Below, in pieces: positions 1-64,000 of a DNA stretch of 64,000 nt. The translations under genes were made by a program, and so were the position numbers. This DNA comes from Bacillota bacterium (GTDB lineage: Bacteria; Bacillota; Clostridia; Lachnospirales; Anaerotignaceae): contig JAETUG010000001.1 of the NCBI GenBank assembly GCA_021768705.1, positions 124,001 through 188,000 on the forward strand, written 5' to 3'. Each line of letters opens with the position of its first letter. The stretch's first letter is position 1. The notes beneath the pieces were generated by a model that made no database searches, was not told the origin of the DNA, and worked only from the letters and a program-made list of their open reading frames with translations.

Positions 1-970
1 CCTTTCATATCGTCACTCAGATAGCGGCTGTCCGTTCTGGGGTAGGTGATCATTTTTCGTTTTTCATAAAGGTTCTGGGCAATATCCAGTGTCCTTTTTG
101 CGGAAAAGCCAAACTTTTTATTGCAGTCTCTTTGCAGCTCCGTCAGATCATAGAGCAGCGGAGGAGGCATTTTCTTTTCTTCTTTTTCTACTTTGGTGAT
201 GCAAGCAGCTTTACCCGCAATTTTTTCTGCGATAGCTTTCGCCGTTTCCTCTTTTTCGATATGGGTGTGTTCTTCCTTGTCGATCCACATACCCGTGTAG
301 CCATCAAAATCTGCCTGTACTTCAAAATAATCCTCTGCCACAAAAGCATCGATCTCCTTCTGACGGTCTACAATGATAGCAAGGGTCGGCGTCTGCACAC
401 GCCCAATGCTCAAGAGGGCATCATAGCGCAGGGTATAGGCTCTTGTGGCATTCATACCTACCAGCCAATCGGCTTCGGAGCGGCATTTGGCAGAGGTATA
501 AAGCAGATCATATTCTCTGCCGTCCTTCAATGCAGCAAAGCCCTCTTTGATGGCTTCTTCCGTCATACTGCTAATCCAAAGGCGTTCAAAGGGCTTGGTA
601 CATTTGGTGATTTCATAGATATAGCGGAAGATCAATTCGCCCTCTCGCCCGCTATCGGTAGCGCAGATCAAGCTGTCGATCTCCTTGCTATGCATCCATT
701 TATGTAAGACCTTCAACTGAGAGCGGGTCTGTGCAATGGCTTTCAGCTTCATTTCTTCCGGAAGGATGGGCAATGTGGAAAAATTCCACTTTTTATACTT
801 GGGGTCATATTCTTCGGGTTCTGCCAACGTCACTAGATGGCCTACTGCCCAGGATACAACGTATTTCTCGCCGATGAGACATCCATCCCCCTTCTGGTTT
901 GCTTTCAGCACTTTAGCAATGTCCCTTGCCACAGATGGTTTTTCGGCAATGACCAGTATTTTTCCCATTT
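1..970 (-). CDS. topB: DNA topoisomerase III, truncated by the window edge
   Basis: Type IA topoisomerase that relaxes and decatenates DNA through a 5'-phosphotyrosine intermediate. About 323 N-terminal codons are visible. The product begins MGKILVIAEKPSVARDIAKV, a Toprim domain, and contains DSGREGELIFR (acidic metal-binding residues) and ITYPRTDSRYL, which carries the catalytic Tyr, near the left edge. The start at 970 follows GGAAGGAGGAGAAA. The C-terminal part lies outside the window. The Toprim-first layout and the sequence fit TopB rather than TopA. Nothing is co-transcribed upstream: degV is divergent. Confidence 0.95.
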
Positions 971-1131
971 TCTTCTCCTCCTTCCAGATTCACTAAATTG
1001 ATATTATACCATTTTCAAGAAAGAAAATCAAAACCATTGCAATATATGATTCAGAAAGAGATATACATTTTCCCTTTGGCATAAGCTTATTTTTCATCTT
1101 TACGAAGATGTTCTTCCAAGTTTTGAATCTG

Positions 1132-1160
1132 TTGACATCCCAACAAAATTTGTATAAAAT
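1132..1160 (+). promoter_or_regulatory. Promoter of degV
   Basis: TTGACA at 1132-1137 and TAAAAT at 1155-1160 with a 17-base spacer, a near-consensus vegetative promoter. It would start transcription about 35 bases upstream of the degV start codon. Confidence 0.75.
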
Positions 1161-1200
1161 GTATAAGTTAAAATGAATGTAAATATAAGGAGGTATTCCT

Positions 1201-2082
1201 ATGAGCACATATAAGATCCTTTCTGATACATCCTGCGATATTCCTGCACTTCTGCTGAAAAAGCTGGATGTGACATATGTTCCTTTCCATGTTTCCTTCG
1301 ATATGGAACATTATCTGAAAGAACTGCAAGATATCACCCCCGATGAATTTTATGATAAAATCAATGCAGAGCATCTGTTTCCCAAAACATCCCTACCCTC
1401 CGTACAGGATTACATGGATGCCATGGAATCCATTTTAAAAGAAGGAAAAGACGTTTTCTGCATGTGCCTCACTTCCAAATTCAGCGGCTCTTACCAGAGT
1501 GCTGTCAACGCAGCAAATATCCTTTCCGAATCTTACCCCAACCGTAAGATCATGGTAATGGATACGACCTGTGTAACCGGTTCTCAGGGGCTGTTGGTCT
1601 ATGAAGCATGCCGTATGAGAGATGCTGGCTTCTCTATAGAAAAAATGGCAGAAATTCTGGACAAGCAGAAGGATACCACAAAAATCAACTTCACCGTAGA
1701 TTCTCTGGAGTATCTGCAGAAAGGCGGCAGAATCGGCAAAGCCTCTGCTCTGGCCGGTACGATTTTGAACATCAAGCCTATCATTATTATGAAAGATGGC
1801 GAACTGCACCCCGAAAGCAAAGTGCGCGGTCATAAAAAAGCCCTGAAAACCATCATGGATATGACACGAAATGAGATCGGCGCAGAAAAAGAAAACTATA
1901 AGGTCGTTATCATCCGCTGCGAAAAAGAACGACAGGCTACGGCCGAAGAAATGCGAAAGGAACTGGCGGCAGAAGGCTATGATATTATGGATGAAATCTG
2001 GCCTGTAGGTATCACGATCGGCACCCATGCCGGCCCCACCCCTATCGGCATTTGTTACATCAAAAAATATGAGTTTGTATAA
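1201..2082 (+). CDS. DegV family fatty-acid-binding protein
   Basis: A 293-residue DegV (EDD-fold) protein. In Firmicutes such proteins (FakB) present fatty acids to the FakA kinase for phospholipid synthesis, but many paralogues have no proven partner. Visible family motifs are SDTSCDIP (8-15), TSLPS (63-67), the ligand-binding TSKFSGSYQS (91-100) and the C-terminal HAGPTPIGI. Length is normal. The start is set by AAGGAGGTATTCCT directly upstream. It is monocistronic, with its own promoter and a multi-hairpin element starting at its stop codon. No fakA is nearby, so the exact role is inferred only from family. Confidence 0.93.
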   Translation: MSTYKILSDTSCDIPALLLKKLDVTYVPFHVSFDMEHYLKELQDITPDEFYDKINAEHLFPKTSLPSVQDYMDAMESILKEGKDVFCMCLTSKFSGSYQSAVNAANILSESYPNRKIMVMDTTCVTGSQGLLVYEACRMRDAGFSIEKMAEILDKQKDTTKINFTVDSLEYLQKGGRIGKASALAGTILNIKPIIIMKDGELHPESKVRGHKKALKTIMDMTRNEIGAEKENYKVVIIRCEKERQATAEEMRKELAAEGYDIMDEIWPVGITIGTHAGPTPIGICYIKKYEFV

Positions 2083-2201
2083 CGGCGAAAAAGAAAGAAA
2101 AAAAGATGTTCGATGAGCTTGCTCAATCGGACATCTTTTTTCTATTCGTTTGCGGAGCAAACACACCAAAAATCCGCAGGATTTGAGGTTACTACGCCGT
2201 T
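2081..2201. repeat. Multi-hairpin intergenic element, copy 1
   Basis: A closing stem AACGGCG (2081-2087) / CGCCGTT (2195-2201) encloses a long hairpin (2100-2140), then two mini-hairpins with three-base loops: GTTTGC-gga-GCAAAC (2148-2162) and AAATCC-gca-GGATTT (2170-2184). The result is a cloverleaf-like fold. The long hairpin is flanked by A and T tracts and can terminate both degV and the converging pheT transcript. The same architecture, inverted, occurs at 25459-25575. The function is unknown. Confidence 0.6.
2097..2141. terminator. Bidirectional terminator between degV and pheT
   Basis: AAAAAGATGT (2100-2109) pairs with ACATCTTTTT (2131-2140) and the stem continues inward. A and T tracts lie on the two sides, so it can act for either converging gene. 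It is the long arm of the element at 2081-2201. Confidence 0.7.
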
Positions 2202-2211
2202 CTTGTATTTT

Positions 2212-4611
2212 TTATTTATCTCTCAACTGCGCATCCAGTTCTTTCGCAAGGTCTTTCAGAATCGCATCCATTGCGTCTGCGATATCTGTATCTGCCAGTG
2301 TTTTTTCTGCGCTGCGGAATGCGATGGAATAAGCCACGGATTTATAGCCTGCTTCGATCTGCTCCCCCTGATATACGTCGAAGAGTTTTACTTCTTCCAA
2401 ATATGCGCCGCCGTTTTTCTTGATGATATCAGCGATTTCTTTTACTGTTACATCTTCTTTCACCAGCATTGCGATATCCCTTGTGATTGCGGGATATTTG
2501 GGCAGTGCTTTATAAACCACATCTCTGTTGGCATTTGCCACAACCTTTTCCATATCCAGAACAGCCAGATATGCTCTTGTACCGATGCCGTAGTTTTTCA
2601 GTACAGCAGGATGCACTTCACCCAAGTAACCGATATTATCGCCATTTACGATAACAGAAGCTGTTCTGCCGGGGTGCATCCAAGGCAGAGATTTTTCTGT
2701 TGCATATTCCGCAATTTTGCCCATGCCCAGCACGTTCATCAGATGCTCCACAATACCTTTCAGGTCATAGAAATCCATGTTGCCATACATCCCCATGGTC
2801 AGTGTAGGAATTTCGTGGGGCAGTTCTTTCAGCGGCAGTTCTTTGGGAATATAAACCTTTGCAACTTCAAACAGACCTGCGCTTTCGTTTCTTCTGTTGT
2901 AGTTTGTTGCCAAAGAAGACAGGATACCATTAAAGGATACTGTTCTCATGATAGAGAAATCTTCACCCAGAGGGTTGGAGATCACGATAGCTTTTCTTAG
3001 GTCACTGTCAGCAGGAATCAGCAGTTTATCGAATACCTTAGGGCTTTCGAAGCTGTATGTCATTGCTTCACAAAGACCATCAGCGATTACTGTATCTTTT
3101 ACCAGAGATGTAATACTCTGTTCGTATGTTTTCTTACCAACTGTAGGTGTACCACTAGCCAAAGTTGCTTCGATCTTGTTGTAGCCATAGAAACGAGCAA
3201 TTTCTTCTGCCAGGTCAGCCTGTGCTTCCAAGTCAGGACGGAAAGTAGGCACCGTTACGATATGGTTCACGGGATCTACTTTCAGTTCAATCTTTTCGAA
3301 TATCTTCTGCATTTCTTCTTCGGAAATATCTGTACCCAGGAATTTATTGATCCATGCAGGGTTGTAGGACAGTTCCCAAGGCTCTCTCTTGTTGGGGTAT
3401 TCATCTACTACACCGGGAACAACTTCACCGGCATCCAGCAGTTCTACCAGCTGTACCGCACGGTTGACTGCTTCCAGAGCCAGGTTGGGATCCAGACCTT
3501 TTTCGAATTTGCTGGACGCATCTGTACGCAGACCAACTTTTTTCGCTGTAATACGTACATTAGGGCCATCGAAATTTGCAGATTCGAACAGAACCGCCTG
3601 AGAACCTTCCACGATCATAGAGTTTTCACCGCCCATAACCCCTGCAATAGCAACGGCTTTTTCGGGATCGGCAATCACCAGCATGGAGGGGTCCAGATTT
3701 CTTTCTACGCCGTCCAGTGTTGTAATGGTTTCGCCTTCTTTTGCATTTCTAACGATGATATGGCTGTCTTTGATGGTTTCAATAGAGAAAGCGTGCATAG
3801 GCTGACCCATTTCGAGCATCACATAGTTTGTGATATCAACGATATTGTTGATGGGACGAACGCCTGCCATACGCAGTCTCTTTCTCATCCATCTGGGAGA
3901 AGGACCGATTTTTACATTCTTCACCACTCTTGCCACATATCTGGGGCACAGTTCAGCATTTTCAATGGTTACTTTAACAAAGTCCTCTGCCTTGCCTTCC
4001 GCTTCTTCTTTTACTGTGATTTCAGGGTAGTGGAAGGGAATGTCATAGGTTGCAGCAGCTTCTCTTGCGATACCCAGAACGCTGAAGCAGTCGGGTCTGT
4101 TGGATGTGATTTCGTATTCCACCACTTCATCCTTCAAATCCAGCACTTCCACAATATCCTTGCCCAATTCAACAGGTTCGGGGAAGATATAGATACCATA
4201 TTCAGGTGCTTCGGGGAAATCATGTCTATCGCAGCCCAGTTCTTCCACAGAACACAGCATCCCTTCGGAAACAACGCCGCGCAGTTCGCCTGTGTGGATT
4301 TCTTTGCCGCCTGCGATAACGGAATTATCCAGTGCAACGGGTACATAATCGCCAACTTTTACGTTGGGTGCACCTGTTACGATGGTCAGGTCTTTGCCCT
4401 GGCCTGCATCGATGGTACAGATCACCAATTTATCTGCATCAGGGTGTTTTACGATTTCTTTGATATAGCCTGTGACTACGTTTTTGATTTCGCCGGCTAC
4501 TGTTGTATAGCCTTCTACTTTAGAACCGGACAGTGTGATATCTTCAATAAAATCTTTGATATCCGCTGTTACGGGTGCATATTCTTTCATCCAAGACATA
4601 GGTACGTCCAT
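2212..4611 (-). CDS. pheT: Phenylalanyl-tRNA synthetase beta subunit
   Basis: Beta subunit of the (alpha-beta)2 PheRS that charges tRNA-Phe. The 799 residues are normal length: an N-terminal EMAP/OB tRNA-binding domain (about 40-150), B3/B4 editing region (about 210-370), B5 domain (about 400-470), catalytic-like core (about 480-690) and C-terminal FDX-ACB anticodon-binding domain (about 705-797). It starts at ATG 4611, 58 bases after pheS, so the two are co-transcribed and share the T-box leader at about 5725-5975. No damage is seen. Confidence 0.98.
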   Translation of the reverse strand: MDVPMSWMKEYAPVTADIKDFIEDITLSGSKVEGYTTVAGEIKNVVTGYIKEIVKHPDADKLVICTIDAGQGKDLTIVTGAPNVKVGDYVPVALDNSVIAGGKEIHTGELRGVVSEGMLCSVEELGCDRHDFPEAPEYGIYIFPEPVELGKDIVEVLDLKDEVVEYEITSNRPDCFSVLGIAREAAATYDIPFHYPEITVKEEAEGKAEDFVKVTIENAELCPRYVARVVKNVKIGPSPRWMRKRLRMAGVRPINNIVDITNYVMLEMGQPMHAFSIETIKDSHIIVRNAKEGETITTLDGVERNLDPSMLVIADPEKAVAIAGVMGGENSMIVEGSQAVLFESANFDGPNVRITAKKVGLRTDASSKFEKGLDPNLALEAVNRAVQLVELLDAGEVVPGVVDEYPNKREPWELSYNPAWINKFLGTDISEEEMQKIFEKIELKVDPVNHIVTVPTFRPDLEAQADLAEEIARFYGYNKIEATLASGTPTVGKKTYEQSITSLVKDTVIADGLCEAMTYSFESPKVFDKLLIPADSDLRKAIVISNPLGEDFSIMRTVSFNGILSSLATNYNRRNESAGLFEVAKVYIPKELPLKELPHEIPTLTMGMYGNMDFYDLKGIVEHLMNVLGMGKIAEYATEKSLPWMHPGRTASVIVNGDNIGYLGEVHPAVLKNYGIGTRAYLAVLDMEKVVANANRDVVYKALPKYPAITRDIAMLVKEDVTVKEIADIIKKNGGAYLEEVKLFDVYQGEQIEAGYKSVAYSIAFRSAEKTLADTDIADAMDAILKDLAKELDAQLRDK

Positions 4612-4669
4612 GAAATTAACTCTCCTCTCAAATATAAAATGATAAAACCTTGAGACAGCGTCCCAAGCA

Positions 4670-5689
4670 TTAGAACTGTTTCAGGAATTTTGCGTCGTTT
4701 TCAAACAGCAGACGCAGGTCTGTGATGCCATATCTCTGCATCGCTACACGTTCCAGACCCATGCCGAAAGCAAAACCGCTGTATTCCTCAGGGTCGATGC
4801 CGCTCATTTTCAGAACCTTGGGATGAACCATACCGCAGCCCAACAGTTCGATATAACCTTCGCCCTTGCATACACGGCAGCCTTCCCCGCCACAAGCAAA
4901 ACAGGTTACGTCCATTTCTGCACTGGGTTCTGTGAAGGGGAAATGGTGAGGACGGAAACGTACTTTTGTATTTTCACCAAACAGTTCCTTTGCAAATACA
5001 GCCAGCGCACCTTTCAGGTCGCCCATAGTAACATTCTTATCGATCACCATGCCTTCCAACTGATGGAATACAGGGGAATGGGTTGCGTCAACTTCATCGG
5101 AACGGTAAACCGCACCGGGGCATACCATACGGATAGGCAGTTTGCCTTTTTCCATGGTACGAACCTGCACAGGGGATGTCTGTGTTCTCAGCAGGATATC
5201 GCCGTTGATATAGAAAGTATCCTGTTCGTCTTTTGCAGGATGGTTTGCGGGGATATTCAGTGCTTCAAAGTTATAGTAGTCTTTTTCGATCTCGGGGCCG
5301 TCAGCCACTTCGTAGCCCATGCCTTTGAAAATATCGCAGATTTCATCAATAACGATGCTCATGGGATGCTTATGGCCTTCGGGTCTTTCCTTACCGGGCA
5401 TCGTAACGTCGATTTTTTCCTTTTCCAGACGATGTGCCAATTCTGCTGCTTCCAGACGTTTTTTGCTTTCTTCCAGCATTTTTTCGATGTCCTGTCTTAC
5501 TTCATTAGCCATCTGACCAATGATAGGTCTTTCTTCTGCAGAAAGTTTACCCATTTCTTTCAGAATCGCAGTCAGTTCACCCTTTTTACCAAGGAATTTT
5601 ACCTTCAGTTCGTCAACATCTTTGATTTCTTTGGCTTCCTGGAACGCTGCCAGTGCCTTTTCCTGGATCAGTTTCAACTTATCCTTCAT
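4670..5689 (-). CDS. pheS: Phenylalanyl-tRNA synthetase alpha subunit
   Basis: Catalytic alpha subunit of PheRS, a class II aminoacyl-tRNA synthetase. The 339 residues show an N-terminal coiled coil (about 1-90), motif 2 around FRPHHFPFTEPSAEMDV and the motif-3-like GFAFGMGLERVAMQRYG near the C-terminus. A Cys-rich CFACGGEGCRVC insert is typical of PheS. The start at 5689 is preceded by AGAGAGGAGAAGAAATA. It is first in the pheST operon, under a tRNA-Phe T-box riboswitch. Confidence 0.98.
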   Translation of the reverse strand: MKDKLKLIQEKALAAFQEAKEIKDVDELKVKFLGKKGELTAILKEMGKLSAEERPIIGQMANEVRQDIEKMLEESKKRLEAAELAHRLEKEKIDVTMPGKERPEGHKHPMSIVIDEICDIFKGMGYEVADGPEIEKDYYNFEALNIPANHPAKDEQDTFYINGDILLRTQTSPVQVRTMEKGKLPIRMVCPGAVYRSDEVDATHSPVFHQLEGMVIDKNVTMGDLKGALAVFAKELFGENTKVRFRPHHFPFTEPSAEMDVTCFACGGEGCRVCKGEGYIELLGCGMVHPKVLKMSGIDPEEYSGFAFGMGLERVAMQRYGITDLRLLFENDAKFLKQF

Positions 5690-5724
5690 TATTTCTTCTC
5701 CTCTCTTTCTTGCGGTCTTATACT

Positions 5725-5975
5725 AAAAAAACCTCCGTCACACAAAGGGACGAAGGTTCGTGGTACCACCCAAATTCCTGCTATCACAGGCACTCTAATG
5801 CGTAACGTGCATGAAACGGACTTCCCTACTCTTATTTTCAGGAAACCGACTCCGATGGGAACTTCTGCAGCTTCTGATACGAAAAACCCTTACAGCTCAG
5901 GAAGCACTCCCGAAGGTTTTCTCTCTGGCGTAGTTTCACTGCATACTTTTCATCTTCACAGTCATTTTTCAATCA
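5725..5975 (-). promoter_or_regulatory. T-box riboswitch of pheST (tRNA-Phe)
   Basis: Read on the minus strand, Stem I carries an AGTA bulge paired across a specifier loop GAAG-TTC-C, so the specifier is TTC (Phe; plus positions 5859-5861). The T-box sequence GGGTGGTACCACG lies at 5771-5759, with TGGT predicting discriminator base A, as in tRNA-Phe. A terminator of AACCTTCGTC / GACGGAGGTT plus seven T follows at 5758-5723. Uncharged tRNA-Phe should favour the antiterminator and switch pheST on. The Stem I boundaries are approximate. Confidence 0.93.
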
Positions 5976-5985
5976 TAATACGGCT

Positions 5986-6013
5986 ATTTTAACATAATTT
6001 TTCGGAAAGTCAA
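5986..6013 (-). promoter_or_regulatory. Promoter of pheST leader
   Basis: On the minus strand, TTGACT (6013-6008) and TAAAAT (5991-5986) are separated by 16 bases, just upstream of the T-box leader. Confidence 0.65.
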
Positions 6014-6037
6014 GAGGGATACAGAGATTTTCCCAAA

Positions 6038-6925
6038 TCACTGATACAGCCAACTCAGATTGGGAAACCCCTGGCTCATATTTACAAAAGGCAGCCCCGG
6101 CTTCATGCTATACACTTCTCCGGTATATCGATTCACAAAAACAGGCAGTCCTTCAAAGCCCTCCAGCTGATACACATAAAACCGCCCCAGCCGCTTACCT
6201 GTGTTTATAATTTTTTTCGGATCATAATTTCGATTGCTTTCATCAAATGTCCGATTCGTTTCCTGCAGGTAGTTTCGGACATTTTGATATTCCTCTTCGG
6301 AAAGCTCTAAAATCTTTTCCACCCCTTCCGCAGAAGAAATCTTCGTCTGCTCCGCATTCGGCAATTCTATAGTCAGAACCCTGACAGGCGGTGTCCAATG
6401 CTCTGCTTCATTGCATAAATCCCGCAGAAAATCCGGGATATATCCTACCTCACCGCCAAGAGCCTCTATCGTTTCCCGTAACGGCACATACAAGGTATCT
6501 CCCATAAAGTCTACCGTTCCCTCCTGATAGGAAAGGGAGACAGCTTTTTCTCCTTTTTTCAGTTGGTAGCTGCGTTCCTTGCCACCGGAAAGTGTCAAAT
6601 CCAGCGTAGAAACAAGAACATCCGCAGGAACAAATATCCGACCGCTGTGTTCCTCCAGCAACACTTTCACATCGGGTACAAATCCTCCATTGACTAACAA
6701 TACATAAAGACCTCTGGAAAGATTACTCTCATAATAGCTTTCGTACTGTTCTCCGCTCAGATATGAGACTTCGTACAGATTCTCAAAGGATGTCATATAA
6801 ATATCAAAATCCGCACAATTTTCCTGCCAATCAACCGCAGCAAACGCCACATTTACGGTCAACGAAGAAAACGCAACCGCCAGTGCCGTGATTTTTTTCA
6901 TACGCTTTTTCCAGTTTTCTTTCAT
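6038..6925 (-). CDS. Secreted protein with copper-amine-oxidase-like stalk domain
   Basis: A 295-residue product of unknown function. The chosen start at 6925 gives a good signal peptide (basic MKENWKKRMKK, a hydrophobic run ending AFAA) and follows GGGGGGTTGTG. An ATG at 6958 overlapping the rarA stop would add 11 residues and spoil the signal. Residues about 80-180 look like the copper amine oxidase N-terminal (stalk) domain common in clostridial exported proteins, with FVPADVL and YVPLRETIEALGG. The C-terminal part is unassigned. It probably reads through from rarA. It acts outside the membrane; no enzyme motif is seen. Confidence 0.75.
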   Translation of the reverse strand: MKENWKKRMKKITALAVAFSSLTVNVAFAAVDWQENCADFDIYMTSFENLYEVSYLSGEQYESYYESNLSRGLYVLLVNGGFVPDVKVLLEEHSGRIFVPADVLVSTLDLTLSGGKERSYQLKKGEKAVSLSYQEGTVDFMGDTLYVPLRETIEALGGEVGYIPDFLRDLCNEAEHWTPPVRVLTIELPNAEQTKISSAEGVEKILELSEEEYQNVRNYLQETNRTFDESNRNYDPKKIINTGKRLGRFYVYQLEGFEGLPVFVNRYTGEVYSMKPGLPFVNMSQGFPNLSWLYQ

Positions 6926-6957
6926 CACAACCCCCCATATCCTGTTTATAAAGTCCA

Positions 6958-8286
6958 TCAGCTCTCCCTTTTTTCTCCCCGCAGACGCTGCAGCCGTTCC
7001 TTGATCCGTCGTTCAATGCCATTCTCTGTAGGCTCATAGTATACAGTACCCACCAGTTCATCGGGCAGATACTGTTGTTCCACATAATGACCGGGGTAGC
7101 TGTGAGCATATTTATAGCCAACACCGTGCCCCAAATCCTGAGAACCACTATAATGGGAATCCTTCAGATGGGGAGGAACAGTACGGATGCGGATATTTCG
7201 CACATCGGAAAGGGCTTTATCAATGCCCATATATGCCGCATTGCTTTTCGGCGCACAGGCAACGTAGGTAACTGCCTGCGCCAAAGGAATACGCCCTTCG
7301 GGCATGCCAATAAAGTTCACCGCCTCCATAGCTGCCACTGCCACCTGCAAAGCATGAGGATCGGCGTTACCCACATCTTCCGACGCACAGATGACAACCC
7401 TGCGAGCGATAAACTTCGGGTCTTCCCCTGCATAGATCATCTTCGCCAGATAATACAATGCCGCATCGGGGTCGGAGCCACGCATACTTTTGATGAAGGC
7501 AGAGATGGTGTCATAATGATTATCCCCGTCCTTATCATAATTCAATGCCCGCTTCTGGATACATTCCTGCGCCTCCTCCAAAGTGATATGAATGGTGTTA
7601 TCTCTCGGCTCTGTGGTCAGGACTGCCAGTTCCAGCGCGTTTAAGGCTGTTCTGGCATCCCCATTTGCTGTGTTTGCAAGGAAACAAAGGGCGTCCTCAT
7701 CCAGCTTAGCATGGTAAACGCCCATGCCATTTTTTTCGTCCGTCAGTGCCCTTTGCAGCAGTATTTTGATATCCTTATCCTCCAACTGGCGCAGTTCAAA
7801 TACAATGGAACGAGAAACCAAAGCCTTATTCACTTCAAAGTAAGGGTTTTCCGTGGTGGCACCGATCAAAATGATCGTGCCATCCTCCACATGGGGCAAC
7901 AGTGCATCCTGTTGGTTTTTATTGAACCGATGGATTTCGTCGATGAACAAAATCGTCTTTTTTCCATACATCCCCAGCTCTGCCTTGGCATCCTCCACCG
8001 TTTCTTTGATATCTTTGATACCGGCAGTGGTGGCGTTGATCTGGCGGAATTTGCTTTTCGTCGTATTGGCAATAATTTTTGCCAAGGTGGTTTTGCCTGT
8101 ACCGGGAGGGCCATAGAAAATGACGGAGCTGAGCCGATCACTTTTGATGGCACGATAGAGCAATTTCCCTTTGCCAACGATATGCTCCTGCCCAACAAAT
8201 TCCTCCAATATGGTGGGGCGCATACGAGCTGCCAGAGGGGCATCCTTCCCCCCCTGCAGGCTGCGGTTATATTCAAATAAGTCCAT
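6958..8286 (-). CDS. rarA: Replication-associated recombination protein A, AAA ATPase
   Basis: RarA/MgsA, a clamp-loader-related AAA+ ATPase that acts at stalled replication forks. The 442 residues show Walker A GPPGTGKTT (59-67), Walker B with DEIHR (117-121), a sensor-1 GATTENP, and the C-terminal MgsA/RarA tetramerisation region. I use ATG 8286 because homologues begin MDLFEYNR; a TTG 48 bases upstream would add an unusual extension. The stop overlaps a possible ATG of the next gene by one base. Confident from sequence. Confidence 0.95.
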   Translation of the reverse strand: MDLFEYNRSLQGGKDAPLAARMRPTILEEFVGQEHIVGKGKLLYRAIKSDRLSSVIFYGPPGTGKTTLAKIIANTTKSKFRQINATTAGIKDIKETVEDAKAELGMYGKKTILFIDEIHRFNKNQQDALLPHVEDGTIILIGATTENPYFEVNKALVSRSIVFELRQLEDKDIKILLQRALTDEKNGMGVYHAKLDEDALCFLANTANGDARTALNALELAVLTTEPRDNTIHITLEEAQECIQKRALNYDKDGDNHYDTISAFIKSMRGSDPDAALYYLAKMIYAGEDPKFIARRVVICASEDVGNADPHALQVAVAAMEAVNFIGMPEGRIPLAQAVTYVACAPKSNAAYMGIDKALSDVRNIRIRTVPPHLKDSHYSGSQDLGHGVGYKYAHSYPGHYVEQQYLPDELVGTVYYEPTENGIERRIKERLQRLRGEKRES

Positions 8287-8505
8287 TTTTTCACCGACTT
8301 TCCAATCAAACTCTCTTCCAATCTTTTCTTTCAAACAATATCTAATATTTTATAGTAGATCTCCCTTTTTTTCAACACAAAATGAGCAAGGCTTTGTACT
8401 TCCAAAAGACCAGAAAAGAGAGAAAAATTTTACAGTTTTCTATGTCATTTATCCACAAAAAATGTTATACTACTCGAACATTTTGAAAAATTAAAGGAGA
8501 GGCTT

Positions 8506-9828
8506 ATGAAAAAACGTGATTCTTTTGCAACAAGGCTGGGATTCGTTCTGGCCTGCATCGGTTCTGCCGTAGGGATGGGGAACTTGTGGATGTTTCCCAC
8601 CAGAGTATCTCTGTATGGCGGCGGTTCCTTCCTGATCCCCTATTTTATTTTTGTAGTGCTGATCGCATCTACCGGGGTGATTGGGGAAATGGCATTTGGC
8701 CGTGCCACACGCTCTGGCCCGGTAAACGCCTTTGGTATGGCAACAGAAAATAAAGGTAACCGCAAGCTGGGGGAGGCCTTGGGGCTCATCCCCTCCATCG
8801 GTGCTTTAGCCATGGCTATCGGCTACACAATTGTGGTCGGCTGGATCCTCAAATATACCATCGGCACATTTACCGGAGCCACACTGGCTGCCACAGATAT
8901 TGATGGCTATGGTGCCGCCTTTGGCAGTACAGCAAGCGCCTTCGGCAACAATGGCTGGCAGATCGCTGCTCTAATGATCTGCATGGCGATTACCATGATG
9001 GGCATTGGAAAGGGCATTGAAAAAGCAAACAAAATCATGATGCCCCTATTCTTCCTGCTCTTTGTGGGACTTGGTATCTATATCGCATTCCAGCCCGGCG
9101 CGGCAGAGGGGTATCGCTATTTCTTCCGTGTAGACCCTGTGGCATTGGCAGACCCTATGACATGGATCTACGCATTGGGACAGGCATTCTTCTCCCTGTC
9201 TATCGCAGGTAATGGTACCATCATATACGGTTCTTACCTGCCCGATGAAGAAAATATCCCTGCATCGGCAGCTCGTGTTGCCTTTTTCGACACACTGGCA
9301 GCCTGCCTGGCGGCATTGGTCATCATTCCCGCTATGGCGACTACAGGTTCCCAGCTAGATCAGGGTGGCCCCGGGCTGATGTTCATTTTCCTGCCCCATC
9401 TGTTCCACAGTATGCCCGGCGGTTCTCTTTTCGCCATCATCTTCTTTGTGGCGGTACTGTTCGCAGGTATGACCTCCCTGCTGAATCTGTATGAAACACC
9501 CATTGCTACCCTGCAGGAAAAATTCAATATCAGCCGTATTCCTGCCTGCATCATCATCGGCGTGATCGGTGCAGCGGTTTCCCTGTGTATCCAGGGCATC
9601 GTTTCCGACTGGATGGATGTGCTGTCCATTTATATCTGTCCACTGGGCGCAGGGCTTGCAGGCATTATGTTCTTCTGGTTCTGTAAAAAGCAATATGTTG
9701 AGGAAGAAGTAAACAAGGGTCGGAACAAGCCCCTATTCTGCTGGTTCTATCCTCTTTGCAAATATGTTTTCTGTCCCATCTGCTTCATCGTGCTGCTCTT
9801 AGGCGCATTGAACGGCGGCATTGGCTGA
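8506..9828 (+). CDS. Neurotransmitter:sodium symporter (NSS/SNF) family transporter
   Basis: A 440-residue integral membrane protein of the LeuT-fold NSS family, which couples Na+ entry to uptake of amino acids or related amines. The start reads RLGFVLACIGSAVGMGNLW, the classic TM1 motif with the unwound Na+/substrate site. About 11 hydrophobic segments can be counted, matching the shorter bacterial (Tyt1-like) branch rather than 12-TM LeuT. AAAGGAGAGGCTT precedes ATG 8506. It is monocistronic with its own terminator. The substrate cannot be read from sequence; an amino acid is likely. Confidence 0.93.
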   Translation: MKKRDSFATRLGFVLACIGSAVGMGNLWMFPTRVSLYGGGSFLIPYFIFVVLIASTGVIGEMAFGRATRSGPVNAFGMATENKGNRKLGEALGLIPSIGALAMAIGYTIVVGWILKYTIGTFTGATLAATDIDGYGAAFGSTASAFGNNGWQIAALMICMAITMMGIGKGIEKANKIMMPLFFLLFVGLGIYIAFQPGAAEGYRYFFRVDPVALADPMTWIYALGQAFFSLSIAGNGTIIYGSYLPDEENIPASAARVAFFDTLAACLAALVIIPAMATTGSQLDQGGPGLMFIFLPHLFHSMPGGSLFAIIFFVAVLFAGMTSLLNLYETPIATLQEKFNISRIPACIIIGVIGAAVSLCIQGIVSDWMDVLSIYICPLGAGLAGIMFFWFCKKQYVEEEVNKGRNKPLFCWFYPLCKYVFCPICFIVLLLGALNGGIG

Positions 9829-9837
9829 TATCATTAC

Positions 9838-9875
9838 AAAAAAATCCTTACTGCCATCACAGTAAGGATTTTTTA
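9838..9875 (+). terminator. Terminator after the NSS transporter
   Basis: AAAATCCTTACTG / CAGTAAGGATTTTTT with a four-base loop, followed by a T run. Confidence 0.85.
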
Positions 9876-9883
9876 TTGCTCGC

Positions 9884-10918
9884 TTATTCTTTTGCCAAAA
9901 AAAGACACGCATCCCCAAAGCTAAAGAAACGGTATCTTTCCCGAACAGCTTCTGCATAGCTGTCCATCACCAATTCCTTCCCCATCAATGCAGAAACCAG
10001 CATGATCAGGGTGGATTCAGGCAGATGGAAATTCGTCACCAGACAATCCACCGCCTTGAATTCGTAGCCGGGATAGATGAAGATTTTCGTCCAACCGCTT
10101 TTCGGCTGAATGATGCCATTTTCATCGGTCACAGATTCCAATGTTCTGGTGCTTGTGGTACCAACGGCGATGATACGGCCGCCGTTTTTCTTTATCTCAT
10201 TCATGATAGCTGCCTGTTCCGGCTCTACCACATAATATTCGGAGTGCATTTCATGATCCAGCACATCATCTACCTTGACAGGTCGGAATGTTCCCAAACC
10301 CACATGCAGCGTTACATGGGCAACCGTTACGCCCATTTCTTCGATTTCCTGCAACAACTCAGGCGTAAAATGGAGCCCCGCTGTAGGCGCTGCCGCAGAG
10401 CCTTCATGTTCCGCATAAACAGTCTGATATCTATTCTTATCCTCCAGCTTATGGGTAATATATGGAGGCAGGGGCATTTCGCCCAGCTCGTCCAAAATCG
10501 TCTCAAACACACCTTCATATTCAAATTTAATGATACGGTTACCGCCTTCGATGACTTCCAGCACTTCCGCCACCAGCTTACCGCCGCCGAAGGAGATCTT
10601 ATCCCCCGGTCTCGCCTTTTTGCCGGGGCGCACCAATACTTCCCATGTATCCAAATCTTTTCTCACGAGAAGAAGGATCTCTATAGCTGCGCCTGTGCCG
10701 ACCCTTTCGCCGTACAATCTGGCAGGCAGCACCTTCGTATTATTGATCACAAGGCAGTCCCCTGCTCTCAGATATTCCTTGATATCTCTGAAATGCCGAT
10801 GTTCTCTTTCGCCGCTGTTCTTATGAACCACCATCAGGCGGCTGGAAGCTCTGTCCTTCAGGGGCTCTTGGGCGATCAGTTCTTCCGGCAGGTCAAAGTA
10901 AAAATCACTTGTTTTCAT
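9884..10918 (-). CDS. queA: S-adenosylmethionine:tRNA ribosyltransferase-isomerase
   Basis: QueA transfers and rearranges ribose from SAM onto preQ1-modified tRNA, making epoxyqueuosine at position 34. The 344 residues are full length, starting [20 protein letters not shown], with [11 protein letters not shown] and [14 protein letters not shown] as strong family signatures. Its ATG overlaps the stop of the upstream small gene by four bases (ATGA), so translation is probably coupled. It is the last gene of the unit beginning with the SpoIID-domain protein. No tgt is adjacent. Confidence 0.97.
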
Positions 10919-11193
10919 CTTGTTCCTTTCATTAAATATGTCTCAGCATATTTGATACCAATAATCTTCAGCATTTCCTTCCGATAGGTGATCGTCGCAT
11001 CATCGGGCAGGTAATCGAAGCCCTCGATATCATAATCATGCAGCACATAATGTTCTTCCATATCCTGAGAATTGATCGTAACCTCAGGGTCTGTTAATTT
11101 ACGTACGATATCCACTACTTCACATTCAGGGTCATCGGAAACAGCACGCATGATCTGTGCAATTTCATGGTCTTTCAGTCTTTTTACAAACAT
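10915..11193 (-). CDS. Small conserved protein, paralogue of the upstream gene
   Basis: A 92-residue acidic cytoplasmic protein I do not recognise. It begins [15 protein letters not shown] and contains SDDPE and [12 protein letters not shown]. It shares a spaced pattern with its upstream neighbour: MF--L---I--IM--SDD, then E-Y-LHDY-I-G, then a YA--YL ending. Start 11193 follows AAGGGAGGGAAAGAT; an earlier in-frame codon would lie in the preceding gene's territory. It has no signal peptide or membrane segment. Its stop overlaps queA, and it is co-transcribed with it. Confidence 0.8.
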
Positions 11194-11206
11194 ATCTTTC
11201 CCTCCC

Positions 11207-11509
11207 TTAATGCTCCAGCAGATATTGGATAGCATAGTCAGCACCAAACCATTTATACATCAAAGTCCTGTAAACATAGTCAGAACCGGCACCGGCACGG
11301 TTTTTGCCTCTGATATAGTAATCATGCAGCTGATAGGTTTCGATATCTTCCTGAAATTTTGCCGTCACCTCTGGCACATTGGAAACCGCAACGGCATCCT
11401 CGAAGCTGCTATCGTATGTACGAATCTTCAAAATCGTCAGCTCCCCATCATCGGAGATCACATTCATGACTTCTCTGATCTGCGCTTCCGTCAGTTTTTC
11501 GCAAAACAT
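11207..11509 (-). CDS. Small conserved protein, tandem paralogue
   Basis: A 100-residue protein of unknown function that looks like a diverged duplicate of the next gene: both open MF---L---I--(I/V)M--(V/I)SDD and end with (T/H)Y-LHDY-I-G ... Y---M ... YA--YL. The start is fixed by GAGGAGGAATGAGAA, which lies inside the end of the preceding gene. A 13-base gap separates it from its paralogue. No catalytic motif is visible; conservation of HDY might hint at a small binding domain, but that is speculation. Confidence 0.8.
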   Translation of the reverse strand: MFCEKLTEAQIREVMNVISDDGELTILKIRTYDSSFEDAVAVSNVPEVTAKFQEDIETYQLHDYYIRGKNRAGAGSDYVYRTLMYKWFGADYAIQYLLEH

Positions 11510-11512
11510 TTC

Positions 11513-11773
11513 TCATTCCTCCTCGTTCCAGTCCTTTTCAATGGCTTCCCAGAGTTCTGTCTTTCCCACGCCAAGCAAAGCATCCCGCACCGCTTCTTTC
11601 GTTGGTTCGATGGGTCGGTGCATCCCGCCGCATCGCAGCCCCTCGTCCAGATAAAGCCAAAGCTCTTCTCCTTTGGGTTCCTCAAACAAGTCACAATCGG
11701 AAAAAACGACAGTATTTCCTTTTCCATCCTGCCAACCCTTTTTAGAAAGCAGAAATCTTCTCAAATCTTTCAT
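11513..11773 (-). CDS. Small hypothetical protein
   Basis: An 86-residue protein starting MKDLRRFLLSKKGWQDG, with no family I recognise. It is acidic towards the C-terminus (ending KDWNEEE) and has two Cys residues (one in SDCD, one in LRCGG). Start 11773 is preferred because GGGG lies at good spacing; an ATG nine bases earlier sits directly on that GGGG. It lies 18 bases after the SpoIID gene and 3 bases before the next start, so it is part of the same transcript. Confidence 0.7.
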   Translation of the reverse strand: MKDLRRFLLSKKGWQDGKGNTVVFSDCDLFEEPKGEELWLYLDEGLRCGGMHRPIEPTKEAVRDALLGVGKTELWEAIEKDWNEEE

Positions 11774-11791
11774 CTGTCTCATCCCCGATCA

Positions 11792-13402
11792 TCAATCTTC
11801 GATAGTGATGTCTGTATAATAATGATGCAGGATATCTTCATAATCATAGCCCATCTGTGCCATGGACTGGGCGCCCTTCTGGCTCATGCCAACACCATGA
11901 CCGATGCCAATGCCTTCGAATACAAATTTATCGTTTTTCACAGTGCTGATATGTACAGTATATACTTCATAGTCACCATTATCCACGGAAACAGAAGGTT
12001 GATTTGCAGATCCTTTCCCTTCCACATCTACAGACAGGTTTTTGCCATTCAGATAGGACAGTGCCCCTTCTGTTTTTACAATAATCCCCTGACTTGCCGC
12101 CGCCGCCATTAGACTGCCGCCTTTTGCAGATGCAGTCGTCTGCGTTGCTGTAGATACTGTGCCACCATACTGACCGATCTCTCCGCCTTTGCCATTGATG
12201 GTAAACATTTTCCCTGGCAAGCTGCCGCAGGCAGAGGAAAAATAAGTACGAATGTTTTCCTTTGTCAATGTTTTTGTACCTCTTGTGCCAACGATCTGCA
12301 ATTCCTGCACACGACCGCCGGTAGAAAGCTTTGTGATGACGATATCTTTTGCCTCGCCAATGCCTGCCCCCTTGGCGTTCAGCAAATCTGTCAATTCATC
12401 CAGTGTCAGTTCCCTTTTCCAGCTATTATCCCCATATTCGCCCAATTCAGGCACCGCACGGAGATAAGGCACTACTGTATTCCATACATTTTCACTATTC
12501 TCCGTATAACCTCCTGTGGAAGCAGAGAACACCGCTTCAATCGGCGAACCGTTGTAGCAGGCAAATTCCCCTGCTGTAGCATCTACTGCCGCTGTGGTAG
12601 ATGCAGCTTCATTGCTGTAGCCTTTGTATACCTGACAGGCTGTGGTATCGCAAAGCTGATAGCCGCTGCCCGTATGGGCACCCAATTTCGTCATAGCATA
12701 GGTCCTCGCTGCCACCGCCTGCGCCTTCAATGCTTCGCTTGCGTAACTCTGGGGCATTTCGGAAGGTACGACTCCATAAAGATATTCTTCCAGACCAACG
12801 ATATTTACCGCTGTCATCGTTGCACCATTGACGGAGAAGGTCAGCATACCCCGGTAAGGCATACTATTCACCTTAAAGGTATCCTCTACATTGCCGCCCA
12901 TCAGTGCCGCATCTTCTGGCACAATAACGGGGGCTTCACCGCCGATTATGCTATAGCCCTCAAAATTGGATACTCTTCTTGTATCCGTATTCAATACTGA
13001 TTCTATTTTCGAAGCAGAGGCATCTTTTACATAGACCGTCCAGTCCTGCCTATTGATATATGCCGCATAGGCATCCAGCCCCATTTCGGACAATTCTTTT
13101 GCCAAATCTAAAGCATCCTCACAGTCCATTTCCTCATCAATGGAGATAAATTCCCCTGTGGCAGGCTTCGCCGTAAAAATACCACCGGAGGTGATCACAC
13201 CGCCTTCTTCAAAATCGCCGTTTTCTTCCTTACCAATGTGCAGCTCCCATACGCCAATGCTGGCAGAGGATACATTTTTACAAATAGATTCCAACCCAAC
13301 ACGGACGGTATCAGGCACATTGTATGCCATTGCTTCCACGGGAGCTGCGCTCAAAAGCATGGCACAGGCCAGAATAGAAGCAAGCTGTTTTTTTCCTTTC
13401 AT
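11792..13402 (-). CDS. Secreted SpoIID/LytB domain protein
   Basis: A 536-residue exported protein with the SpoIID/LytB amidase-enhancer domain. SpoIID is a peptidoglycan lytic transglycosylase active during spore engulfment. A signal peptide runs from MKGKKQLAS to about AMA. The catalytic-region motif VVPSEMP (Glu) is followed by LKAQAVAARTYA, and IGHGVGMSQKGAQSMA lies near the C-terminus. It is longer than classical SpoIID (about 340) because of an N-terminal region of about 170 residues. Start 13402 follows AGGAGGGGTAAAT. It heads a unit ending in queA. It may be a vegetative SpoIID-like wall enzyme rather than spoIID itself. Confidence 0.9.
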   Translation of the reverse strand: MKGKKQLASILACAMLLSAAPVEAMAYNVPDTVRVGLESICKNVSSASIGVWELHIGKEENGDFEEGGVITSGGIFTAKPATGEFISIDEEMDCEDALDLAKELSEMGLDAYAAYINRQDWTVYVKDASASKIESVLNTDTRRVSNFEGYSIIGGEAPVIVPEDAALMGGNVEDTFKVNSMPYRGMLTFSVNGATMTAVNIVGLEEYLYGVVPSEMPQSYASEALKAQAVAARTYAMTKLGAHTGSGYQLCDTTACQVYKGYSNEAASTTAAVDATAGEFACYNGSPIEAVFSASTGGYTENSENVWNTVVPYLRAVPELGEYGDNSWKRELTLDELTDLLNAKGAGIGEAKDIVITKLSTGGRVQELQIVGTRGTKTLTKENIRTYFSSACGSLPGKMFTINGKGGEIGQYGGTVSTATQTTASAKGGSLMAAAASQGIIVKTEGALSYLNGKNLSVDVEGKGSANQPSVSVDNGDYEVYTVHISTVKNDKFVFEGIGIGHGVGMSQKGAQSMAQMGYDYEDILHHYYTDITIED

Positions 13403-13459
13403 ATTTACCCCTCCTGTTTTGGAGATTTTATTTACGAACTTCTCGCATATTATCATTTG

Positions 13460-13510
13460 ATTATACCACATCTTTCTATTTTCTGACAGCACTATTTCTA
13501 TTTTCTGTCA
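13460..13510 (-). promoter_or_regulatory. SpoIID-unit promoter with phased direct repeats
   Basis: On the minus strand, TGTCAG (13488-13483) and TATAAT (13465-13460) are 17 bases apart. Two 16-base direct repeats, plus-strand TTTCTATTTTCTGACA (13473-13488) and TTTCTATTTTCTGTCA (13495-13510), differ at one base and start 22 bases apart, two helical turns. One covers the -35 box and the other lies just upstream, suggesting a tandem regulator site. Confidence 0.6.
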
Positions 13511-13629
13511 CAAAAAATTTTTCCAAAAAATATTAAAAATATCTGTCTGTTACCAATTGCAGAGGAACAGGGCCTTTACCATGTGCATATCCAGTTTTTC
13601 ATCAATAGAGATGCAATCCTCCATGGCAA

Positions 13630-13672
13630 AGAAAAAGCAGGACGGCATAGCCTTTTGACTATACCGCCCTGC
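13630..13672 (-). terminator. Terminator of the NlpC/P60 gene
   Basis: On the minus strand a 14-bp stem (13672-13659 with 13650-13637, including two G-U pairs) with an eight-base loop is followed by CTTTTTCTTT. The wobble pairs form only in minus-strand RNA, which fixes the orientation. Confidence 0.8.
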
Positions 13673-13728
13673 GATCATAAAATGCCTTCTTTAATTAGTG
13701 TACCGTCAAATGGGACGAGAGCGATTTT

Positions 13729-14841
13729 TTACTTCAATACTCGTCTTGCTGTTACGTATGTATTTGCGCTGTAGCTGCTGCTCAGGCTTGTCACCGTTAC
13801 GCCATAAGCCGCACCGTCTGTGGAATGTACGTATGTTCCATCGCCGCAGTAGATACCAACATGAGAAATGCCGCTGTTGCCGCCGCTGTTGAAGAATACC
13901 AGATCGCCGGCCTGCAGATCGGATTTGGAAACTTCCACGCCATTGCTTGCCATAGATGCGGAAGATCTGTTCAGAGAAATACCAAAGTTTTTATAAACAG
14001 CATATACGAAACCGGAGCAGTCAACGCCTGTGTTCAGATTCGTACCGCCCCATACATAGGGAGTACCGATGAACTGCTTGCCGTATGCAACCACTTCTGC
14101 CCCTTTGGAGGAAGCAGCAGAACGTGTGGTTTTCGCGCCTGTTCTGACGGAAAGGTAATCTGCACTAACGTAGCCCTTCTGACCGTCATCCGTAACAACT
14201 TTGATCCAATCTTGACCAACTCTGTCTACATCTATTTCTGTGCCATAGGGCAGAACTGCCAAAACAGCAGAATTGGTAGATGCTTCTTTTCTCAGCTTCA
14301 AGCCTGTTTCAGCTGTAACGACACCGTAGGTAGATTCCAGTTTCTGTTCCTGTTCCAATTCGTTGGCAATCTCGGGAACATATTTCACATAATCACCGGA
14401 TACATAATCCTTGCTGACATAAGCAGAACCGCCTTTGTGGGAAACACGATACCAGCTGTCATTCTGACCTGTCACTGTTACATAATCGCCATCACCATAT
14501 TTGCCCAGAGAATCAGAAGACGTAGTAGCCTTTTCTCTCAGGTTTACGCCGGAACCATCAATATTCGCATCTGCTTTTGTCATTTCAAAATACTCTGCGA
14601 AAACAAAGCCTGTCTCGCCATTATAGGAAATTTTGAACCAATCACCCGTTTTATCCAAAACGTCATATTCTGTACCTGTATTAATCTTGCCCAGAACATT
14701 TGCGCTTGTGCTTGCATCGCTACGTACATTTACGTTTGTACCGGAAGCTTGTCCTGCGTTAGCGGCAAAAGCTGTTGCCGCACCCATAACTACAAAAGCA
14801 GCAGTCAGGCAAATTTGTTTGATCATCTTATGTAAGCCCAT
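13729..14841 (-). CDS. Secreted SH3-domain NlpC/P60 peptidoglycan endopeptidase
   Basis: A 370-residue cell-wall hydrolase predicted to cut stem-peptide cross-links. The signal peptide spans about residues 1-26 (ending TAFAA). Three bacterial SH3 repeats follow at about 28-87, 95-150 and 175-235, each with NVRS/NLRE/KLRK-type starts, for wall binding. The NlpC/P60 domain (about 245-370) has catalytic Cys275 in TGVDCSGF, His327 in SHVGIYCG and a third polar residue near VHS. Start 14841 is set by GGAGGAGAATCCA. It has a near-consensus promoter and a WalR-like box, fitting an essential wall-homeostasis regulon. Confidence 0.95.
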   Translation of the reverse strand: MGLHKMIKQICLTAAFVVMGAATAFAANAGQASGTNVNVRSDASTSANVLGKINTGTEYDVLDKTGDWFKISYNGETGFVFAEYFEMTKADANIDGSGVNLREKATTSSDSLGKYGDGDYVTVTGQNDSWYRVSHKGGSAYVSKDYVSGDYVKYVPEIANELEQEQKLESTYGVVTAETGLKLRKEASTNSAVLAVLPYGTEIDVDRVGQDWIKVVTDDGQKGYVSADYLSVRTGAKTTRSAASSKGAEVVAYGKQFIGTPYVWGGTNLNTGVDCSGFVYAVYKNFGISLNRSSASMASNGVEVSKSDLQAGDLVFFNSGGNSGISHVGIYCGDGTYVHSTDGAAYGVTVTSLSSSYSANTYVTARRVLK

Positions 14842-14874
14842 TGGATTCTCCTCCAAACTATTTTCTTCGAAATT

Positions 14875-14891
14875 GTTACAATTCTGTTACA
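14875..14891 (-). promoter_or_regulatory. WalR-like box (TGTAAC-N5-TGTAAC)
   Basis: The minus strand carries TGTAAC AGAAT TGTAAC, an exact match to the WalR (YycF) consensus TGTWAH-N5-TGTWAH. It lies a few bases downstream of the -10 box, around the likely transcription start, in front of an NlpC/P60 hydrolase, a typical WalR target class. The position suggests repression. Confidence 0.6.
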
Positions 14892-14894
14892 TTT

Positions 14895-14923
14895 AGTATA
14901 TAAAAAAGTAATAAACCTGTCAA
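14895..14923 (-). promoter_or_regulatory. Promoter of the NlpC/P60 gene
   Basis: Minus-strand TTGACA (14923-14918), 17-base spacer, TATACT (14900-14895). Confidence 0.8.
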
Positions 14924-15062
14924 TCGTTTTCTGAAAAGTTTACATTAAATTTTCGCACTTTCAGATGAAAAAACCAAAAAAACCGACTTTTTTCACTTTC
15001 TAAATTGACATAGCTTTTCATTTATCTTTTTGTATAAAGAAAATTCAATTTTTTAAGACTTT

Positions 15063-16553
15063 TTAAAGTTCCACAATTTTCCCTGCAATTTTCTGGCAGA
15101 ATACGGCATCATGCTCTACCAAAAGCAATGTGGGTCTATATTTTTGTAACAATTCTTCAATCTGTATTCTGGAAAAAACATCAATAAAATTCAAAGGCTC
15201 GTCCCAAATATACAGATGCGCTTCTTCACATAGACTGCGGGCAATCAAAACTTTTTTCTTCTGCCCATCACTGAAATCCTCCATCCGCTTATCGAATTGC
15301 TCCCGGGAAAAACCAAGTTTCCGCAGGATGGCTTTAAAAAGACTTTCATCAATACCATATTCTTCTGCATAGTCCCGCAGATTCCCCTTCAGACCATCGG
15401 TCTTCTGGGGCACATAAGAAATCTTCAGACCTGTTGCCTTGCGAAGTTCCCCCGTCATATCCACGGGTTCCCCATAAATCAGCTTCAGGATGGTGGATTT
15501 TCCGCAGCCGTTTTTTCCCCGCAGAGCCACCTGTTCCCCTACTTCGATCTCAAAGGTAACCCCTTCGCAGACGGTCTTTTCGCCATACCGCACAGCCACA
15601 TCCTTTAGATAGACCACAGGGGTCTGGCGGGCTTTCAAAGGAGATAGTTTCAAATCTTCGGTGGTATCGATATTCCGCAGCAGTTCGGATTTTTCTTCCC
15701 TAGCCGCTTCCTGTCTGCGTTCCATATTTTTTGCCCGCTGCATCATTTTTTCCGCCTTATGACCAATATAGCCCTTATCTACCTTCACGCCTGCCTCTTT
15801 CGGACGTCGTCTGCCTGCATTTTTTGTTTTTTCCACCTGTTCAGACCAGCGTGAGGTCTGCTTCGCTGCTTTTTCCAGCCGTTTGATATCCTTCCTCAGC
15901 TTCTCGTTTTCAGAAAATTCATAGGCATCCTGCCTGTTCTTGTTTTCCTTCCAAGAAGAGAAATTTCCCCGCTGCACTTCAATAGTATTGCGGTTGATGG
16001 CAAGGACATGGTCGATACATGCATCCAGCAGATTTCTGTCATGGGAAACCAAAATAAATCCCTTTTTCTGCTGCAGATATTTGCTGATGGCCTTTCTCCC
16101 TTCCAAGTCCAAATGGTTTGTGGGCTCATCAATGAGCAGAAAGGCATGTTCCTTCAAAAACAACGCCGCCAGCAAAGCCTTTACCTGTTCTCCATTGGAA
16201 AGTGTATCAAAGGGCCGCCAAAGGGCATCCTCTTCCATATCGATGCGAGATATTTCTCTGATGATTTCCCAATCCTCGCACAGAGGGCAAATTTCTCGCA
16301 GAATATCTATCGTGAGCCATTCCTTATGCTCCACTTCGTAGGGGAAATAGGCAAATTCCATATCCCCCGAGATCGTGCCGCTGTATTCATATTTGCCCAT
16401 CAGCAATTTCAGAAAAGTCGTTTTTCCTCTTCCGTTTCTGCCAATGAGCCCCAACTTCCAATCCGTATCCAAACGGAAGCTGACATTTTCAAAAATGTTG
16501 TCATAACTGCCTTCGTAAGCAAAGGTCAGATCTGTAACCTGAATATAAGACAT
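15063..16553 (-). CDS. ABC-F ribosomal protection protein, Lsa-like
   Basis: A 496-residue soluble protein with two ATP-binding cassettes and no membrane domain. ABC-F proteins of this type bind the ribosomal E site and dislodge lincosamides, streptogramin A or pleuromutilins. First cassette: Walker A GRNGRGKTT (38-46), signature LSNGEQ (118-123), DEPTNHLDL (142-150). A charged linker (about 195-300) forms the tip reaching toward the peptidyl-transferase centre. Second cassette: GKNGCGKST (346-354), FSDGQ (427-431), DEPLNFID (451-458). Start 16553 follows AAGGAGGTCACT. I judge it Lsa-like from overall sequence, so the drug spectrum is inferred. A leader with a small ORF and an attenuator-like hairpin lies upstream, as expected for drug-inducible control. 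Confidence 0.88.
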   Translation of the reverse strand: MSYIQVTDLTFAYEGSYDNIFENVSFRLDTDWKLGLIGRNGRGKTTFLKLLMGKYEYSGTISGDMEFAYFPYEVEHKEWLTIDILREICPLCEDWEIIREISRIDMEEDALWRPFDTLSNGEQVKALLAALFLKEHAFLLIDEPTNHLDLEGRKAISKYLQQKKGFILVSHDRNLLDACIDHVLAINRNTIEVQRGNFSSWKENKNRQDAYEFSENEKLRKDIKRLEKAAKQTSRWSEQVEKTKNAGRRRPKEAGVKVDKGYIGHKAEKMMQRAKNMERRQEAAREEKSELLRNIDTTEDLKLSPLKARQTPVVYLKDVAVRYGEKTVCEGVTFEIEVGEQVALRGKNGCGKSTILKLIYGEPVDMTGELRKATGLKISYVPQKTDGLKGNLRDYAEEYGIDESLFKAILRKLGFSREQFDKRMEDFSDGQKKKVLIARSLCEEAHLYIWDEPLNFIDVFSRIQIEELLQKYRPTLLLVEHDAVFCQKIAGKIVEL

Positions 16554-16570
16554 AGTGACCTCCTTGTTTT

Positions 16571-16620
16571 CATAAAATACAAAGCCACAGGAAAACAAAT
16601 TCCCATGGCTTTACACTCTC
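16571..16620 (-). promoter_or_regulatory. Attenuator hairpin before the ABC-F gene
   Basis: On the minus strand AAAGCCA (16612-16606) pairs with TGGCTTT (16587-16581), extended inward by TGGGAA/TTCCTG pairs, followed by GTATTTTAT. It ends about 18 bases before the Shine-Dalgarno sequence. Its 3' arm contains TTGTTTTCCTG (16598-16588), which is perfectly complementary to CAGGAAAACAA inside the upstream small ORF (16688-16678), an obvious antiterminator. TTGTTTTC can also pair with GAAAACAA immediately before the Shine-Dalgarno sequence. Confidence 0.65.
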
Positions 16621-16647
16621 ACGAAAACAGACAGAACCGTCTTCAAT

Positions 16648-16740
16648 TCATAATATGGACAAAGCTGTAAGATTTTCTTGTTTTCCTGCTGCAGGCATGA
16701 GAAAGAAACAAAGATAAAAACACTTTGTGTAGGGAATCAT
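16648..16740 (-). CDS. Putative leader peptide of the ABC-F gene
   Basis: A 30-codon ORF starting ATG 16740 and ending TGA 16648. The peptide begins MIPYTKC, continues with a hydrophobic CFYLCFFLMPAAGKQ core and ends SIL. Its ribosome binding site is weak (GGTGTGAAAAAGAA). Residues around GKQ are encoded by the bases that can pair with the terminator arm, so a ribosome stalled earlier in the ORF would leave the antiterminator free to form. This is the layout of ribosome-mediated attenuation known for several ABC-F and Erm genes. Translation is not proven. Confidence 0.55.
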   Translation of the reverse strand: MIPYTKCFYLCFFLMPAAGKQENLTALSIL

Positions 16741-16846
16741 TTCTTTTTCACACCGATAAAAATTAGCAAGAAAACTGAATCATCTTTTCAACTCCAATCC
16801 TTTTATTAAACAGTAAAACTATAGCATAAAAACCATTGATACGCAA

Positions 16847-17968
16847 TTATTCTGTCAAAAGTTCTTCCTTAAATTTTCCATTTTCATAGAATAATTGCCC
16901 ATCCGCATAGATTCTGCCTTCTTTGGTCATATCATTGATCATATCCCAATGGATGGCAGATTCATTTTTGCCTCCGGCTTCCTGAAAGGCTTCACCAATA
17001 GCCATATGCATGGAACCACCGATCTTTTCGTCAAACAGAATATTCTTTGTATGTCGCTGGATGCCATAGTTGGTGCCGATGGCAACCTCGCCAAAATAGC
17101 GGGAACCTGCGTCCGTATCAATATAAGAAAGCAGGGTATCCAGCATTTCTCCGTTTTTACAGGAAACATCCATGATGCGCCCTTTTTCTACTGTCAGGCG
17201 CACTTCATAAAATTCATTGCCATTCATAATGGAAGGATAAGAAAAGGTAATATAGCCATTGATACCATCCTCCACGGGAGAAGTGAAGATTTCACCATCA
17301 GGAAAGTTTTCATTGCCACAGCAGTTGATCCATTTTCTGCCTGCAATATTCACACGAATATCCGTATCCTTAGAAAGGATATGCAGTTCCTTTTTCCCAT
17401 CCAGATACTGTACCCATTTTTCCTGCCATGCCGCCATCTCTTCCCATTTTTTCACGGGGTCTGCTTCATTGAGGAAGCCTGCGGTATATACAAAATCCTC
17501 ATATTCCTCCAGACTCATGCCTGCATTTTGCGCATCGCCATTGGTAGGAAACTGGGTGCCGCACCAGCGCAGCTCTCCTGTCCCCATACGTTCGGAATAG
17601 GCTTTGCGATTTTCTCTGTTTGCCAGACGTTTTTGCTTCAGCCGTTCTCCGTCAATGGACTGCATCGTCTTTGTGTTTTCGCTGCCCCATGCGCTCAGCC
17701 ATACATCACTTCTGGCGCAGGCACCAAAACGGATATTTTCACGGGCATACTGTTCTTCCGTACCGTTTTTCAAAATCTCCGCATCCACATCGGGCATATC
17801 TACATAATAATCCACCAGCGCGCCCTGTTTCACCGCTGCCCTTGCCACTGCTTTGATAAAAGGCAAAGCGGCATCCTCTGCGGAAATGGCAACACGGTCA
17901 CCTTTTTTCACTTTTGTAGAGTAATTTACCAGCACATCAGCCAGTTTTTCCAATCTTTCATCTCTCAT
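16847..17968 (-). CDS. M29 family aminopeptidase
   Basis: A 373-residue cytoplasmic metallo-aminopeptidase of the AmpS/PepS/aminopeptidase T family, which removes N-terminal residues from short peptides. The start MRDERLEKLADVLVNYSTKV is typical. Metal-binding residues fall in the C-terminal half: Glu in FGEVAIGTNYGI, His in GIQRHTKN, and SMHMAIGEAF with NESAIHWDMI. Slightly short for the family but with all conserved blocks. GAGGAATGAAAC precedes ATG 17968. The 10-base gap after the cysteine hydrolase suggests one transcript. Confidence 0.92.
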   Translation of the reverse strand: MRDERLEKLADVLVNYSTKVKKGDRVAISAEDAALPFIKAVARAAVKQGALVDYYVDMPDVDAEILKNGTEEQYARENIRFGACARSDVWLSAWGSENTKTMQSIDGERLKQKRLANRENRKAYSERMGTGELRWCGTQFPTNGDAQNAGMSLEEYEDFVYTAGFLNEADPVKKWEEMAAWQEKWVQYLDGKKELHILSKDTDIRVNIAGRKWINCCGNENFPDGEIFTSPVEDGINGYITFSYPSIMNGNEFYEVRLTVEKGRIMDVSCKNGEMLDTLLSYIDTDAGSRYFGEVAIGTNYGIQRHTKNILFDEKIGGSMHMAIGEAFQEAGGKNESAIHWDMINDMTKEGRIYADGQLFYENGKFKEELLTE

Positions 17969-17978
17969 GTTTCATTCC

Positions 17979-18509
17979 TCACTTCACAGCGATCTGACAC
18001 ATCTGCATGGTTTTCAAGGCAGCTTCATGGCTTTCCGGTGTGACACCGGCACAACAGGAAGCATCCACACTGATCTTCACCTCGGGCAGTCTTGCTTTCA
18101 GAAGCATAGCATTGGAAACAACGCAAATATCTGTACAAAGCCCAACCAGTTCGATCTCGCATTCCTCTGCGGGCAAACCGGCAAATTCCATCACCATCAT
18201 ATCTGCCAGCTCCAAAGAACCAAAGGTGGGTTTATTCATAACAACTGCACTACCCAGAGCTGCCTTTACCTTGTCGTTAATCTCCCATCCATGGGTTCCT
18301 TCGATACAGTGTATCACAGGCAGATTTTCGCCTTCCTGGGTCTGCAGATAGTCATCCTGATGCGTATCTCTTGTGGCATAAACCTGATCCTTAGGATATT
18401 CGTTGATCTTTGCTACTACGTTATCTACAATGGCTTCCGCTTCGTCCGTACCCAAAGAGCCATCAATAAAGTCATTCTGCATATCTACTACGATCAAAAT
18501 CTTTTTCAT
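17979..18509 (-). CDS. Isochorismatase/nicotinamidase-like cysteine hydrolase
   Basis: A 176-residue hydrolase of the isochorismatase superfamily, nicotinamidase branch, which deamidates small amides. The Asp-Lys-Cys triad is visible: Asp10 in VVDMQNDF, Lys93 in MNKPTFGS and Cys129 in GLCTDICV. A role in NAD salvage (nicotinamide to nicotinate) is plausible but the substrate is not proven by sequence; some relatives act on other amides. ATG 18509 follows GGAAAGGAAGAGGGAAA; a start 42 bases earlier is less likely. It probably forms an operon with the M29 aminopeptidase. Confidence 0.9.
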   Translation of the reverse strand: MKKILIVVDMQNDFIDGSLGTDEAEAIVDNVVAKINEYPKDQVYATRDTHQDDYLQTQEGENLPVIHCIEGTHGWEINDKVKAALGSAVVMNKPTFGSLELADMMVMEFAGLPAEECEIELVGLCTDICVVSNAMLLKARLPEVKISVDASCCAGVTPESHEAALKTMQMCQIAVK

Positions 18510-18600
18510 TTTCCCTCTTCCTTTCCCTGTTTCCAGGTGAACTTGATTCATACTGAATTTAGTGTACCACGGAGGAGGATTTCTTTCAAGCCAACTGTCT

Positions 18601-19683
18601 TTACATCTCTGTGCCGCCCCATTCCACTACAGTGAAGCCCTCTCTCTGCAAAGTGGGCAATTTCTGTTCGGGAATGTCCACAGGCTCTTCCAATGCTTTA
18701 AACGCCATAAATACACGGAGCATATTGTCAGGCTCAGGGGTAATGTTCAGCTTTGCAGATTCATCGTAATTTTCCCACTGGAAGGAAATCAGGTTGTAGG
18801 CGTTATCCAGCATATAGGGCAGCCAGTATACGATAAATTCATTATATTCTCTGGGGGTCATACCCATGGCAGAGAGTTTTTCCTGCAGGAAAGCGACAGT
18901 ATCCTCCCCTTTTACAACAAACCCTTCAGAGAAGTCCATTTCGCCATAGCCTTCTCCTTCCCAGAAAAGATAGGAATATTCTTTTCCATCGGCGTGGTTC
19001 GTCAGTGTGCCGTCAGGCTGAGCAGTTACTTTCCAACCATCGTTGTAGGAAGGATAGGTTACCGTCAGATCACAATCCACTTTCACAGAAACCTCTGTTG
19101 TTTCTTCGGGATAAAGATAAAGGATAGGTTTTCTGTAAGCAATGGGGGTATCATCAGGATATTTTGAAGGAAGGGAATTTAGTTCAATCACCTTTTCCGT
19201 TTCACACCAATCCACCCGTATATCCAACATTCTCGCCAAATCTCTCACTTTATAAAAGGTATAGCCATCAATAACGTATCCCTCTAAATCACGAGAGAAA
19301 TTCAGTCCCCATAAATCTTGAGCCATCACTCGTGCGCTGGAACGTATTCCCTCTTTTTCTGTAGTACCTATTGTATAAACAGGTGCTCCTTCCACCGGCA
19401 CATAATCCCGATTTCTTTTAATTTCAATAAAACGAAACTCCGGATTATAACCTACATCAAAATGATGCCATTCTTCTTTCATATATTGCGTTGCCGCTTC
19501 TGCTACATCCCTTAGGCGAAAATAATTATATCCATCAATGTTATAGCATTGCATGATCGTATCATGCCCATCCCAGGTCACCTCCTGCTGATTTGGAATT
19601 GCCATTTTCATTTCCGGTTCTGCTGCATACGCCGTTGTCCCCATCATGCATACTGCCAGCATCATTGCAAAAAATCTCTTCAT
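18601..19683 (-). CDS. Secreted protein of unknown function
   Basis: A 360-residue exported protein. A clear signal peptide (MKRFFAMMLAVCMMGTTAYA) is followed by a region with two stalk-like blocks, GYNYFRLRDVAEAA and GYTFYKVRDLARML, as in copper amine oxidase N-terminal domains. The C-terminal half starts KPILYLYPEETTEVSVKV and contains NDGWKVTAQPDG and YLFWEGEGYG, a module I recall from many uncharacterised clostridial proteins. No catalytic motif is evident. AGGAGGAAAAGGT precedes ATG 19683. Monocistronic. Confidence 0.78.
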   Translation of the reverse strand: MKRFFAMMLAVCMMGTTAYAAEPEMKMAIPNQQEVTWDGHDTIMQCYNIDGYNYFRLRDVAEAATQYMKEEWHHFDVGYNPEFRFIEIKRNRDYVPVEGAPVYTIGTTEKEGIRSSARVMAQDLWGLNFSRDLEGYVIDGYTFYKVRDLARMLDIRVDWCETEKVIELNSLPSKYPDDTPIAYRKPILYLYPEETTEVSVKVDCDLTVTYPSYNDGWKVTAQPDGTLTNHADGKEYSYLFWEGEGYGEMDFSEGFVVKGEDTVAFLQEKLSAMGMTPREYNEFIVYWLPYMLDNAYNLISFQWENYDESAKLNITPEPDNMLRVFMAFKALEEPVDIPEQKLPTLQREGFTVVEWGGTEM

Positions 19684-19807
19684 ACCTTTTCCTCCTTTTT
19701 TATTACCAGATCATGCCAAAATTCTTTTCTTTATCATAGCACTCCAAGGTTACAGCACGGTAACAAAATTCCTAAGAAATTCTTACGATTTTCCCCCTCC
19801 TTTCCCC

Positions 19808-19840
19808 TTGACATAGGCGGCTCCTTCGGTTTATCATAAT
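19808..19840 (+). promoter_or_regulatory. Probable promoter of the proS leader
   Basis: TTGACA at 19808-19813 with an AT-rich TTATCATAAT at 19831-19840. Spacing to the best -10 (CATAAT) is longer than optimal, so the exact -10 is uncertain. Confidence 0.45.
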
Positions 19841-19854
19841 ATCTGTGAAAAACA

Positions 19855-20076
19855 ATGACAGGGAATAGTAAAAAAGACCCTTGCCCCCAGAAAATAGGCG
19901 GTCGATGCGAGCCTTGGCAAACCTTTTTGAACCTGCCCCTTGAGTTCCGCAAGGAAAATGCGGCGTAGTTCGGCGTTAACGATTCCGAGAGGACAGCTGC
20001 TGCTGTCAATAAGGGTGGCACCGCCGAATGACCTTGGTCCCTTTTCCGTTTTACGGAGGGAGCAGGGATTTTTTGT
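19855..20076 (+). promoter_or_regulatory. T-box riboswitch of proS
   Basis: Stem I carries the AGTA bulge (19867-19870) opposite a specifier loop starting GAA (19929-19931). Stem III is GACAGC / GCTGTC (about 19992-20007). The T-box sequence AGGGTGGCACCGC lies at 20012-20024 and a terminator with a T run at 20032-20076. Reading directly after GAA gives CCT (Pro), but alignment with the pheS leader in this window and with remembered B. subtilis glyQS gives CTG (Leu). The TGGC of the T-box predicts discriminator G, expected for neither. The riboswitch is clear; its tRNA partner is presumed tRNA-Pro from proS. Confidence 0.88.
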
Positions 20077-20108
20077 TTTTAGAAGAAATTTTTGAGGAGG
20101 AATACAAA

Positions 20109-21545
20109 ATGGCAAAAGAGAAGAAATTTGTAGAATCCATCACCGATATGGAAGTGGATTTTCCCCAGTGGTATACTGACGTTGTAAAAAAAGCTGACCT
20201 GACAGAATATTCCAGCCTGAAGGGCTGCATGATCATCCGTCCCTATGGCTATGCCATCTGGGAGCTGCTGCAGAGACAGCTGGATGACCGTTTTAAAGAA
20301 ACAGGCGTAGAAAACGTTTATATGCCCATGTTCATCCCTGAAAGCCTGCTGCAGAAGGAAAAAGATCATGTAGAAGGCTTTGCTCCTGAAGTCGCATGGG
20401 TCACCCATGGCGGTGAAAAGAAACTGGAAGAACGGATCTGCGTCCGTCCCACTTCCGAAACACTGTTCTGCGAACATTACGCAAACATCGTTCAGTCCTA
20501 CCGTGATCTGCCCAAGCTGTACAATCAGTGGTGCTCCGTTGTTCGTTGGGAAAAAACGACCCGTCCTTTCCTGAGAACCATGGAATTCCTGTGGCAGGAA
20601 GGTCATACAGCCCATGCAACAGCAGAAGAGGCCCAGGAAAGAACCATCCAGATGCTGAATGTATATGCTGATTTCTGCCGTGATGTACTGGCAATCCCCG
20701 TTATCAAAGGCGAAAAAACAGAAAAAGAACGTTTCGCAGGCGCAGCCCACACCTTCACTATCGAATCTCTGATGCACGACGGGAAAGCCCTGCAGTCCGG
20801 CACCAGCCATAACTTTGGCGATGGCTTTGCACAGGCTTTCGGCATCCAGTATACAGATAAGGAAAATAAACTGCAGTATGTTCACCAGACAAGCTGGGGT
20901 ATGACAACCCGTATGATCGGTGCGATTATTATGGTACATGGCGATAACAGTGGTCTGGTACTGCCTCCCAGAATCGCTCCTACACAGGTAATCATCGTTC
21001 CCATCGCCCAGAAAAAAGAAGGCGTACTGGATAAGGCTGCAGAACTGAAAAACAGACTGCATAAGGTTTGCCGTGTGAAACTGGATGATTCTGATAAATC
21101 TGCCGGCTGGAAATTCTCCGAATATGAAATGAAGGGTGTTCCTATCCGTCTGGAAATCGGCCCCAAAGATATCGAACAGAACCAGTGCGTACTGGCCAGA
21201 AGAGATACAGGCGAAAAGATCTTCGTTTCTCTGGATGAACTGGAAACAAAAATTCCCGCACTGCTGGATGAAATCCATGAAAATCTGCTGAAAAAAGCAA
21301 CAGAACGTCGGGATTCCAAAACATACACGGCAACAAACATGGAAGAATTTGAAAAAATCATCAACGAAACACCCGGCTTCATCAAAGCAATGTGGTGCGG
21401 CGATCAGGCCTGCGAAGATGCCATCAAGGAAAAAACAGCAGCAACCAGCAGATGTATTCCCTTTGAACAGGAAGAAATCTCTGATGTTTGCGTATGCTGC
21501 GGCAAAAAAGCCAAACATATGGTATATTGGGGCAGAGCATACTAA
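20109..21545 (+). CDS. proS: Prolyl-tRNA synthetase, archaeal/eukaryal-like type
   Basis: Class II synthetase charging tRNA-Pro. The 478 residues lack the INS editing insertion of standard bacterial ProRS (about 570). The C-terminus has a Cys-rich putative zinc site (SRCIPF, CVCCGKK) and ends in Tyr, all features of the archaeal/eukaryal-like class found in some Clostridia. Class motifs include [20 protein letters not shown] and [13 protein letters not shown]. Start 20109 follows GAGGAGGAATACAAA; an upstream in-frame ATG would lie in the T-box terminator. Expression is controlled by the T-box just upstream. Confidence 0.97.
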
Positions 21546-21556
21546 TATTCTGACAT

Positions 21557-21761
21557 ATAAAAAGAGGTATGAAATGTAGTGGCGGCTTAAGAAAACATTA
21601 TTCCAATTTTTTATTGATTTCTTAAGCCGCACTGCGAGGATGTCCCGAAATAAGAGAACATTTTACATAAAAGAAAAATCGAAAGAAACCTTGATTTCAA
21701 GTTTTTCTTTCGATTTTTTGTTTTCTTATCGGGACTCCTCTAAATCCACGCCTCTTTTTAT
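21557..21761. repeat. Nested inverted-repeat region between proS and an EamA gene
   Basis: An outer perfect 11-bp inverted repeat, ATAAAAAGAGG (21557-21567) / CCTCTTTTTAT (21751-21761), encloses two structures: a 13-bp hairpin GCGGCTTAAGAAA (21582-21594 / 21618-21630), and a nested pair in which GTCCCGA...AAC (21642-21659 / 21720-21735) surrounds a 15-bp hairpin AAAAATCGAAAGAAA (21674-21688 / 21704-21718). The inner hairpin with T tracts should terminate both converging genes. The right end overlaps the stop codon of the minus-strand gene, so this is not a simple insertion. Confidence 0.55.
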
Positions 21762-22639
21762 TTTTTCTGCCCCTTTAAATTGAACAACAGCAGTCCCGAA
21801 ATAATCACTGCACCGCCAATAAAGGTTCCCATACCTGGTACCTCCCGCAGCAGCAAAAAGCTCATCAGCGCAGACAGCAGCGGAGAAAGGAACATAAAAT
21901 TCGCCACCTCACTAGTCTTTTCCGCATAGACCATGGCTTTCCCCCAAAGGATACAGCCTACAGCATTGGAAATGATCGACAGATACAACAGAGAAAGAAT
22001 ATGTTTCCCCTCCCCTGTTGCCATTTCCCGAAACCCATCTACGGACCAGAAGCAAAGCCAAACTGCTGCTCCCAACATACTGAAACAGGTGATCTGCATA
22101 GAAGTATAACCCATCGTCACCAGTTTTCTCGTCATAATATTATATCCCGCCCAGGATGCAGCCGAAAGCAACATCCACAGCATGGCCGCATCAATGGAAA
22201 AGGCACCGCCGCTGTCCCACAGCAACAGGATGACTACCCCTGCAAAAGCAATAAAAATGGCACACCAGCTGATGAGATTGATTTTTTCACTATATACTTT
22301 TGCCGCGATGATGGCTGTCATGATAGGCGATGTTGCCACAAGGAGACTGCAGGTAGCAGAAGGCAATGTCTGCAAGCCAATATTCATTGCAACCGTGTAG
22401 ATCACATACCCCAACGCCCCTGACAGAAAAAACAGCGGAATATCCTTTTTTCTGGGCATCTGCATTCCCTGCAGTTTCCCGACCGCCAGCATGAAAAAGC
22501 CTGCAATAAAGCTGCGGATAAACGCCAGAGGAACGACTGTAAAATGCTCCTGCGCGATTTTTGTTAAAGGATATGCCGATGCCCAAAGAAATATGGTAAA
22601 CAGGCTATATCCGATCACTTTCTTTTTTTGTGTTGTCAT
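21758..22639 (-). CDS. EamA/DMT family transporter
   Basis: A 293-residue inner-membrane protein of the drug/metabolite transporter superfamily with about ten hydrophobic helices in two EamA repeats (about 1-140 and 150-290). The start GYSLFTIFLWASAYPLTKIA is typical. Such proteins export amino acids or metabolites; the substrate is not predictable. ATG 22639 follows AAGAAGAGGGGAAAA. It is a close paralogue of the next gene upstream, sharing FLWASA-PLTK-AQE, GKAM-YAE-TSEV-NFMF and a C-terminal GG--II----LFNLKG, so the pair arose by tandem duplication. Confidence 0.92.
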   Translation of the reverse strand: MTTQKKKVIGYSLFTIFLWASAYPLTKIAQEHFTVVPLAFIRSFIAGFFMLAVGKLQGMQMPRKKDIPLFFLSGALGYVIYTVAMNIGLQTLPSATCSLLVATSPIMTAIIAAKVYSEKINLISWCAIFIAFAGVVILLLWDSGGAFSIDAAMLWMLLSAASWAGYNIMTRKLVTMGYTSMQITCFSMLGAAVWLCFWSVDGFREMATGEGKHILSLLYLSIISNAVGCILWGKAMVYAEKTSEVANFMFLSPLLSALMSFLLLREVPGMGTFIGGAVIISGLLLFNLKGQKK

Positions 22640-22741
22640 TTTTCCCCTCTTCTTCCCTTTCAGATTCATCTTTAGACAAGGTACACCTTTTTTTCAAAAA
22701 AAGCAACAAAAAAGGAGTTCTGAAAACTCCCTTTTAAACTT

Positions 22742-23611
22742 TTATTTTCCTTTCAGATTAAATATCACAATACTGATGATAATAATGGCACCGCCAATGA
22801 ATGTGCCTGCATTGGGGATCTCGCTCAGAATGATAAAGCCCATGATCGTGCTCAGCAAAGGGGTGACAAACATAAAATTGGTTACCTCACTGGTGCGTTC
22901 TGCATAACTCATGGCCTTCCCCCACAAAAAATATGCAGTAGCACTGGGGAATGCCCCCAGATACAGCAGCGCAATGATATGACTGGTACTCGCCCCTGCC
23001 AATTGTCGGAAGCCTTCCCCTGCCCAGAAGCCCAAAAGGATAGCACCGCAGATCATGCTGTATGTAACAATTTCCAGAGCGTTATAGCCCATAGCAGAAA
23101 GCTTTCTTGTCACGACGTTGTAGCCACAGAATACGATGGATGCGCCCAAAGTCCAGATTAGTCCAATATTGATGGAGAAAACACCTTCCCACAACAGCAG
23201 GATCAACACGCCAATAAAAGCAGAAAGGATCGCCGCCCAACCAATGGGCTTGATCTTTTCACCATAAAATCTGGATGCCACTACTGCGGTCAAAATGGGC
23301 GTTATCGCAATGATGATACTGGATGTGGCAGAGGTCAGGGTCAGGATACCCGTATTAAAGGTAATCATATATCCCGTAAAACCCAGACCACCAGATACGA
23401 AAAACAAAGGGATATGTTTTTTCTGGGGCAGCCTGATGCGGCACAGTTTTCCGATGATAATCAGGAATATTGCCGCTGCGGAACAGCGCAGAAATCCCAA
23501 GGGAATCGATGTAAACTGTTCCTGCGCCACCTTTGTCAGTGGAAATGCCGACGCCCAAAGGAAAACAGTCAAAAAACTCAAACCAAATACTTTTTTCTTA
23601 TTCGTTGCCAT
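22742..23611 (-). CDS. EamA/DMT family transporter, tandem paralogue
   Basis: A 289-residue ten-helix EamA transporter, the upstream member of a duplicated pair; many segments match the neighbour almost word for word. AGGAGGAAATACAA precedes ATG 23611. The 102-base gap between the two holds no obvious terminator, so both may be on one transcript. Divergence between the copies suggests different substrates, but neither can be named. Confidence 0.92.
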   Translation of the reverse strand: MATNKKKVFGLSFLTVFLWASAFPLTKVAQEQFTSIPLGFLRCSAAAIFLIIIGKLCRIRLPQKKHIPLFFVSGGLGFTGYMITFNTGILTLTSATSSIIIAITPILTAVVASRFYGEKIKPIGWAAILSAFIGVLILLLWEGVFSINIGLIWTLGASIVFCGYNVVTRKLSAMGYNALEIVTYSMICGAILLGFWAGEGFRQLAGASTSHIIALLYLGAFPSATAYFLWGKAMSYAERTSEVTNFMFVTPLLSTIMGFIILSEIPNAGTFIGGAIIIISIVIFNLKGK

Positions 23612-23859
23612 TTGTATTTCCTCCTAAAATACGAAACAAATAAATGGGAAAAAAGAGTGGAAGGAATATCGAAAAGTGCAGACATTGAGCCGTAATGCCT
23701 ACCTATTTTCACTCCTCTTTCAAATGCATTATAACAAATATATGTTAATAATACAACACTATTGTTCGTTATTTTTTACATTCGTGTGGATTTTTTTCAA
23801 AAACAAAAAAATTCTCATCTTTTGCCGAAAGGATTCTATGGAAACCGTTTTGAAAAATC

Positions 23860-23888
23860 TTGCTTTTTTCAATGGATTGTATTATAAT
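23860..23888 (+). promoter_or_regulatory. Promoter of the tRNA-Thr unit
   Basis: TTGCTT (23860-23865), 17-base spacer, TATAAT (23883-23888). Transcription would cover the tRNA-like segment and tRNA-Thr and end at the terminator at 24080-24126. The preceding 250 bases (from 23612) are AT-rich and show nothing else convincing. Confidence 0.65.
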
Positions 23889-23910
23889 GTTTTCCAGTTG
23901 TTAAATTTGC

Positions 23911-23981
23911 ACTGTGGCTTAGCTGACAGAGCAGTTGATTCCTGTTATAGTTAGGTGTGTAAGTACTGACCAGGACACAGT
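23911..23981 (+). pseudogene. tRNA-like remnant upstream of tRNA-Thr
   Basis: ACTGTG (23911-23916) and CACAGT (23976-23981) form an acceptor-like stem around 71 bases. The 5' half reads like a tRNA D-arm and anticodon stem (TTAGCTGACAGAGCAGTTGA), but the D-loop lacks GG, the anticodon stem does not pair and no TTCGA T-loop is present. It sits between the promoter and tRNA-Thr. It may be a decayed tRNA or a leader with tRNA-like shape. Confidence 0.4.
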
Positions 23982-24004
23982 AAAATTAAAAAAGTATAAA
24001 ATAT

Positions 24005-24077
<73 letters not shown>

Positions 24078-24079
24078 GG

Positions 24080-24126
24080 AAACAAGAAACAGCTAAAACC
24101 TTAAGGTTTCAGCTGTTTCTTGTTTT
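24080..24126 (+). terminator. Terminator of the tRNA-Thr unit
   Basis: A roughly 20-bp stem, AACAAGAAACAGCT with AAACC / GGTTT and AGCTGTTTCTTGTT, loop about four bases, then TTTATT. Confidence 0.9.
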
Positions 24127-24211
24127 ATTGATTTTATCCAGACTTGCGGGAAAAGAATATTTTTCTTATAATATTCTGGTGAATAAATTTCACAGAAGAA
24201 AGGAGAGCGTC

Positions 24212-25447
24212 ATGCAGAAAAAAGATATACTTGAACTGAAGCGTCGCTTCAAAAAAGATGCCTGCACTTTTACAAAAATGCGCGGCTGCTATGTAGACAG
24301 TCAGAAAAATATTGTTTTACATATCAATGAGACCTTCCTCAATCTAGAAGAAGAGGAATTTTATAAATATCTGGAAATCGCCAAAAAAGCCCTTTCCGGC
24401 ACCATCGGCAACAACCTGTTGGAGCTTTCCTTCCTGAAAGATGAAGCAGGCACCGAAGCCCAGAAGTTCTTCCTTGCCCTCAGAGACAGCGGTCTGAAAG
24501 GCGATGGTCTGCTGGATCTGCTTTATGAACGCATCATCAGAGAATATGAATACGCAGGGAACTACCTGATCCTGCTTTTCCATGATGCCTATGATGTCAT
24601 CACAAAAACCACAGACAACAACAAACTGGACGAATCTGAAGAGGTCTATGAATATATCCTCTGCGCCATCTGCCCTGTAGAACTGACAAAGGCAGGGCTG
24701 GGGTATCATAAGGATAAAAATATCATCGCTCCCCGTATCCGTGACTGGGTGGTATCCGTTCCGGAAACCGGCTTCCTTTTCCCTGCCTTCTCCGACCGAA
24801 GCAGTGATGTAAACGCCATGGGGTATTTCGTAAAGGATGCCAAAAAGGCCCAGCCCGATTTTATGCGTGAAGCCTTGGGCTGCGAACCCAAACGCACCGC
24901 CACAGAGGAAAAGAAAGCCTTCCATGGAATCTTGAAAGAAGTGATTTCTGCAGAAGTGGAAGATCCCACCAATCTGATTCTGGATATCCAGCAGGATCTC
25001 AGCGATATGGTAGACGAGCATAAGAATGTATTTGAAAATGAACCTGTCCTTCTGACTGCTCCTGCCATTCGGGAAGCCATGGCGGATAAAGGTCTTTCCG
25101 AAGATGTAATCGCCAAGGTAGAGGAAATCTGTCAGGAAGAATTTGGCGACGCTCCTCCCCTTGCAGAAAACCTCATCGACAATAAGGCCCTGAATGCCCG
25201 TGCCGCTGCAAAAAAAGCAGAGGTTCTGGCACTGGAAGTGGAGGCACTGAAACAGCAGTTAGAAGAAAAGGCAGAAACCACTCCCACCGAAGCACCTGAA
25301 AAAGAGATCATCCTGCAGGTCTCCCCCGAAAAACTGCCTGTCATCAAAACAGAACTCATCGATGGCAAAAAATGTATCGTCATCCCTTTGGAAGAAGATG
25401 AACACGCCACCATCAATGGTAGCAAGCTGGAGGATGCGCCCTTTTAA
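24212..25447 (+). CDS. DUF4317 domain-containing protein
   Basis: A 411-residue cytoplasmic protein of the clostridial DUF4317 family, function unknown. The N-terminus MQKKDILELKRRFKKDACTF and LNLEEEEFYKYLEIAKKALS are highly characteristic. A coiled-coil-prone, Glu/Lys-rich segment lies at about 340-370 before a short C-terminal domain. Start 24212 follows AGAAAGGAGAGCGTC; an upstream in-frame start would overlap the tRNA terminator. Monocistronic; a multi-hairpin element follows. Confidence 0.9.
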   Translation: MQKKDILELKRRFKKDACTFTKMRGCYVDSQKNIVLHINETFLNLEEEEFYKYLEIAKKALSGTIGNNLLELSFLKDEAGTEAQKFFLALRDSGLKGDGLLDLLYERIIREYEYAGNYLILLFHDAYDVITKTTDNNKLDESEEVYEYILCAICPVELTKAGLGYHKDKNIIAPRIRDWVVSVPETGFLFPAFSDRSSDVNAMGYFVKDAKKAQPDFMREALGCEPKRTATEEKKAFHGILKEVISAEVEDPTNLILDIQQDLSDMVDEHKNVFENEPVLLTAPAIREAMADKGLSEDVIAKVEEICQEEFGDAPPLAENLIDNKALNARAAAKKAEVLALEVEALKQQLEEKAETTPTEAPEKEIILQVSPEKLPVIKTELIDGKKCIVIPLEEDEHATINGSKLEDAPF

Positions 25448-25458
25448 AAATGCTTGTG

Positions 25459-25575
25459 AAAAGCATTCGTAAGGCTTTGCCTTACTCATTGATTTGCTCC
25501 GCAAATCTCTTTCAGTTCCTACATGGACTGCACCTTGCAAGCAAAGCCAGTCCATATCGGAACTAAAATGCTTTT
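25459..25575. repeat. Multi-hairpin intergenic element, copy 2
   Basis: A closing stem AAAAGCATT (25459-25467) / AATGCTTTT (25567-25575) encloses mini-hairpins GTAAGGC-ttt-GCCTTAC (25469-25485) and GATTTGC-tcc-GCAAATC (25491-25507), then a long hairpin AGTTCC...ATGGACTG / CAGTCCAT...GGAACT (25514-25564). Read on the minus strand this is the same order as copy 1 (2081-2201), and one mini-hairpin shares the core TTTGCGGAGCAAA. The fold is cloverleaf-like and the function unknown. Confidence 0.6.
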
Positions 25576-25590
25576 CTCCGCTTTTACAAC

Positions 25591-25637
25591 AAAAAATGGT
25601 CATTTCCTGCAATCAAAAGCAGAAATGACCATTTTTC
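25591..25637. terminator. Bidirectional terminator, DUF4317 gene / rubrerythrin
   Basis: AAAAATGGTCATTTCTGC pairs with GCAGAAATGACCATTTTT around an eight-base loop, with A and T tracts on both sides. Confidence 0.88.
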
Positions 25638-25647
25638 ATTTTACGGT

Positions 25648-26238
25648 TTATTTTGTATAGGGTGCCAGTTCCAAGCGGATAAAGAACCCTCTGTCATGAT
25701 CGCAGACAGGGCATTTCATGGGTGCTTCCTTCCCTTCGTAAACGAAACCGCAGTTCAGGCACATCCATTTACATTCCACATCATTGATGAACAGCTTATT
25801 CTGTTCCAGCAGGTCTGCCAGCTGACCGAAGCGGTCACCGTGGATTTTTTCAATGCCCGCAATATGATGGAAGGATGCCGCCACCTTGGGGAAGCCTTCT
25901 TCCATGGCTTTGTCGCCAAAAGCTTTATACACAGGGTCAAACTCTTCATATTCGTTATGCTGAGCTGCTCGCAAAACTTCCAGCACAGATTCATAAATAT
26001 CCACAGGATAACTGCCATTGATATGAATATTTTCCCCCGACAGCTCCTTCAGGTGGTTATAAAAGATTTCCGCATGCTCCTTTTCCTGATTGGCGGTGAA
26101 GGTAAACACTGCCTCTACCACATGCATCTTCTGCTGCTTCGCCTGGGATGCTGCAAAGGTATAGCGGTTTCTGGCCTGGCTTTCCCCTGCAAATGCCCGC
26201 ATCAGGTTTTCCTTTGTTTCACTGCTTTTGAAATCCAT
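25648..26238 (-). CDS. Rubrerythrin
   Basis: A 196-residue peroxide reductase of anaerobes. The N-terminal four-helix ferritin-like domain (about 1-150) carries the diiron ligands, with visible motifs ESQARNRYTF, ANQEKEHAEIF and FHHIAGIEKIHGDRF. The C-terminal rubredoxin-like domain has MCLNCG and MKCPVCDHD, giving a Cys4 iron site. Full length and intact. It reduces hydrogen peroxide using electrons ultimately from NADH or reduced rubredoxin. An 18-base gap after the oxidoreductase gene upstream suggests co-transcription, fitting protection of an oxygen-sensitive enzyme. Confidence 0.96.
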   Translation of the reverse strand: MDFKSSETKENLMRAFAGESQARNRYTFAASQAKQQKMHVVEAVFTFTANQEKEHAEIFYNHLKELSGENIHINGSYPVDIYESVLEVLRAAQHNEYEEFDPVYKAFGDKAMEEGFPKVAASFHHIAGIEKIHGDRFGQLADLLEQNKLFINDVECKWMCLNCGFVYEGKEAPMKCPVCDHDRGFFIRLELAPYTK

Positions 26239-26256
26239 TTCTCATCCTCCTTCTGT

Positions 26257-28470
26257 TTAAAGCAATTTATGCTCTGCTTTTGCCTTCAAAATCTCCCATC
26301 TTCGGTCGATTTCCTTCTGCATCTCATCGGTGATGTTTTTATATTTTTCATTAGTCAGGTGCTTCGTCCGCCCCATCATTTTCAGCCAATCTGTTACAGG
26401 AATTTTTCTCTGCCCCGGGTCATAGCTGATGGTAGTGATGCCCTGTTCCACTTCGTACAAAGGAAAATAGCAGCTGTCCACCGCCGCCCCAATGACCTTT
26501 CGTTCCAGATTTGGTTTATCCCCCCAGTTCAGAGGGCAGGCAGAAATGGCTTTGATATAGGCCATGCCATAAAATTGGGCATAATGCTGGGCTTTTGCTG
26601 CCTTTTTGATAAAATCCACAGGATTGGATTCTGCCGCCGTCGCCACATAAGGGATCCCCGTTGCCGCCATGATCTGGGGCATATCCTTATTGAAAAAGGG
26701 CTTGCCATATTGGTTCTGCCCCACATGAGAAGTGCTGCTTTTCGCCCCCATGGGTGTAGAATAAGAAAGCTGATAACCTGTGTTCATATAACCGCCGTTA
26801 TCATATTCAAAGAGGATCAAACGATTGTTGCGGATGGCAGTCCCCAAAGCGGAGCCCATACCGATATCCATGCCGCCGTCCCCGCTGACCATGATGAAGG
26901 TGATCTCGCCATCGGGATATTCCCCTCTTTTCTGCCGTTCTCGGAACATCTCTGACAAACCGGTCAGAGTCGCCGCCCCATTCTGAAACAGGTTATGCAC
27001 ATAAGGCACTTTAAATGCGGTTTTGGGATAGCCCGTTGTCACAACCATACCACAGCCTGTCTGGAACAGCAGCACCACATTCCCTTCGATGCCCCGCAGC
27101 AGCAGATTCAGATTGACAGGGATGCCGCAGCCGGGGCAGGCGCCGTGCCCGGGGGCAATGCGCTTGGGCACTTCCGTCGTCTCATTCAGTCTGCCGCCCT
27201 CCACCTGCAGTTTTCCATCCTGCATGATACATTTTGTCAGTCCTAACTTTGTTTCCTTTTCCGTAAGGGGCGCAAAATACTGCTCCTCTTTTACCTGTTC
27301 GCCTGGATATTTTCCAAAATAGTCAAACCGATCTGCATTGGGGTCATAGCAGGACAACAGCATTTCTTCCGCGTCCTTCTCATAAAAATCCTTGCCGCCC
27401 AAGCCATAGATACGGGTCAGCACCTTGGCAGTGGAACCCTTTTCCTGCAGCATGGCCTTTAATTCCAAGGAAAGATTGCCGCCCTTTGCACCATAGCTGT
27501 CCTGTCTGTCACCAACCAAAATCGTCTTGGCGTTTTTGCAAAGCTCATATAATTCCTCTGCAGGGTACGGACGCAGGATATTTGTTGTAAAAACCCCCAC
27601 TTTTTTCCCCTGCTCCCGCAATTGATCTACAGCCACCTTCGCCGTATGGTATGCAGAGCCAAGCAAATGCAGCACCACCTCCGCATCCTCCGTACGATAT
27701 CCTTCCACGGTGGCATATTGCCGCCCTGACAGCTGAAAATAATCATCGAAAACAGAAGGAATCACAGTCTTTGCCGCTTCCATCGCCTGATGGAGCTGAA
27801 ATTTATTATTCAGCACATCAGGCTCATTCATATAAGAGCCGATGGAAACAGGATGTTTCAGATCCAGAGCAGAATATTCTGCATCGTATTTCCCGATGAA
27901 ATTCTGTACCGTTTCATCCTTTTCAAACACCATACACCGCCGCTTCTGATGGCTGGTGAAAAAGCCGTCAAAGGCCACGATGACAGGCAGTTTCACCTGT
28001 TCCGCGATCTTCAAAGCGCAGATATTCATATCGTAGACCGCCTGCGGTGTATTTGCGAAGAGGATGATCCAACCCGTGTTCAGACAATACATGATATCGC
28101 TGTGGTCACCCTTGATGCACAAAGGCCCGGAGACCGTTCGACAGGCTACATTCATCACCATAGGGAACCGTGTCCCTGACTGGACAGGCAGCTGTTCCAG
28201 GGCATACATCAGCCCATTGGCACTGGTGGCATTGAACACACGCCCACCGCCGGTGGATGCACCATAACAGATACCCGCCGCACTATGCTCCCCTTCCGCA
28301 GGAATCATACAGATCTCATGTTCCCCGTCAGCCTTCATCTGGTCGAGAAATTCGGCGATCTGGGTAGAAGGTGTGATAGGGTAATAGCCCATCACATGAT
28401 AATTGATCTGCTTCGCCGCATAGGCTGCCACTTCGTTGCCGCTTTCAAATAAAACCCTTTGCTGTTCCAT
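26257..28470 (-). CDS. 2-oxoacid:ferredoxin oxidoreductase, fused alpha-beta subunits
   Basis: A 737-residue fusion. Residues 1 to about 390 are the alpha subunit (GYYPITPSTQIAEFLDQM, IPAEGEHSAAGICYGAS), covering domains I and II of the PFOR fold. Residues about 410-737 are the TPP-binding beta subunit (GHGACPGCG, TPP motif SGDGGMDIGMG with a downstream Asn). Together with the gamma-delta fusion just upstream it would oxidise a 2-oxoacid to acyl-CoA, reducing ferredoxin. Pyruvate or a branched-chain 2-oxoacid is possible. ATG 28470 overlaps the upstream stop by one base (TGATG) and follows GGAGGTGTGG. Confidence 0.9.
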   Translation of the reverse strand: MEQQRVLFESGNEVAAYAAKQINYHVMGYYPITPSTQIAEFLDQMKADGEHEICMIPAEGEHSAAGICYGASTGGGRVFNATSANGLMYALEQLPVQSGTRFPMVMNVACRTVSGPLCIKGDHSDIMYCLNTGWIILFANTPQAVYDMNICALKIAEQVKLPVIVAFDGFFTSHQKRRCMVFEKDETVQNFIGKYDAEYSALDLKHPVSIGSYMNEPDVLNNKFQLHQAMEAAKTVIPSVFDDYFQLSGRQYATVEGYRTEDAEVVLHLLGSAYHTAKVAVDQLREQGKKVGVFTTNILRPYPAEELYELCKNAKTILVGDRQDSYGAKGGNLSLELKAMLQEKGSTAKVLTRIYGLGGKDFYEKDAEEMLLSCYDPNADRFDYFGKYPGEQVKEEQYFAPLTEKETKLGLTKCIMQDGKLQVEGGRLNETTEVPKRIAPGHGACPGCGIPVNLNLLLRGIEGNVVLLFQTGCGMVVTTGYPKTAFKVPYVHNLFQNGAATLTGLSEMFRERQKRGEYPDGEITFIMVSGDGGMDIGMGSALGTAIRNNRLILFEYDNGGYMNTGYQLSYSTPMGAKSSTSHVGQNQYGKPFFNKDMPQIMAATGIPYVATAAESNPVDFIKKAAKAQHYAQFYGMAYIKAISACPLNWGDKPNLERKVIGAAVDSCYFPLYEVEQGITTISYDPGQRKIPVTDWLKMMGRTKHLTNEKYKNITDEMQKEIDRRWEILKAKAEHKLL

Positions 28471-29552
28471 CAAACCACACCTCCATCCACCCGTTTTTCT
28501 GTCAGGAAGGATTCGCTTGTGATCCAGGAATTGGGGCCTGCGTCCTCAAATTCCATCTTATCCACAATCAAATCTTTATTCCGCACGAACCATTTCGGCT
28601 GTGGATGCTCCCGTTCCACGCCCATAACAAGGGCATTGGTAGGGCAAACATCCACGCAGCGCATACATCCCTTGCAATGGTGATAATCCAGTCCCCGATT
28701 CACCATAGCAGGCTTGCCTTTGTATTCCCCTTTTTCAAATTGAAACACCATATCGGGGCAGGTGCTGTCGCACAACCCACAGTTGATACAGTTTTCCTGT
28801 ATAAACAGAGGAATATACCCTTCCCTGGAAGCAGACAGATCGTTAGAAACTGTGCTCCCAAAACGGGGATTCGTGCCACCGATAGGAGCATTTTCATATC
28901 CCCATTTGTTTTTCGCTTCCTGATAGGGCACTCTTTCGTAAGTCCCATCTTCCTTGAAAAAAGCAGATTTCGTTTCCTGATATCCCCGCCGCAGTCCTTC
29001 CAGGTTCGCTTCCAGCAAAGCAGGATATTTCTTCCCAATGGTTATTCTGGCGATTTCCTCCGCCGCTTCCAAAGGGACAAAGCCGCTGGCCTTGACGATA
29101 GCCCCCAGCATGACCATATTGACTCTTGTTTTTGCTTCTATCGCGATATTGAGGGCATCAATACAGAAAATTTCTCCACCGCAAAGCTTCAGTCGCTTTC
29201 GCATTTCCTCCGGAGAAGCATCCGTATTGATAACGATTTTTGTTTCTTCCGTCACCCCTGCTGTCACAGGCAGCTTTCCTGCCAGTGCTTCATGGAACAG
29301 CCCTAAAATATGGGGTGTTTCCACCGGACTGTTGATGCCGATTTCCCGATTTTCCTCCGCCCAGCGAATATAAGCCTTCACCGGGGAACCTCTCTTTTCC
29401 GAACCGTAGCTGGAAAAACTGGCTGCATTCAGCCCCAGGGTCACTGCTCCCAATTCCCCCAGCATCTTGCCGCAGAGATTAGCTCCCAGGCCGCCAATAC
29501 TTTCCAGTCGAATCTCAAAATACCCATTTTTATTTGTTACAGGCAATTTCAT
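28470..29552 (-). CDS. 2-oxoacid:ferredoxin oxidoreductase, fused gamma-delta subunits
   Basis: A 360-residue fusion. The gamma domain (about 1-200) opens RLESIGGLGANLCGKMLGEL, the usual nucleotide-fold start, with SYGSEKRGSPV. The delta domain (about 270-340) has two 4Fe-4S motifs, CINCGLCDSTCP and CKGCMRCVDVCP, that pass electrons to ferredoxin. It is translationally coupled to the alpha-beta fusion, so the gamma-delta-alpha-beta order of four-gene operons is preserved in two fused genes. A second, unfused oxidoreductase lies at 45.9-48.5 kb. Confidence 0.9.
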   Translation of the reverse strand: MKLPVTNKNGYFEIRLESIGGLGANLCGKMLGELGAVTLGLNAASFSSYGSEKRGSPVKAYIRWAEENREIGINSPVETPHILGLFHEALAGKLPVTAGVTEETKIVINTDASPEEMRKRLKLCGGEIFCIDALNIAIEAKTRVNMVMLGAIVKASGFVPLEAAEEIARITIGKKYPALLEANLEGLRRGYQETKSAFFKEDGTYERVPYQEAKNKWGYENAPIGGTNPRFGSTVSNDLSASREGYIPLFIQENCINCGLCDSTCPDMVFQFEKGEYKGKPAMVNRGLDYHHCKGCMRCVDVCPTNALVMGVEREHPQPKWFVRNKDLIVDKMEFEDAGPNSWITSESFLTEKRVDGGVV

Positions 29553-29573
29553 CCCATTCCCTCCTTTTCCTCT

Positions 29574-31622
29574 TTAGTATGGGCGAAATTGGAACGCATA
29601 TACGCTTTTTTCGTTCTCTTCCATCAACCGTTGCAATTCTTTCAGGTTCTTTTGGGGTGAGAAGCAATGCTGCCCCCGACACAGATAATAGACCTCGCCC
29701 ACATCCGGAATAGGATAATCCGCTGTAAAGGGTACAATCTGTCCCAACCGGTTCCGGTTCTCTTTGGTTTTGCACAATACAGACAACCCCATCTCTCGAT
29801 TCTCTAATAGAAAATCCAGAAATGCTGCCGATGGTTTTTCTTTTGCAGAAACACAGATCAATTCCGCAGCAGGATACAGCACCTCTCCCATAGCCAAAAG
29901 CCCAAAACAATGTCCCGAAGGCATCCCTTCCATGGCCCCCGCTAGAAAAGAAAGCTGCTTGTCTCTTTCCGCCATCCATTTTGGTTCACCCGTCAAGGCT
30001 GCCAGCTTGGCAAATACATACCCTGCCACAGAATTGCCCGAAGGCAGTGCGCCATCATAGGTTTCCTTTGGTCGATGGATCAGCTGCTCCCCATCCTTAG
30101 CATAGAGATAGAGTCCGCCTTTTTCCTCTCCGAACCATTTCAGCATCATTTCCGCCAACTGTGCCGCCCGTTCCAGATAACGCAAATCAAAGGTGGTTTC
30201 ATATAATTCCAACAATCCAAAGGCATAGAAAGCATAGTCATCCAACTGCCCTTGATAAGCCGCATCCCCTTCCCGATATCGAAGATATAACCGTCCCTTT
30301 TCATCGGTCAACCGTTTTTCCATAAAAACCACCGCTTTTTTTGCAGCATCCAAATAAGCTGCATTTCTCAAAAAAAATCCGGCTTTCGCAAAGGCTCCGA
30401 TCATCAACCCATTCCAGGAAGTCAAAATCTTATCATCCTTATGCAGGATCATGCGTTGTTTCCGATATTCGTATACCTTTTGACAAAGACCTTCCATTTT
30501 TTCATTTTTTTCCTCAGAAGGTTCTTCTCTCAAGCGGTTGGGGATGGATTTCCCGTCGAAATTGCCTTCTTCCGTAATATGGAAATAGCGGCAAAATTCC
30601 ACTGTGTCTTCCTCTAAAATAGGACACAGCTCTTTCGGTGTGAAAACATAATACTTTCCTTCCACGCCTTCGCTGTCCGCATCCTGCCCACAGAAAAATC
30701 CCCCCTCTTCGTCCGTCAATTCCCGCAAAACGTAATCCAAAGTTTTCTCCGCTACGATTCGATAAAAATTCCGCCCCGTCTGCCGATATCCTTCCAGATA
30801 AACATAAGCCAGCAAAGCATTATCATAGAGCATTTTTTCAAAATGGGGCACCAGCCACTTCTCATCGGTGGAATAACGGGAAAAACCGCCGCCAATATGG
30901 TCGAACATTCCACCCAAAGCCATAGAATCCAGTGTTTTTTCCACAGCCGAAAGGGCAATCTCATTCCCCTCTGCCCTGCCATAGCGCAGCAAAAACAATA
31001 GATTATGGGGCGTCGGAAATTTCGGAGCCACCCCAAAGCCGCCCCATTCCCGATCAAACCGCTGCAGCAATTCTACTGCTCCCTGTTGAAGCAATGCAGG
31101 TGTTGGCACAGCTTGTAGGGCTGGTGCTTCCCTTTGCAGCAGTTCCGCAATTTTCTCACCTGTTTCCAATAACTTCTTTCGGTCGGTTTTCCATAGCTTT
31201 TCCACTTGCGCCAGCAACTCCATCAGCCCCAGCATGCCATATTTGCTCCATTTAGGAAAATATGTCCCTGCGAAAAAAGGCTTTTGTTCCGGTGTCATCA
31301 AAATCGTCAAAGGCCACCCGCCGGAGCCTGTCATCATTTGGCAAACGCCCATATAAACAGCATCTATATCCGGTCGTTCCTCCCGATCCACCTTGATGGC
31401 AACGAACCCTCTGTTTAAGAGTTCGGCTACTTCCTTATCCTCAAAGGATTCCCCTTCCATCACATGACACCAATGGCAGGTGGAATAGCCGATGCTCAAA
31501 AACACAGGCTTGTCCTCCCGTTTTGCCTTTGCAAAAGCCTCTTCCTTCCATGCAAACCAATCCACAGGATTGTTTTTATGCTGCAGCAGATAGGGTGATT
31601 TTTCATATTGCAAGCAATTCAT
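29574..31622 (-). CDS. YyaL-type thioredoxin-domain protein (DUF255)
   Basis: A 682-residue cytoplasmic protein of the YyaL/spermatogenesis-associated protein 20 family. It has an N-terminal thioredoxin-like DUF255 domain with STCHWCHVM (48-56, C49 and C52) followed by a long alpha/alpha-barrel region resembling six-hairpin glycosidases ([35 protein letters not shown]). Its biochemical role is not established. Start 31622 follows CGAGAGGAGGAGAAAC; longer in-frame extensions lack support. It lies 21 bases before the oxidoreductase pair and is likely co-transcribed with it. Confidence 0.92.
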
Positions 31623-31703
31623 GTTTCTCCTCCTCTCGTTTTTTCTAGTTTCCTTCAAAAAATGATTTTCATTCCTGCATTTTCCACGCAAAAAACAAAA
31701 AAA

Positions 31704-31736
31704 TCCTGATATGTTAAGAAAAAACACATCAGGAGG
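31704..31736 (+). promoter_or_regulatory. Hairpin covering the ribosome binding site of the FAD/Rieske gene
   Basis: TCCTGATATGT (31704-31714) can pair with ACACATCAGGA (31724-31734), one mismatch, nine-base loop. The 3' arm includes AGGA of the Shine-Dalgarno AGGAGG (31731-31736) seven bases before ATG 31743, so folding would hide the ribosome binding site. Confidence 0.5.
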
Positions 31737-31742
31737 CCATCT

Positions 31743-33176
31743 ATGGAATCGATTTGGACAAAAACCTGCAGCATCCCCAAAAGGGAGCCTCTGCAGAAGG
31801 ATATAAAAACTGAAGTAGCTGTGATCGGCGCAGGCATGGCAGGCATCCTCATCGCCTATCAGCTGCAAAAAGCAGGAAAACAAGTTGTTGTATTGGAAGC
31901 AGACCGCATCGCCAGCGGACAGACCAAAAACACTACGGCAAAAATCACATCCCAGCATGATTTGATTTATGCCAATCTGATCCAATCCCAAGGGGAAGAA
32001 AAAGCTCGCCAATATGCCATGGCAAATGAAACCGCCATTGCAGAATATCGCCGCATTATTGAAGAAGAAAAGATTCCCTGTGATTTCAAGGAAACTTCTG
32101 CCTATGTATATTCTCAGAATAAAGAAAAACTAATGCAAGAAGCAGAGGCCGCCGCATCCCTTGGGATTCAGGCATCCTTTATCAGCCACGCAGCTTTACC
32201 CTACGGCAATTCCCCCGCCCTGCGCTTTGATGGACAGGCGCAATTCCATCCCTTAAAATTCATCAAGCCTTTGGCAGAACAACTGGAGGTATATGAAAAA
32301 ACGCCCGTCCGAACTGTAGACGAGCATACGCTGCACACGCCAAAAGCTGTGGTCACAGCAGAACATATCGTTTTCGCCACCCATTACCCCTTCGTAAATT
32401 TTCCCGGGCTATACTTTGCCCGCATGCATCAGGAGCGTTCTTATGTACTGGCATTAGAAAACACCCCTTTGGTGGAGGGTATGTTCATCGGAGATGGTGA
32501 AAATGCTTATTCCTTCCGTATTTACGACAAATATCTGCTTTTTGGCGGCAAAGGGCACCGTACCGGAGAAAATCGACAAGGCGGAAAATACGATACTCTG
32601 CGAAAAAAGGCAAAAGAACTGTTCCCCCACTCCCTGGAAGCTGCCCATTGGTCTGCTCAAGACTGCATCCCTGCCGATGGTATCCCTTACATTGGGCAAT
32701 ATGCCAGCGGAAAGCCCTACTGGTATGTGGCAACGGGATTTCAAAAATGGGGCATGACCACTTCTATGGTCTCTGCCATGATCATCCGGGGCATGATTTG
32801 CGGAAAAGAAAACCCCAATGCCACTGTCTTTGATCCCCAGCGTTTTTCTGCAGAAGCCGCCGAAGGGATCGCCTGCGAAGGCAGGAAGGCTGTAAAAACC
32901 TTTGCAAAACGTCTATTCAAACTGCCGGAAGCCACGGCAAAAGAATTGCCCTTGGGGCACGGGGGTATCGTTGATTTGGACGGTGATAAAATTGGTGTCT
33001 ACAAAGAAGAGGATGGAACGCTTCATCTGGTTGATATTCGTTGTCCCCATCTGGGCTGTCAGCTGGAATGGAATCCCGATGAAAAAAGCTGGGATTGCCC
33101 TTGTCATGGCTCCCGTTTTGATTTTCATGGAAGGTGTATCACCAATCCCGCCCAAGATGATATTACGATAAAATAG
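31743..33176 (+). CDS. FAD-dependent oxidoreductase with C-terminal Rieske domain
   Basis: A 477-residue two-domain redox protein. The N-terminal DAO-type FAD domain has the dinucleotide motif GAGMAG (29-34), preceded by VAVI and followed by an acidic VVVLEAD. The C-terminal Rieske domain has ligands C434, H436 (CPHLGC) and C452, H455 (CPCHG), plus the C439/C454 pair typical of high-potential clusters. This domain combination (YhfW-like) is known in Firmicutes, but substrate and partner are unknown. ATG 31743 follows AGGAGGCCATCT. Monocistronic with its own terminator. Confidence 0.92.
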
Positions 33177-33211
33177 AAAAGCTCCTGCCATCAGGCAGGA
33201 GCCAATTTTTA
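33177..33211 (+). terminator. Terminator after the FAD/Rieske gene
   Basis: GCTCCTGCC (33181-33189) / GGCAGGAGC (33194-33202), loop ATCA, followed by CAATTTTTA. It can also serve the converging pct transcript. Confidence 0.85.
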
Positions 33212-33248
33212 TATGCTTCAAAATGAAGTTGTCCAATAATCGAATAGA

Positions 33249-34832
33249 TTATTTGCCTTCTTTCATTTCTTTCAGACCCATCAGGCCTTCTGCAAACAGT
33301 TTTGCATCCATCAGAGGGATGTTGCCATCAGCATCTCTGTCGATGATGGGTTCGAATTCCATCATATCCAGGATCTGTGTCTGCAGATCGATACCAGGAG
33401 CGATTTCTGTCAGGTGCATACCATCTTCTTTCAGAACGAATACGCATCTTTCTGTCATGTACATTACCTGCTGACCGTTTGCAATAGCAATGTCACCATT
33501 GAATGTAACCTGTTCTACAGATTTAACGAATTTTTTCTGTTTACCTTCCTGAGCGATAATTACTTTGCCGTCTTCCACTTTAACTTTCAGACCGCCTGCT
33601 GTAAATGTACCGCAGAAGAATACTTTAGGTGTGCACTGTGTGATATTGATGAAACCACCACAACCAGCGATTCTAGGACCAAATCTGGAAACGTTGATGG
33701 AACCGTGAGGGTCACATTCAGCCAGACCCAGATAGCACAGATCCAGACCGCCGCCATCATAGAAGTCGAACTGGTAGCCCTGATCCAGCAGTGCGTCTGC
33801 GTTATAAGCAGCACCGAATCTGATACCGCCAGCGGGTACGCCGCCAACAGCGCCGCCTTCTACTGTCAGTGTCATGAAGTCGCCGATGCCTTCTTCGTTT
33901 GCAACAGATGCAACAAATTCAGGAGCACCAACGCCCAGGTTAACTGCAACGTCTTTTTCCAGTTCCAGAGCACCACGACGACCAATGATCTTCTTAGCGC
34001 TCAGGGGCAGGGGTTCGGGAGCAACGTCAGGGTTTCTCATTTCGCCGGACAGAGCGGGATCATATTCACAATCCAGTGTCTGCTGGTGATCTTTGGAATC
34101 AGCAACTACTACGTAGTCAACATAGATGCCGGGAACCTTAACCAGACGAGGATCCAGTGTGCCAGCTTTTACAACTTTTTCTACCTGAACGATAACGATA
34201 CCGCCGCTGTTTTTAACAGCCTGACATACGGATGTACCTTCCAGAGGGGAAACTTCCTTTTCGAAAGAGATGTTACCAGCTTCGTCAGCGTATGTACCTC
34301 TGATCATAGCAACATTGATGGGGAAAGAGGGGTAGAACAGATAGTCCTGACCTTTGATATTCACCAGTTCAATGATGTCTTCTTTTGTTACGTCGTTTAC
34401 TTTACCGCCGCCATTTCTGGGGTCGATGAAAGTACCCAGACCTACTCTTGTGAAGCAGCCAGGTCTGTGTGCAGCGATATCTCTGAACAGGTGGCACAGA
34501 GCACCCTGAGATACGTTGTAAGCTTCCATTTTGTTTTCCAGAGCCATTTTCTGCAGTGCGGGTACTGTTGCCCAGTGACCAGCAATATATCTCTTCAGCA
34601 GACCTTCATGTGCGAAGTGTTCAGCACCACGGCCGTCTTTGTTACCCTGAGAACCACAGTAAACATATGTCAGATCTCTAGGTTCGCCTGTTGCCAGGAA
34701 TCTTTCTTCAACTGCTCTGTCCAGAGCTTCGGGAATCGCACTTGCTACGAAACCACTTGTTGTAACGGTATCACCATTTTTGATGAGCTTTGCAGCTTCT
34801 TCAGCAGTGATAATTTTTACCTGTCTAGCCAT
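33249..34832 (-). CDS. pct: Propionate CoA-transferase
   Basis: A 527-residue class I CoA-transferase that moves CoA between propionyl-CoA or acetyl-CoA and lactate, making lactoyl-CoA for the acrylate pathway. The sequence matches my memory of C. propionicum Pct over its whole length (HWATVPAL, NVSQGALCHLF, GLDLCYLGLAECD). The catalytic Glu lies in LTVEGGAVGG, in place of the ESG-type site I recall for that enzyme. GGAGGTCTAACAT precedes ATG 34832. Last gene of the lcdC-lcdA-lcdB-pct cluster; a hairpin separates it from lcdB. Confidence 0.95.
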   Translation of the reverse strand: MARQVKIITAEEAAKLIKNGDTVTTSGFVASAIPEALDRAVEERFLATGEPRDLTYVYCGSQGNKDGRGAEHFAHEGLLKRYIAGHWATVPALQKMALENKMEAYNVSQGALCHLFRDIAAHRPGCFTRVGLGTFIDPRNGGGKVNDVTKEDIIELVNIKGQDYLFYPSFPINVAMIRGTYADEAGNISFEKEVSPLEGTSVCQAVKNSGGIVIVQVEKVVKAGTLDPRLVKVPGIYVDYVVVADSKDHQQTLDCEYDPALSGEMRNPDVAPEPLPLSAKKIIGRRGALELEKDVAVNLGVGAPEFVASVANEEGIGDFMTLTVEGGAVGGVPAGGIRFGAAYNADALLDQGYQFDFYDGGGLDLCYLGLAECDPHGSINVSRFGPRIAGCGGFINITQCTPKVFFCGTFTAGGLKVKVEDGKVIIAQEGKQKKFVKSVEQVTFNGDIAIANGQQVMYMTERCVFVLKEDGMHLTEIAPGIDLQTQILDMMEFEPIIDRDADGNIPLMDAKLFAEGLMGLKEMKEGK

Positions 34833-34886
34833 TATGTTAGACCTCCTATAAAAACTATATAAATCTTTCTGAATATTACAAGAACA

Positions 34887-34911
34887 CAGGGGTAGTCTCC
34901 TACCCCTGTTT
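34887..34911 (-). promoter_or_regulatory. Intercistronic hairpin between lcdB and pct
   Basis: ACAGGGGTAG / CTACCCCTGT, a perfect 10-bp stem with a small loop in the 117-base lcdB-pct gap. On the transcribed (minus) strand it is followed by GTTCTTG rather than a T run, so it is more likely an RNA-stabilising or processing hairpin, or a weak attenuator, than a full terminator. Confidence 0.6.
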
Positions 34912-34948
34912 ATTTACATTTCCATCAAAGTAAATGCGGTAGGAAAAA

Positions 34949-36079
34949 TTACAGCATTTCTACGAAGGACTGCAGTCTTGTCTTAACCTGTTCGAAGGAT
35001 GTTACTTCCTGGTCAACTTCGATCATCAGGTTCTTAACACCTTTTTCTTCGAATTCTCTGTACATTACAGGGTAGTCCCATTCTTCGGGATCACAGAATT
35101 TCATCATAGCGATGATAACTGCGTCAGCGCCTGTAGCAATTGTTTTGTTGATCAGCATTTTGCCGCGGCCTTTCTTTGTATCTGTTGCAACGGAGCAACC
35201 ATACATCTGCTGCCATGCTTTAGCCATTCTGTACAGAGGGCCTTCTTCGCCGTCCAGAACGTCAACACGGATCTGTCTGGATTCCTGAGCCAGGTCGTCA
35301 TCAACGATAGCAATCTTGAATTCATCGAAGATTTCCAGCAGCTGGTTGGGTTCCAGCATGATACCTGTAACAACAACTTTCTTGCCATCCCAAGGCTGAA
35401 CGGGCATAGCTTTGATTTCAGCGATCAGTTCTTTTACCAGAGCTGTGTGTTTTTCTTTCAGCATGAACTGTCTTGCTTTGAATACAGCATGACGGTCAAC
35501 AGCACTGATAACCTGAGGATAGTCAGCTGCTACTTTAACGAATTCACGCATAACTGCTCTGTTTTCGTTGTAGATAGCGATGGAGTTTTCCAGAGCTGCG
35601 TTTGTGATCTTAACACCCAGGTAAGCTTCCAGCTGTTTTTTAACCAGTTCGTATTCTGTTACCAGGAATTTGTTAGCTGCTTCCAGGCCTCTGTTCTGAG
35701 GATGTGTGAATACGATTACTTTGTCAGCATTAGCGCCTTTCCATTTCTGGGACAGGCATTTCAGTGTATCACAAGGTACGGAGAACAGAACTGCTGCCAG
35801 ATCGTCGTAAGCACCTTCGCACTGCAGTTCCATGATCTGCTGCATGATAGAGCATGCAAATGCGGGCAGATATGTACGTGCTTTGGAGATCTGTTTGCCC
35901 TGTGCGCCCCAGATACCCATAGGCAGGTAACCTGTTGCATGTACCATTTCTTCGGGAGCGTAAATAGGCATGATACCTACAGCGCCTTTACCTGTTTCAG
36001 CTTTAAAATCATCCATTGCTTTCTTGGGATTAGCTGCAACTTCTTTCAGTTGGGATAAGATAGTTTCTACTTTACTCAT
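34949..36079 (-). CDS. lcdB: Lactoyl-CoA dehydratase beta subunit
   Basis: A 376-residue subunit of the 2-hydroxyacyl-CoA dehydratase component D family, which with LcdA removes water from lactoyl-CoA to give acryloyl-CoA through a ketyl radical. Conserved Cys residues that could hold the 4Fe-4S cluster appear in PAFACSIMQQ, SVPCDTLKC and MKFCDPEEWDY. AGGAGGAGGAGAAAACG precedes ATG 36079, 20 bases after lcdA. Substrate assignment rests on neighbouring pct and on likeness to C. propionicum LcdB; relatives act on 2-hydroxyglutaryl- or phenyllactyl-CoA. Confidence 0.93.
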   Translation of the reverse strand: MSKVETILSQLKEVAANPKKAMDDFKAETGKGAVGIMPIYAPEEMVHATGYLPMGIWGAQGKQISKARTYLPAFACSIMQQIMELQCEGAYDDLAAVLFSVPCDTLKCLSQKWKGANADKVIVFTHPQNRGLEAANKFLVTEYELVKKQLEAYLGVKITNAALENSIAIYNENRAVMREFVKVAADYPQVISAVDRHAVFKARQFMLKEKHTALVKELIAEIKAMPVQPWDGKKVVVTGIMLEPNQLLEIFDEFKIAIVDDDLAQESRQIRVDVLDGEEGPLYRMAKAWQQMYGCSVATDTKKGRGKMLINKTIATGADAVIIAMMKFCDPEEWDYPVMYREFEEKGVKNLMIEVDQEVTSFEQVKTRLQSFVEML

Positions 36080-36099
36080 CGTTTTCTCCTCCTCCTATT

Positions 36100-37365
36100 T
36101 TACGCTTCTGCCAGGTTAGCTTCCATCATTTCAACCAGAGCCTGTACACGTGTCTCATACTGTGCTTCGGAGTATACGTTAGGGTCTGTCTGGTCACCAT
36201 CGAAGGAAACGTAAGGTTTGCCGTTTGCTTCTTTGATGATTTCAGCTGTTTCAACGTTCAGGAAGCTCATCAGCTTACAAGATCTGTTCAGGTGGTAGAT
36301 TGTACCATCGATTTTGCCTTTTTCCATGATGTTCAGCAGAACTTCAACTTTGTTGCTCAGGCAAGTATTGATGTAGATTCTTGTGTAAGCTTCTGCCATG
36401 GAGTGCAGGGATTCATCGTTTGCATCATAGTGCAGATCCCACAGAGCGGGGTAAGCTGTACCTGTCATGATAGCGCCCAGGTTCTTCATTGTTTTGAATG
36501 TGTGACCCAGGTGAGGCCATACAGCGATACCTTCCCACTGGAAACGTGTCTTTTCTGCGCCTTTGAAAGCGTAAATGCCAGCCTTCAGGTTAGCTTCCAG
36601 TTCATCAGCGAATGCTTTGAATGTGATTTCAGCATAGTCCAGAGAACGGCAAGCTACGATCAGAGCCATGTAGTTGAACAGGTCGAAACCATTCAAAGGA
36701 GAGGGTTTGTACTGAGCCATATCAGCGATTCTGTTCCAGTGATATACGGAACGCTGTGTCTGGTCTTTTACTTCTTTAAATTTCTTCCAGTCGAAAGGTC
36801 TGCCGCAGATTACTTCCAGCTGAGAAATAGCGTTTCTGAACTGGTCAGCGATATATGCTTTTGCATATTCGGGGATAGGCATTGTGTGGTTGAAAGGTAC
36901 GTCGATTACGATACAAGGAATATCCAGTTCTACAGCCAGATTTTCATACCATTTCAGCAGTGTGTTACAAATGTTGTTACATGTGATTACCAGGTCGGGC
37001 AGGGGAACATCAGCTGCAGGAGAGTTAACCAGTACTTCGGGTTTTACGCCTGTGATAGCTGCTTCTTTCAGACATTCCATGTAGCCCATGTTTACTCTAC
37101 CATAAGAACAGCAGTCGATGTTGTAGCCTTTTCTGGATGCAACGTCCAGCATATCGATAGCACCTTTTCTTGCACCGATACCAGCTGCGTGTGTTTCGGG
37201 GTAAACCATTGCGATACCCATTGTTACGCAGAATTCGGAAGGAGCTACGGATGCGGACCAACAAACAAGGTCGCCTCTTGCTTTAGCTTCTCTTGCGTCC
37301 TGGTCAGCTTTGTTCTGGTAGTAGCCTAACAATTTTTTTGCTGTCATGCCTTGTGTTAAACTCAT
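36100..37365 (-). CDS. lcdA: Lactoyl-CoA dehydratase alpha subunit
   Basis: A 421-residue alpha subunit of the dehydratase. The sequence agrees almost word for word with what I remember of C. propionicum LcdA (MSLTQGMTAKKLLGYYQNKA, CWSASVAPSEFC, NSPAADVPLPDLVITCNN). Cys residues for an iron-sulfur cluster appear in DCCSYGRVNMGY, TCNNICNTLL and NRSCKLMSFL. ATG 37365 follows AAAGAGGGATTAGA, 15 bases after lcdC. It acts in the cytoplasm of a strict anaerobe, since the radical enzyme is oxygen-sensitive. Confidence 0.95.
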   Translation of the reverse strand: MSLTQGMTAKKLLGYYQNKADQDAREAKARGDLVCWSASVAPSEFCVTMGIAMVYPETHAAGIGARKGAIDMLDVASRKGYNIDCCSYGRVNMGYMECLKEAAITGVKPEVLVNSPAADVPLPDLVITCNNICNTLLKWYENLAVELDIPCIVIDVPFNHTMPIPEYAKAYIADQFRNAISQLEVICGRPFDWKKFKEVKDQTQRSVYHWNRIADMAQYKPSPLNGFDLFNYMALIVACRSLDYAEITFKAFADELEANLKAGIYAFKGAEKTRFQWEGIAVWPHLGHTFKTMKNLGAIMTGTAYPALWDLHYDANDESLHSMAEAYTRIYINTCLSNKVEVLLNIMEKGKIDGTIYHLNRSCKLMSFLNVETAEIIKEANGKPYVSFDGDQTDPNVYSEAQYETRVQALVEMMEANLAEA

Positions 37366-37380
37366 TCTAATCCCTCTTTC

Positions 37381-38160
37381 TTATTTTTTTTGTGCCGCTT
37401 CGTATGCGAACAGTGCCGCACCGAGAGCGCCTGTTGTTTGTGGATTTGGTGCCACAATTACATCTGTTTTTAATACGCTAGAGACCGCTCTAACTACGCC
37501 TGCATTTCTTGCAACGCCGCCGGTGAAGACAACGTCTTTTTCAAGGCCGCCTCTATAAGCGAGGCCACACGCTCTACTAGCAACGGACATATGAACGCCT
37601 CTGGCGATGTTATTTCTGTTTGTGCCTTTGGAAAGCTGAGAAATAACTTCAGATTCAGCGAATACAGTACAAGTACTGCTGATTGGTGCTGTCTCTTCTG
37701 CCTGCTCGTCCAGTCCAGCCATTTCATCCAGTGTGGTTTCCAGAACTCTGGCCATTACTTCGATGAAACGACCTGTACCTGCCGCACATTTATCATTCAT
37801 AAAAAACTGCTTGATGCCACCCTTGTTATCCAGTCTGATCGCTTTTGCATCCTGACCGCCAATATCAATGATGGTACGTGCAGTGGGTACCAAATGGTAA
37901 ATACCTTTTGCATGGCAACTGATTTCGGACATCTGCTTATCCGCATCCTCCAAGGAGAATCTGCCATAGCCGGTAGCGACTGTAAAGGAAATATCTTCCT
38001 GTTTCAGACCGCTTGCTTCGAAAGCATTTTCCATCGCTTTCTTGGGACCTGAAGAACCTGTACCAACCTGTACAACTTCTGCAGCAACAATATCTTTCCC
38101 GTCCTTCAAAATAACAGCCTTTGAAGAAGCAGAGCCAATATCAACACCCATAGTGTACAT
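37381..38160 (-). CDS. lcdC: 2-Hydroxyacyl-CoA dehydratase activator ATPase
   Basis: A 259-residue homodimeric activator of the BcrAD/BadFG/HgdC family. It couples ATP hydrolysis to injection of one low-potential electron from ferredoxin into the dehydratase. The ASKHA phosphate motif GVDIGSASSKAV is near the N-terminus, and the bridging 4Fe-4S ligands lie in NDKCAAGTGRF and SRACGLAYRGG. ACGGAGGAGGTAAAAACAAG precedes ATG 38160. It is first in the cluster and follows a roughly 190-base leader. Confidence 0.96.
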   Translation of the reverse strand: MYTMGVDIGSASSKAVILKDGKDIVAAEVVQVGTGSSGPKKAMENAFEASGLKQEDISFTVATGYGRFSLEDADKQMSEISCHAKGIYHLVPTARTIIDIGGQDAKAIRLDNKGGIKQFFMNDKCAAGTGRFIEVMARVLETTLDEMAGLDEQAEETAPISSTCTVFAESEVISQLSKGTNRNNIARGVHMSVASRACGLAYRGGLEKDVVFTGGVARNAGVVRAVSSVLKTDVIVAPNPQTTGALGAALFAYEAAQKK

Positions 38161-38358
38161 CTTGTTTTTACCTCCTCCGTTTTATATTTAACCATGCGAT
38201 AAAACAATCATGAAGAGTTTTGACCTGTCTGTTGTCCCCGTGTTTTTTTCAGACCTGCCAAGTGAATGACATTAGAAAAAACCTATATCCTTGAATATAA
38301 GTTCTTTTCTCATTCTAAAATACAGTATGACCCATACAGCCCTCCTGTATTTGCCCTA

Positions 38359-38410
38359 ATTATAACATCAATGATTTTATATTTCAACCTAAATTGTTAA
38401 AAATTTATTA
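38359..38410 (-). promoter_or_regulatory. Promoter of the lcd-pct cluster with a possible Rex half-site
   Basis: Minus-strand TTGAAA (38387-38382), 17-base spacer, TATAAT (38364-38359): a strong promoter. Just upstream of the -35 the plus strand reads TTGTTAAAAATTTATTA (38394-38410), with one perfect half of the Rex operator TTGTTAA-N4-TTAACAA and a poor second half. Redox control would make sense for an NADH-consuming fermentation but is unproven. Confidence 0.65.
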
Positions 38411-38788
38411 TTATTTTGGAAATTTTGCAGAAAAATGTTCGTTCTTACCAAAAAAATAATATTCTGTATACAAAGTACTTCGCATACTATCTATTTTTCC
38501 TTATTTTTTGTAAAAATGAACTCATTTTTCCTAAAAAACCTTCCTATTTTTGACAAATCTTTTCTATCCTGCCATTCTGATCCATTTTATTTTCAGTCCA
38601 TTCCTGCCATTTGGCAGGTTATATTTTATTCCTATCCAGGTACAGGACTTTTCAATTCCCCCGTCCTTTCCCACGATTTTGTTAAATTATATGCAAAATC
38701 CAGATGGATATGCCATTTCTTCGGTTGATCTTATCCAGCTTTTTTCTTGCAAATCTTATGTTTTCTGCTGTTTTTCTGTTTACTCCCT
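38411..38788. other. AT-rich intergenic stretch with no gene seen
   Basis: Between the lcd promoter and the terminator of the patatin gene. It holds a small palindrome CCTGCCATTTGGCAGG around 38605-38620 and otherwise AT-rich, low-complexity sequence. Open frames here lack ribosome binding sites and look spurious. A small RNA cannot be excluded. Confidence 0.5.
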
Positions 38789-38846
38789 GAGATTTTTTTC
38801 TGCACAAAAAAATCTCCCTCTATAACAAAATAGAAAGAGATTTTTA
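38789..38846 (-). terminator. Terminator of the patatin gene, with alternative pairings
   Basis: AAAAATCTC (minus strand, 38845-38837) pairs with GAGATTTTT (38816-38808), followed by a T run. A third copy, GAGATTTTTTT at 38789-38799 on the plus strand, can instead pair with AAAAAAATCTC at 38806-38816, so two hairpins compete. Confidence 0.65.
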
Positions 38847-38851
38847 TCTTT

Positions 38852-39940
38852 TCATTTTTTCCAGCTTTCCGCGATCTCGGACAAGAGTTCCTCTTCCGTT
38901 CTGATCTTGAAAGGAGAAAGTGCAGCCTTTTCCGCCAGATGTTCCAAAAGACAAAGGAGCAATCCATGATAATCGCTGTCTTTCGCCTTTAATTTCTTCG
39001 CCAGCTTTGGCAAAAGCTTTTCATTCATTTCCCGCAAAGAAACGTTTTCTTCCTTTAAATATAATTTCAACAGCGTCTTCAATGCCAGATACGCCTGCAT
39101 CTCGTCCCACTGCCGGTCGATATAATACTTCTCCCCCGCCAGCCCATAGAGCATCCGCATACCATCAAAATATCCCAGAGTCATAACTCTTTTACTCTGT
39201 TCTGCATCGAACTGCAGCACACCGCCCAGCTTTTCCCTAGGGGCAATGGTGGTAATATTGGCATCTTCCGGAAGCTTCGTCCGCTTTTCAAAACCCACAC
39301 CATAAATACGGATCACGATGATATCTCTGTATCCCCGATCCAATAGGATGCTGATGGGCACGATATTATGGACGCTGCCGTCCACGTAATCCTTGCCGTC
39401 CAGCTTCTTTCTCTGAAACAAAGGCACATAGGCACTGGCAAGGAGCATATCCTTCAGTTTACCTACTTCCAGTTCATCCGCATCGATATCCAATTCTTTT
39501 TTATCTGTCAGAGAATAAGTCACTAAAAAGAATTTCTTGTGGGATGCCTTGATCTTTTCTTCATCTACCCATTCGGAAAGAAGATTTCGCAGAGGCTCAA
39601 TATCCAGACCACCCTCTTTGATGGCTTCGATCAAATCTTTCAGCAGCACTTTAATATCCAGCCCCGACAACTTCCTGTCATAAAGCTTTTTCATCTGCAC
39701 ATCATCCGCATCAAAGACCTGAGAAAACTTGATATTTTCCCAAAGACGGATGGCCTGCTCCAGTTCTCCCATGACCATCATGGCACCATTCAGCGCACCA
39801 ACGGAAGTTCCTGCCACTGCGTTGAATTGCACCCCTGCCTCATCAAGAGCCTTCCAGACCCCCACCTCATAGGCACCTTTCGCGCCGCCGCCTTCTAAAG
39901 CGATGGCATATGTTTTTGATGTATCAAACTGCAGTTCCAC
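38852..39940 (-). CDS. Patatin-like phospholipase
   Basis: A 362-residue serine lipid acyl hydrolase with the patatin Ser-Asp dyad: oxyanion-hole EGGGAKGAYE (16-25), nucleophile S46 in GTSVG (44-48), and Asp in DGSVHN at about residue 210. The C-terminal 120 residues are helical and charged. It begins with GTG at 39940, after AAGAGGTGGTCAA. It lies 14 bases after the PBP gene and probably shares its transcript. The lipid substrate and physiological role are unknown. Confidence 0.92.
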   Translation of the reverse strand: MELQFDTSKTYAIALEGGGAKGAYEVGVWKALDEAGVQFNAVAGTSVGALNGAMMVMGELEQAIRLWENIKFSQVFDADDVQMKKLYDRKLSGLDIKVLLKDLIEAIKEGGLDIEPLRNLLSEWVDEEKIKASHKKFFLVTYSLTDKKELDIDADELEVGKLKDMLLASAYVPLFQRKKLDGKDYVDGSVHNIVPISILLDRGYRDIIVIRIYGVGFEKRTKLPEDANITTIAPREKLGGVLQFDAEQSKRVMTLGYFDGMRMLYGLAGEKYYIDRQWDEMQAYLALKTLLKLYLKEENVSLREMNEKLLPKLAKKLKAKDSDYHGLLLCLLEHLAEKAALSPFKIRTEEELLSEIAESWKK

Positions 39941-39954
39941 TTGACCACCTCTTA

Positions 39955-41355
39955 CTATTCACCCAATTCCGTCAAAGCTGCCCGAATCATTTTGCCTGCA
40001 ATGGGCGTTGCTCTGCCGTAATTGGAATTTTCGATCAAAACGGCTACTGCCACCTTCGGGTCCTCCACAGGGGCAAAGCCGATAAACCAGCTATGGTCAT
40101 AGCCTGTAGCATTTTCCGCCGTACCGGTCTTGCCTGCAACGGTCACGCCGCTGACCGCCGCTGCGGTACCTGTACCGCTGGTGACAACTTCCGTCATCAT
40201 ATCCTTTAGGATCGCTGCTTCTTCCGCAGAACAAATATCCATCAGCTTTTCAGGAACGGTATGCTTGGCTTCTGTTCCATCGGGATAAACCACATGATCC
40301 ACAATATAAGGCTGCATCATCATGCCGTCATTGGCGATGGCAGATGCCAGCATCGCCATATACAGGGGTGTCACGCCTGTTCTGCCCTGTCCAATGGCGG
40401 TTTCCACCAATTCGCTTTCTGTTGCACCCTTTTCCAGATAAATACTGTTGGGACTTGTCTCCAGTTCAAAATGACTTGGCGTATCCATCCCCACCTGGCG
40501 CATGGTCTTTGCCAGATTGCCTGGGCCGATCTTTTCTGCCAAGGCTGCAAAATAGCAGTTGCAGGAAGACGCCAATGCCCCCTTCATATCTACGGTACCA
40601 TGGACTGCGTTATTGAAGCAATGGATGACCTTGCCCTCAAACTCCCGTTCCCCAGTACATTCAATGGTAAAATCCTGCCAGTTGGAAAGATACTCCATTC
40701 CCGCCAGAGCCGTTACCGTCTTGAAGGTGGAACCGGGAGGATAGAGCCCCTGTGTGGCTCTGTTTACCAAAGGACTGTCCGCATGGTCCTTCAAGGTATC
40801 CCACTGGGCTTCCACACTATTGGGGTTGAAATCAGGATAGGCTTGCAGTGCAAGGATTCTGCCCGTGGAAGGTTCCATCACCACAATGGCACCCTTCGCG
40901 CTACCCAGCAGATCCCCTGCCATACTCTGAATATCCATATCTACTGTCAAAGCAACGCTGTTGCCCTGCAATTCTGTCCCTCTTATGATGCCGTTGATCC
41001 GTTGAAACAATTCATTATGCAGCTTCATCAATTCAAAGTTCTCCGCTGCCTCCACACCGGTCTTGCCTACACTGCTATATCCGGTGATATGGGCAGCCAT
41101 ACGGGCACGGGGGTATTCTCTGCTATAGGTACCATCGCTCTGCAAGGTGCTGGTGGCAAGGATTTCTCCTTCCCGATCCAGAATGTCACCACGTTTGATG
41201 GTTTCGTCTACATAACGCAGACGGCTATTATAGGCATTGCCGGATATCTCCCCTCGATCTACAAAAGTCAGCTTGCAGAGGTAGCCTAATAATAGGAAGA
41301 AACACAACGCCAAAAGCCAGAATACACGACGCATGCTTCGCTTCATATTACTCAT
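39955..41355 (-). CDS. Class B penicillin-binding protein (transpeptidase)
   Basis: A 466-residue membrane-anchored DD-transpeptidase that cross-links peptidoglycan. A single N-terminal helix (about 8-30, RRVFWLLALCFFLLLGYL) is followed by a short dimerisation region and the transpeptidase domain with active Ser in PPGSTFKTV, SSCNCYF (SxN) and AGKTGTAEN (KTG). It is shorter than canonical PBP2 and resembles the PbpA/FtsI-like partner of SEDS proteins. ATG 41355 follows GGGAGGTGGCAGAT and overlaps the SEDS gene by eight bases, so the pair is translationally coupled and should form one glycosyltransferase-transpeptidase complex. Confidence 0.94.
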   Translation of the reverse strand: MSNMKRSMRRVFWLLALCFFLLLGYLCKLTFVDRGEISGNAYNSRLRYVDETIKRGDILDREGEILATSTLQSDGTYSREYPRARMAAHITGYSSVGKTGVEAAENFELMKLHNELFQRINGIIRGTELQGNSVALTVDMDIQSMAGDLLGSAKGAIVVMEPSTGRILALQAYPDFNPNSVEAQWDTLKDHADSPLVNRATQGLYPPGSTFKTVTALAGMEYLSNWQDFTIECTGEREFEGKVIHCFNNAVHGTVDMKGALASSCNCYFAALAEKIGPGNLAKTMRQVGMDTPSHFELETSPNSIYLEKGATESELVETAIGQGRTGVTPLYMAMLASAIANDGMMMQPYIVDHVVYPDGTEAKHTVPEKLMDICSAEEAAILKDMMTEVVTSGTGTAAAVSGVTVAGKTGTAENATGYDHSWFIGFAPVEDPKVAVAVLIENSNYGRATPIAGKMIRAALTELGE

Positions 41356-42745
41356 ATCTGCCACCTCCCATCTGCATTTCCATCGCTCTCGGCTGTTCCT
41401 GATCCTGCTGGCTATGCTGTTCGCAATACACACATACCCACTGCAGCAGCCCGATCATCATCAGGCTGACCAAAACGGAACTGCCGCCATAGCTGACAAA
41501 GGGCAGTGTGACCCCTGTGAGAGGGATCAGCTTGATGACACCCCCAAGAATGACAAAAGCCTGGAAGGAGATCATCGTCGTTACCCCTGCCGCAAGGATG
41601 CTATAGTAACGTCGGCTGCAGTCCAAAGCGATTCGTACACCACGGTACAAAATCATAATGAAAATGCCGATGACACCTGCACCAAAGATCACGCCAAATT
41701 CCTCGCAAATGGCTGCAAAGATCATGTCGCTTTCCACAACAGGGATACTCTTTGGCATACCCTTCGTCAAGCCGCTGCCGAATAACCCCCATGTGGTAAT
41801 AGCAAATAAGGAGCTGACGATCTGATAGCCCCCTGCATCGATATCTGCCCAGGGGTTTTGCCATGCCGCCACACGCACCCGCACGTGGGAGAACAATTTA
41901 TAGGCACCTGTCGCTGCCACACTGGCAGCCCCCATGCCTAAAAGGAATAAAAATTCATTGGATGTTGCAATATAAAGCATGACCATATAGGTCATAAAGA
42001 AGATCAGCGCACTCCCAAGATCTTTCTGCAATACCAGTAGCAGCACCAACCCTGCACTCAGAATCGCCGTTGTCAAAAACTGTTTCCACTCTACCCGTTT
42101 ACGGAACACACTGGCAAGGTAGAAAACAAACAGGAATTTTGCGATTTCCGAAGGCTGAAAGGTGATCTTGAAAGCCTCCGGCCCAAAGGAAAGCCAGTTG
42201 GTAGAACCGCCCTTCGCAACGCCGAAAAACCTAGTGCAGATGAGCAAGCCGTAACAAACGATGATATAGGCCCACTCAAAAATCTCGAATCGGGGGATCA
42301 TACGGAAGAAAAAAGGCAAAAACAACATTCCCGCTAACCCGACACACATCCACATCAGCTGTCTGTGGGCCAAAGAAGGCTCTACCCTCTGCAGCACGAT
42401 CAGACTCAGATCCATCAAAAACAGCATCCCCGTCCAAATCAGCGGACAACCTTCATAATAGAATCTATCCAAAAGCTTGACCGCCATCAATAGAAATAGA
42501 AAGGCAATCGCACCGAAGATCAGCGTTGGTATATCGAACAAATGTGTCTCCCGATTATAGCCCAAAATCAAAAATGCCGTTATATGCATCAAAATAACGA
42601 TCCGTCGCTGCATGGACACCGCAGTATAGGGGCTTCCCAAAAAGCCCCCCTGCTCATAGGCGATATATACGATGCCCTGCCACAAAAACAGGACGATATA
42701 GAAGATGAACAGATATCTGCTCAGCATAATGATCAAATCAAACAT
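41348..42745 (-). CDS. SEDS family peptidoglycan glycosyltransferase (FtsW/RodA/SpoVE)
   Basis: A 465-residue polytopic membrane protein of the SEDS family that polymerises lipid II. About ten or more helices are visible. Signatures are QKDLGSALIFFMTYMVMLYI, WLSFGPEAFKITFQPSEIAKF and the C-terminal LPFVSYGGSS. GGAGTGATTTGA precedes ATG 42745. It overlaps its class B PBP partner. Whether it serves elongation, division or sporulation cannot be told from sequence; an FtsW/SpoVE-like role is likely. Confidence 0.94.
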   Translation of the reverse strand: MFDLIIMLSRYLFIFYIVLFLWQGIVYIAYEQGGFLGSPYTAVSMQRRIVILMHITAFLILGYNRETHLFDIPTLIFGAIAFLFLLMAVKLLDRFYYEGCPLIWTGMLFLMDLSLIVLQRVEPSLAHRQLMWMCVGLAGMLFLPFFFRMIPRFEIFEWAYIIVCYGLLICTRFFGVAKGGSTNWLSFGPEAFKITFQPSEIAKFLFVFYLASVFRKRVEWKQFLTTAILSAGLVLLLVLQKDLGSALIFFMTYMVMLYIATSNEFLFLLGMGAASVAATGAYKLFSHVRVRVAAWQNPWADIDAGGYQIVSSLFAITTWGLFGSGLTKGMPKSIPVVESDMIFAAICEEFGVIFGAGVIGIFIMILYRGVRIALDCSRRYYSILAAGVTTMISFQAFVILGGVIKLIPLTGVTLPFVSYGGSSVLVSLMMIGLLQWVCVYCEQHSQQDQEQPRAMEMQMGGGRYE

Positions 42746-42750
42746 TCAAA

Positions 42751-45180
42751 TCACTCCACTCCGCGGAAGAAATGTCCTTTTGTATTGCCTTTTTCGCTCA
42801 TTTCTCCCAAAAGGTTACGGGTCGCAGGGCTCATGCGTTCCACGTCCGCTGTCATTTCCCCATAAGCTTTCGCAATTCTTTCGGTTCTGCCGGGACCTTC
42901 CTTTATAAAGTCCAGACGAACCAGACCTGTGGTACTTTCCAAAATCTCATCATAGAATTTCAGAGTAAACAAGGGTTTTCCGTTCAGGATCGTGCAGACA
43001 CATCTTTCGCAGTCTGTCATCAGAGGGAATTTCACACCCTTTCTGTCCCGCAGGAAATACAGGTCTTCGTTATTTCTTTCGGTACAATATTTATGCCCGT
43101 CTTTACCGCCGGCGTAGTTGCCGATGGGGCACTGCTGTGTTTTCATCAGGGGAAGATAGCCATAAACCACCATTTCGCAGTCTTTATCACCCATTTGGTT
43201 GATCTCCTGCAGATTAGCTTCTACAGAAAGACAAACATTGTCTGCCCCCTGTTCTTTCCAATATTCCACCGTTTTCCGGTTCATGGCATTCAGGTTGTAA
43301 TCCACAACGATCTTTTTACCGCTGTTTTTCACTTGATCGAACTGACCTGCGGAACGAACCAGGAAACCATCGATTTCGCTTTCGATCAAACGGTCGATCA
43401 TCGGCTGTTCCTTTTCCGCATTCCATTCTCTTGCCACTCTGGGCAGTGCCGCATAAAGAGTCACGCCTATTTTATGACATTTTTCTGCGATTTTTTCCAG
43501 ATTCTTTTCAAAATCTGCACCACATTCATAATATACTCTGCAAATGCCCCTTGCCTGCAGCACCGCGTCCAACTGCCCCAGATTCATGACCAGTGCAGTC
43601 AGTTTTTTACGGAGCAGGAAAGGTTTTTTCTCTGCCTTTTCCAAAACGACATCGCCTTTGGCTTTCCGTTTGGATTTTTTGATAATAGCCGCTTCCAGTG
43701 CTTCGCAGGCTTCTCGGCGCACACGGTTCACTTCGCTGACATTCACATAGATATATTTATCAATATCTGTCTGCAAATCTTCCAAAACGAAGGGGGTTGC
43801 CCCCATTTTGCTTGCCTGTTCCTTCAGCTTCATTGGCAGCATAGGCGAGCTGCCCGCAGGCTCTACCACTGCGCCGCTGGCAAATACACTGTTGCCGCCG
43901 TTATCCCACAACTGCAGAGAAAGAGGTTCTCCCTCTTTTGCCCGAAGCATCCCGTAAATCGGAAGCTTTCTGCTGTCTTTTTCGTAGGTCTTTTTCAGTT
44001 CATCGTTCAAAGCTTTGCCAAAGGTACGGTAAACCACATCGTTTTTATTGATATCCCCTTCCATGGTGATGGTGATGACTTCGCCGGCCTTGGAATGTTT
44101 GGAAACATTTGTACCCACATGGGGTTCTGTCTGGGTCCATACCTCCAGACCATCGCCGGGCACCAAAGGCTCTCTGGTGCGAATGGTCACTTTCTTATGC
44201 TTGGGCAGATATTTATCCACAATGCCCACCTTTAAGCCCCAAGGCTTGGGACGTTCGATGCTCATCATATTTCTGCCGGCAAAGGAAGTATAATAGCCGT
44301 CTGTAAAGCCACCGCGGTTGAATAACTGCTGCAACGCCTTCACATCCGCCGGATCTACCTCGTAATGTTCAGAATCTTCAAAATATTTGTCGATATATTT
44401 CCGATAGATGCCTGTTACCCCTGCCACATATTCAGGGCTTTTCATTCTGCCTTCGATCTTCAGGGAAGCGATGCCTGCTTCGATCAGCTGGGGCAGGATA
44501 TTCACTGTCATCACATCTTTGGGAGAAAGCAGATAGCCTTCTTCAATGTTGTCATATCCTTTATACAAGGTATAGGGCAAACGGCAGGTCTGGGCACAAC
44601 GACCGCGGTTACCGCTTCTGCCGCCCAGGATACTGCTCATGATGCACTGACCGGAATAACAAACGCACAAAGCACCATGGACGAAAGTTTCAATTTCCGC
44701 ATCCACATTTTCCGTGATATGCTTGATCTCTTCTATAGAAAGTTCTCTGCTCAATACGATCTTGTCGAAGCCTTGACTTTCCCAATATTTCACATCTGCC
44801 AGAGAATTACAGGTCATCTGCGTGCTGGCGTGCAAAGGGAAATCGGGGAAGGATTCCTTCACCAGCTTTGCAGCCCCGGCATCCTGCATGATCAGGGCAT
44901 CTACCCCCATTTCATACAGATGCTTGATATATGCCAGAAAATCCTTCAGTTCTTCATCTTTATAAAGGGTATTCACCGTTACATATACTTTTACCCCTCT
45001 CAGGTGGCAGTAATCGCAGGCTTTTTCCAGTTCTTCCAGGGAAAAATTTCCCGCATACTGTCTGGCACTGAATTGCTTACCGCCCAAATAGACTGCATCG
45101 CAGCCATTATTCACTGCCGCTTTCAAGCTTTCCATTGAACCTGCGGGAGAGAGCAGTTCCGGTTTATTCATTACGGACAT
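42751..45180 (-). CDS. U32 family peptidase with DUF3656
   Basis: An 809-residue protein. Its N-terminal half is a U32 domain (MNKPELLSPAGSMESLKAAV, TFVHGALCVCYSGQCIMSS, GRCAQTCRLPY with an iron-sulfur-type Cys cluster). The middle holds DUF3656, and the C-terminal part is a second barrel-like region with its own Cys motif (NYAGGKDG, DCERCVCTILNG). Characterised relatives (RlhA, TrhP, UbiU/V) hydroxylate RNA or small molecules using prephenate or similar, so 'peptidase' may be misleading; a tRNA or rRNA hydroxylation role is plausible. AAGGAGACTATC precedes ATG 45180. Confidence 0.92.
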   Translation of the reverse strand: MSVMNKPELLSPAGSMESLKAAVNNGCDAVYLGGKQFSARQYAGNFSLEELEKACDYCHLRGVKVYVTVNTLYKDEELKDFLAYIKHLYEMGVDALIMQDAGAAKLVKESFPDFPLHASTQMTCNSLADVKYWESQGFDKIVLSRELSIEEIKHITENVDAEIETFVHGALCVCYSGQCIMSSILGGRSGNRGRCAQTCRLPYTLYKGYDNIEEGYLLSPKDVMTVNILPQLIEAGIASLKIEGRMKSPEYVAGVTGIYRKYIDKYFEDSEHYEVDPADVKALQQLFNRGGFTDGYYTSFAGRNMMSIERPKPWGLKVGIVDKYLPKHKKVTIRTREPLVPGDGLEVWTQTEPHVGTNVSKHSKAGEVITITMEGDINKNDVVYRTFGKALNDELKKTYEKDSRKLPIYGMLRAKEGEPLSLQLWDNGGNSVFASGAVVEPAGSSPMLPMKLKEQASKMGATPFVLEDLQTDIDKYIYVNVSEVNRVRREACEALEAAIIKKSKRKAKGDVVLEKAEKKPFLLRKKLTALVMNLGQLDAVLQARGICRVYYECGADFEKNLEKIAEKCHKIGVTLYAALPRVAREWNAEKEQPMIDRLIESEIDGFLVRSAGQFDQVKNSGKKIVVDYNLNAMNRKTVEYWKEQGADNVCLSVEANLQEINQMGDKDCEMVVYGYLPLMKTQQCPIGNYAGGKDGHKYCTERNNEDLYFLRDRKGVKFPLMTDCERCVCTILNGKPLFTLKFYDEILESTTGLVRLDFIKEGPGRTERIAKAYGEMTADVERMSPATRNLLGEMSEKGNTKGHFFRGVE

Positions 45181-45216
45181 GATAGTCTCCTTTCTTTCAC
45201 CAATTTCTATTTAAAT

Positions 45217-45273
45217 GAAAAGAGCAGACTTCTGCGTTTGGTTCCTCCCAAACTACGGCTTTCCACTCTTTCC
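45217..45273. repeat. Small multi-hairpin segment between zapA and the U32 gene
   Basis: AAAGAG (45219-45224) / CTCTTT (45266-45271) encloses GCAG-actt-CTGC and GTTTGG-ttcctc-CCAAAC. It resembles a reduced version of the elements at 2081 and 25459 but without the long arm or a shared sequence, so the relationship is uncertain. Confidence 0.35.
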
Positions 45274-45286
45274 TATGTATTCTCGT

Positions 45287-45691
45287 TTATTTTTTTCCTT
45301 TTTTATTCTTTGCAGAAGACAGATGCAACTGCACACCACTGCCATTTTCCAACGCCAGTGTATATTCATCCAATTTATTTTCCGCATTTTCTCTGGCTTT
45401 TTCTGCTTCTTCCAGCTTTGCAGACAAATCCTGTACCCTGGCTGTCATACCCAGCAGCTTGCCTTCCAATTCCGCTACATAAGCTTTTTCCTTGAAATAA
45501 TCATCTGCCACATTGATAGAAGTCAGCACATAGGCAAGGCTGGAATCCATTGTAACAGCAATGGCCTTTTCCCGCATCTCCGCTATTTTTTCATCGATAT
45601 AAGATGCCACCTGACGCATATGTTCTTCAGAATCTTCCCCAACCAGCGTAAAGCTTTTTCCGTCAATGGAAATCTTCACTCTGTTCTTCAT
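45287..45691 (-). CDS. zapA: Cell division protein ZapA
   Basis: A 134-residue ZapA that bundles FtsZ filaments. The N-terminal globular part (MKNRVKISIDGKSFTLVGED) contains the expected HMRQVASYIDEKI, followed by a long coiled coil (about 70-120) and a basic tail (KNKKGKK). ATG 45691 is preferred, with AAGGGAAG at good spacing; a GTG nine bases earlier is also in frame. It is transcribed toward the U32 gene. Confidence 0.93.
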   Translation of the reverse strand: MKNRVKISIDGKSFTLVGEDSEEHMRQVASYIDEKIAEMREKAIAVTMDSSLAYVLTSINVADDYFKEKAYVAELEGKLLGMTARVQDLSAKLEEAEKARENAENKLDEYTLALENGSGVQLHLSSAKNKKGKK

Positions 45692-45837
45692 GTACTGCAC
45701 TTCCCTTCATAGTCTTTCACGATTACATACCTAACTGTAAGTATACCACAAATGCTTTCTATAAGAAATAGATTTTTTTACATAGTCTCGGCTGAAAAAA
45801 CATTTTTCTTCCTAATATCTTCCTAATACAAATATAT

Positions 45838-45868
45838 AAAAAACCCCATACGAAAACTCGTATGGGGT
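45838..45868 (-). terminator. Terminator of the 2-oxoacid oxidoreductase operon
   Basis: ACCCCATACG / CGTATGGGGT, loop AAAACT, followed on the minus strand by a T-rich run. Confidence 0.88.
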
Positions 45869-45890
45869 CGAAAATCAATCCTTAGATGGA

Positions 45891-46454
45891 TTATTTATCC
45901 AGTTCTTTTGCGCAGTTGAAGCCCAGTTCAAATGCTTTTTTGTTGTCAGGAATGAATTTTGCTTTGCCGCCTTCGAAAACGTGTGTGAATGCGTCATCAA
46001 TGCTTTCTACTTTGATGGGGCTTGTAGCATAAACTACTGCACCCAGCATAACCAGGTTAGCCAGTTTGGAGCCACCAAAAGCATCTGTAGCAATTTTATT
46101 TGCAGGAATATTGAATACTCTTGTGCCAGCTTTTGCCTGACCTTCTTCCAGTTCAGCCAGATCGGAGTTGATTACCAGAGCACCACCGTCTGCTACAGTG
46201 TGTGCGAATTTATCCAGAGAAGGTTTGTTCAGAGCTACTACACAAGTTGCATCCTTTGTGATAACGGGAGAACCAATGCCTTCATCGGAAATGATAACAT
46301 GTACATTAGATGTACCGCCACGCATTTCGGGACCATAAGAAGGGCACCAAGAAACTTCTTTGCCTTCCAGCATTGCTGCATAAGCAAGAATTTTACCCAT
46401 GGACTGAGTCCCCTGGCCACCAAAACCTGCAAAGATGATAGAAAATGTACTCAT
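45891..46454 (-). CDS. 2-oxoacid:ferredoxin oxidoreductase gamma subunit
   Basis: A 187-residue gamma subunit (MSTFSIIFAGFGGQGTQSMG) with the glycine-rich nucleotide-like fold and YGPEMRGGTSNVHV. It is the last of four subunit genes (delta-alpha-beta-gamma) for a KOR/VOR-type enzyme that oxidises 2-oxoacids to acyl-CoA. ATG 46454 follows AGAGGAGGGCAAATAAT, one base after the beta gene. Branched-chain 2-oxoacids (Val/Leu/Ile breakdown) are the likely substrate, from resemblance to VorB-type alpha subunits. Confidence 0.92.
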   Translation of the reverse strand: MSTFSIIFAGFGGQGTQSMGKILAYAAMLEGKEVSWCPSYGPEMRGGTSNVHVIISDEGIGSPVITKDATCVVALNKPSLDKFAHTVADGGALVINSDLAELEEGQAKAGTRVFNIPANKIATDAFGGSKLANLVMLGAVVYATSPIKVESIDDAFTHVFEGGKAKFIPDNKKAFELGFNCAKELDK

Positions 46455-46455
46455 A

Positions 46456-47208
46456 TTATTTGCCCTCCTCTGCTGTGATATCTTTGAAAACGCCAAGAGG
46501 ATAGTAAGGGATCATTTTTTCTCTTACGAATTCCATAGCTTTTACAGGTGTCAGACCCCAGTTTGTAGGGCAGGAAGATACTACTTCAATGAAAGTGAAG
46601 CCCAGACCCTGTTTCTGGATTTCGAATGCTTTTCTGATAGCTTTCTTTGCTGCTGTAACCTGAGCGGGTGTGGAAACACTTACTCTTTCGATGTAAGCGG
46701 GACCTGTCAGTGTAGCCAGCATTTCAGAAACACGCAGAGGGTTACCATTGATCTTAGGATCGCGGCCTGCTTTTGCTGTTGTTGCTTTCATGCCAGGCAG
46801 TGTTGTAGGAGCCATCTGACCGCCTGTCATACCATAGATACCATTGTTGATGAAGATTGTTGTGATCTTTTCACCACGAGCTGCTGCGTGAACGATTTCA
46901 CATGTACCGATGGAAGCCAGGTCACCATCGCCCTGATATGTCATAACAACTTTATCGGGATGTACTCTCTTGATGCCTGTTGCTGTAGCGGGAGCACGAC
47001 CGTGTGCACACTGGATTGCGTCAAAGTTGAAGTAGTTGTTTGCAAATACAGCACAACCTACGGGAACGCAAGCGATTGTGTTTTCTACTTCGCCCATTTC
47101 TTCCAGAACTTCTGCTACCAGTCTATGTACGATGCCGTGTGCGCAACCAGGACAATAATGCAATTTGGCATCTGTTAAAGCTTTAGTTTTTTCAAATACA
47201 ACTGCCAT
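46456..47208 (-). CDS. 2-oxoacid:ferredoxin oxidoreductase beta subunit (TPP-binding)
   Basis: A 250-residue thiamine-pyrophosphate subunit. The N-terminus has CPGCAHG. The TPP/Mg motif is YQGDGDLASIGTCE with IFINNGIYGMTGGQMAPTT downstream. Its ATG overlaps the alpha-subunit stop by one base. It forms the active site together with alpha and hands electrons to the delta ferredoxin-like subunit. Confidence 0.94.
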   Translation of the reverse strand: MAVVFEKTKALTDAKLHYCPGCAHGIVHRLVAEVLEEMGEVENTIACVPVGCAVFANNYFNFDAIQCAHGRAPATATGIKRVHPDKVVMTYQGDGDLASIGTCEIVHAAARGEKITTIFINNGIYGMTGGQMAPTTLPGMKATTAKAGRDPKINGNPLRVSEMLATLTGPAYIERVSVSTPAQVTAAKKAIRKAFEIQKQGLGFTFIEVVSSCPTNWGLTPVKAMEFVREKMIPYYPLGVFKDITAEEGK

Positions 47209-48266
47209 TATTTGTCACCTCCCATGATTTCTTTCGCAAATGCAACCACTTCGTCAACAGTAGGTACGTTACCACCTGTTCTGCCGTGGAATACTACTTT
47301 GTTTTTATCGTTACATGCATATGCAACGTCGGGTACCATCTGACCCATGGACATTTCTACATCCAAATATTTTTTAACCTGACCATTCCATTTGTCGAAT
47401 GCTTTCTGAGGGAAAGGCCACAGTGTTTTAGGTCTGATCATACCTACTTTGTAACCTTCAGCTCTCAGGTAACCGATTGCTGTTCTTACAACTCTGGAAG
47501 CTGTACCATAGGATACGAATGCATATTCAGCATCTTCCATCAGATAATCTTCCCATGCTTCTTCGTTAGCCAGAATTCTTTCATATACTTCGAAGTGTTC
47601 ATGGTTCCAAGCTTCACAGTCATCGGGATCGATAACCAGGTTTTTGATGTTATGTCTTTCGCCTTTGCCTTTACCTGTCAGAGCCCATGTCTTTTCAGGG
47701 ATACCTTCTCTGCGAACGTAGTTGAATTCTACGGGTTCCATCATCTGACCGATCAGACCGTCAGCCAGAACGATAACGGGTGTGCCATACATATCAGCGA
47801 TATCGAATGCTTCCATAACCATGTCAACAGCTTCCTGAACGGATGCGGGAGCCAGAACTACGTTGTGGTAGTCACCATTGGAACCACCTTTTACTGCCAT
47901 GTTATAGTCAGCCTGACCGGGCTGAATAGTACCCAGACCCGGGCCACCACGCATCATGTTGATAATAACTGCGGGAAGGCTTGCGTTAGAGATATAACCG
48001 ATACCTTCCTGTTTCAGTGCAACCCCGGGGGAAGAAGAGCTTGTCAGAACTCTTGCGCCAGCTGCTGCTGCACCATAAACCATGTTGATTGCAGCTACTT
48101 CAGATTCAGCCTGAACGAATGTGCCGCCAACCTTGGGTAATTCACTAGATAAATATTCAGGTACTTCGGACTGAGGAGTGATGGGATAGCCAAAGAAATA
48201 TCTGCAACCCGCCTCGATAGCCGCTTTACCAACTGCTTCGTTGCCTTTCATCAAAACTTTTGCCAT
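47208..48266 (-). CDS. 2-oxoacid:ferredoxin oxidoreductase alpha subunit (VorB/KorA-type)
   Basis: A 352-residue alpha subunit (MKGNEAVGKAAIEAGCRYFF, YPITPQSEVPEYLS, QAESEVAAINMVYGAAAAG). Length and sequence match the protein usually called 3-methyl-2-oxobutanoate dehydrogenase subunit VorB in Clostridia. With three neighbours it makes branched-chain acyl-CoA, CO2 and reduced ferredoxin in amino-acid fermentation. AGGAGGATTTTTCA precedes ATG 48266. 2-Oxoglutarate is a possible alternative substrate. Confidence 0.93.
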   Translation of the reverse strand: MAKVLMKGNEAVGKAAIEAGCRYFFGYPITPQSEVPEYLSSELPKVGGTFVQAESEVAAINMVYGAAAAGARVLTSSSSPGVALKQEGIGYISNASLPAVIINMMRGGPGLGTIQPGQADYNMAVKGGSNGDYHNVVLAPASVQEAVDMVMEAFDIADMYGTPVIVLADGLIGQMMEPVEFNYVRREGIPEKTWALTGKGKGERHNIKNLVIDPDDCEAWNHEHFEVYERILANEEAWEDYLMEDAEYAFVSYGTASRVVRTAIGYLRAEGYKVGMIRPKTLWPFPQKAFDKWNGQVKKYLDVEMSMGQMVPDVAYACNDKNKVVFHGRTGGNVPTVDEVVAFAKEIMGGDK

Positions 48267-48285
48267 TGAAAAATCCTCCTCTCTA

Positions 48286-48501
48286 TTAGTCCAGCTTTTC
48301 TACTGTGATCGCACAGTCAGGGCACATCTTTGCACAGCTTGTGCATGCGATACAATCTTCGCTTACCATTTCAGCGGGATTGTAACCTGCGGGATTGATT
48401 TTTGTTGTCGAAAGAGCCAGAACGTTCTTAGGACAAACAGATACACAAAGACCGCAACCCTTGCAAATCACTTCATTGATCGTTACTTTACCTTTTGCCA
48501 T
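48286..48501 (-). CDS. Ferredoxin-like delta subunit, two 4Fe-4S clusters
   Basis: A 71-residue protein with CKGCGLCVSVCP and CIACTSCAKMCP, the 2[4Fe-4S] electron-transfer subunit of the following oxidoreductase. It is 20 bases before the alpha gene. GGAGGTGTATTTTGA precedes ATG 48501. Short but complete. Confidence 0.94.
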   Translation of the reverse strand: MAKGKVTINEVICKGCGLCVSVCPKNVLALSTTKINPAGYNPAEMVSEDCIACTSCAKMCPDCAITVEKLD

Positions 48502-48530
48502 TCAAAATACACCTCCATAAATATTTGAAT

Positions 48531-49211
48531 TTACATCCAGGTTTCTCTCATATTAAACTCCATAGGGAATAATTCCCCAGAAAGTCCTTCAGGTACTTCC
48601 TCTGTCAAAAGATCTTTAACATAGGAAACATATTTCACAGGCACCCCTGTGCGTTTTGTTACTTCTTTCAATATCTCATCCCCATGAACCAGACAGTCAA
48701 CTGTGGTTTCTCTTACCAGGTTTGTGTTATTGATGAAGCCTGTCACTTTCAGTCCTGCAGCATATTCCAGATTTTCCATCTGTTCGATGATGCCCTCGGG
48801 TGTAGAGGTATTGGGACGATACGTATTGACTACCATAAAGAAATCTGTCTCGGAATGATCCAGAACGGGTTTGATTCTGCCCAGTACCAAAGTACCTACG
48901 TCATTGCCGCCAAGGTCGATCACATACTGATATTCCTTATTGACAACAGGCATTGTCATTGCGCCGGAAACAGCAGGCACATCGGCAACCGCTGTATCCA
49001 GATTGGATGCAATGACCCGTACGCCCTTTTCTTCCAGCTCCGCCTTCTTTTCACGAGAACGGAAATAAACATTTACGATATCCAAATCGGCAATAGCGAC
49101 CTTGCCTTCCACGCTTTCACGCAGCTTCGTCACATAATTGACTGCAAACTCAGTCTTGCCACTGCCGTAGTGACCAGAGATAATCCTGACTCTTTTGTCA
49201 TCAGTTACCAT
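48531..49211 (-). CDS. P-loop ATPase linked to the oxidoreductase operon
   Basis: A 226-residue cytoplasmic protein with Walker A GHYGSGKTE (13-21), an IADLDIVNVYF segment like ParA/MinD or CobQ-type ATPases, and YVIDLGGNDVGTLVLG as Walker B. It is first in the operon with the four 2-oxoacid oxidoreductase genes (29-base gap). The family's role is unknown to me; an assembly or cofactor-insertion function is a guess from context. ATG 49211 follows TTTTGGAGGCGAAAAAC; a TTG 15 bases earlier overlaps that site. Confidence 0.85.
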   Translation of the reverse strand: MVTDDKRVRIISGHYGSGKTEFAVNYVTKLRESVEGKVAIADLDIVNVYFRSREKKAELEEKGVRVIASNLDTAVADVPAVSGAMTMPVVNKEYQYVIDLGGNDVGTLVLGRIKPVLDHSETDFFMVVNTYRPNTSTPEGIIEQMENLEYAAGLKVTGFINNTNLVRETTVDCLVHGDEILKEVTKRTGVPVKYVSYVKDLLTEEVPEGLSGELFPMEFNMRETWM

Positions 49212-49612
49212 GTTTTTCGCCTCCAAAAGCTTTTCCTATTTTCATCATACATTATGTTTATGCATATTTTCCAAAACTAGTATGACAAAAAACATTTTAT
49301 ATAAGATTTAAATAAAATAATGATATATTATAAAAATATTTTGGATATTTTTTCAATCAACTTCTTTTTATATGCTCACATTATAACGCAACTTTTTATT
49401 ACTTGCAAGAAAATTAACATATTTTTTCATTCGTATTCAAAAAAAAACACAAATTCTGACACAAAAAAAGATAAAAATGTCGGTCCCTCTGCAATACATT
49501 TGTACGAATTTTCTATTTTTTTTAGAAAAATCATCTCGATTTTGCCTTATTTTGCTACTTGTCATACAAATAAATCACGTATGTTCTGCAAACAGAACAA
49601 GCCGAAAATGCG
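49212..49612. other. AT-rich intergenic stretch with no gene seen
   Basis: About 400 bases between the oxidoreductase operon and the glnN terminator. It is very AT-rich with long A and T runs. Open frames on the plus strand lack ribosome binding sites. It must contain the operon promoter (a TATGAT lies near 49247 on the minus strand), but I cannot place the -35 with confidence. Confidence 0.5.
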
Positions 49613-49660
49613 AAAAACCCTCGTTTTCTCCAAAGTTCTTTTTCGGAAAACGAGGGTTTG
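49613..49660 (-). terminator. Terminator of glnN
   Basis: AAACCCTCGTTTTC (49615-49628) / GAAAACGAGGGTTT (49646-49659), a 14-bp perfect stem, followed on the minus strand by TTTTTC. Confidence 0.9.
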
Positions 49661-49695
49661 TTAAGGTTTTATTTGTTATTTGTCATACAAGATTG

Positions 49696-51804
49696 TTAAA
49701 TGTTAAACAGCAATTCGCCGTATGTAGGGAAGGGCCATGCTTTTTCATCTACCAGCATTTCCAGCTGATCGGCAGGCTCTCTCAATTCTTTCATGGCCTG
49801 AAATACATAATCACGATAGAAGATCGCCTGAGATTTGCTGTCACCTTTCAGCATACCTGCCTGTTCTGTTACTTCCGTCAGCATTTTCAGACGTGCGTGG
49901 AACAATTTCAGGTTATGGTTAATCTCATTCAGCATCTCTTCTTCCGCAGAAGCATCCACACCAACGGACTTCAGTGCCGCAACAGACTGGGCAACTTCTC
50001 CGGCATATTTTACCACTGCAGGACGAATCTGTTTAGAAGCAATATCGATCATTGTTTTCGCTTCAATATTGATCTGTTTCACATAGCCTTCATAACGGAT
50101 CTCTGCTCTGGACTGCAGTTCGATCTTGCTCAGTACGCCATGCTTGCCGAACAGATCAATGACTTTTTCATCCAGGAATGCATCTACCGCATCTACAGAA
50201 TTTGTAATATTGGGCAGCCCTCTGCGTTCCGCTTCCTGCACCCATTCGTTGGAATAGCCATTGCCATCGAAAATGATGCGTTTATGCTCCACATAGTTCT
50301 TGCGGATCAGCTCATGGACCGCCGCATTGAAATCCTCTGCCTGCTCCAGTTCATCGGCAAACTGTCTCAATTCTTCCGCAACGATGGTATTCAAGGTAAA
50401 GTTAGGACCGGAAATAGAGCCGGAAGAAGGGGGCATACGGAATTCGAATTTATTACCGGTAAAGGCAAAGGGAGAGGTTCTGTTTCTGTCTGTAGCATCC
50501 TTTTTCAGAGCGGGCAGTGTGTTTACACCAACACGCATCTTGCCGCCCTGCAGGCTGCTTGTAGCTTCGCCATGCTCGATCTGATCGAAAATATCCTGCA
50601 GCTGATCCCCCAGGAAAATGGAGATGATGGCAGGAGGTGCTTCCTGAGAACCCAAACGATGATCGTTGCCAGGATTGGATGCAGACAATCTCAGCAGTTC
50701 GGGATATTCATCCACGCCTTTGATAATAGCAGTAAGAAATACCATGAACTGAGCATTTTCATGGGGTGTTTTACCAGGGTCCAACAGATTCTGACCGTCA
50801 TCTGTACAAAGAGACCAGTTGTTGTGTTTCCCGCTGCCATTGACACCGGCAAAGGGTTTTTCATGGAGCAGACATGCCAGACCATGATGGCTGGCGATAC
50901 GTTTCATGGCTTCCATGATGAGCTGGTTATGGTCTGTTGCCTGATTGCAGTCATCATAAATAGGTGCCAGTTCATGCTGAGCGGGAGCAACTTCATTATG
51001 CTGTGTTTTCGCAGGTACCCCCAACTTCCACAATTCCACGTTCAATTCATGCATGAAGCAGGCAATTCTTTCCTTGATGCTGCCGAAATAGTGATCGTCC
51101 ATTTCCTGCCCTTTGGGAGGCGCAGCACCAAACAAAGTACGGCCTGTAAAGATCAAATCTTTTCTCTGTTTATACAATTCTCTGTCGATGAGGAAATATT
51201 CCTGTTCCGCACCACAGCTGACTGTAATCTTTTTGGCAGTGTCGTTACCAAACAAACGCACGATACGCATCGCCTGTCTGCTGACCGCTTCAGCAGAACG
51301 CAGCAAAGGTGTTTTCTTATCCAACGCTTCCCCTGTATAGGAATAGAAAGCAGTAGGGATATATAATGTAACACCGCCCGCATCTTCTCTCAGGAAAGCA
51401 GGAGAGGTGCAGTCCCATGCTGTATAGCCGCGGGCTTCAAATGTAGCACGCAGACCGCCGGAAGGGAAAGAAGATGCATCCGATTCCCCTTTGATCAATT
51501 CTTTACCGGAAAATTCCATGATGGCTTTGCCATTGGAAGGAGGTGCCAGAAAGGAATCATGTTTTTCTGCTGTAATGCCTGTCATAGGCTGGAACCAGTG
51601 GGTATAATGGGTAGCACCCCGTTCGATGGCCCAGTCTTTCATGGCATTTGCAATGATATCTGCAATGGAGGAATTCAGCATTTCTCCTCTTTCGATGGTA
51701 TTTTTCAGTTCTTCATATACTTTCTTGGGCAGATGCTCCCGCATCATTGCGTCATTGAATACATTCATCCCGAAAATTTCGGGTACAGAAACCTTGTCGT
51801 TCAT
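49696..51804 (-). CDS. glnN: Glutamine synthetase type III
   Basis: A 702-residue GSIII that makes glutamine from glutamate, ammonia and ATP. It is much longer than GSI (about 450), as usual for type III, and assembles as double hexameric rings. Type III markers include [20 protein letters not shown], the Glu/His metal-binding [11 protein letters not shown], and [16 protein letters not shown] 51804 follows AGAGAGGGGCAATCT; an earlier start at 51852 is unlikely. Monocistronic with a strong promoter (51888-51916) and terminator. No nitrogen-regulator gene is adjacent. Confidence 0.96.
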
Positions 51805-51887
51805 AGATTGCCCCTCTCTTTTGTTCTGTTCTATAGCTACATTTTTCATCATTCTATTATAATGAAGTCATTCACATTTATTTTTTT

Positions 51888-51916
51888 ATTATATAAGCCG
51901 CAAAAAACTTTTGCAA
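51888..51916 (-). promoter_or_regulatory. Promoter of glnN
   Basis: Minus-strand TTGCAA (51916-51911), 17-base spacer, TATAAT (51893-51888), leaving a leader of about 75 bases. A second TATAAT lies closer to the gene (near 51856) without a good -35. Confidence 0.7.
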
Positions 51917-52086
51917 CGATTTTACTTTTTTCCATTTGGAGAAATCTTTTCTATTCTAGGCTGATTTTTCACCAATTCATACAAAAATAATACCTAATCC
52001 GTCTGTTTTACAAAAGTATTTTTTCTCCTCTCATATCTGTCCCAAACAAAACCCAAACATTTATTCTTATTTTCAGCATTTTCCTA

Positions 52087-52115
52087 TTGAAAAAGAACAA
52101 TTGTTCGTATATAAT
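52087..52115 (+). promoter_or_regulatory. Promoter with palindromic operator in the spacer
   Basis: TTGAAA (52087-52092), 17-base spacer, TATAAT (52110-52115). The spacer contains the perfect palindrome GAACAATTGTTC (52095-52106), ideally placed for a repressor. It drives the small gene at 52149. Confidence 0.7.
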
Positions 52116-52148
52116 AAAGAGGACGAATCCAACAGGGAGGAATGTCCT

Positions 52149-52409
52149 ATGAAATCTCGCAATCAACAGATCGATATGATCTCCTGGACATCAAAAGAAG
52201 GCATTGTTACCCCCGTCCGTTTCCGTATGGAAGAAGATGGAGAAACCATCGTCATCAAAATCGGTCATATCATTCGAACAGATAAAAACATGTTTGCCGG
52301 CACCCCTACTCTTATCTTCCGCTGCAGCAGTGTCATCGGCGGTATCGAAAAGCTCTACGAACTGACCTACAACTGCGGCAATCAGCAGTGGCTTTTGAAA
52401 AAAATATAA
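52149..52409 (+). CDS. Small conserved protein of unknown function
   Basis: An 86-residue cytoplasmic protein (MKSRNQQIDMISWTSKEG) predicted to be mostly beta-strand, with PVRFRMEEDGETIVIKIG and the C-terminal ELTYNCGNQQWLLKK. I do not recognise a named family. Start 52149 follows CAGGGAGGAATGTCCT. It is monocistronic between a palindrome-bearing promoter and its own terminator, which argues that it is real and regulated. Confidence 0.8.
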   Translation: MKSRNQQIDMISWTSKEGIVTPVRFRMEEDGETIVIKIGHIIRTDKNMFAGTPTLIFRCSSVIGGIEKLYELTYNCGNQQWLLKKI

Positions 52410-52447
52410 AAAGCCTTACATCCTTTTGGATCTAAGGCTTCCTTTTT
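52408..52447. terminator. Terminator between 52409 and the DUF6514 gene
   Basis: AAGCCTTA (52411-52418) / TAAGGCTT (52433-52440) with inner TCC/GGA pairing and A and T tracts on both sides; it can act in both directions. Confidence 0.8.
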
Positions 52448-52452
52448 CCATA

Positions 52453-52770
52453 TCAACATGCAAGACGAACGGTTCTGTGAACTTCTGCCCCTTCTCTTTC
52501 GCCAACAAAATCATCATATAATGCAGCCAATTCTACAGGAAACGCATTGCCCTTCCACAATCGGCCGATAAATCGTTCTACTTCTTTTCTCTTTTCGGAA
52601 ATCCCCTGCAGCGCATCCCTTTCAGGGATCCCCCGGGCATCCATTCTTTCTATTTCCACGCCATAAATCTTGCCAGATTCTCCGGAACGAATCAAAAGGG
52701 AATATTTCAGAATATATTCTCTATGCAGTTCATCTCGAAGCTTTTTTTCACAGATCAAAGTTTTTCCCAT
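52453..52770 (-). CDS. DUF6514-like small protein
   Basis: A 105-residue protein (MGKTLICEKKLRDELHREYI) with the layout of the clostridial DUF6514 family: a beta-rich half with YGVEIERMD and a helical half with EKRKEVERFIGRLWKGNAFP. The function is unknown. Start 52770 follows AGGAAGGTGGAACGA; an upstream in-frame ATG at 52824 is less well supported. It converges on the small gene at 52149. Family assignment is from memory and moderately sure. Confidence 0.75.
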   Translation of the reverse strand: MGKTLICEKKLRDELHREYILKYSLLIRSGESGKIYGVEIERMDARGIPERDALQGISEKRKEVERFIGRLWKGNAFPVELAALYDDFVGEREGAEVHRTVRLAC

Positions 52771-52928
52771 TCGTTCCACCTTCCTAACATGGTTTGATTT
52801 ATTTCTGTATCTTATTTCAATCATATTATAAATGATAAGGCCATAAAATTCCTGTTAAGAACCCATTCCTTCCTTTCCTTAACACCATCTTAACATTCTT
52901 TTTTACAATTTGTAGGAAAACAGGAAAA

Positions 52929-53011
52929 TGAAAAATTTTCAGCAAAGTGAAATATTTTTCACTAAAAAATAACCATACCCCTTGCAAAAACATTTGTCTA
53001 TCATGTATAAT
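52929..53011 (+). promoter_or_regulatory. Promoter and palindromes upstream of the YheO-like regulator
   Basis: TTGCAA (52982-52987), 18-base spacer, TATAAT (53006-53011). Upstream lie a perfect palindrome TGAAAATTTTCA (52929-52940) and an inverted repeat AGTGAAA-tatt-TTTCACT (52945-52962), candidate operators. The rest of the 300-base gap back to 52771 is AT-rich with nothing else clear. Confidence 0.6.
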
Positions 53012-53072
53012 GCAAGAATAAAGGAATCATTTCGTTATTTTTTGCAGCAAATAAATTGCATGGAGGTACACT

Positions 53073-53735
53073 ATGGAAAACACGATCACCATTTTGACCG
53101 AAAAGGACAAAGCCATTTTGGAATCTTATATGAATGTTGCCGACGGTCTAGCCGATTTCTGGGGAGAAAATTGCGAAGTCGTTGTCCATGATTTGTCCCA
53201 TCTGGATTCTTCTGTCATCAAGATCATCAACGGTCATCTTTCCGGCAGACAGACTGGTGCTCCCATTTCCGAAGTCACCCTTGGTTTTTTAAATAAAATG
53301 ATGGCTAACCCTGCAATGCATCATATCACATACTTTGCGAAAAATAAGCGAGGAGACGCTTTTAAAGCATCCATTTCCGCCATCGAAGGAGAAAACCACA
53401 ATATCATTGGTCTTTTCTGTATCAATTTCTATTTGAATACATCTCTCCTCTCCTTTATGCAGACCTTCACCCCTGCGGCAAGGACAGAAACAGAAAATAT
53501 TTCTGAAACCTTCGTGGAAAATGCGGAAGAACTGATGCTGAATGCACTGGAGGATGCCAAAAAAGAAGTTTACAGCAATCTGTCTATTTCTTCTTCCAAT
53601 AAAAACAAAGAGATCATCGCTCTACTGTATCAGAAAGGTATTTTCAACCTAAAGGATTCCGTCATCACCATTGCCAACCATCTTGGCATTTCCAAAAACA
53701 CGGTGTATATGCATATCAGAAATATGAATAAATGA
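53073..53735 (+). CDS. YheO-like PAS/helix-turn-helix transcriptional regulator
   Basis: A 220-residue regulator. Residues about 15-125 form a YheO-like PAS domain (MNVADGLADFWGENCEVVVH, KNKRGDAFKASISAI). The C-terminus (about 170-218) is a helix-turn-helix with FNLKDSVITIANHLGISKNT. Such proteins sense small ligands; the ligand is unknown. ATG 53073 follows CATGGAGGTACACT. It is monocistronic, and two palindromes upstream of its promoter may be its own operator. Confidence 0.9.
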   Translation: MENTITILTEKDKAILESYMNVADGLADFWGENCEVVVHDLSHLDSSVIKIINGHLSGRQTGAPISEVTLGFLNKMMANPAMHHITYFAKNKRGDAFKASISAIEGENHNIIGLFCINFYLNTSLLSFMQTFTPAARTETENISETFVENAEELMLNALEDAKKEVYSNLSISSSNKNKEIIALLYQKGIFNLKDSVITIANHLGISKNTVYMHIRNMNK

Positions 53736-53737
53736 AC

Positions 53738-53778
53738 AAAAAGGAACTGACCTATTTCAGATCAGTTCCTTTTTTATT
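53738..53778. terminator. Terminator between the regulator and trmD
   Basis: AAGGAACTGA (53741-53750) / TCAGTTCCTT (53762-53771) with flanking A and T runs, able to act for both converging genes. Confidence 0.85.
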
Positions 53779-54520
53779 ACTCTTTCTCAATTTCGATTCC
53801 CTGCTCCTGCAGGAATTGCAGGTCTTTCTTCGTCAGTTCCGCTGTTTTCAGCAAATCAGGTCGTTTCTTTGCCGTTCTGAGTAACGCCTGCTCTCTGCGC
53901 CATTTGGCTACATTGCCATGATGCCCGCTCAAAAGCACCTCCGGCACCTCTCTGCCCATAAACACAGGAGGACGGGTATACTGGGGATATTCCAGCAGAC
54001 CATCGGAGAAGCTTTCATCTGCAAAGGATTCCTCCTTGCCCAATACGCCGGGCACCAAACGGGATACCGCATCAATGATGGTAATGGCAGCCAATTCACC
54101 GCCTGTCAGGACAAAATCTCCCAAAGAAATTTCGTCGGTAACGATTTCCTCAATGAGTCGTTCATCCACGCCCTCGTAATGACCGCAAAGGAACACCAGA
54201 CTTTCTTCCTGAGCCAGTTCCTCTGCAATACGCTGAGTAAAGGGTCTGCCCTGGGGCGTCATATAGACTACTCTCGCCCCCTTCGCCCTGGGCATCAGAC
54301 TCTGGTAGGCATCGTAGATAGGCTGTCCCTGCATCACCATACCTGCACCACCACCATAAGGGTAATCATCTACATGTTTTTGTTTGTTCAATGTATAATC
54401 CCGAATATTGACCGCCTCAATGGAGATATAGCCGTCCCTCTGCGCCCTGCCCATGATGCTGTGGGAAAGGGTCTGCTCGATCATTTCAGGGAACAGTGTC
54501 AATACAAAAAACTGCTTCAT
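53777..54520 (-). CDS. trmD: tRNA (guanine-N1-)-methyltransferase
   Basis: A 247-residue SPOUT methyltransferase making m1G37, which prevents frameshifting. The trefoil-knot SAM site is seen in [15 protein letters not shown] and [15 protein letters not shown], and [12 protein letters not shown] is also diagnostic. It starts one base after the rimM stop. Last gene of the ylxM-ffh-rpsP-khpA-rimM-trmD operon; rplS, often next, is absent here. Confidence 0.98.
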
Positions 54521-55033
54521 TTATCTCAGTCCTTCCAGCAGATGTACAGTCATAACGCCGGCTGCGATATCCACTTTTAAAATGCAGTCCTTGATGGCAG
54601 GAATCAGCAGTTCCTTCGCCTGGGCGTCTTTTTTCACCGCATAAACGTCATTTGCACCTGTTTCGTAGATCTTCACCAGCTCGCCCAACTCTTCCCCTTC
54701 GTCCGTCACAACCTGCAAGCCGTACAGATCACGGGTATAGTATTCATCTTCCTCCAAGGGGATCGCAACGGCATCGGGAATCAGGATACGACCGTTTTTA
54801 TATAGCTCTGCCACATTGATATCGTTGATTTCCTTCAATGTCAGCAGAATCATATTTTTCTGGTAGGCTATCTTTTGTACATGGAAAACTTCCTGTTTCC
54901 CTCTGATTTCTACTGTAACTTCTTTCAGTTTCTCAAAACGTGTAGGGTCCTGTGTGGTGGGAAACACACGCATGGTGCCACGGATACCGTGGGTTCCTGT
55001 GATTTTGCCGATCTCAAAATAACTTTCCATCAT
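54521..55033 (-). CDS. rimM: 16S rRNA processing protein RimM
   Basis: A 170-residue 30S maturation factor with an N-terminal RimM beta-barrel (GKITGTHGIRGTMRVFPTT) and a C-terminal PRC barrel (YYTRDLYGLQVV, YETGANDVYAV). It binds S19 and helps assemble the 30S head. GAGGTAA precedes the ATG at 55033. Directly adjacent to trmD, so the two are coupled. Confidence 0.97.
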   Translation of the reverse strand: MMESYFEIGKITGTHGIRGTMRVFPTTQDPTRFEKLKEVTVEIRGKQEVFHVQKIAYQKNMILLTLKEINDINVAELYKNGRILIPDAVAIPLEEDEYYTRDLYGLQVVTDEGEELGELVKIYETGANDVYAVKKDAQAKELLIPAIKDCILKVDIAAGVMTVHLLEGLR

Positions 55034-55120
55034 TTACCTCTATCTCATTCAGAAATTTTATCTGTCTTTTTTCTATTTTCATAGTTTTATTGCTAGTAAC
55101 GAAAAAAACATATTGCTTAC

Positions 55121-55155
55121 AAAAAACAGCGGCAAGGGCTCACCCTGCCGCCGTT
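55121..55155 (-). terminator. Hairpin/terminator after khpA within the operon
   Basis: On the minus strand GGCGGCAGGG ... CCCTTGCCGC is followed by TGTTTTTTG. It lies between khpA and rimM, so it may reduce transcription into rimM-trmD relative to the ribosomal gene upstream. Confidence 0.75.
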
Positions 55156-55165
55156 ATCATTTCGA

Positions 55166-55396
55166 TCACTGCACGATTTCTACGATGATCTTTTTGTCTT
55201 CATGGATGCCAGCGGCCTTTACTACAGTACGGATCGCTTTTGCGATTCTGCCCTGCTTGCCAATGACTTTACCCATGTCCTCGGGAGCAACCTTCAGTTC
55301 CAGAACCAGAGCACGTTCGTTATCTGTTTCTGTAACCACTACCTGCTCAGGATGTTCCACAAGTCTTTTCGCAATGACTTCTAACAGTTCTTTCAT
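55166..55396 (-). CDS. khpA: KH-domain RNA-binding protein KhpA
   Basis: A 76-residue protein with one KH domain, including the GxxG loop in KVIGKQGRIAKAI. KhpA pairs with KhpB (Jag) and binds small RNAs and mRNAs in Firmicutes. GGGAGGCCGATTT precedes ATG 55396. Its place between rpsP and rimM is conserved in Clostridia and Bacilli. Confidence 0.95.
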   Translation of the reverse strand: MKELLEVIAKRLVEHPEQVVVTETDNERALVLELKVAPEDMGKVIGKQGRIAKAIRTVVKAAGIHEDKKIIVEIVQ

Positions 55397-55421
55397 AAAT
55401 CGGCCTCCCGTTGATTCGGAA

Positions 55422-55670
55422 TTATTCGCCGATTACGCCAGCTTTTTTCAGCAAAGCTTTTACTGTATCGGAAGGCTGAGCACCGTTTGCCAGCCATTTG
55501 TTAGCTGCTTCTGCGTCAACATTCAGAACTACAGGTTCTTTTGTAGGATCGTAGATACCAATTTCTTCAATGGATTTACCATTTCTGGATGTTCTGGAAT
55601 CTGCTACAACGATTCTGTAAAAAGGTGCTTTCTTTGCGCCCAGTCTTTTCAGTCTGATTCTTACTGCCAT
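55422..55670 (-). CDS. rpsP: 30S ribosomal protein S16
   Basis: An 82-residue S16 ([20 protein letters not shown]), full length. It binds 16S rRNA in the 5' domain. AGGAGGACAAAATC precedes ATG 55670. 86 bases separate it from ffh. Confidence 0.98.
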
Positions 55671-55756
55671 GATTTTGTCCTCCTAAAAAATAAATACTTA
55701 GTGAATGATTTTCTTTATCTCTTGATTCCTTGCGGAATGAAGTTTCTTTTTTCGTT

Positions 55757-57106
55757 TTAGCGGAAGAAAGGAAGCTTACCTTTCTTGCCTTTTTGCATAT
55801 TGTTCATCTGCTTCATCATTTTTTTCATTTCTTCAAACTGCTTGATGAGACGGTTGACATCTGCAATGCTGTGGCCACAGCCGGCAGCGATACGTTTCTT
55901 TCTGGGGCCATTCAGAATGGACGGATTTGTTCTTTCTTCCTTCGTCATGGACTGGATGATGGCTTCTGTTCTTGCCATTTCCTTCTGAGGATCGACTCCG
56001 TTCAGCGCAGAATCTAAATCCAGCTTACCCATACCGGGGATCCCGGGCAGCATGCCCAACAGGTCTTTCAAAGGACCCATCTTTTTGATCTGCTGCATTT
56101 GGGAAAGGAAATCCTCCAGCGTGAAATCGTTGGCACGCATTTTTTTCGCCATATCAAGGGCTTCCTGCTCATCGATATTGGCCTGTACCTTATCGATCAG
56201 GGAAAGCACATCGCCCATACCCAAGATACGGGATGCCATTCGGTCGGGGTAAAAAGGCTCCAAGTCCTCCATTTTTTCGCCCATACCAATATATTTGATG
56301 GGTTTATTGGTCACACTTCTGACAGAGAGCGCGGCACCGCCTCTGGCGTCACCGTCCAGCTTTGTCAGGATGATACCATCCACACCCAACTGACCATCAA
56401 AGCTTTCCGCAACGGTTACAGCGTCCTGACCTGTCATAGCGTCTACCACCAACAGAATTTCCTGCGGTTTCACTGCCGTTTTGATATCCTGCAGTTCCTG
56501 CATCAATTCTTCATTGATATGCAGTCGGCCTGCGGTATCGATCAGGATGACATCGTGGTGCTGTTCTGCTGCGTATTCCAGGGCTTTTTTGGAAATCTCC
56601 ACAGGGCTGATCTCTGTCCCCATTTCAAACACGGGAATATTGTAATTCTTCCCTACCACCTGCAGCTGTTTGATGGCTGCGGGTCTGTAAACGTCGCAGG
56701 CTACCAACAGAGGACTTCTGCCCTGCTTGCGGAGCTGACCTGCCAGCTTGCCGCTGGTCGTTGTTTTACCGGCACCCTGCAGACCTACCATCATGAAAAC
56801 AGTGGGCGGGCGTCGGGAAAAGGTCAGCTGGCTCTGGGTCGTTCCCATCAGGTCGATCAGTTCTTCGTTTACAATCTTGATGACCTGCTGACCGGGATTC
56901 AAGCCCTGCAGCACTTCCGTACCTACGGCACGTTCTGTTACCTTTTTGATAAATTCTTTTACGATCTTGAAGTTGACATCTGCCTCCAGAAGCGCGATCT
57001 TTACTTCACGCATGGCAGCCTTTACATCTGCTTCTGTCAGCACACCTTTGCTTCTCAGCTGCTTGAATACTTCCTGCAGCTTATTGGAAAGATTTTCAAA
57101 TGCCAT
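55757..57106 (-). CDS. ffh: Signal recognition particle protein Ffh
   Basis: A 449-residue SRP54 GTPase that targets nascent membrane proteins. The N domain spans about 1-85 and the G domain about 90-300, with P-loop GLQGAGKTT, DTAGRLHIN and TKLDGDARGGAALS. The Met-rich M domain (about 325-449) binds signal peptides and 4.5S RNA (SIADVNRLIKQFEEMKK). AAAGGAGGTCGCGATCC precedes ATG 57106, 16 bases after ylxM. Confidence 0.98.
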   Translation of the reverse strand: MAFENLSNKLQEVFKQLRSKGVLTEADVKAAMREVKIALLEADVNFKIVKEFIKKVTERAVGTEVLQGLNPGQQVIKIVNEELIDLMGTTQSQLTFSRRPPTVFMMVGLQGAGKTTTSGKLAGQLRKQGRSPLLVACDVYRPAAIKQLQVVGKNYNIPVFEMGTEISPVEISKKALEYAAEQHHDVILIDTAGRLHINEELMQELQDIKTAVKPQEILLVVDAMTGQDAVTVAESFDGQLGVDGIILTKLDGDARGGAALSVRSVTNKPIKYIGMGEKMEDLEPFYPDRMASRILGMGDVLSLIDKVQANIDEQEALDMAKKMRANDFTLEDFLSQMQQIKKMGPLKDLLGMLPGIPGMGKLDLDSALNGVDPQKEMARTEAIIQSMTKEERTNPSILNGPRKKRIAAGCGHSIADVNRLIKQFEEMKKMMKQMNNMQKGKKGKLPFFR

Positions 57107-57122
57107 GGATCGCGACCTCCTT

Positions 57123-57473
57123 TCAGGATAAGATGTCGTCAGCGATTTTTTTCATCTTAGAAATTGCTTTTACCATAGCTACATCAGGATTTTTCTTTTC
57201 CATGTCTTCTATGATTTGCTTCATTTCCTGTACGGCCTTTTTCTGCGCCTGAAAACGGGAAACGAGCTGCAATTTTCCCTCGTAGCCCTGCAGGATTCGT
57301 TCCGTTCTCTTAAGCTGATCTCGGACAGCCTGTCGGCTGATGGATAATTCCTCGCCGATTTCCGTTAAGGATAAATCGTTCTGGTAATGCATTTCATAGA
57401 CCTGCTTCTGTTTTTCTGTCAGCAATTCGCCATAAAAATCATAGAGCAAAGTCAGCTGCAAAATATCATCCAT
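57123..57473 (-). CDS. ylxM: YlxM/p13-like DNA-binding protein
   Basis: A 116-residue helix-turn-helix protein always found before ffh in Firmicutes; it is thought to modulate SRP. The sigma-70 region-4-like HTH reads LSLTEIGEELSISRQAVRDQ. A Lys/Glu-rich coiled tail follows. GGAGGCAGGAACACT precedes ATG 57473. First gene of the operon, with a strong promoter upstream. Confidence 0.95.
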   Translation of the reverse strand: MDDILQLTLLYDFYGELLTEKQKQVYEMHYQNDLSLTEIGEELSISRQAVRDQLKRTERILQGYEGKLQLVSRFQAQKKAVQEMKQIIEDMEKKNPDVAMVKAISKMKKIADDILS

Positions 57474-57489
57474 AGTGTTCCTGCCTCCT

Positions 57490-57511
57490 GTAAAGGATAA
57501 CTACTTTACAA
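57490..57511 (-). promoter_or_regulatory. Hairpin in the ylxM leader
   Basis: TGTAAAG / CTTTACA with an eight-base loop, about 20 bases before the ylxM start and overlapping its ribosome binding region. It could modulate translation. Confidence 0.4.
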
Positions 57512-57522
57512 TCACTTTGAAC

Positions 57523-57551
57523 ATTTTACTAAACAAATGTCCTATTGTCAA
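57523..57551 (-). promoter_or_regulatory. Promoter of the ylxM-ffh-trmD operon
   Basis: Minus-strand TTGACA (57551-57546), 17-base spacer, TAAAAT (57528-57523): near-consensus. Confidence 0.8.
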
Positions 57552-57631
57552 GTATTTTTCCTTTACAAATAAAACTTTTTTTAAAAGCATGTTTTTTACT
57601 ATAAAATCAACGGTTTTATGACCATATGTCC

Positions 57632-59308
57632 TCATAGAATGCACATTTCTTCTCTTGCTTTTTCGATGGTTTCAAAAATTTTATAGTATGGTTCTCTGTG
57701 GATATTTTCCGAAAGCTTTCGTTCCGGTGCGGAAAGACCGAATAACATACCTAGGTCTGCCTTCTCCCCTTCCGTTTCCTGTAAATCCACCTTTTCCCCT
57801 GTAATTCTTGCTTTCCAGTCAGGTTCAAAAACGACCATCTGCACAAAAGTACGGAAATCCCCTGCTAAAGTCCAACATTCCAGTTTTTTGGAGATAAAAT
57901 AAATCGGGCTGTCCAAATCTTTTCCTGCATGGGCGAAATATCCGCTTTCGCCATCATGGGCGAAAAGAGTCAGCTTCGGCACAGGGTAGAACGTCGGCTT
58001 CGGGATGTTCCCTTCAAAAATCAGGTAGATGTCCCGTTTTCTTTGCAGAGAAGTAAAGCCGTTTTCCTCGCAGGTCATGACAAAAGGGGCAAAGCCCTTC
58101 CCAGCCGGGATTATATCATATCCCTCTATTTCAGGAGCTTTTCCTATTTTTTCACAGTCATAGTAAATTGTTTTCTGCGGTTCTACATTTATAAATTCGC
58201 TCAATTCATGGATATGAAACTGCTTTTCCGCTTCTGCTCTGTTTGCAAAAAGCTGGATATCATAAGCAGGACAAACAAACCTTCTTAAATCTGATTCAGA
58301 TTTTTTTAAATTGATTTCCTCTGCAAATTTTTGCAGTTTTTCATTCTCCTGTTCAAAAATGATCCTCTGGAGGTTTTTCCGTATATCCTGCGCCAGATAT
58401 GTGATTGTTCCATCACAGGAAATATAATAAATACCTTCTTTGCCTTCTCTTTTGGCAAACCAGCCGCCTTTGCTGTCTTTGGCAAATACACGCAGAGCAG
58501 GTACAGCATACCAATCCGGCATAGATTCCCCTTCTTCCAGAAAAATAAAATCCAGATGCTTTTCCAGAAGCGCAACATGCTCTGTTTTTTCGCAATGGGC
58601 TTCTACTTTCGTTCCTGTCCAAATTATGCTGCAATCTCTGTCCTTCTTATGAATCACGTAAGCCACACCATCTTCAGGGCAAGAATCCATATCGACATAA
58701 ACATTTTTTGTTTTTTCTTTGCAAAGAGGATAATTGATACAATCATAGGTCACCTTCTTTTCAGAGACCCAAACAGCACTATAATGCCCCTGCTTGGAAT
58801 TGAAATTCCAGAAGGTCTTAGGTCCTGCCCCCGTCAGATGGCAGTGCATGGCACTCAACGCCCCATTATGGGCCACGACCAATACATGCTTTCCTCTATT
58901 TTCCCGAATGATGCGGTCAAGTCCTGCGGTCACTCTATTATAAAAATCCAGGAAGGCTTCGCCCTCCGGCATCACGCAATCCACCCAGTCCGTATTCCAT
59001 TTTTTCCATTCCGCCCGGTCTGCTTCCGTCATTTCCGCCCAAGTACGATTCTCCCATTTTCCATAATACAATTCCCGAATATCAGATATTGCCTCGACAG
59101 GTCTGCCGTCAGCAATGATCTGTGCTGTATGTAAAGCCCTCTTCAAATCGCTGGAATAGATGGCATCTATGGGAATATCCCGAAAGGCTTCCCGCAGTTC
59201 CTCCGCCTGGGCAACGCCTTTGGCATTGATATCCGCATCGGTCCAGCCATAAAACATATTGCGGGCATTCATGTCGGTTTCCCCATGGCGTACAAAATAA
59301 AGTTTCAT
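57632..59308 (-). CDS. Histidine phosphatase fused to two SUKH-like modules
   Basis: A 558-residue fusion. Residues 1 to about 195 are a histidine-phosphatase (phosphoglycerate mutase-like) domain: phospho-acceptor His8 in VRHGETD, EREL-like RELYYGKWENRTW, and second His147 in VVAHNGALS. The remaining 360 residues hold two blocks resembling the SMI1/KNR4 (SUKH) superfamily: about 275-318 (KGGWFAKREG, GIYYISCDG, YLAQDIRKN) and 448-498 (GESGYFAHAG, PIYFISKK, LAGDFRTFV). SUKH domains are often immunity proteins or protein-binding modules. ATG 59308 follows AGGAGGTGGAAGG. The biological role is unknown. Confidence 0.85.
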   Translation of the reverse strand: MKLYFVRHGETDMNARNMFYGWTDADINAKGVAQAEELREAFRDIPIDAIYSSDLKRALHTAQIIADGRPVEAISDIRELYYGKWENRTWAEMTEADRAEWKKWNTDWVDCVMPEGEAFLDFYNRVTAGLDRIIRENRGKHVLVVAHNGALSAMHCHLTGAGPKTFWNFNSKQGHYSAVWVSEKKVTYDCINYPLCKEKTKNVYVDMDSCPEDGVAYVIHKKDRDCSIIWTGTKVEAHCEKTEHVALLEKHLDFIFLEEGESMPDWYAVPALRVFAKDSKGGWFAKREGKEGIYYISCDGTITYLAQDIRKNLQRIIFEQENEKLQKFAEEINLKKSESDLRRFVCPAYDIQLFANRAEAEKQFHIHELSEFINVEPQKTIYYDCEKIGKAPEIEGYDIIPAGKGFAPFVMTCEENGFTSLQRKRDIYLIFEGNIPKPTFYPVPKLTLFAHDGESGYFAHAGKDLDSPIYFISKKLECWTLAGDFRTFVQMVVFEPDWKARITGEKVDLQETEGEKADLGMLFGLSAPERKLSENIHREPYYKIFETIEKAREEMCIL

Positions 59309-59353
59309 CCTTCCACCTCCTGATTTTATTGTACGATAGAATACTGCTTCTAT

Positions 59354-59398
59354 GCAAGAGAAAGCGGACGCTCCGAATCCTCGGAACGCCCGCTTCCT
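59354..59398 (-). terminator. Terminator of the DUF1540 gene
   Basis: AAGCGG-CG-CCGA / TCGG-CG-CCGCTT hairpin (59361-59395) followed on the minus strand by TCTCTT. Confidence 0.7.
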
Positions 59399-59410
59399 TT
59401 TCATTCGTCC

Positions 59411-59572
59411 TTATTTCACTGCAAAGGACATGCAGTCTGTGCACTGATCCTGTGTAGGATTCATTTCATGGGTGCCTACCTGGATAGAATCCAGTGTGCA
59501 ATAATTTTTTGTGTCGTGGTGGTGTCTGCACTGTTCTACAGTACATTTGATACATTCGTTACATTTTTCCAT
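59411..59572 (-). CDS. DUF1540 domain protein, small Cys-rich
   Basis: A 53-residue protein, short and easily missed. It begins MEKCNECIKCTVEQCRHHHD and ends TDCMSFAVK, with six Cys and three consecutive His residues in the DUF1540 spacing (CxxCxVxxC, then CxL--I-VG, then CxxC). It is probably metal-binding; family function is unknown, though these proteins are frequent in spore-forming Clostridia. AGGAGGGATTTTCAC precedes ATG 59572. Confidence 0.88.
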   Translation of the reverse strand: MEKCNECIKCTVEQCRHHHDTKNYCTLDSIQVGTHEMNPTQDQCTDCMSFAVK

Positions 59573-59779
59573 GTGAAAATCCCTCCTCAAATTTGTTACA
59601 ACCCTAGTATGCTCTATTTTTCAAAAAACATTACTGTAGATTTTTCTTTTTTCAAAATATGATATAATAACGAGGAAAGTGGACATCATGCTTGCATGAA
59701 CGACCATTTGACGAGAAACTTCATCGAGACGCAGTCGAGATGATACAATAGTTCCATTGTAAAAAAGGAGTGAATTTCC

Positions 59780-60001
59780 ATGGCAGAAAAGAAAACAACT
59801 ACCAAAAAAACGACCTCGAAGAAACCAGCTAGCACCACAAAAAAGCTTTCCGTCACTTTGGATAAAGAAACCTATGCCCTGCTAGAAGAATATATCGCTG
59901 AATTTGGCTTCAGCAAAGATGAATTTGTTAAAAAAGCAATCACAGAAAAGATCAGTCGGGACAAAATCAGCTCTATGATTGATACAATGATTCAGCTATA
60001 G
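59780..60001 (+). CDS. Small Lys-rich ribbon-helix-helix-like protein
   Basis: A 73-residue protein. The N-terminal 20 residues are a basic, disordered tail (KKTTTKKTTSKKPASTTKK). The rest, KLSVTLDKETYALLEEYIAE with a following helix pair, looks like a ribbon-helix-helix (Arc/MetJ-like) DNA-binding fold. It could be a nucleoid or plasmid-like regulator; no partner toxin is adjacent. AAAAAGGAGTGAATTTCC precedes ATG 59780. A TATAAT at 59663-59668 suggests a promoter, with a leader of about 110 bases. Confidence 0.75.
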   Translation: MAEKKTTTKKTTSKKPASTTKKLSVTLDKETYALLEEYIAEFGFSKDEFVKKAITEKISRDKISSMIDTMIQL

Positions 60002-60003
60002 AC

Positions 60004-60040
60004 ATAAAAAAGACCTCAAATTGAGGTCTTTCTATTTTTA
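60004..60040. terminator. Terminator between the RHH-like gene and the HD gene
   Basis: AAAGACCTC / GAGGTCTTT with a short loop and T-rich 3' side, shared by the converging HD-domain gene. Confidence 0.85.
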
Positions 60041-60604
60041 TCAATCGTTTCTGTCATCAGATTTCATACCATCCAGTGTTTTCTGCATCAGCTCATCCAA
60101 TTCCCAGCCAAGCTGCTCTGCCCCTCGTCTGATAATGTCACGGTTGCAGCCTGCAGCAAAGGCTTTGTCTTTGAATTTTTTCTTGACAGATTTCAGTTCC
60201 ATATCCTTTACGCTCTTGGAAGGACGCATCAGAGCAGCCGCACCAATCAGACCTGTCAGTTCGTCTACCGCAAACAGAACTTTTTCCATTTCATGTTCCG
60301 GCTCTACATCACAGCAGATGCCATACCCATGGCTGGCTACCGCATGGATCATTCTTTCGTCGATGTCTTTTTCCTTCATCAATTCCTGCACCTTTGTGCA
60401 ATGCTGATCGGGCCACTGCTCAAAATCCAGATCGTGCAGCAGACCTACATTGCCCCAGAAATCCACTTCATCGCCATAGCCCAGTTCCTGTGCCAGATAG
60501 CGCATAACGCCTTCTACAGTTTCCCCGTGACGCAGATGGAAAGGCTCTTTATTATATTCATTCAGCAGTTCCCATGCTTCTTCTCTTGTCAAAATCTTAC
60601 CCAT
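60041..60604 (-). CDS. HD-domain phosphohydrolase
   Basis: A 187-residue HD-superfamily protein: His in HLRHGETVEGVMRYL, the HD pair in GLLHDLDFEQWPDQH, and a later HAVASHGYG and DELTGL. The order H...HD...H...D is that of metal-dependent phosphohydrolases of the YedJ/HDIG-like group. The substrate is unknown. ATG 60604 follows GGAAAGAAGGAATGTGCA. It is divergent from luxS. Confidence 0.88.
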   Translation of the reverse strand: MGKILTREEAWELLNEYNKEPFHLRHGETVEGVMRYLAQELGYGDEVDFWGNVGLLHDLDFEQWPDQHCTKVQELMKEKDIDERMIHAVASHGYGICCDVEPEHEMEKVLFAVDELTGLIGAAALMRPSKSVKDMELKSVKKKFKDKAFAAGCNRDIIRRGAEQLGWELDELMQKTLDGMKSDDRND

Positions 60605-60778
60605 TGCACATTCCTTCTTTCCTTTTGTATTTCCTTTTGTACAGTATAGCGAACTTTCCGCCATTTCGCAATCCCTTTTCCCCATGAATACAGAACACAG
60701 GAAGTACTTGCATTCCCCTTACGAACCATGTACAATAATGCACAGAGAAATTTCGCAAAGAAAGAAAGGATGAATACA

Positions 60779-61264
60779 ATGGACGTAACGAGCTTTGGCA
60801 TCGATCATAATCTGCTGCTACGGGGCATCTATGTTTCCAGAAAAGACACTGTCGGCGACGGCGTTTTAACGACCTTCGACGTACGTATGAAAGAACCCAA
60901 CCGTGAAATGGTTCTAGATACTTCCGTGATGCATACCATCGAACACCTAATGGCAACTTTCCTGCGGGAACATCCTGTATGGGCAGAAAAAACCATCTAT
61001 GTTGGTCCTATGGGCTGTCGTACCGGTATGTACGTGATCTTCAAAGGTGATCTGGAATCCGCAGATGTTGCAGAGATTATGAAGGAATGCTATCAGTATA
61101 TGGCAGATTTTGAAGGAGAGATCCCTGCGGCGAAACCTGCCATGTGTGGCAACTATCTGGATCACAACCTGGGCATCACAAAAATCGAATGTCAGAAATT
61201 TGTAGATGAAGTGCTTTCCTGCATCAAAGAGGAAAACATGGTCTATCCCAGACAGAATGACTGA
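60779..61264 (+). CDS. luxS: S-ribosylhomocysteine lyase, AI-2 synthesis
   Basis: A 161-residue LuxS that cleaves S-ribosylhomocysteine to homocysteine and DPD, the AI-2 precursor, completing the activated methyl cycle. Metal ligands His52 and His56 (HTIEHLMATFLR) and Cys123 (AMCGNY), and catalytic Cys80 (GPMGCRTG), are all present. Start 60779 aligns with the family start (FGIDHNLLLRGIYVSRKDT) and follows AAAGGATGAATACA; an in-frame ATG nine bases earlier is possible. No mtnN or metal-uptake gene is beside it. Confidence 0.97.
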   Translation: MDVTSFGIDHNLLLRGIYVSRKDTVGDGVLTTFDVRMKEPNREMVLDTSVMHTIEHLMATFLREHPVWAEKTIYVGPMGCRTGMYVIFKGDLESADVAEIMKECYQYMADFEGEIPAAKPAMCGNYLDHNLGITKIECQKFVDEVLSCIKEENMVYPRQND

Positions 61265-61338
61265 TCAGAAAAACGAAAAGGAGCCTGAAATGACTCTTTT
61301 TTGATTGAAAAAGCAGTTGAAACCATTTTTTCTGAAAG

Positions 61339-61372
61339 AAAAAAGACACTAAAATAGTGTCTTTTTTGATTG
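61339..61372 (+). terminator. Terminator of luxS
   Basis: AAAAAAGACACT / AGTGTCTTTTTT (61339-61350 / 61356-61367), five-base loop. A weaker hairpin with GGAG/CTC and a T run lies closer to the gene at about 61277-61304. Confidence 0.88.
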
Positions 61373-61425
61373 CAAGTTTAAACTATTCACTTTGAAAGGT
61401 GCTGTCCAAATTCGTCCGGCAAGGA

Positions 61426-61944
61426 TCAGGAAGCGTAGCTTCTTCTGAACATCTGTGCATATTTGCGTTCTGTGAATTCACATATTGCGCAAATTTTATC
61501 TACAAATGTAATCACAAAGGATTCGATATAGCGAGGCGGAACTGGTGTACAAGGCCACATATGCTTTTTAATCGCATCAATTTCCACTTTATTCAGCTCT
61601 GTGATTCTTTTTGCGTTATCCAATGCAACGCGAGGATGCCAAGATGCATGACCGGAACGAATATATTTTTTAATCCGCCAATCATAGAAATATAAATCAT
61701 GCAGTAAGCCTGCTCTAGCTGCGGAACGATAGTCCCAACCCATCTTGCGGCAAATCAGAAAGCTGTAATAGGATACATTTATACTATGCTGAAGTCTGCT
61801 TGTATTGCAATGCTGTGTGTGCAGATCCAATTTCTGAACCTGTTCATTGTAGAGGATATCTCCAATACATTCCTTATACTCCGCCAGCAACTGATCTTCA
61901 TCCAAGTTGCTAAAATCCTTGCGGGACCCAATAGCGCTGTGCAT
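61426..61944 (-). CDS. HD-domain hydrolase
   Basis: A 172-residue HD-superfamily protein with His in RLQHSINVSYYSF, the HD pair in GLLHDLYFYDW, HASWHPRVAL, and an Asp in TFVDKICAI. This resembles clostridial HD hydrolases annotated as phosphohydrolases or as YgiD-like. ATG 61944 follows AGAAGGAAGTGGAACCC. It converges on luxS. The substrate is unknown. Confidence 0.88.
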   Translation of the reverse strand: MHSAIGSRKDFSNLDEDQLLAEYKECIGDILYNEQVQKLDLHTQHCNTSRLQHSINVSYYSFLICRKMGWDYRSAARAGLLHDLYFYDWRIKKYIRSGHASWHPRVALDNAKRITELNKVEIDAIKKHMWPCTPVPPRYIESFVITFVDKICAICEFTERKYAQMFRRSYAS

Positions 61945-62168
61945 GGGTTCCACTTCCTTCTTATTGAGTTTTACAGAGAGCTTTGAAATCCATCTTTCAG
62001 TTCTCCTCTGCTTTTTATGGTTTTATTATATCACAATTTTATCGAACTGTATATAAAAAAATACCTAAAATTCTTTTAAATTTTTTAGAAAAAATATCAG
62101 AAGGAATCAGCCAAAGCCCTTGCTTTGACAACTTTTCTCCACATCTTTTCAAAATTAAATATTTTACG

Positions 62169-62525
62169 TTATTTTTCCTTGGGATTCGCCAGCAACGCCG
62201 CCAAAAACGCAAAGAAGATCGCCGCTGTCACGCCGCCAGCCGCTGCCTTCAAGCCCCCGGTAAAAATCCCAAGAATGCCTGCACGATCTACTTCCTTCAT
62301 CACGCCCTCTGCCAAGTGAAAACCGAATCCGGTCAGGGGAACTGTTGCCCCTGCTCCGCCAAATTCCTCAATTTTTTTATAAATGCCCAATCCGCCTAAG
62401 ATACACCCCAGACAGACATACAGCACCAGAATACGCCCGGACATCAGCTTTGTTTTATCGATCAAAATCTGTCCAATGACACAAATGATCCCACCGACCA
62501 AAAACGCTTTCAAAATTTCCATCAT
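62169..62525 (-). CDS. spoVAE: Stage V sporulation protein AE (SpoVAEB type)
   Basis: A 118-residue membrane protein with about four helices, part of the SpoVA channel that moves dipicolinic acid into the forespore and out at germination. It shows FLVGGIICVIGQILID and the VPLTGFGFHLAEG loop typical of SpoVAC/SpoVAE paralogues. Start 62525 follows GGGGGCGAATTGAT and lies within the end of spoVAD. It is last in the visible spoVAC-AD-AE cluster. Confidence 0.93.
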   Translation of the reverse strand: MMEILKAFLVGGIICVIGQILIDKTKLMSGRILVLYVCLGCILGGLGIYKKIEEFGGAGATVPLTGFGFHLAEGVMKEVDRAGILGIFTGGLKAAAGGVTAAIFFAFLAALLANPKEK

Positions 62526-62526
62526 A

Positions 62527-63552
62527 TCAATTCGCCCCCTTTTTGCAGCCTTCGATGACAAGGCCATGGGCAATACCGGGAATGGGCTGCCCCTGCTGAG
62601 AAGAGGTTGGGCTCATCAACGCCCCTGTGGGGATGAAAAGCATCCGTTTGATCTCTCCGGCAAGGAGCTTCGGGTAGAAATACGCACAAAATGTCACTGC
62701 AGAGCAGGCGCAGCCGCTACCCCCTGCATGGGTATCCTGGGTTGCATCATCAAATATCTCAATACCGCAGTCTGTATATCGGCTGTCCATCTCATACCCT
62801 TCCTTTGCCAACAGCTCTACCACCAACTGCCTGCCCACCGTCCCCAGATCCCCCGTGGCGATCACATCATAATCCTGGGGAGTCCTGCCTGTATCCTCGA
62901 AATGAGCTTGCAGCAGGGCTGCCGCAGCCGGTGCCATGGCAGCACCCATATTGTTAGCATCCGTCACGCCCATATCTACGATTTTCCCCGTGGTAATTTC
63001 CACGATTTTCGGCCCTTCGCCTTTTCTTGCCAGAACCACTGCCCCATCCCCTGTCACTGTCCACGTGGCTGTAGGAGGTCTTTGTGTTCCCAAGGGCAAA
63101 GGAAATCGGAACTGTTTTTCCGCTGCGCAGAAATGGCTGGATGCCCCTGTCAACACATGATTGGCAAATCCCCCATCCACTAGCATCGCCCCAAGGCTCA
63201 TGGATTCCCCCATGGTGGAGCATGCCCCAAACAATCCAAAAAATGGGATGTTCAGGTTTTTGATGCCAAAAGAAGAACCTGTACATTGGTTTAACAAATC
63301 ACCGCACAGCACATAATCGATATCCTTTGGGTTCAGATTCGCTTTCTGTACAGCCAGTTCCATATTTTTTTCAACAAATTTGCTTTCCGCCAATTCCCAT
63401 GTCTTTTCTCCAAAAAAAGGGTCCTCCACCTTTTGGTCAAAATATTTGCTCAGAGGCCCTTCTGCCTCTTTTGGCCCTACGATAGATGCCGCGGAAAGGA
63501 TCACGACCCCTTCCGCCAGGCGTACGGTCTGTTTTCCGATTTTTTTGCTCAT
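62527..63552 (-). CDS. spoVAD: Stage V sporulation protein AD
   Basis: A 341-residue soluble SpoVA subunit with a thiolase/KAS-III-like fold that binds dipicolinic acid. It reads MSKKIGKQTVRLAEGVVILS and carries LLNQCTGSSFGIKNL, GLFGACSTMGES and GGSGCACSAVTFC. ATG 63552 follows AGAGGTGAAGAGG; a GTG nine bases earlier is possible. The next gene starts two bases past its stop region. Confidence 0.97.
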   Translation of the reverse strand: MSKKIGKQTVRLAEGVVILSAASIVGPKEAEGPLSKYFDQKVEDPFFGEKTWELAESKFVEKNMELAVQKANLNPKDIDYVLCGDLLNQCTGSSFGIKNLNIPFFGLFGACSTMGESMSLGAMLVDGGFANHVLTGASSHFCAAEKQFRFPLPLGTQRPPTATWTVTGDGAVVLARKGEGPKIVEITTGKIVDMGVTDANNMGAAMAPAAAALLQAHFEDTGRTPQDYDVIATGDLGTVGRQLVVELLAKEGYEMDSRYTDCGIEIFDDATQDTHAGGSGCACSAVTFCAYFYPKLLAGEIKRMLFIPTGALMSPTSSQQGQPIPGIAHGLVIEGCKKGAN

Positions 63553-63563
63553 CCTCTTCACCT

Positions 63564-64000
63564 CTATTTTACAAAATAATAAACCAAACCGACCAGCATG
63601 GACGTCAGCGTGCCATATACGATGACAGGCCCCGCTACGATGAACATTTTCGCTGCCATACCGAATACCATGCCTTCTTTCTTGAACTCAATAGCAGGAG
63701 AAACAACGGAATTGGCAAAGCCGGTGATAGGCACGATGGTGCCTGCGCCACAGAATTTCCCCAGCTTTTCATACCACCCCAAAGCTGTCAGCAAAGCTGA
63801 AAGGCCAATCAATGTAATAGAGACCAATAAAGCCGCTTCTTCCTTCGAAAAATCTTTTCCCGTATAAAAATTTGATAAGAGCTGCCCGATGATGCAGATG
63901 ATGCCGCCGGAGATAAAAGCTTTCAAGCAGTTCATGAAAATCGGGCTGTTGGGTGAAGCCTGCTTCACCATTTTATCATATTCCTGTTGTGCTTTTTTTG
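63564..64000 (-). CDS. spoVAC: Stage V sporulation protein AC, cut by the window edge
   Basis: A membrane protein of the SpoVA channel, paralogous to SpoVAE (FISGGIICIIGQLL, IVPITGFANSVVSPA). The first ATG in the window is at 63971, but the frame stays open to the right edge and the preceding residues KKAQQEYDK fit a normal SpoVAC N-terminus, so the true start is probably beyond 64000. The 3' end is intact. The forespore (sigma-G) promoter would lie outside. Confidence 0.93.
   Translation of the reverse strand, partial: KKAQQEYDKMVKQASPNSPIFMNCLKAFISGGIICIIGQLLSNFYTGKDFSKEEAALLVSITLIGLSALLTALGWYEKLGKFCGAGTIVPITGFANSVVSPAIEFKKEGMVFGMAAKMFIVAGPVIVYGTLTSMLVGLVYYFVK

Follow-up and report, generated by a model that had tools for sequence, protein, structure and literature searches.

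The Lsa-like ABC-F gene at 15063-16553 (minus strand) of the window, i.e. the whole 64,000-nucleotide stretch of DNA analysed here, is preceded by a leader for which a three-state ribosome-controlled transcription attenuator appears the best explanation (probability about 0.87). Three RNA strands, referred to as A, B and C, are predicted to form an anti-antiterminator (A:B), an antiterminator (B:C) and an intrinsic terminator. The evidence consists of the sequence elements of the leader, their conservation, their covariation, their spacing and a genome-wide link to ABC-F genes. Taken together these data strongly support a ribosome-controlled transcription attenuator before the Lsa-like gene, as the earlier note on this DNA had proposed; the comparisons give no such support to the other parts of that proposal, namely its leader ORF, its sensing peptide and an additional control of translation.

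The switch would work as follows. Without drug, the ribosome would complete a six-codon uORF and depart, or no ribosome would be present, and A would pair with B. B being occupied by this anti-antiterminator, the terminator (16612-16581) would form and transcription would end before the ABC-F gene. A lincosamide, a pleuromutilin or streptogramin A, all drugs of the peptidyl transferase centre, would stall the ribosome on the start codon or immediately after it, where it would cover A and free B. Free B could then pair with C, which comprises the loop and the 3' arm of the terminator, and RNA polymerase would read into the gene. What is sensed would be the presence of a ribosome over A, whose distance to the start codon is fixed, and not the peptide. 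Transcription start, ribosome stalling, drug induction and termination in vivo are the steps of this scheme that we infer.

Elements of the leader

The gene encodes a protein of 496 aa, assigned to the ABC-F ribosomal protection proteins of Lsa-like type by NCBIfam profile and similarity. Its score with the NCBIfam Lsa model (NF000167) is 739.3 bits, 11 short of the curated cut-off of 750; we therefore call the gene “Lsa-like”. The protein passes the general ABC-F ribosomal protection model (490.5 vs 380), matches Lsa(A) of known structure (7nhk) over its full length (E 2.7e-125) and is 61% identical over 496 aa to the plasmid protein Lsa(E), its closest named relative here. Lincosamides, pleuromutilins and streptogramin A form the spectrum expected for Lsa proteins.

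The minus strand was read directly from 16846 to 16554. A candidate promoter (16846-16818) was picked out by eye: TTGCGT (16846-16841), a spacer of 17 nt and the extended -10 TGCTATAGT (16826-16818). It has 8 of 12 matches, below the scan threshold; the extended -10 TGCTATA is also present in L002, the closest relative, whose gene is 87% identical to that of the window. Downstream lies a conserved uORF (16783-16763; ATGATTCAGTTTTCTTGCTAA) encoding MIQFSC, which reads with its Shine-Dalgarno (SD) sequence GGAGTTGAAAAG ATG ATT CAG TTT TCT TGC TAA. The SD core is GGAG (16795-16792), and GGAG or GAGG occupies the same place in nearly all related leaders, whose peptides are mostly M[IFYKR]xxSC.

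Strand A (16775-16765, GTTTTCTTGCT) begins at the third base of uORF codon 3, spans codons 4 to 6 and includes the T of the stop codon. About 75 nt further downstream, strand B (16690-16677) is complementary to it over 11 bp, one of them G-U; the part involved is AGCAGGAAAAC (16690-16680), and in the antiterminator B extends to GCAGGAAAACAAG (16689-16677). Between A and B, the minimum free energy (MFE) fold places an inner hairpin D:D' of the anti-antiterminator (16754-16693; 5' arm GGTGTGAAAAAGAAA, 3' arm TTTCTTTCTCATGCC). The intrinsic terminator hairpin (16612-16581, AAAGCCATGGGAA/TTCCTGTGGCTTT) has arms at 16612-16600 and 16593-16581 and 13 pairs, which agrees with the earlier description of it. 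Its loop and 3' arm contain strand C (16599-16587, TTTGTTTTCCTGT), which forms 13 bp with B. The U-rich tract that follows (GTATTTTA, 16580-16573) is weak in the window and stronger in most relatives. A TTGTTT, corresponding to the NusG-type pause motif TTNTTT, occurs near 16709; judged by eye, it is missing there in several relatives.

The predicted free energies are -28.1 kcal/mol for the A:B state (z -3.8), -23.5 kcal/mol for the terminator including its extended stem (z -6.9) and -34.6 kcal/mol for the B:C state (z -4.6). None of these three values was reached by 200 shuffles. A simple promoter and terminator scan of 16540-16900 gave no match; the terminator was probably missed because its stem runs into its own U tract. 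Searched against Rfam, the leader gave no known family. Elsewhere in the window, two T-box leaders (19846-20045, plus strand, and 5743-5968, minus strand) score well above the Rfam gathering score.

The uORF lies upstream of the interval covered by the earlier note, which had neither this frame nor the A:B pairing and took as leader ORF a 30-codon frame (16740-16648) whose peptide core CFYLCFFLMPAAGKQ would stall the ribosome. That frame is indeed open, rightly placed and contains strand B, and the 11-base complementarity reported between it and the terminator (CAGGAAAACAA/TTGTTTTCCTG) is exact. It is not supported as a gene, however: it has no SD (the upstream sequence is TCGGTGTGAAAAAGAA), its ATG is GCG in L002, and among the fetched leaders none was seen with a similar peptide. 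The DNA of the supposed core corresponds to the 3' arm of the inner hairpin and to strand B. A ribosome stalled on CFYLCFFLMPAAGKQ would thus cover B (16690-16680) and block the antiterminator, so that the stall would favour termination, the wrong direction for induction. We consider this reading very improbable.

Pairing and covariation of the three strands

No dinucleotide shuffle out of 100 is as good as the A:B:C set of the window, and in 31 of the 36 testable leaders the best set is matched by at most 1 shuffle in 100. We then aligned the three strands of 30 leaders. Pairing reaches 91% for A:B and 88% for B:C, with 14 and 41 cells, respectively, in which both sides have changed; 0 of 500 shuffles attain either result. 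The percentages are inflated by the choice of strand positions for maximal pairing, in some cases by hand, a choice that the shuffled-leader test above also includes. When the strands are slid against each other, pairing is 47.7-61% for A:B and 40.9-57.5% for B:C. The B/C registers were reset, partly by hand, for L010, L065, L066, L057, L070 and the L007 group. Across these related leaders both A:B and B:C have been maintained by compensatory changes.

RNAalifold applied to 20 uORF-to-B regions returned A:B alone. In those leaders that were folded, the MFE structure of the uORF-to-B region was the A:B stem, mostly around an inner hairpin. A covariance model was built on 20 uORF-to-B regions, thus without strand C. 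Among 28 leaders found with it, the downstream partner of B is better than 99% of shuffles in 16, and in most of the others the C motif is again present, within a hairpin followed by a T tract. B:C is weak in a few leaders (L068, L070, L085 and L099).

A further pairing of the earlier proposal concerns translation. An 8-base complementarity between TTGTTTTC and GAAAACAA (16571-16564, by the SD of the ABC-F gene) is exact, and GAAAACAA can also pair with GTTTTC at 16629-16624. Sequestration of this SD could be the main control; a layer of this type exists in the leaders of vmlR (PMC9226507) and cplR (PMC10201436). But the SD-hiding hairpin, possible in the window, is not kept in relatives: L002 has GCAAAAATAA at this place, so that the pairing is lost, and in relatives strand C lies at distances of ~38 to 175 nt from the start codon. 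For these two reasons SD control does not appear to be a conserved feature, and a translation attenuator is improbable as the main control in the window. L029 may be a true case, a translation-only variant: its uORF (MRVNSCR) lies 52 nt before the ABC-F start, there is no terminator, and the uORF strand TTCTTGCC, corresponding to A, has a potential pairing partner, GGCAAGG(GG), at the SD of the ABC-F gene.

Ribosome occupancy and the leader peptide

The end of A follows the first base of the start codon by 18 nt in 54 leaders, 19 nt in 6 and 21 nt in 4, while the length of the uORF varies (2, 3, 6, 7 or 8 codons). This nearly fixed spacing despite variable ORF length indicates that the signal is probably ribosome occupancy over A, not the peptide. 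In vmlR the distance between the AUG and the initiation toeprint is 16 nt (PMC9226507). With the same reach of ~16 nt, a ribosome halted on the start codon here would mask the greater part of A, which fits drugs that halt the ribosome at or just after initiation.

The same RNA switch could nevertheless use the nascent peptide as sensor, M-x-x-F-S-C giving the drug specificity. A precedent is the msrD leader (MsrDL), likewise a hexapeptide uORF acting by transcription attenuation before an ABC-F gene: on MYLIFM, a macrolide- and peptide-specific stall at the stop codon directly unwinds the terminator (PMC10314930). In the present family SC closes most of the peptides, and I, F or Y is frequent at position 2. 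The peptide as a whole is variable and not conserved, in contrast to what is expected of a stalling peptide of the MsrDL type, whereas the RNA strand is kept. In the MK*, MI*, MKL* and MRN* leaders an early stop leaves A behind the stop codon, where it is still matched by B. In L021 the TGC codon is changed to CGC, giving SRR, and B has GCGGG in place of GCAAG, matching the change. Since A is kept past early stops and B has changed together with A in L021, selection follows the RNA strand, and the SC codons follow from it. A peptide sensor is therefore unlikely, and we retain ribosome occupancy as the probable signal. Leaders of the MK* and MRN* types, beside those of the MxxFSC type, allow the contribution of the peptide to drug sensing to be told from that of the RNA, a distinction directly testable with reporters.

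Conservation of the SC codons could also evoke an attenuator responding to cysteine or serine starvation instead of drugs. Only single codons are concerned, they are missing in the MK*, MI* and MRN* leaders, and the downstream gene is one of ribosome protection; the probability of such a response is negligible.

Known attenuators and distribution across genomes

The closest known logic is that of vmlR of Bacillus subtilis, a pleuromutilin, lincosamide and streptogramin A resistance gene for which the signal is stalling at initiation (PMC9226507) and for which stalling on the uORF (MIN) was shown by experiment to prevent the anti-antiterminator (Takada et al. 2022, PMC9226507). The leader, uORF, anti-antiterminator, antiterminator and terminator of the two systems correspond one to one. 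In the window, the leader carries close to its 5' end a short uORF provided with an SD, and it has an anti-antiterminator that includes the uORF, an antiterminator exclusive with both the anti-antiterminator and the terminator, and an intrinsic terminator, with the weak U tract mentioned above, before the ABC-F gene. Disparities nevertheless appear: in the window the uORF codons themselves form the anti-antiterminator strand, they number six vs three, and there appears to be no conserved SD-sequestering hairpin. Judged from sequence, the leader family appears to be a new, widespread member of the attenuators of vmlR logic.

Other systems share fewer features. That of cplR in Clostridioides difficile (uORF MR[I/M]; Obana et al. 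2023, PMC10201436) also has a clostridial ABC-F gene, a very short uORF and a terminator/antiterminator switch, but the uORF and the ABC-F subfamily differ, and the cplR terminator holds the SD of the gene. lsa(A) of Enterococcus faecalis is an Lsa-family gene with a conserved short uORF whose consensus, MAGN, differs from that of the window (PMC10201436). Start-codon stalling on short uORFs by these drugs has also been seen for the Streptomyces ARE5 genes (PMC12421871). lsa(B) and an Lsa gene of a Priestia plasmid have different leaders. We found no paper on the Clostridia leader family, leaders encoding MINFSC included, in the open-access papers searched.

The upstream regions of 30 Lsa-like relatives were compared. 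In 22 of the 30, the window counted, there is a short frame, six to eight codons long and preceded by a strong SD; the leader of L003 has diverged (MYSFIR). In about nine of the 30 the available sequence contains no leader of this kind, indicating that the ABC-F gene can be expressed without it. They include L013 and L014, from the genus of the window: these Lsa-like genes have a short upstream region in which no attenuator was seen.

The uORF pattern was searched in 392 genomes of the order. It gave 26 sites, against 0 for the reversed control, and 25 of them are directly upstream of Lsa-like ABC-F genes; 15 sites were new, 14 of these before an Lsa-like gene. One site, L061, has no ABC-F gene behind it and no stop soon after A, and was rejected as a chance match. 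Two more sites, again before Lsa-like genes, came from 398 genomes sampled across the phylum. The covariance model matched 33 of 391 genomes of the class. Each of the 30 sites fetched precedes an ABC-F gene, 28 of them being neither the window nor its closest relative; the gene is Lsa-like in 29 cases. The remaining one, L092, belongs to another ABC-F subfamily; its nearest models are Msr, CplR and Vga, and it is 27% identical to the window protein. Its leader (1501-1597) has a uORF encoding MIIFSCK, A, B, C and the terminator, possibly the result of a transfer of the leader between ABC-F genes. One genome (G041) carries a second copy of the leader (L071, contig C1, 2046444), before an ABC-F gene broken by stops or a frameshift.

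The same complete leader precedes the hospital plasmid gene lsa(E), here on an Enterococcus faecium plasmid (NZ_CP023426.1; L105, 1120-1502). Its uORF reads GGAGGTGGAAGA ATG TAT AAC TTT TCT TGC TAA, B is GCAAGAAAG and the terminator contains ACTTTCTTGCGG. It differs from that of the window by its peptide (MYNFSC) and by the position of strand C, ~175 nt before the gene vs ~45 nt. This leader occurs in 111 plasmid records, 110 of them at at least 99% identity, mostly from Enterococcus but also from Listeria, Lysinibacillus and Staphylococcus. We found no paper on lsa(E) regulation among the open-access papers searched. At somewhat less than even odds, we suggest a single movable sensor leader family, present before Lsa-like genes throughout Clostridia, recruited by another ABC-F subfamily (L092) and brought by plasmid lsa(E) to Enterococcus and Listeria. 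Such a leader would sense a ribosome located at a set distance from the start codon, independently of the peptide, and make lsa(E) drug-inducible; it would be a common control point for lsa(E) resistance. The attenuator model in turn predicts how drugs would switch on many Lsa-like genes in gut Clostridia as well as mobile lsa(E), with its more than 100 plasmid records.

Ten MAGs from various gut Clostridia share another Lsa-like gene (L032-L040 and L042), which together with ~2.6 kb around it is ~99% identical among them, reflecting either a recent transfer or contamination between assemblies. These copies carry another leader and made up most of the matches of a genome-contig scan.
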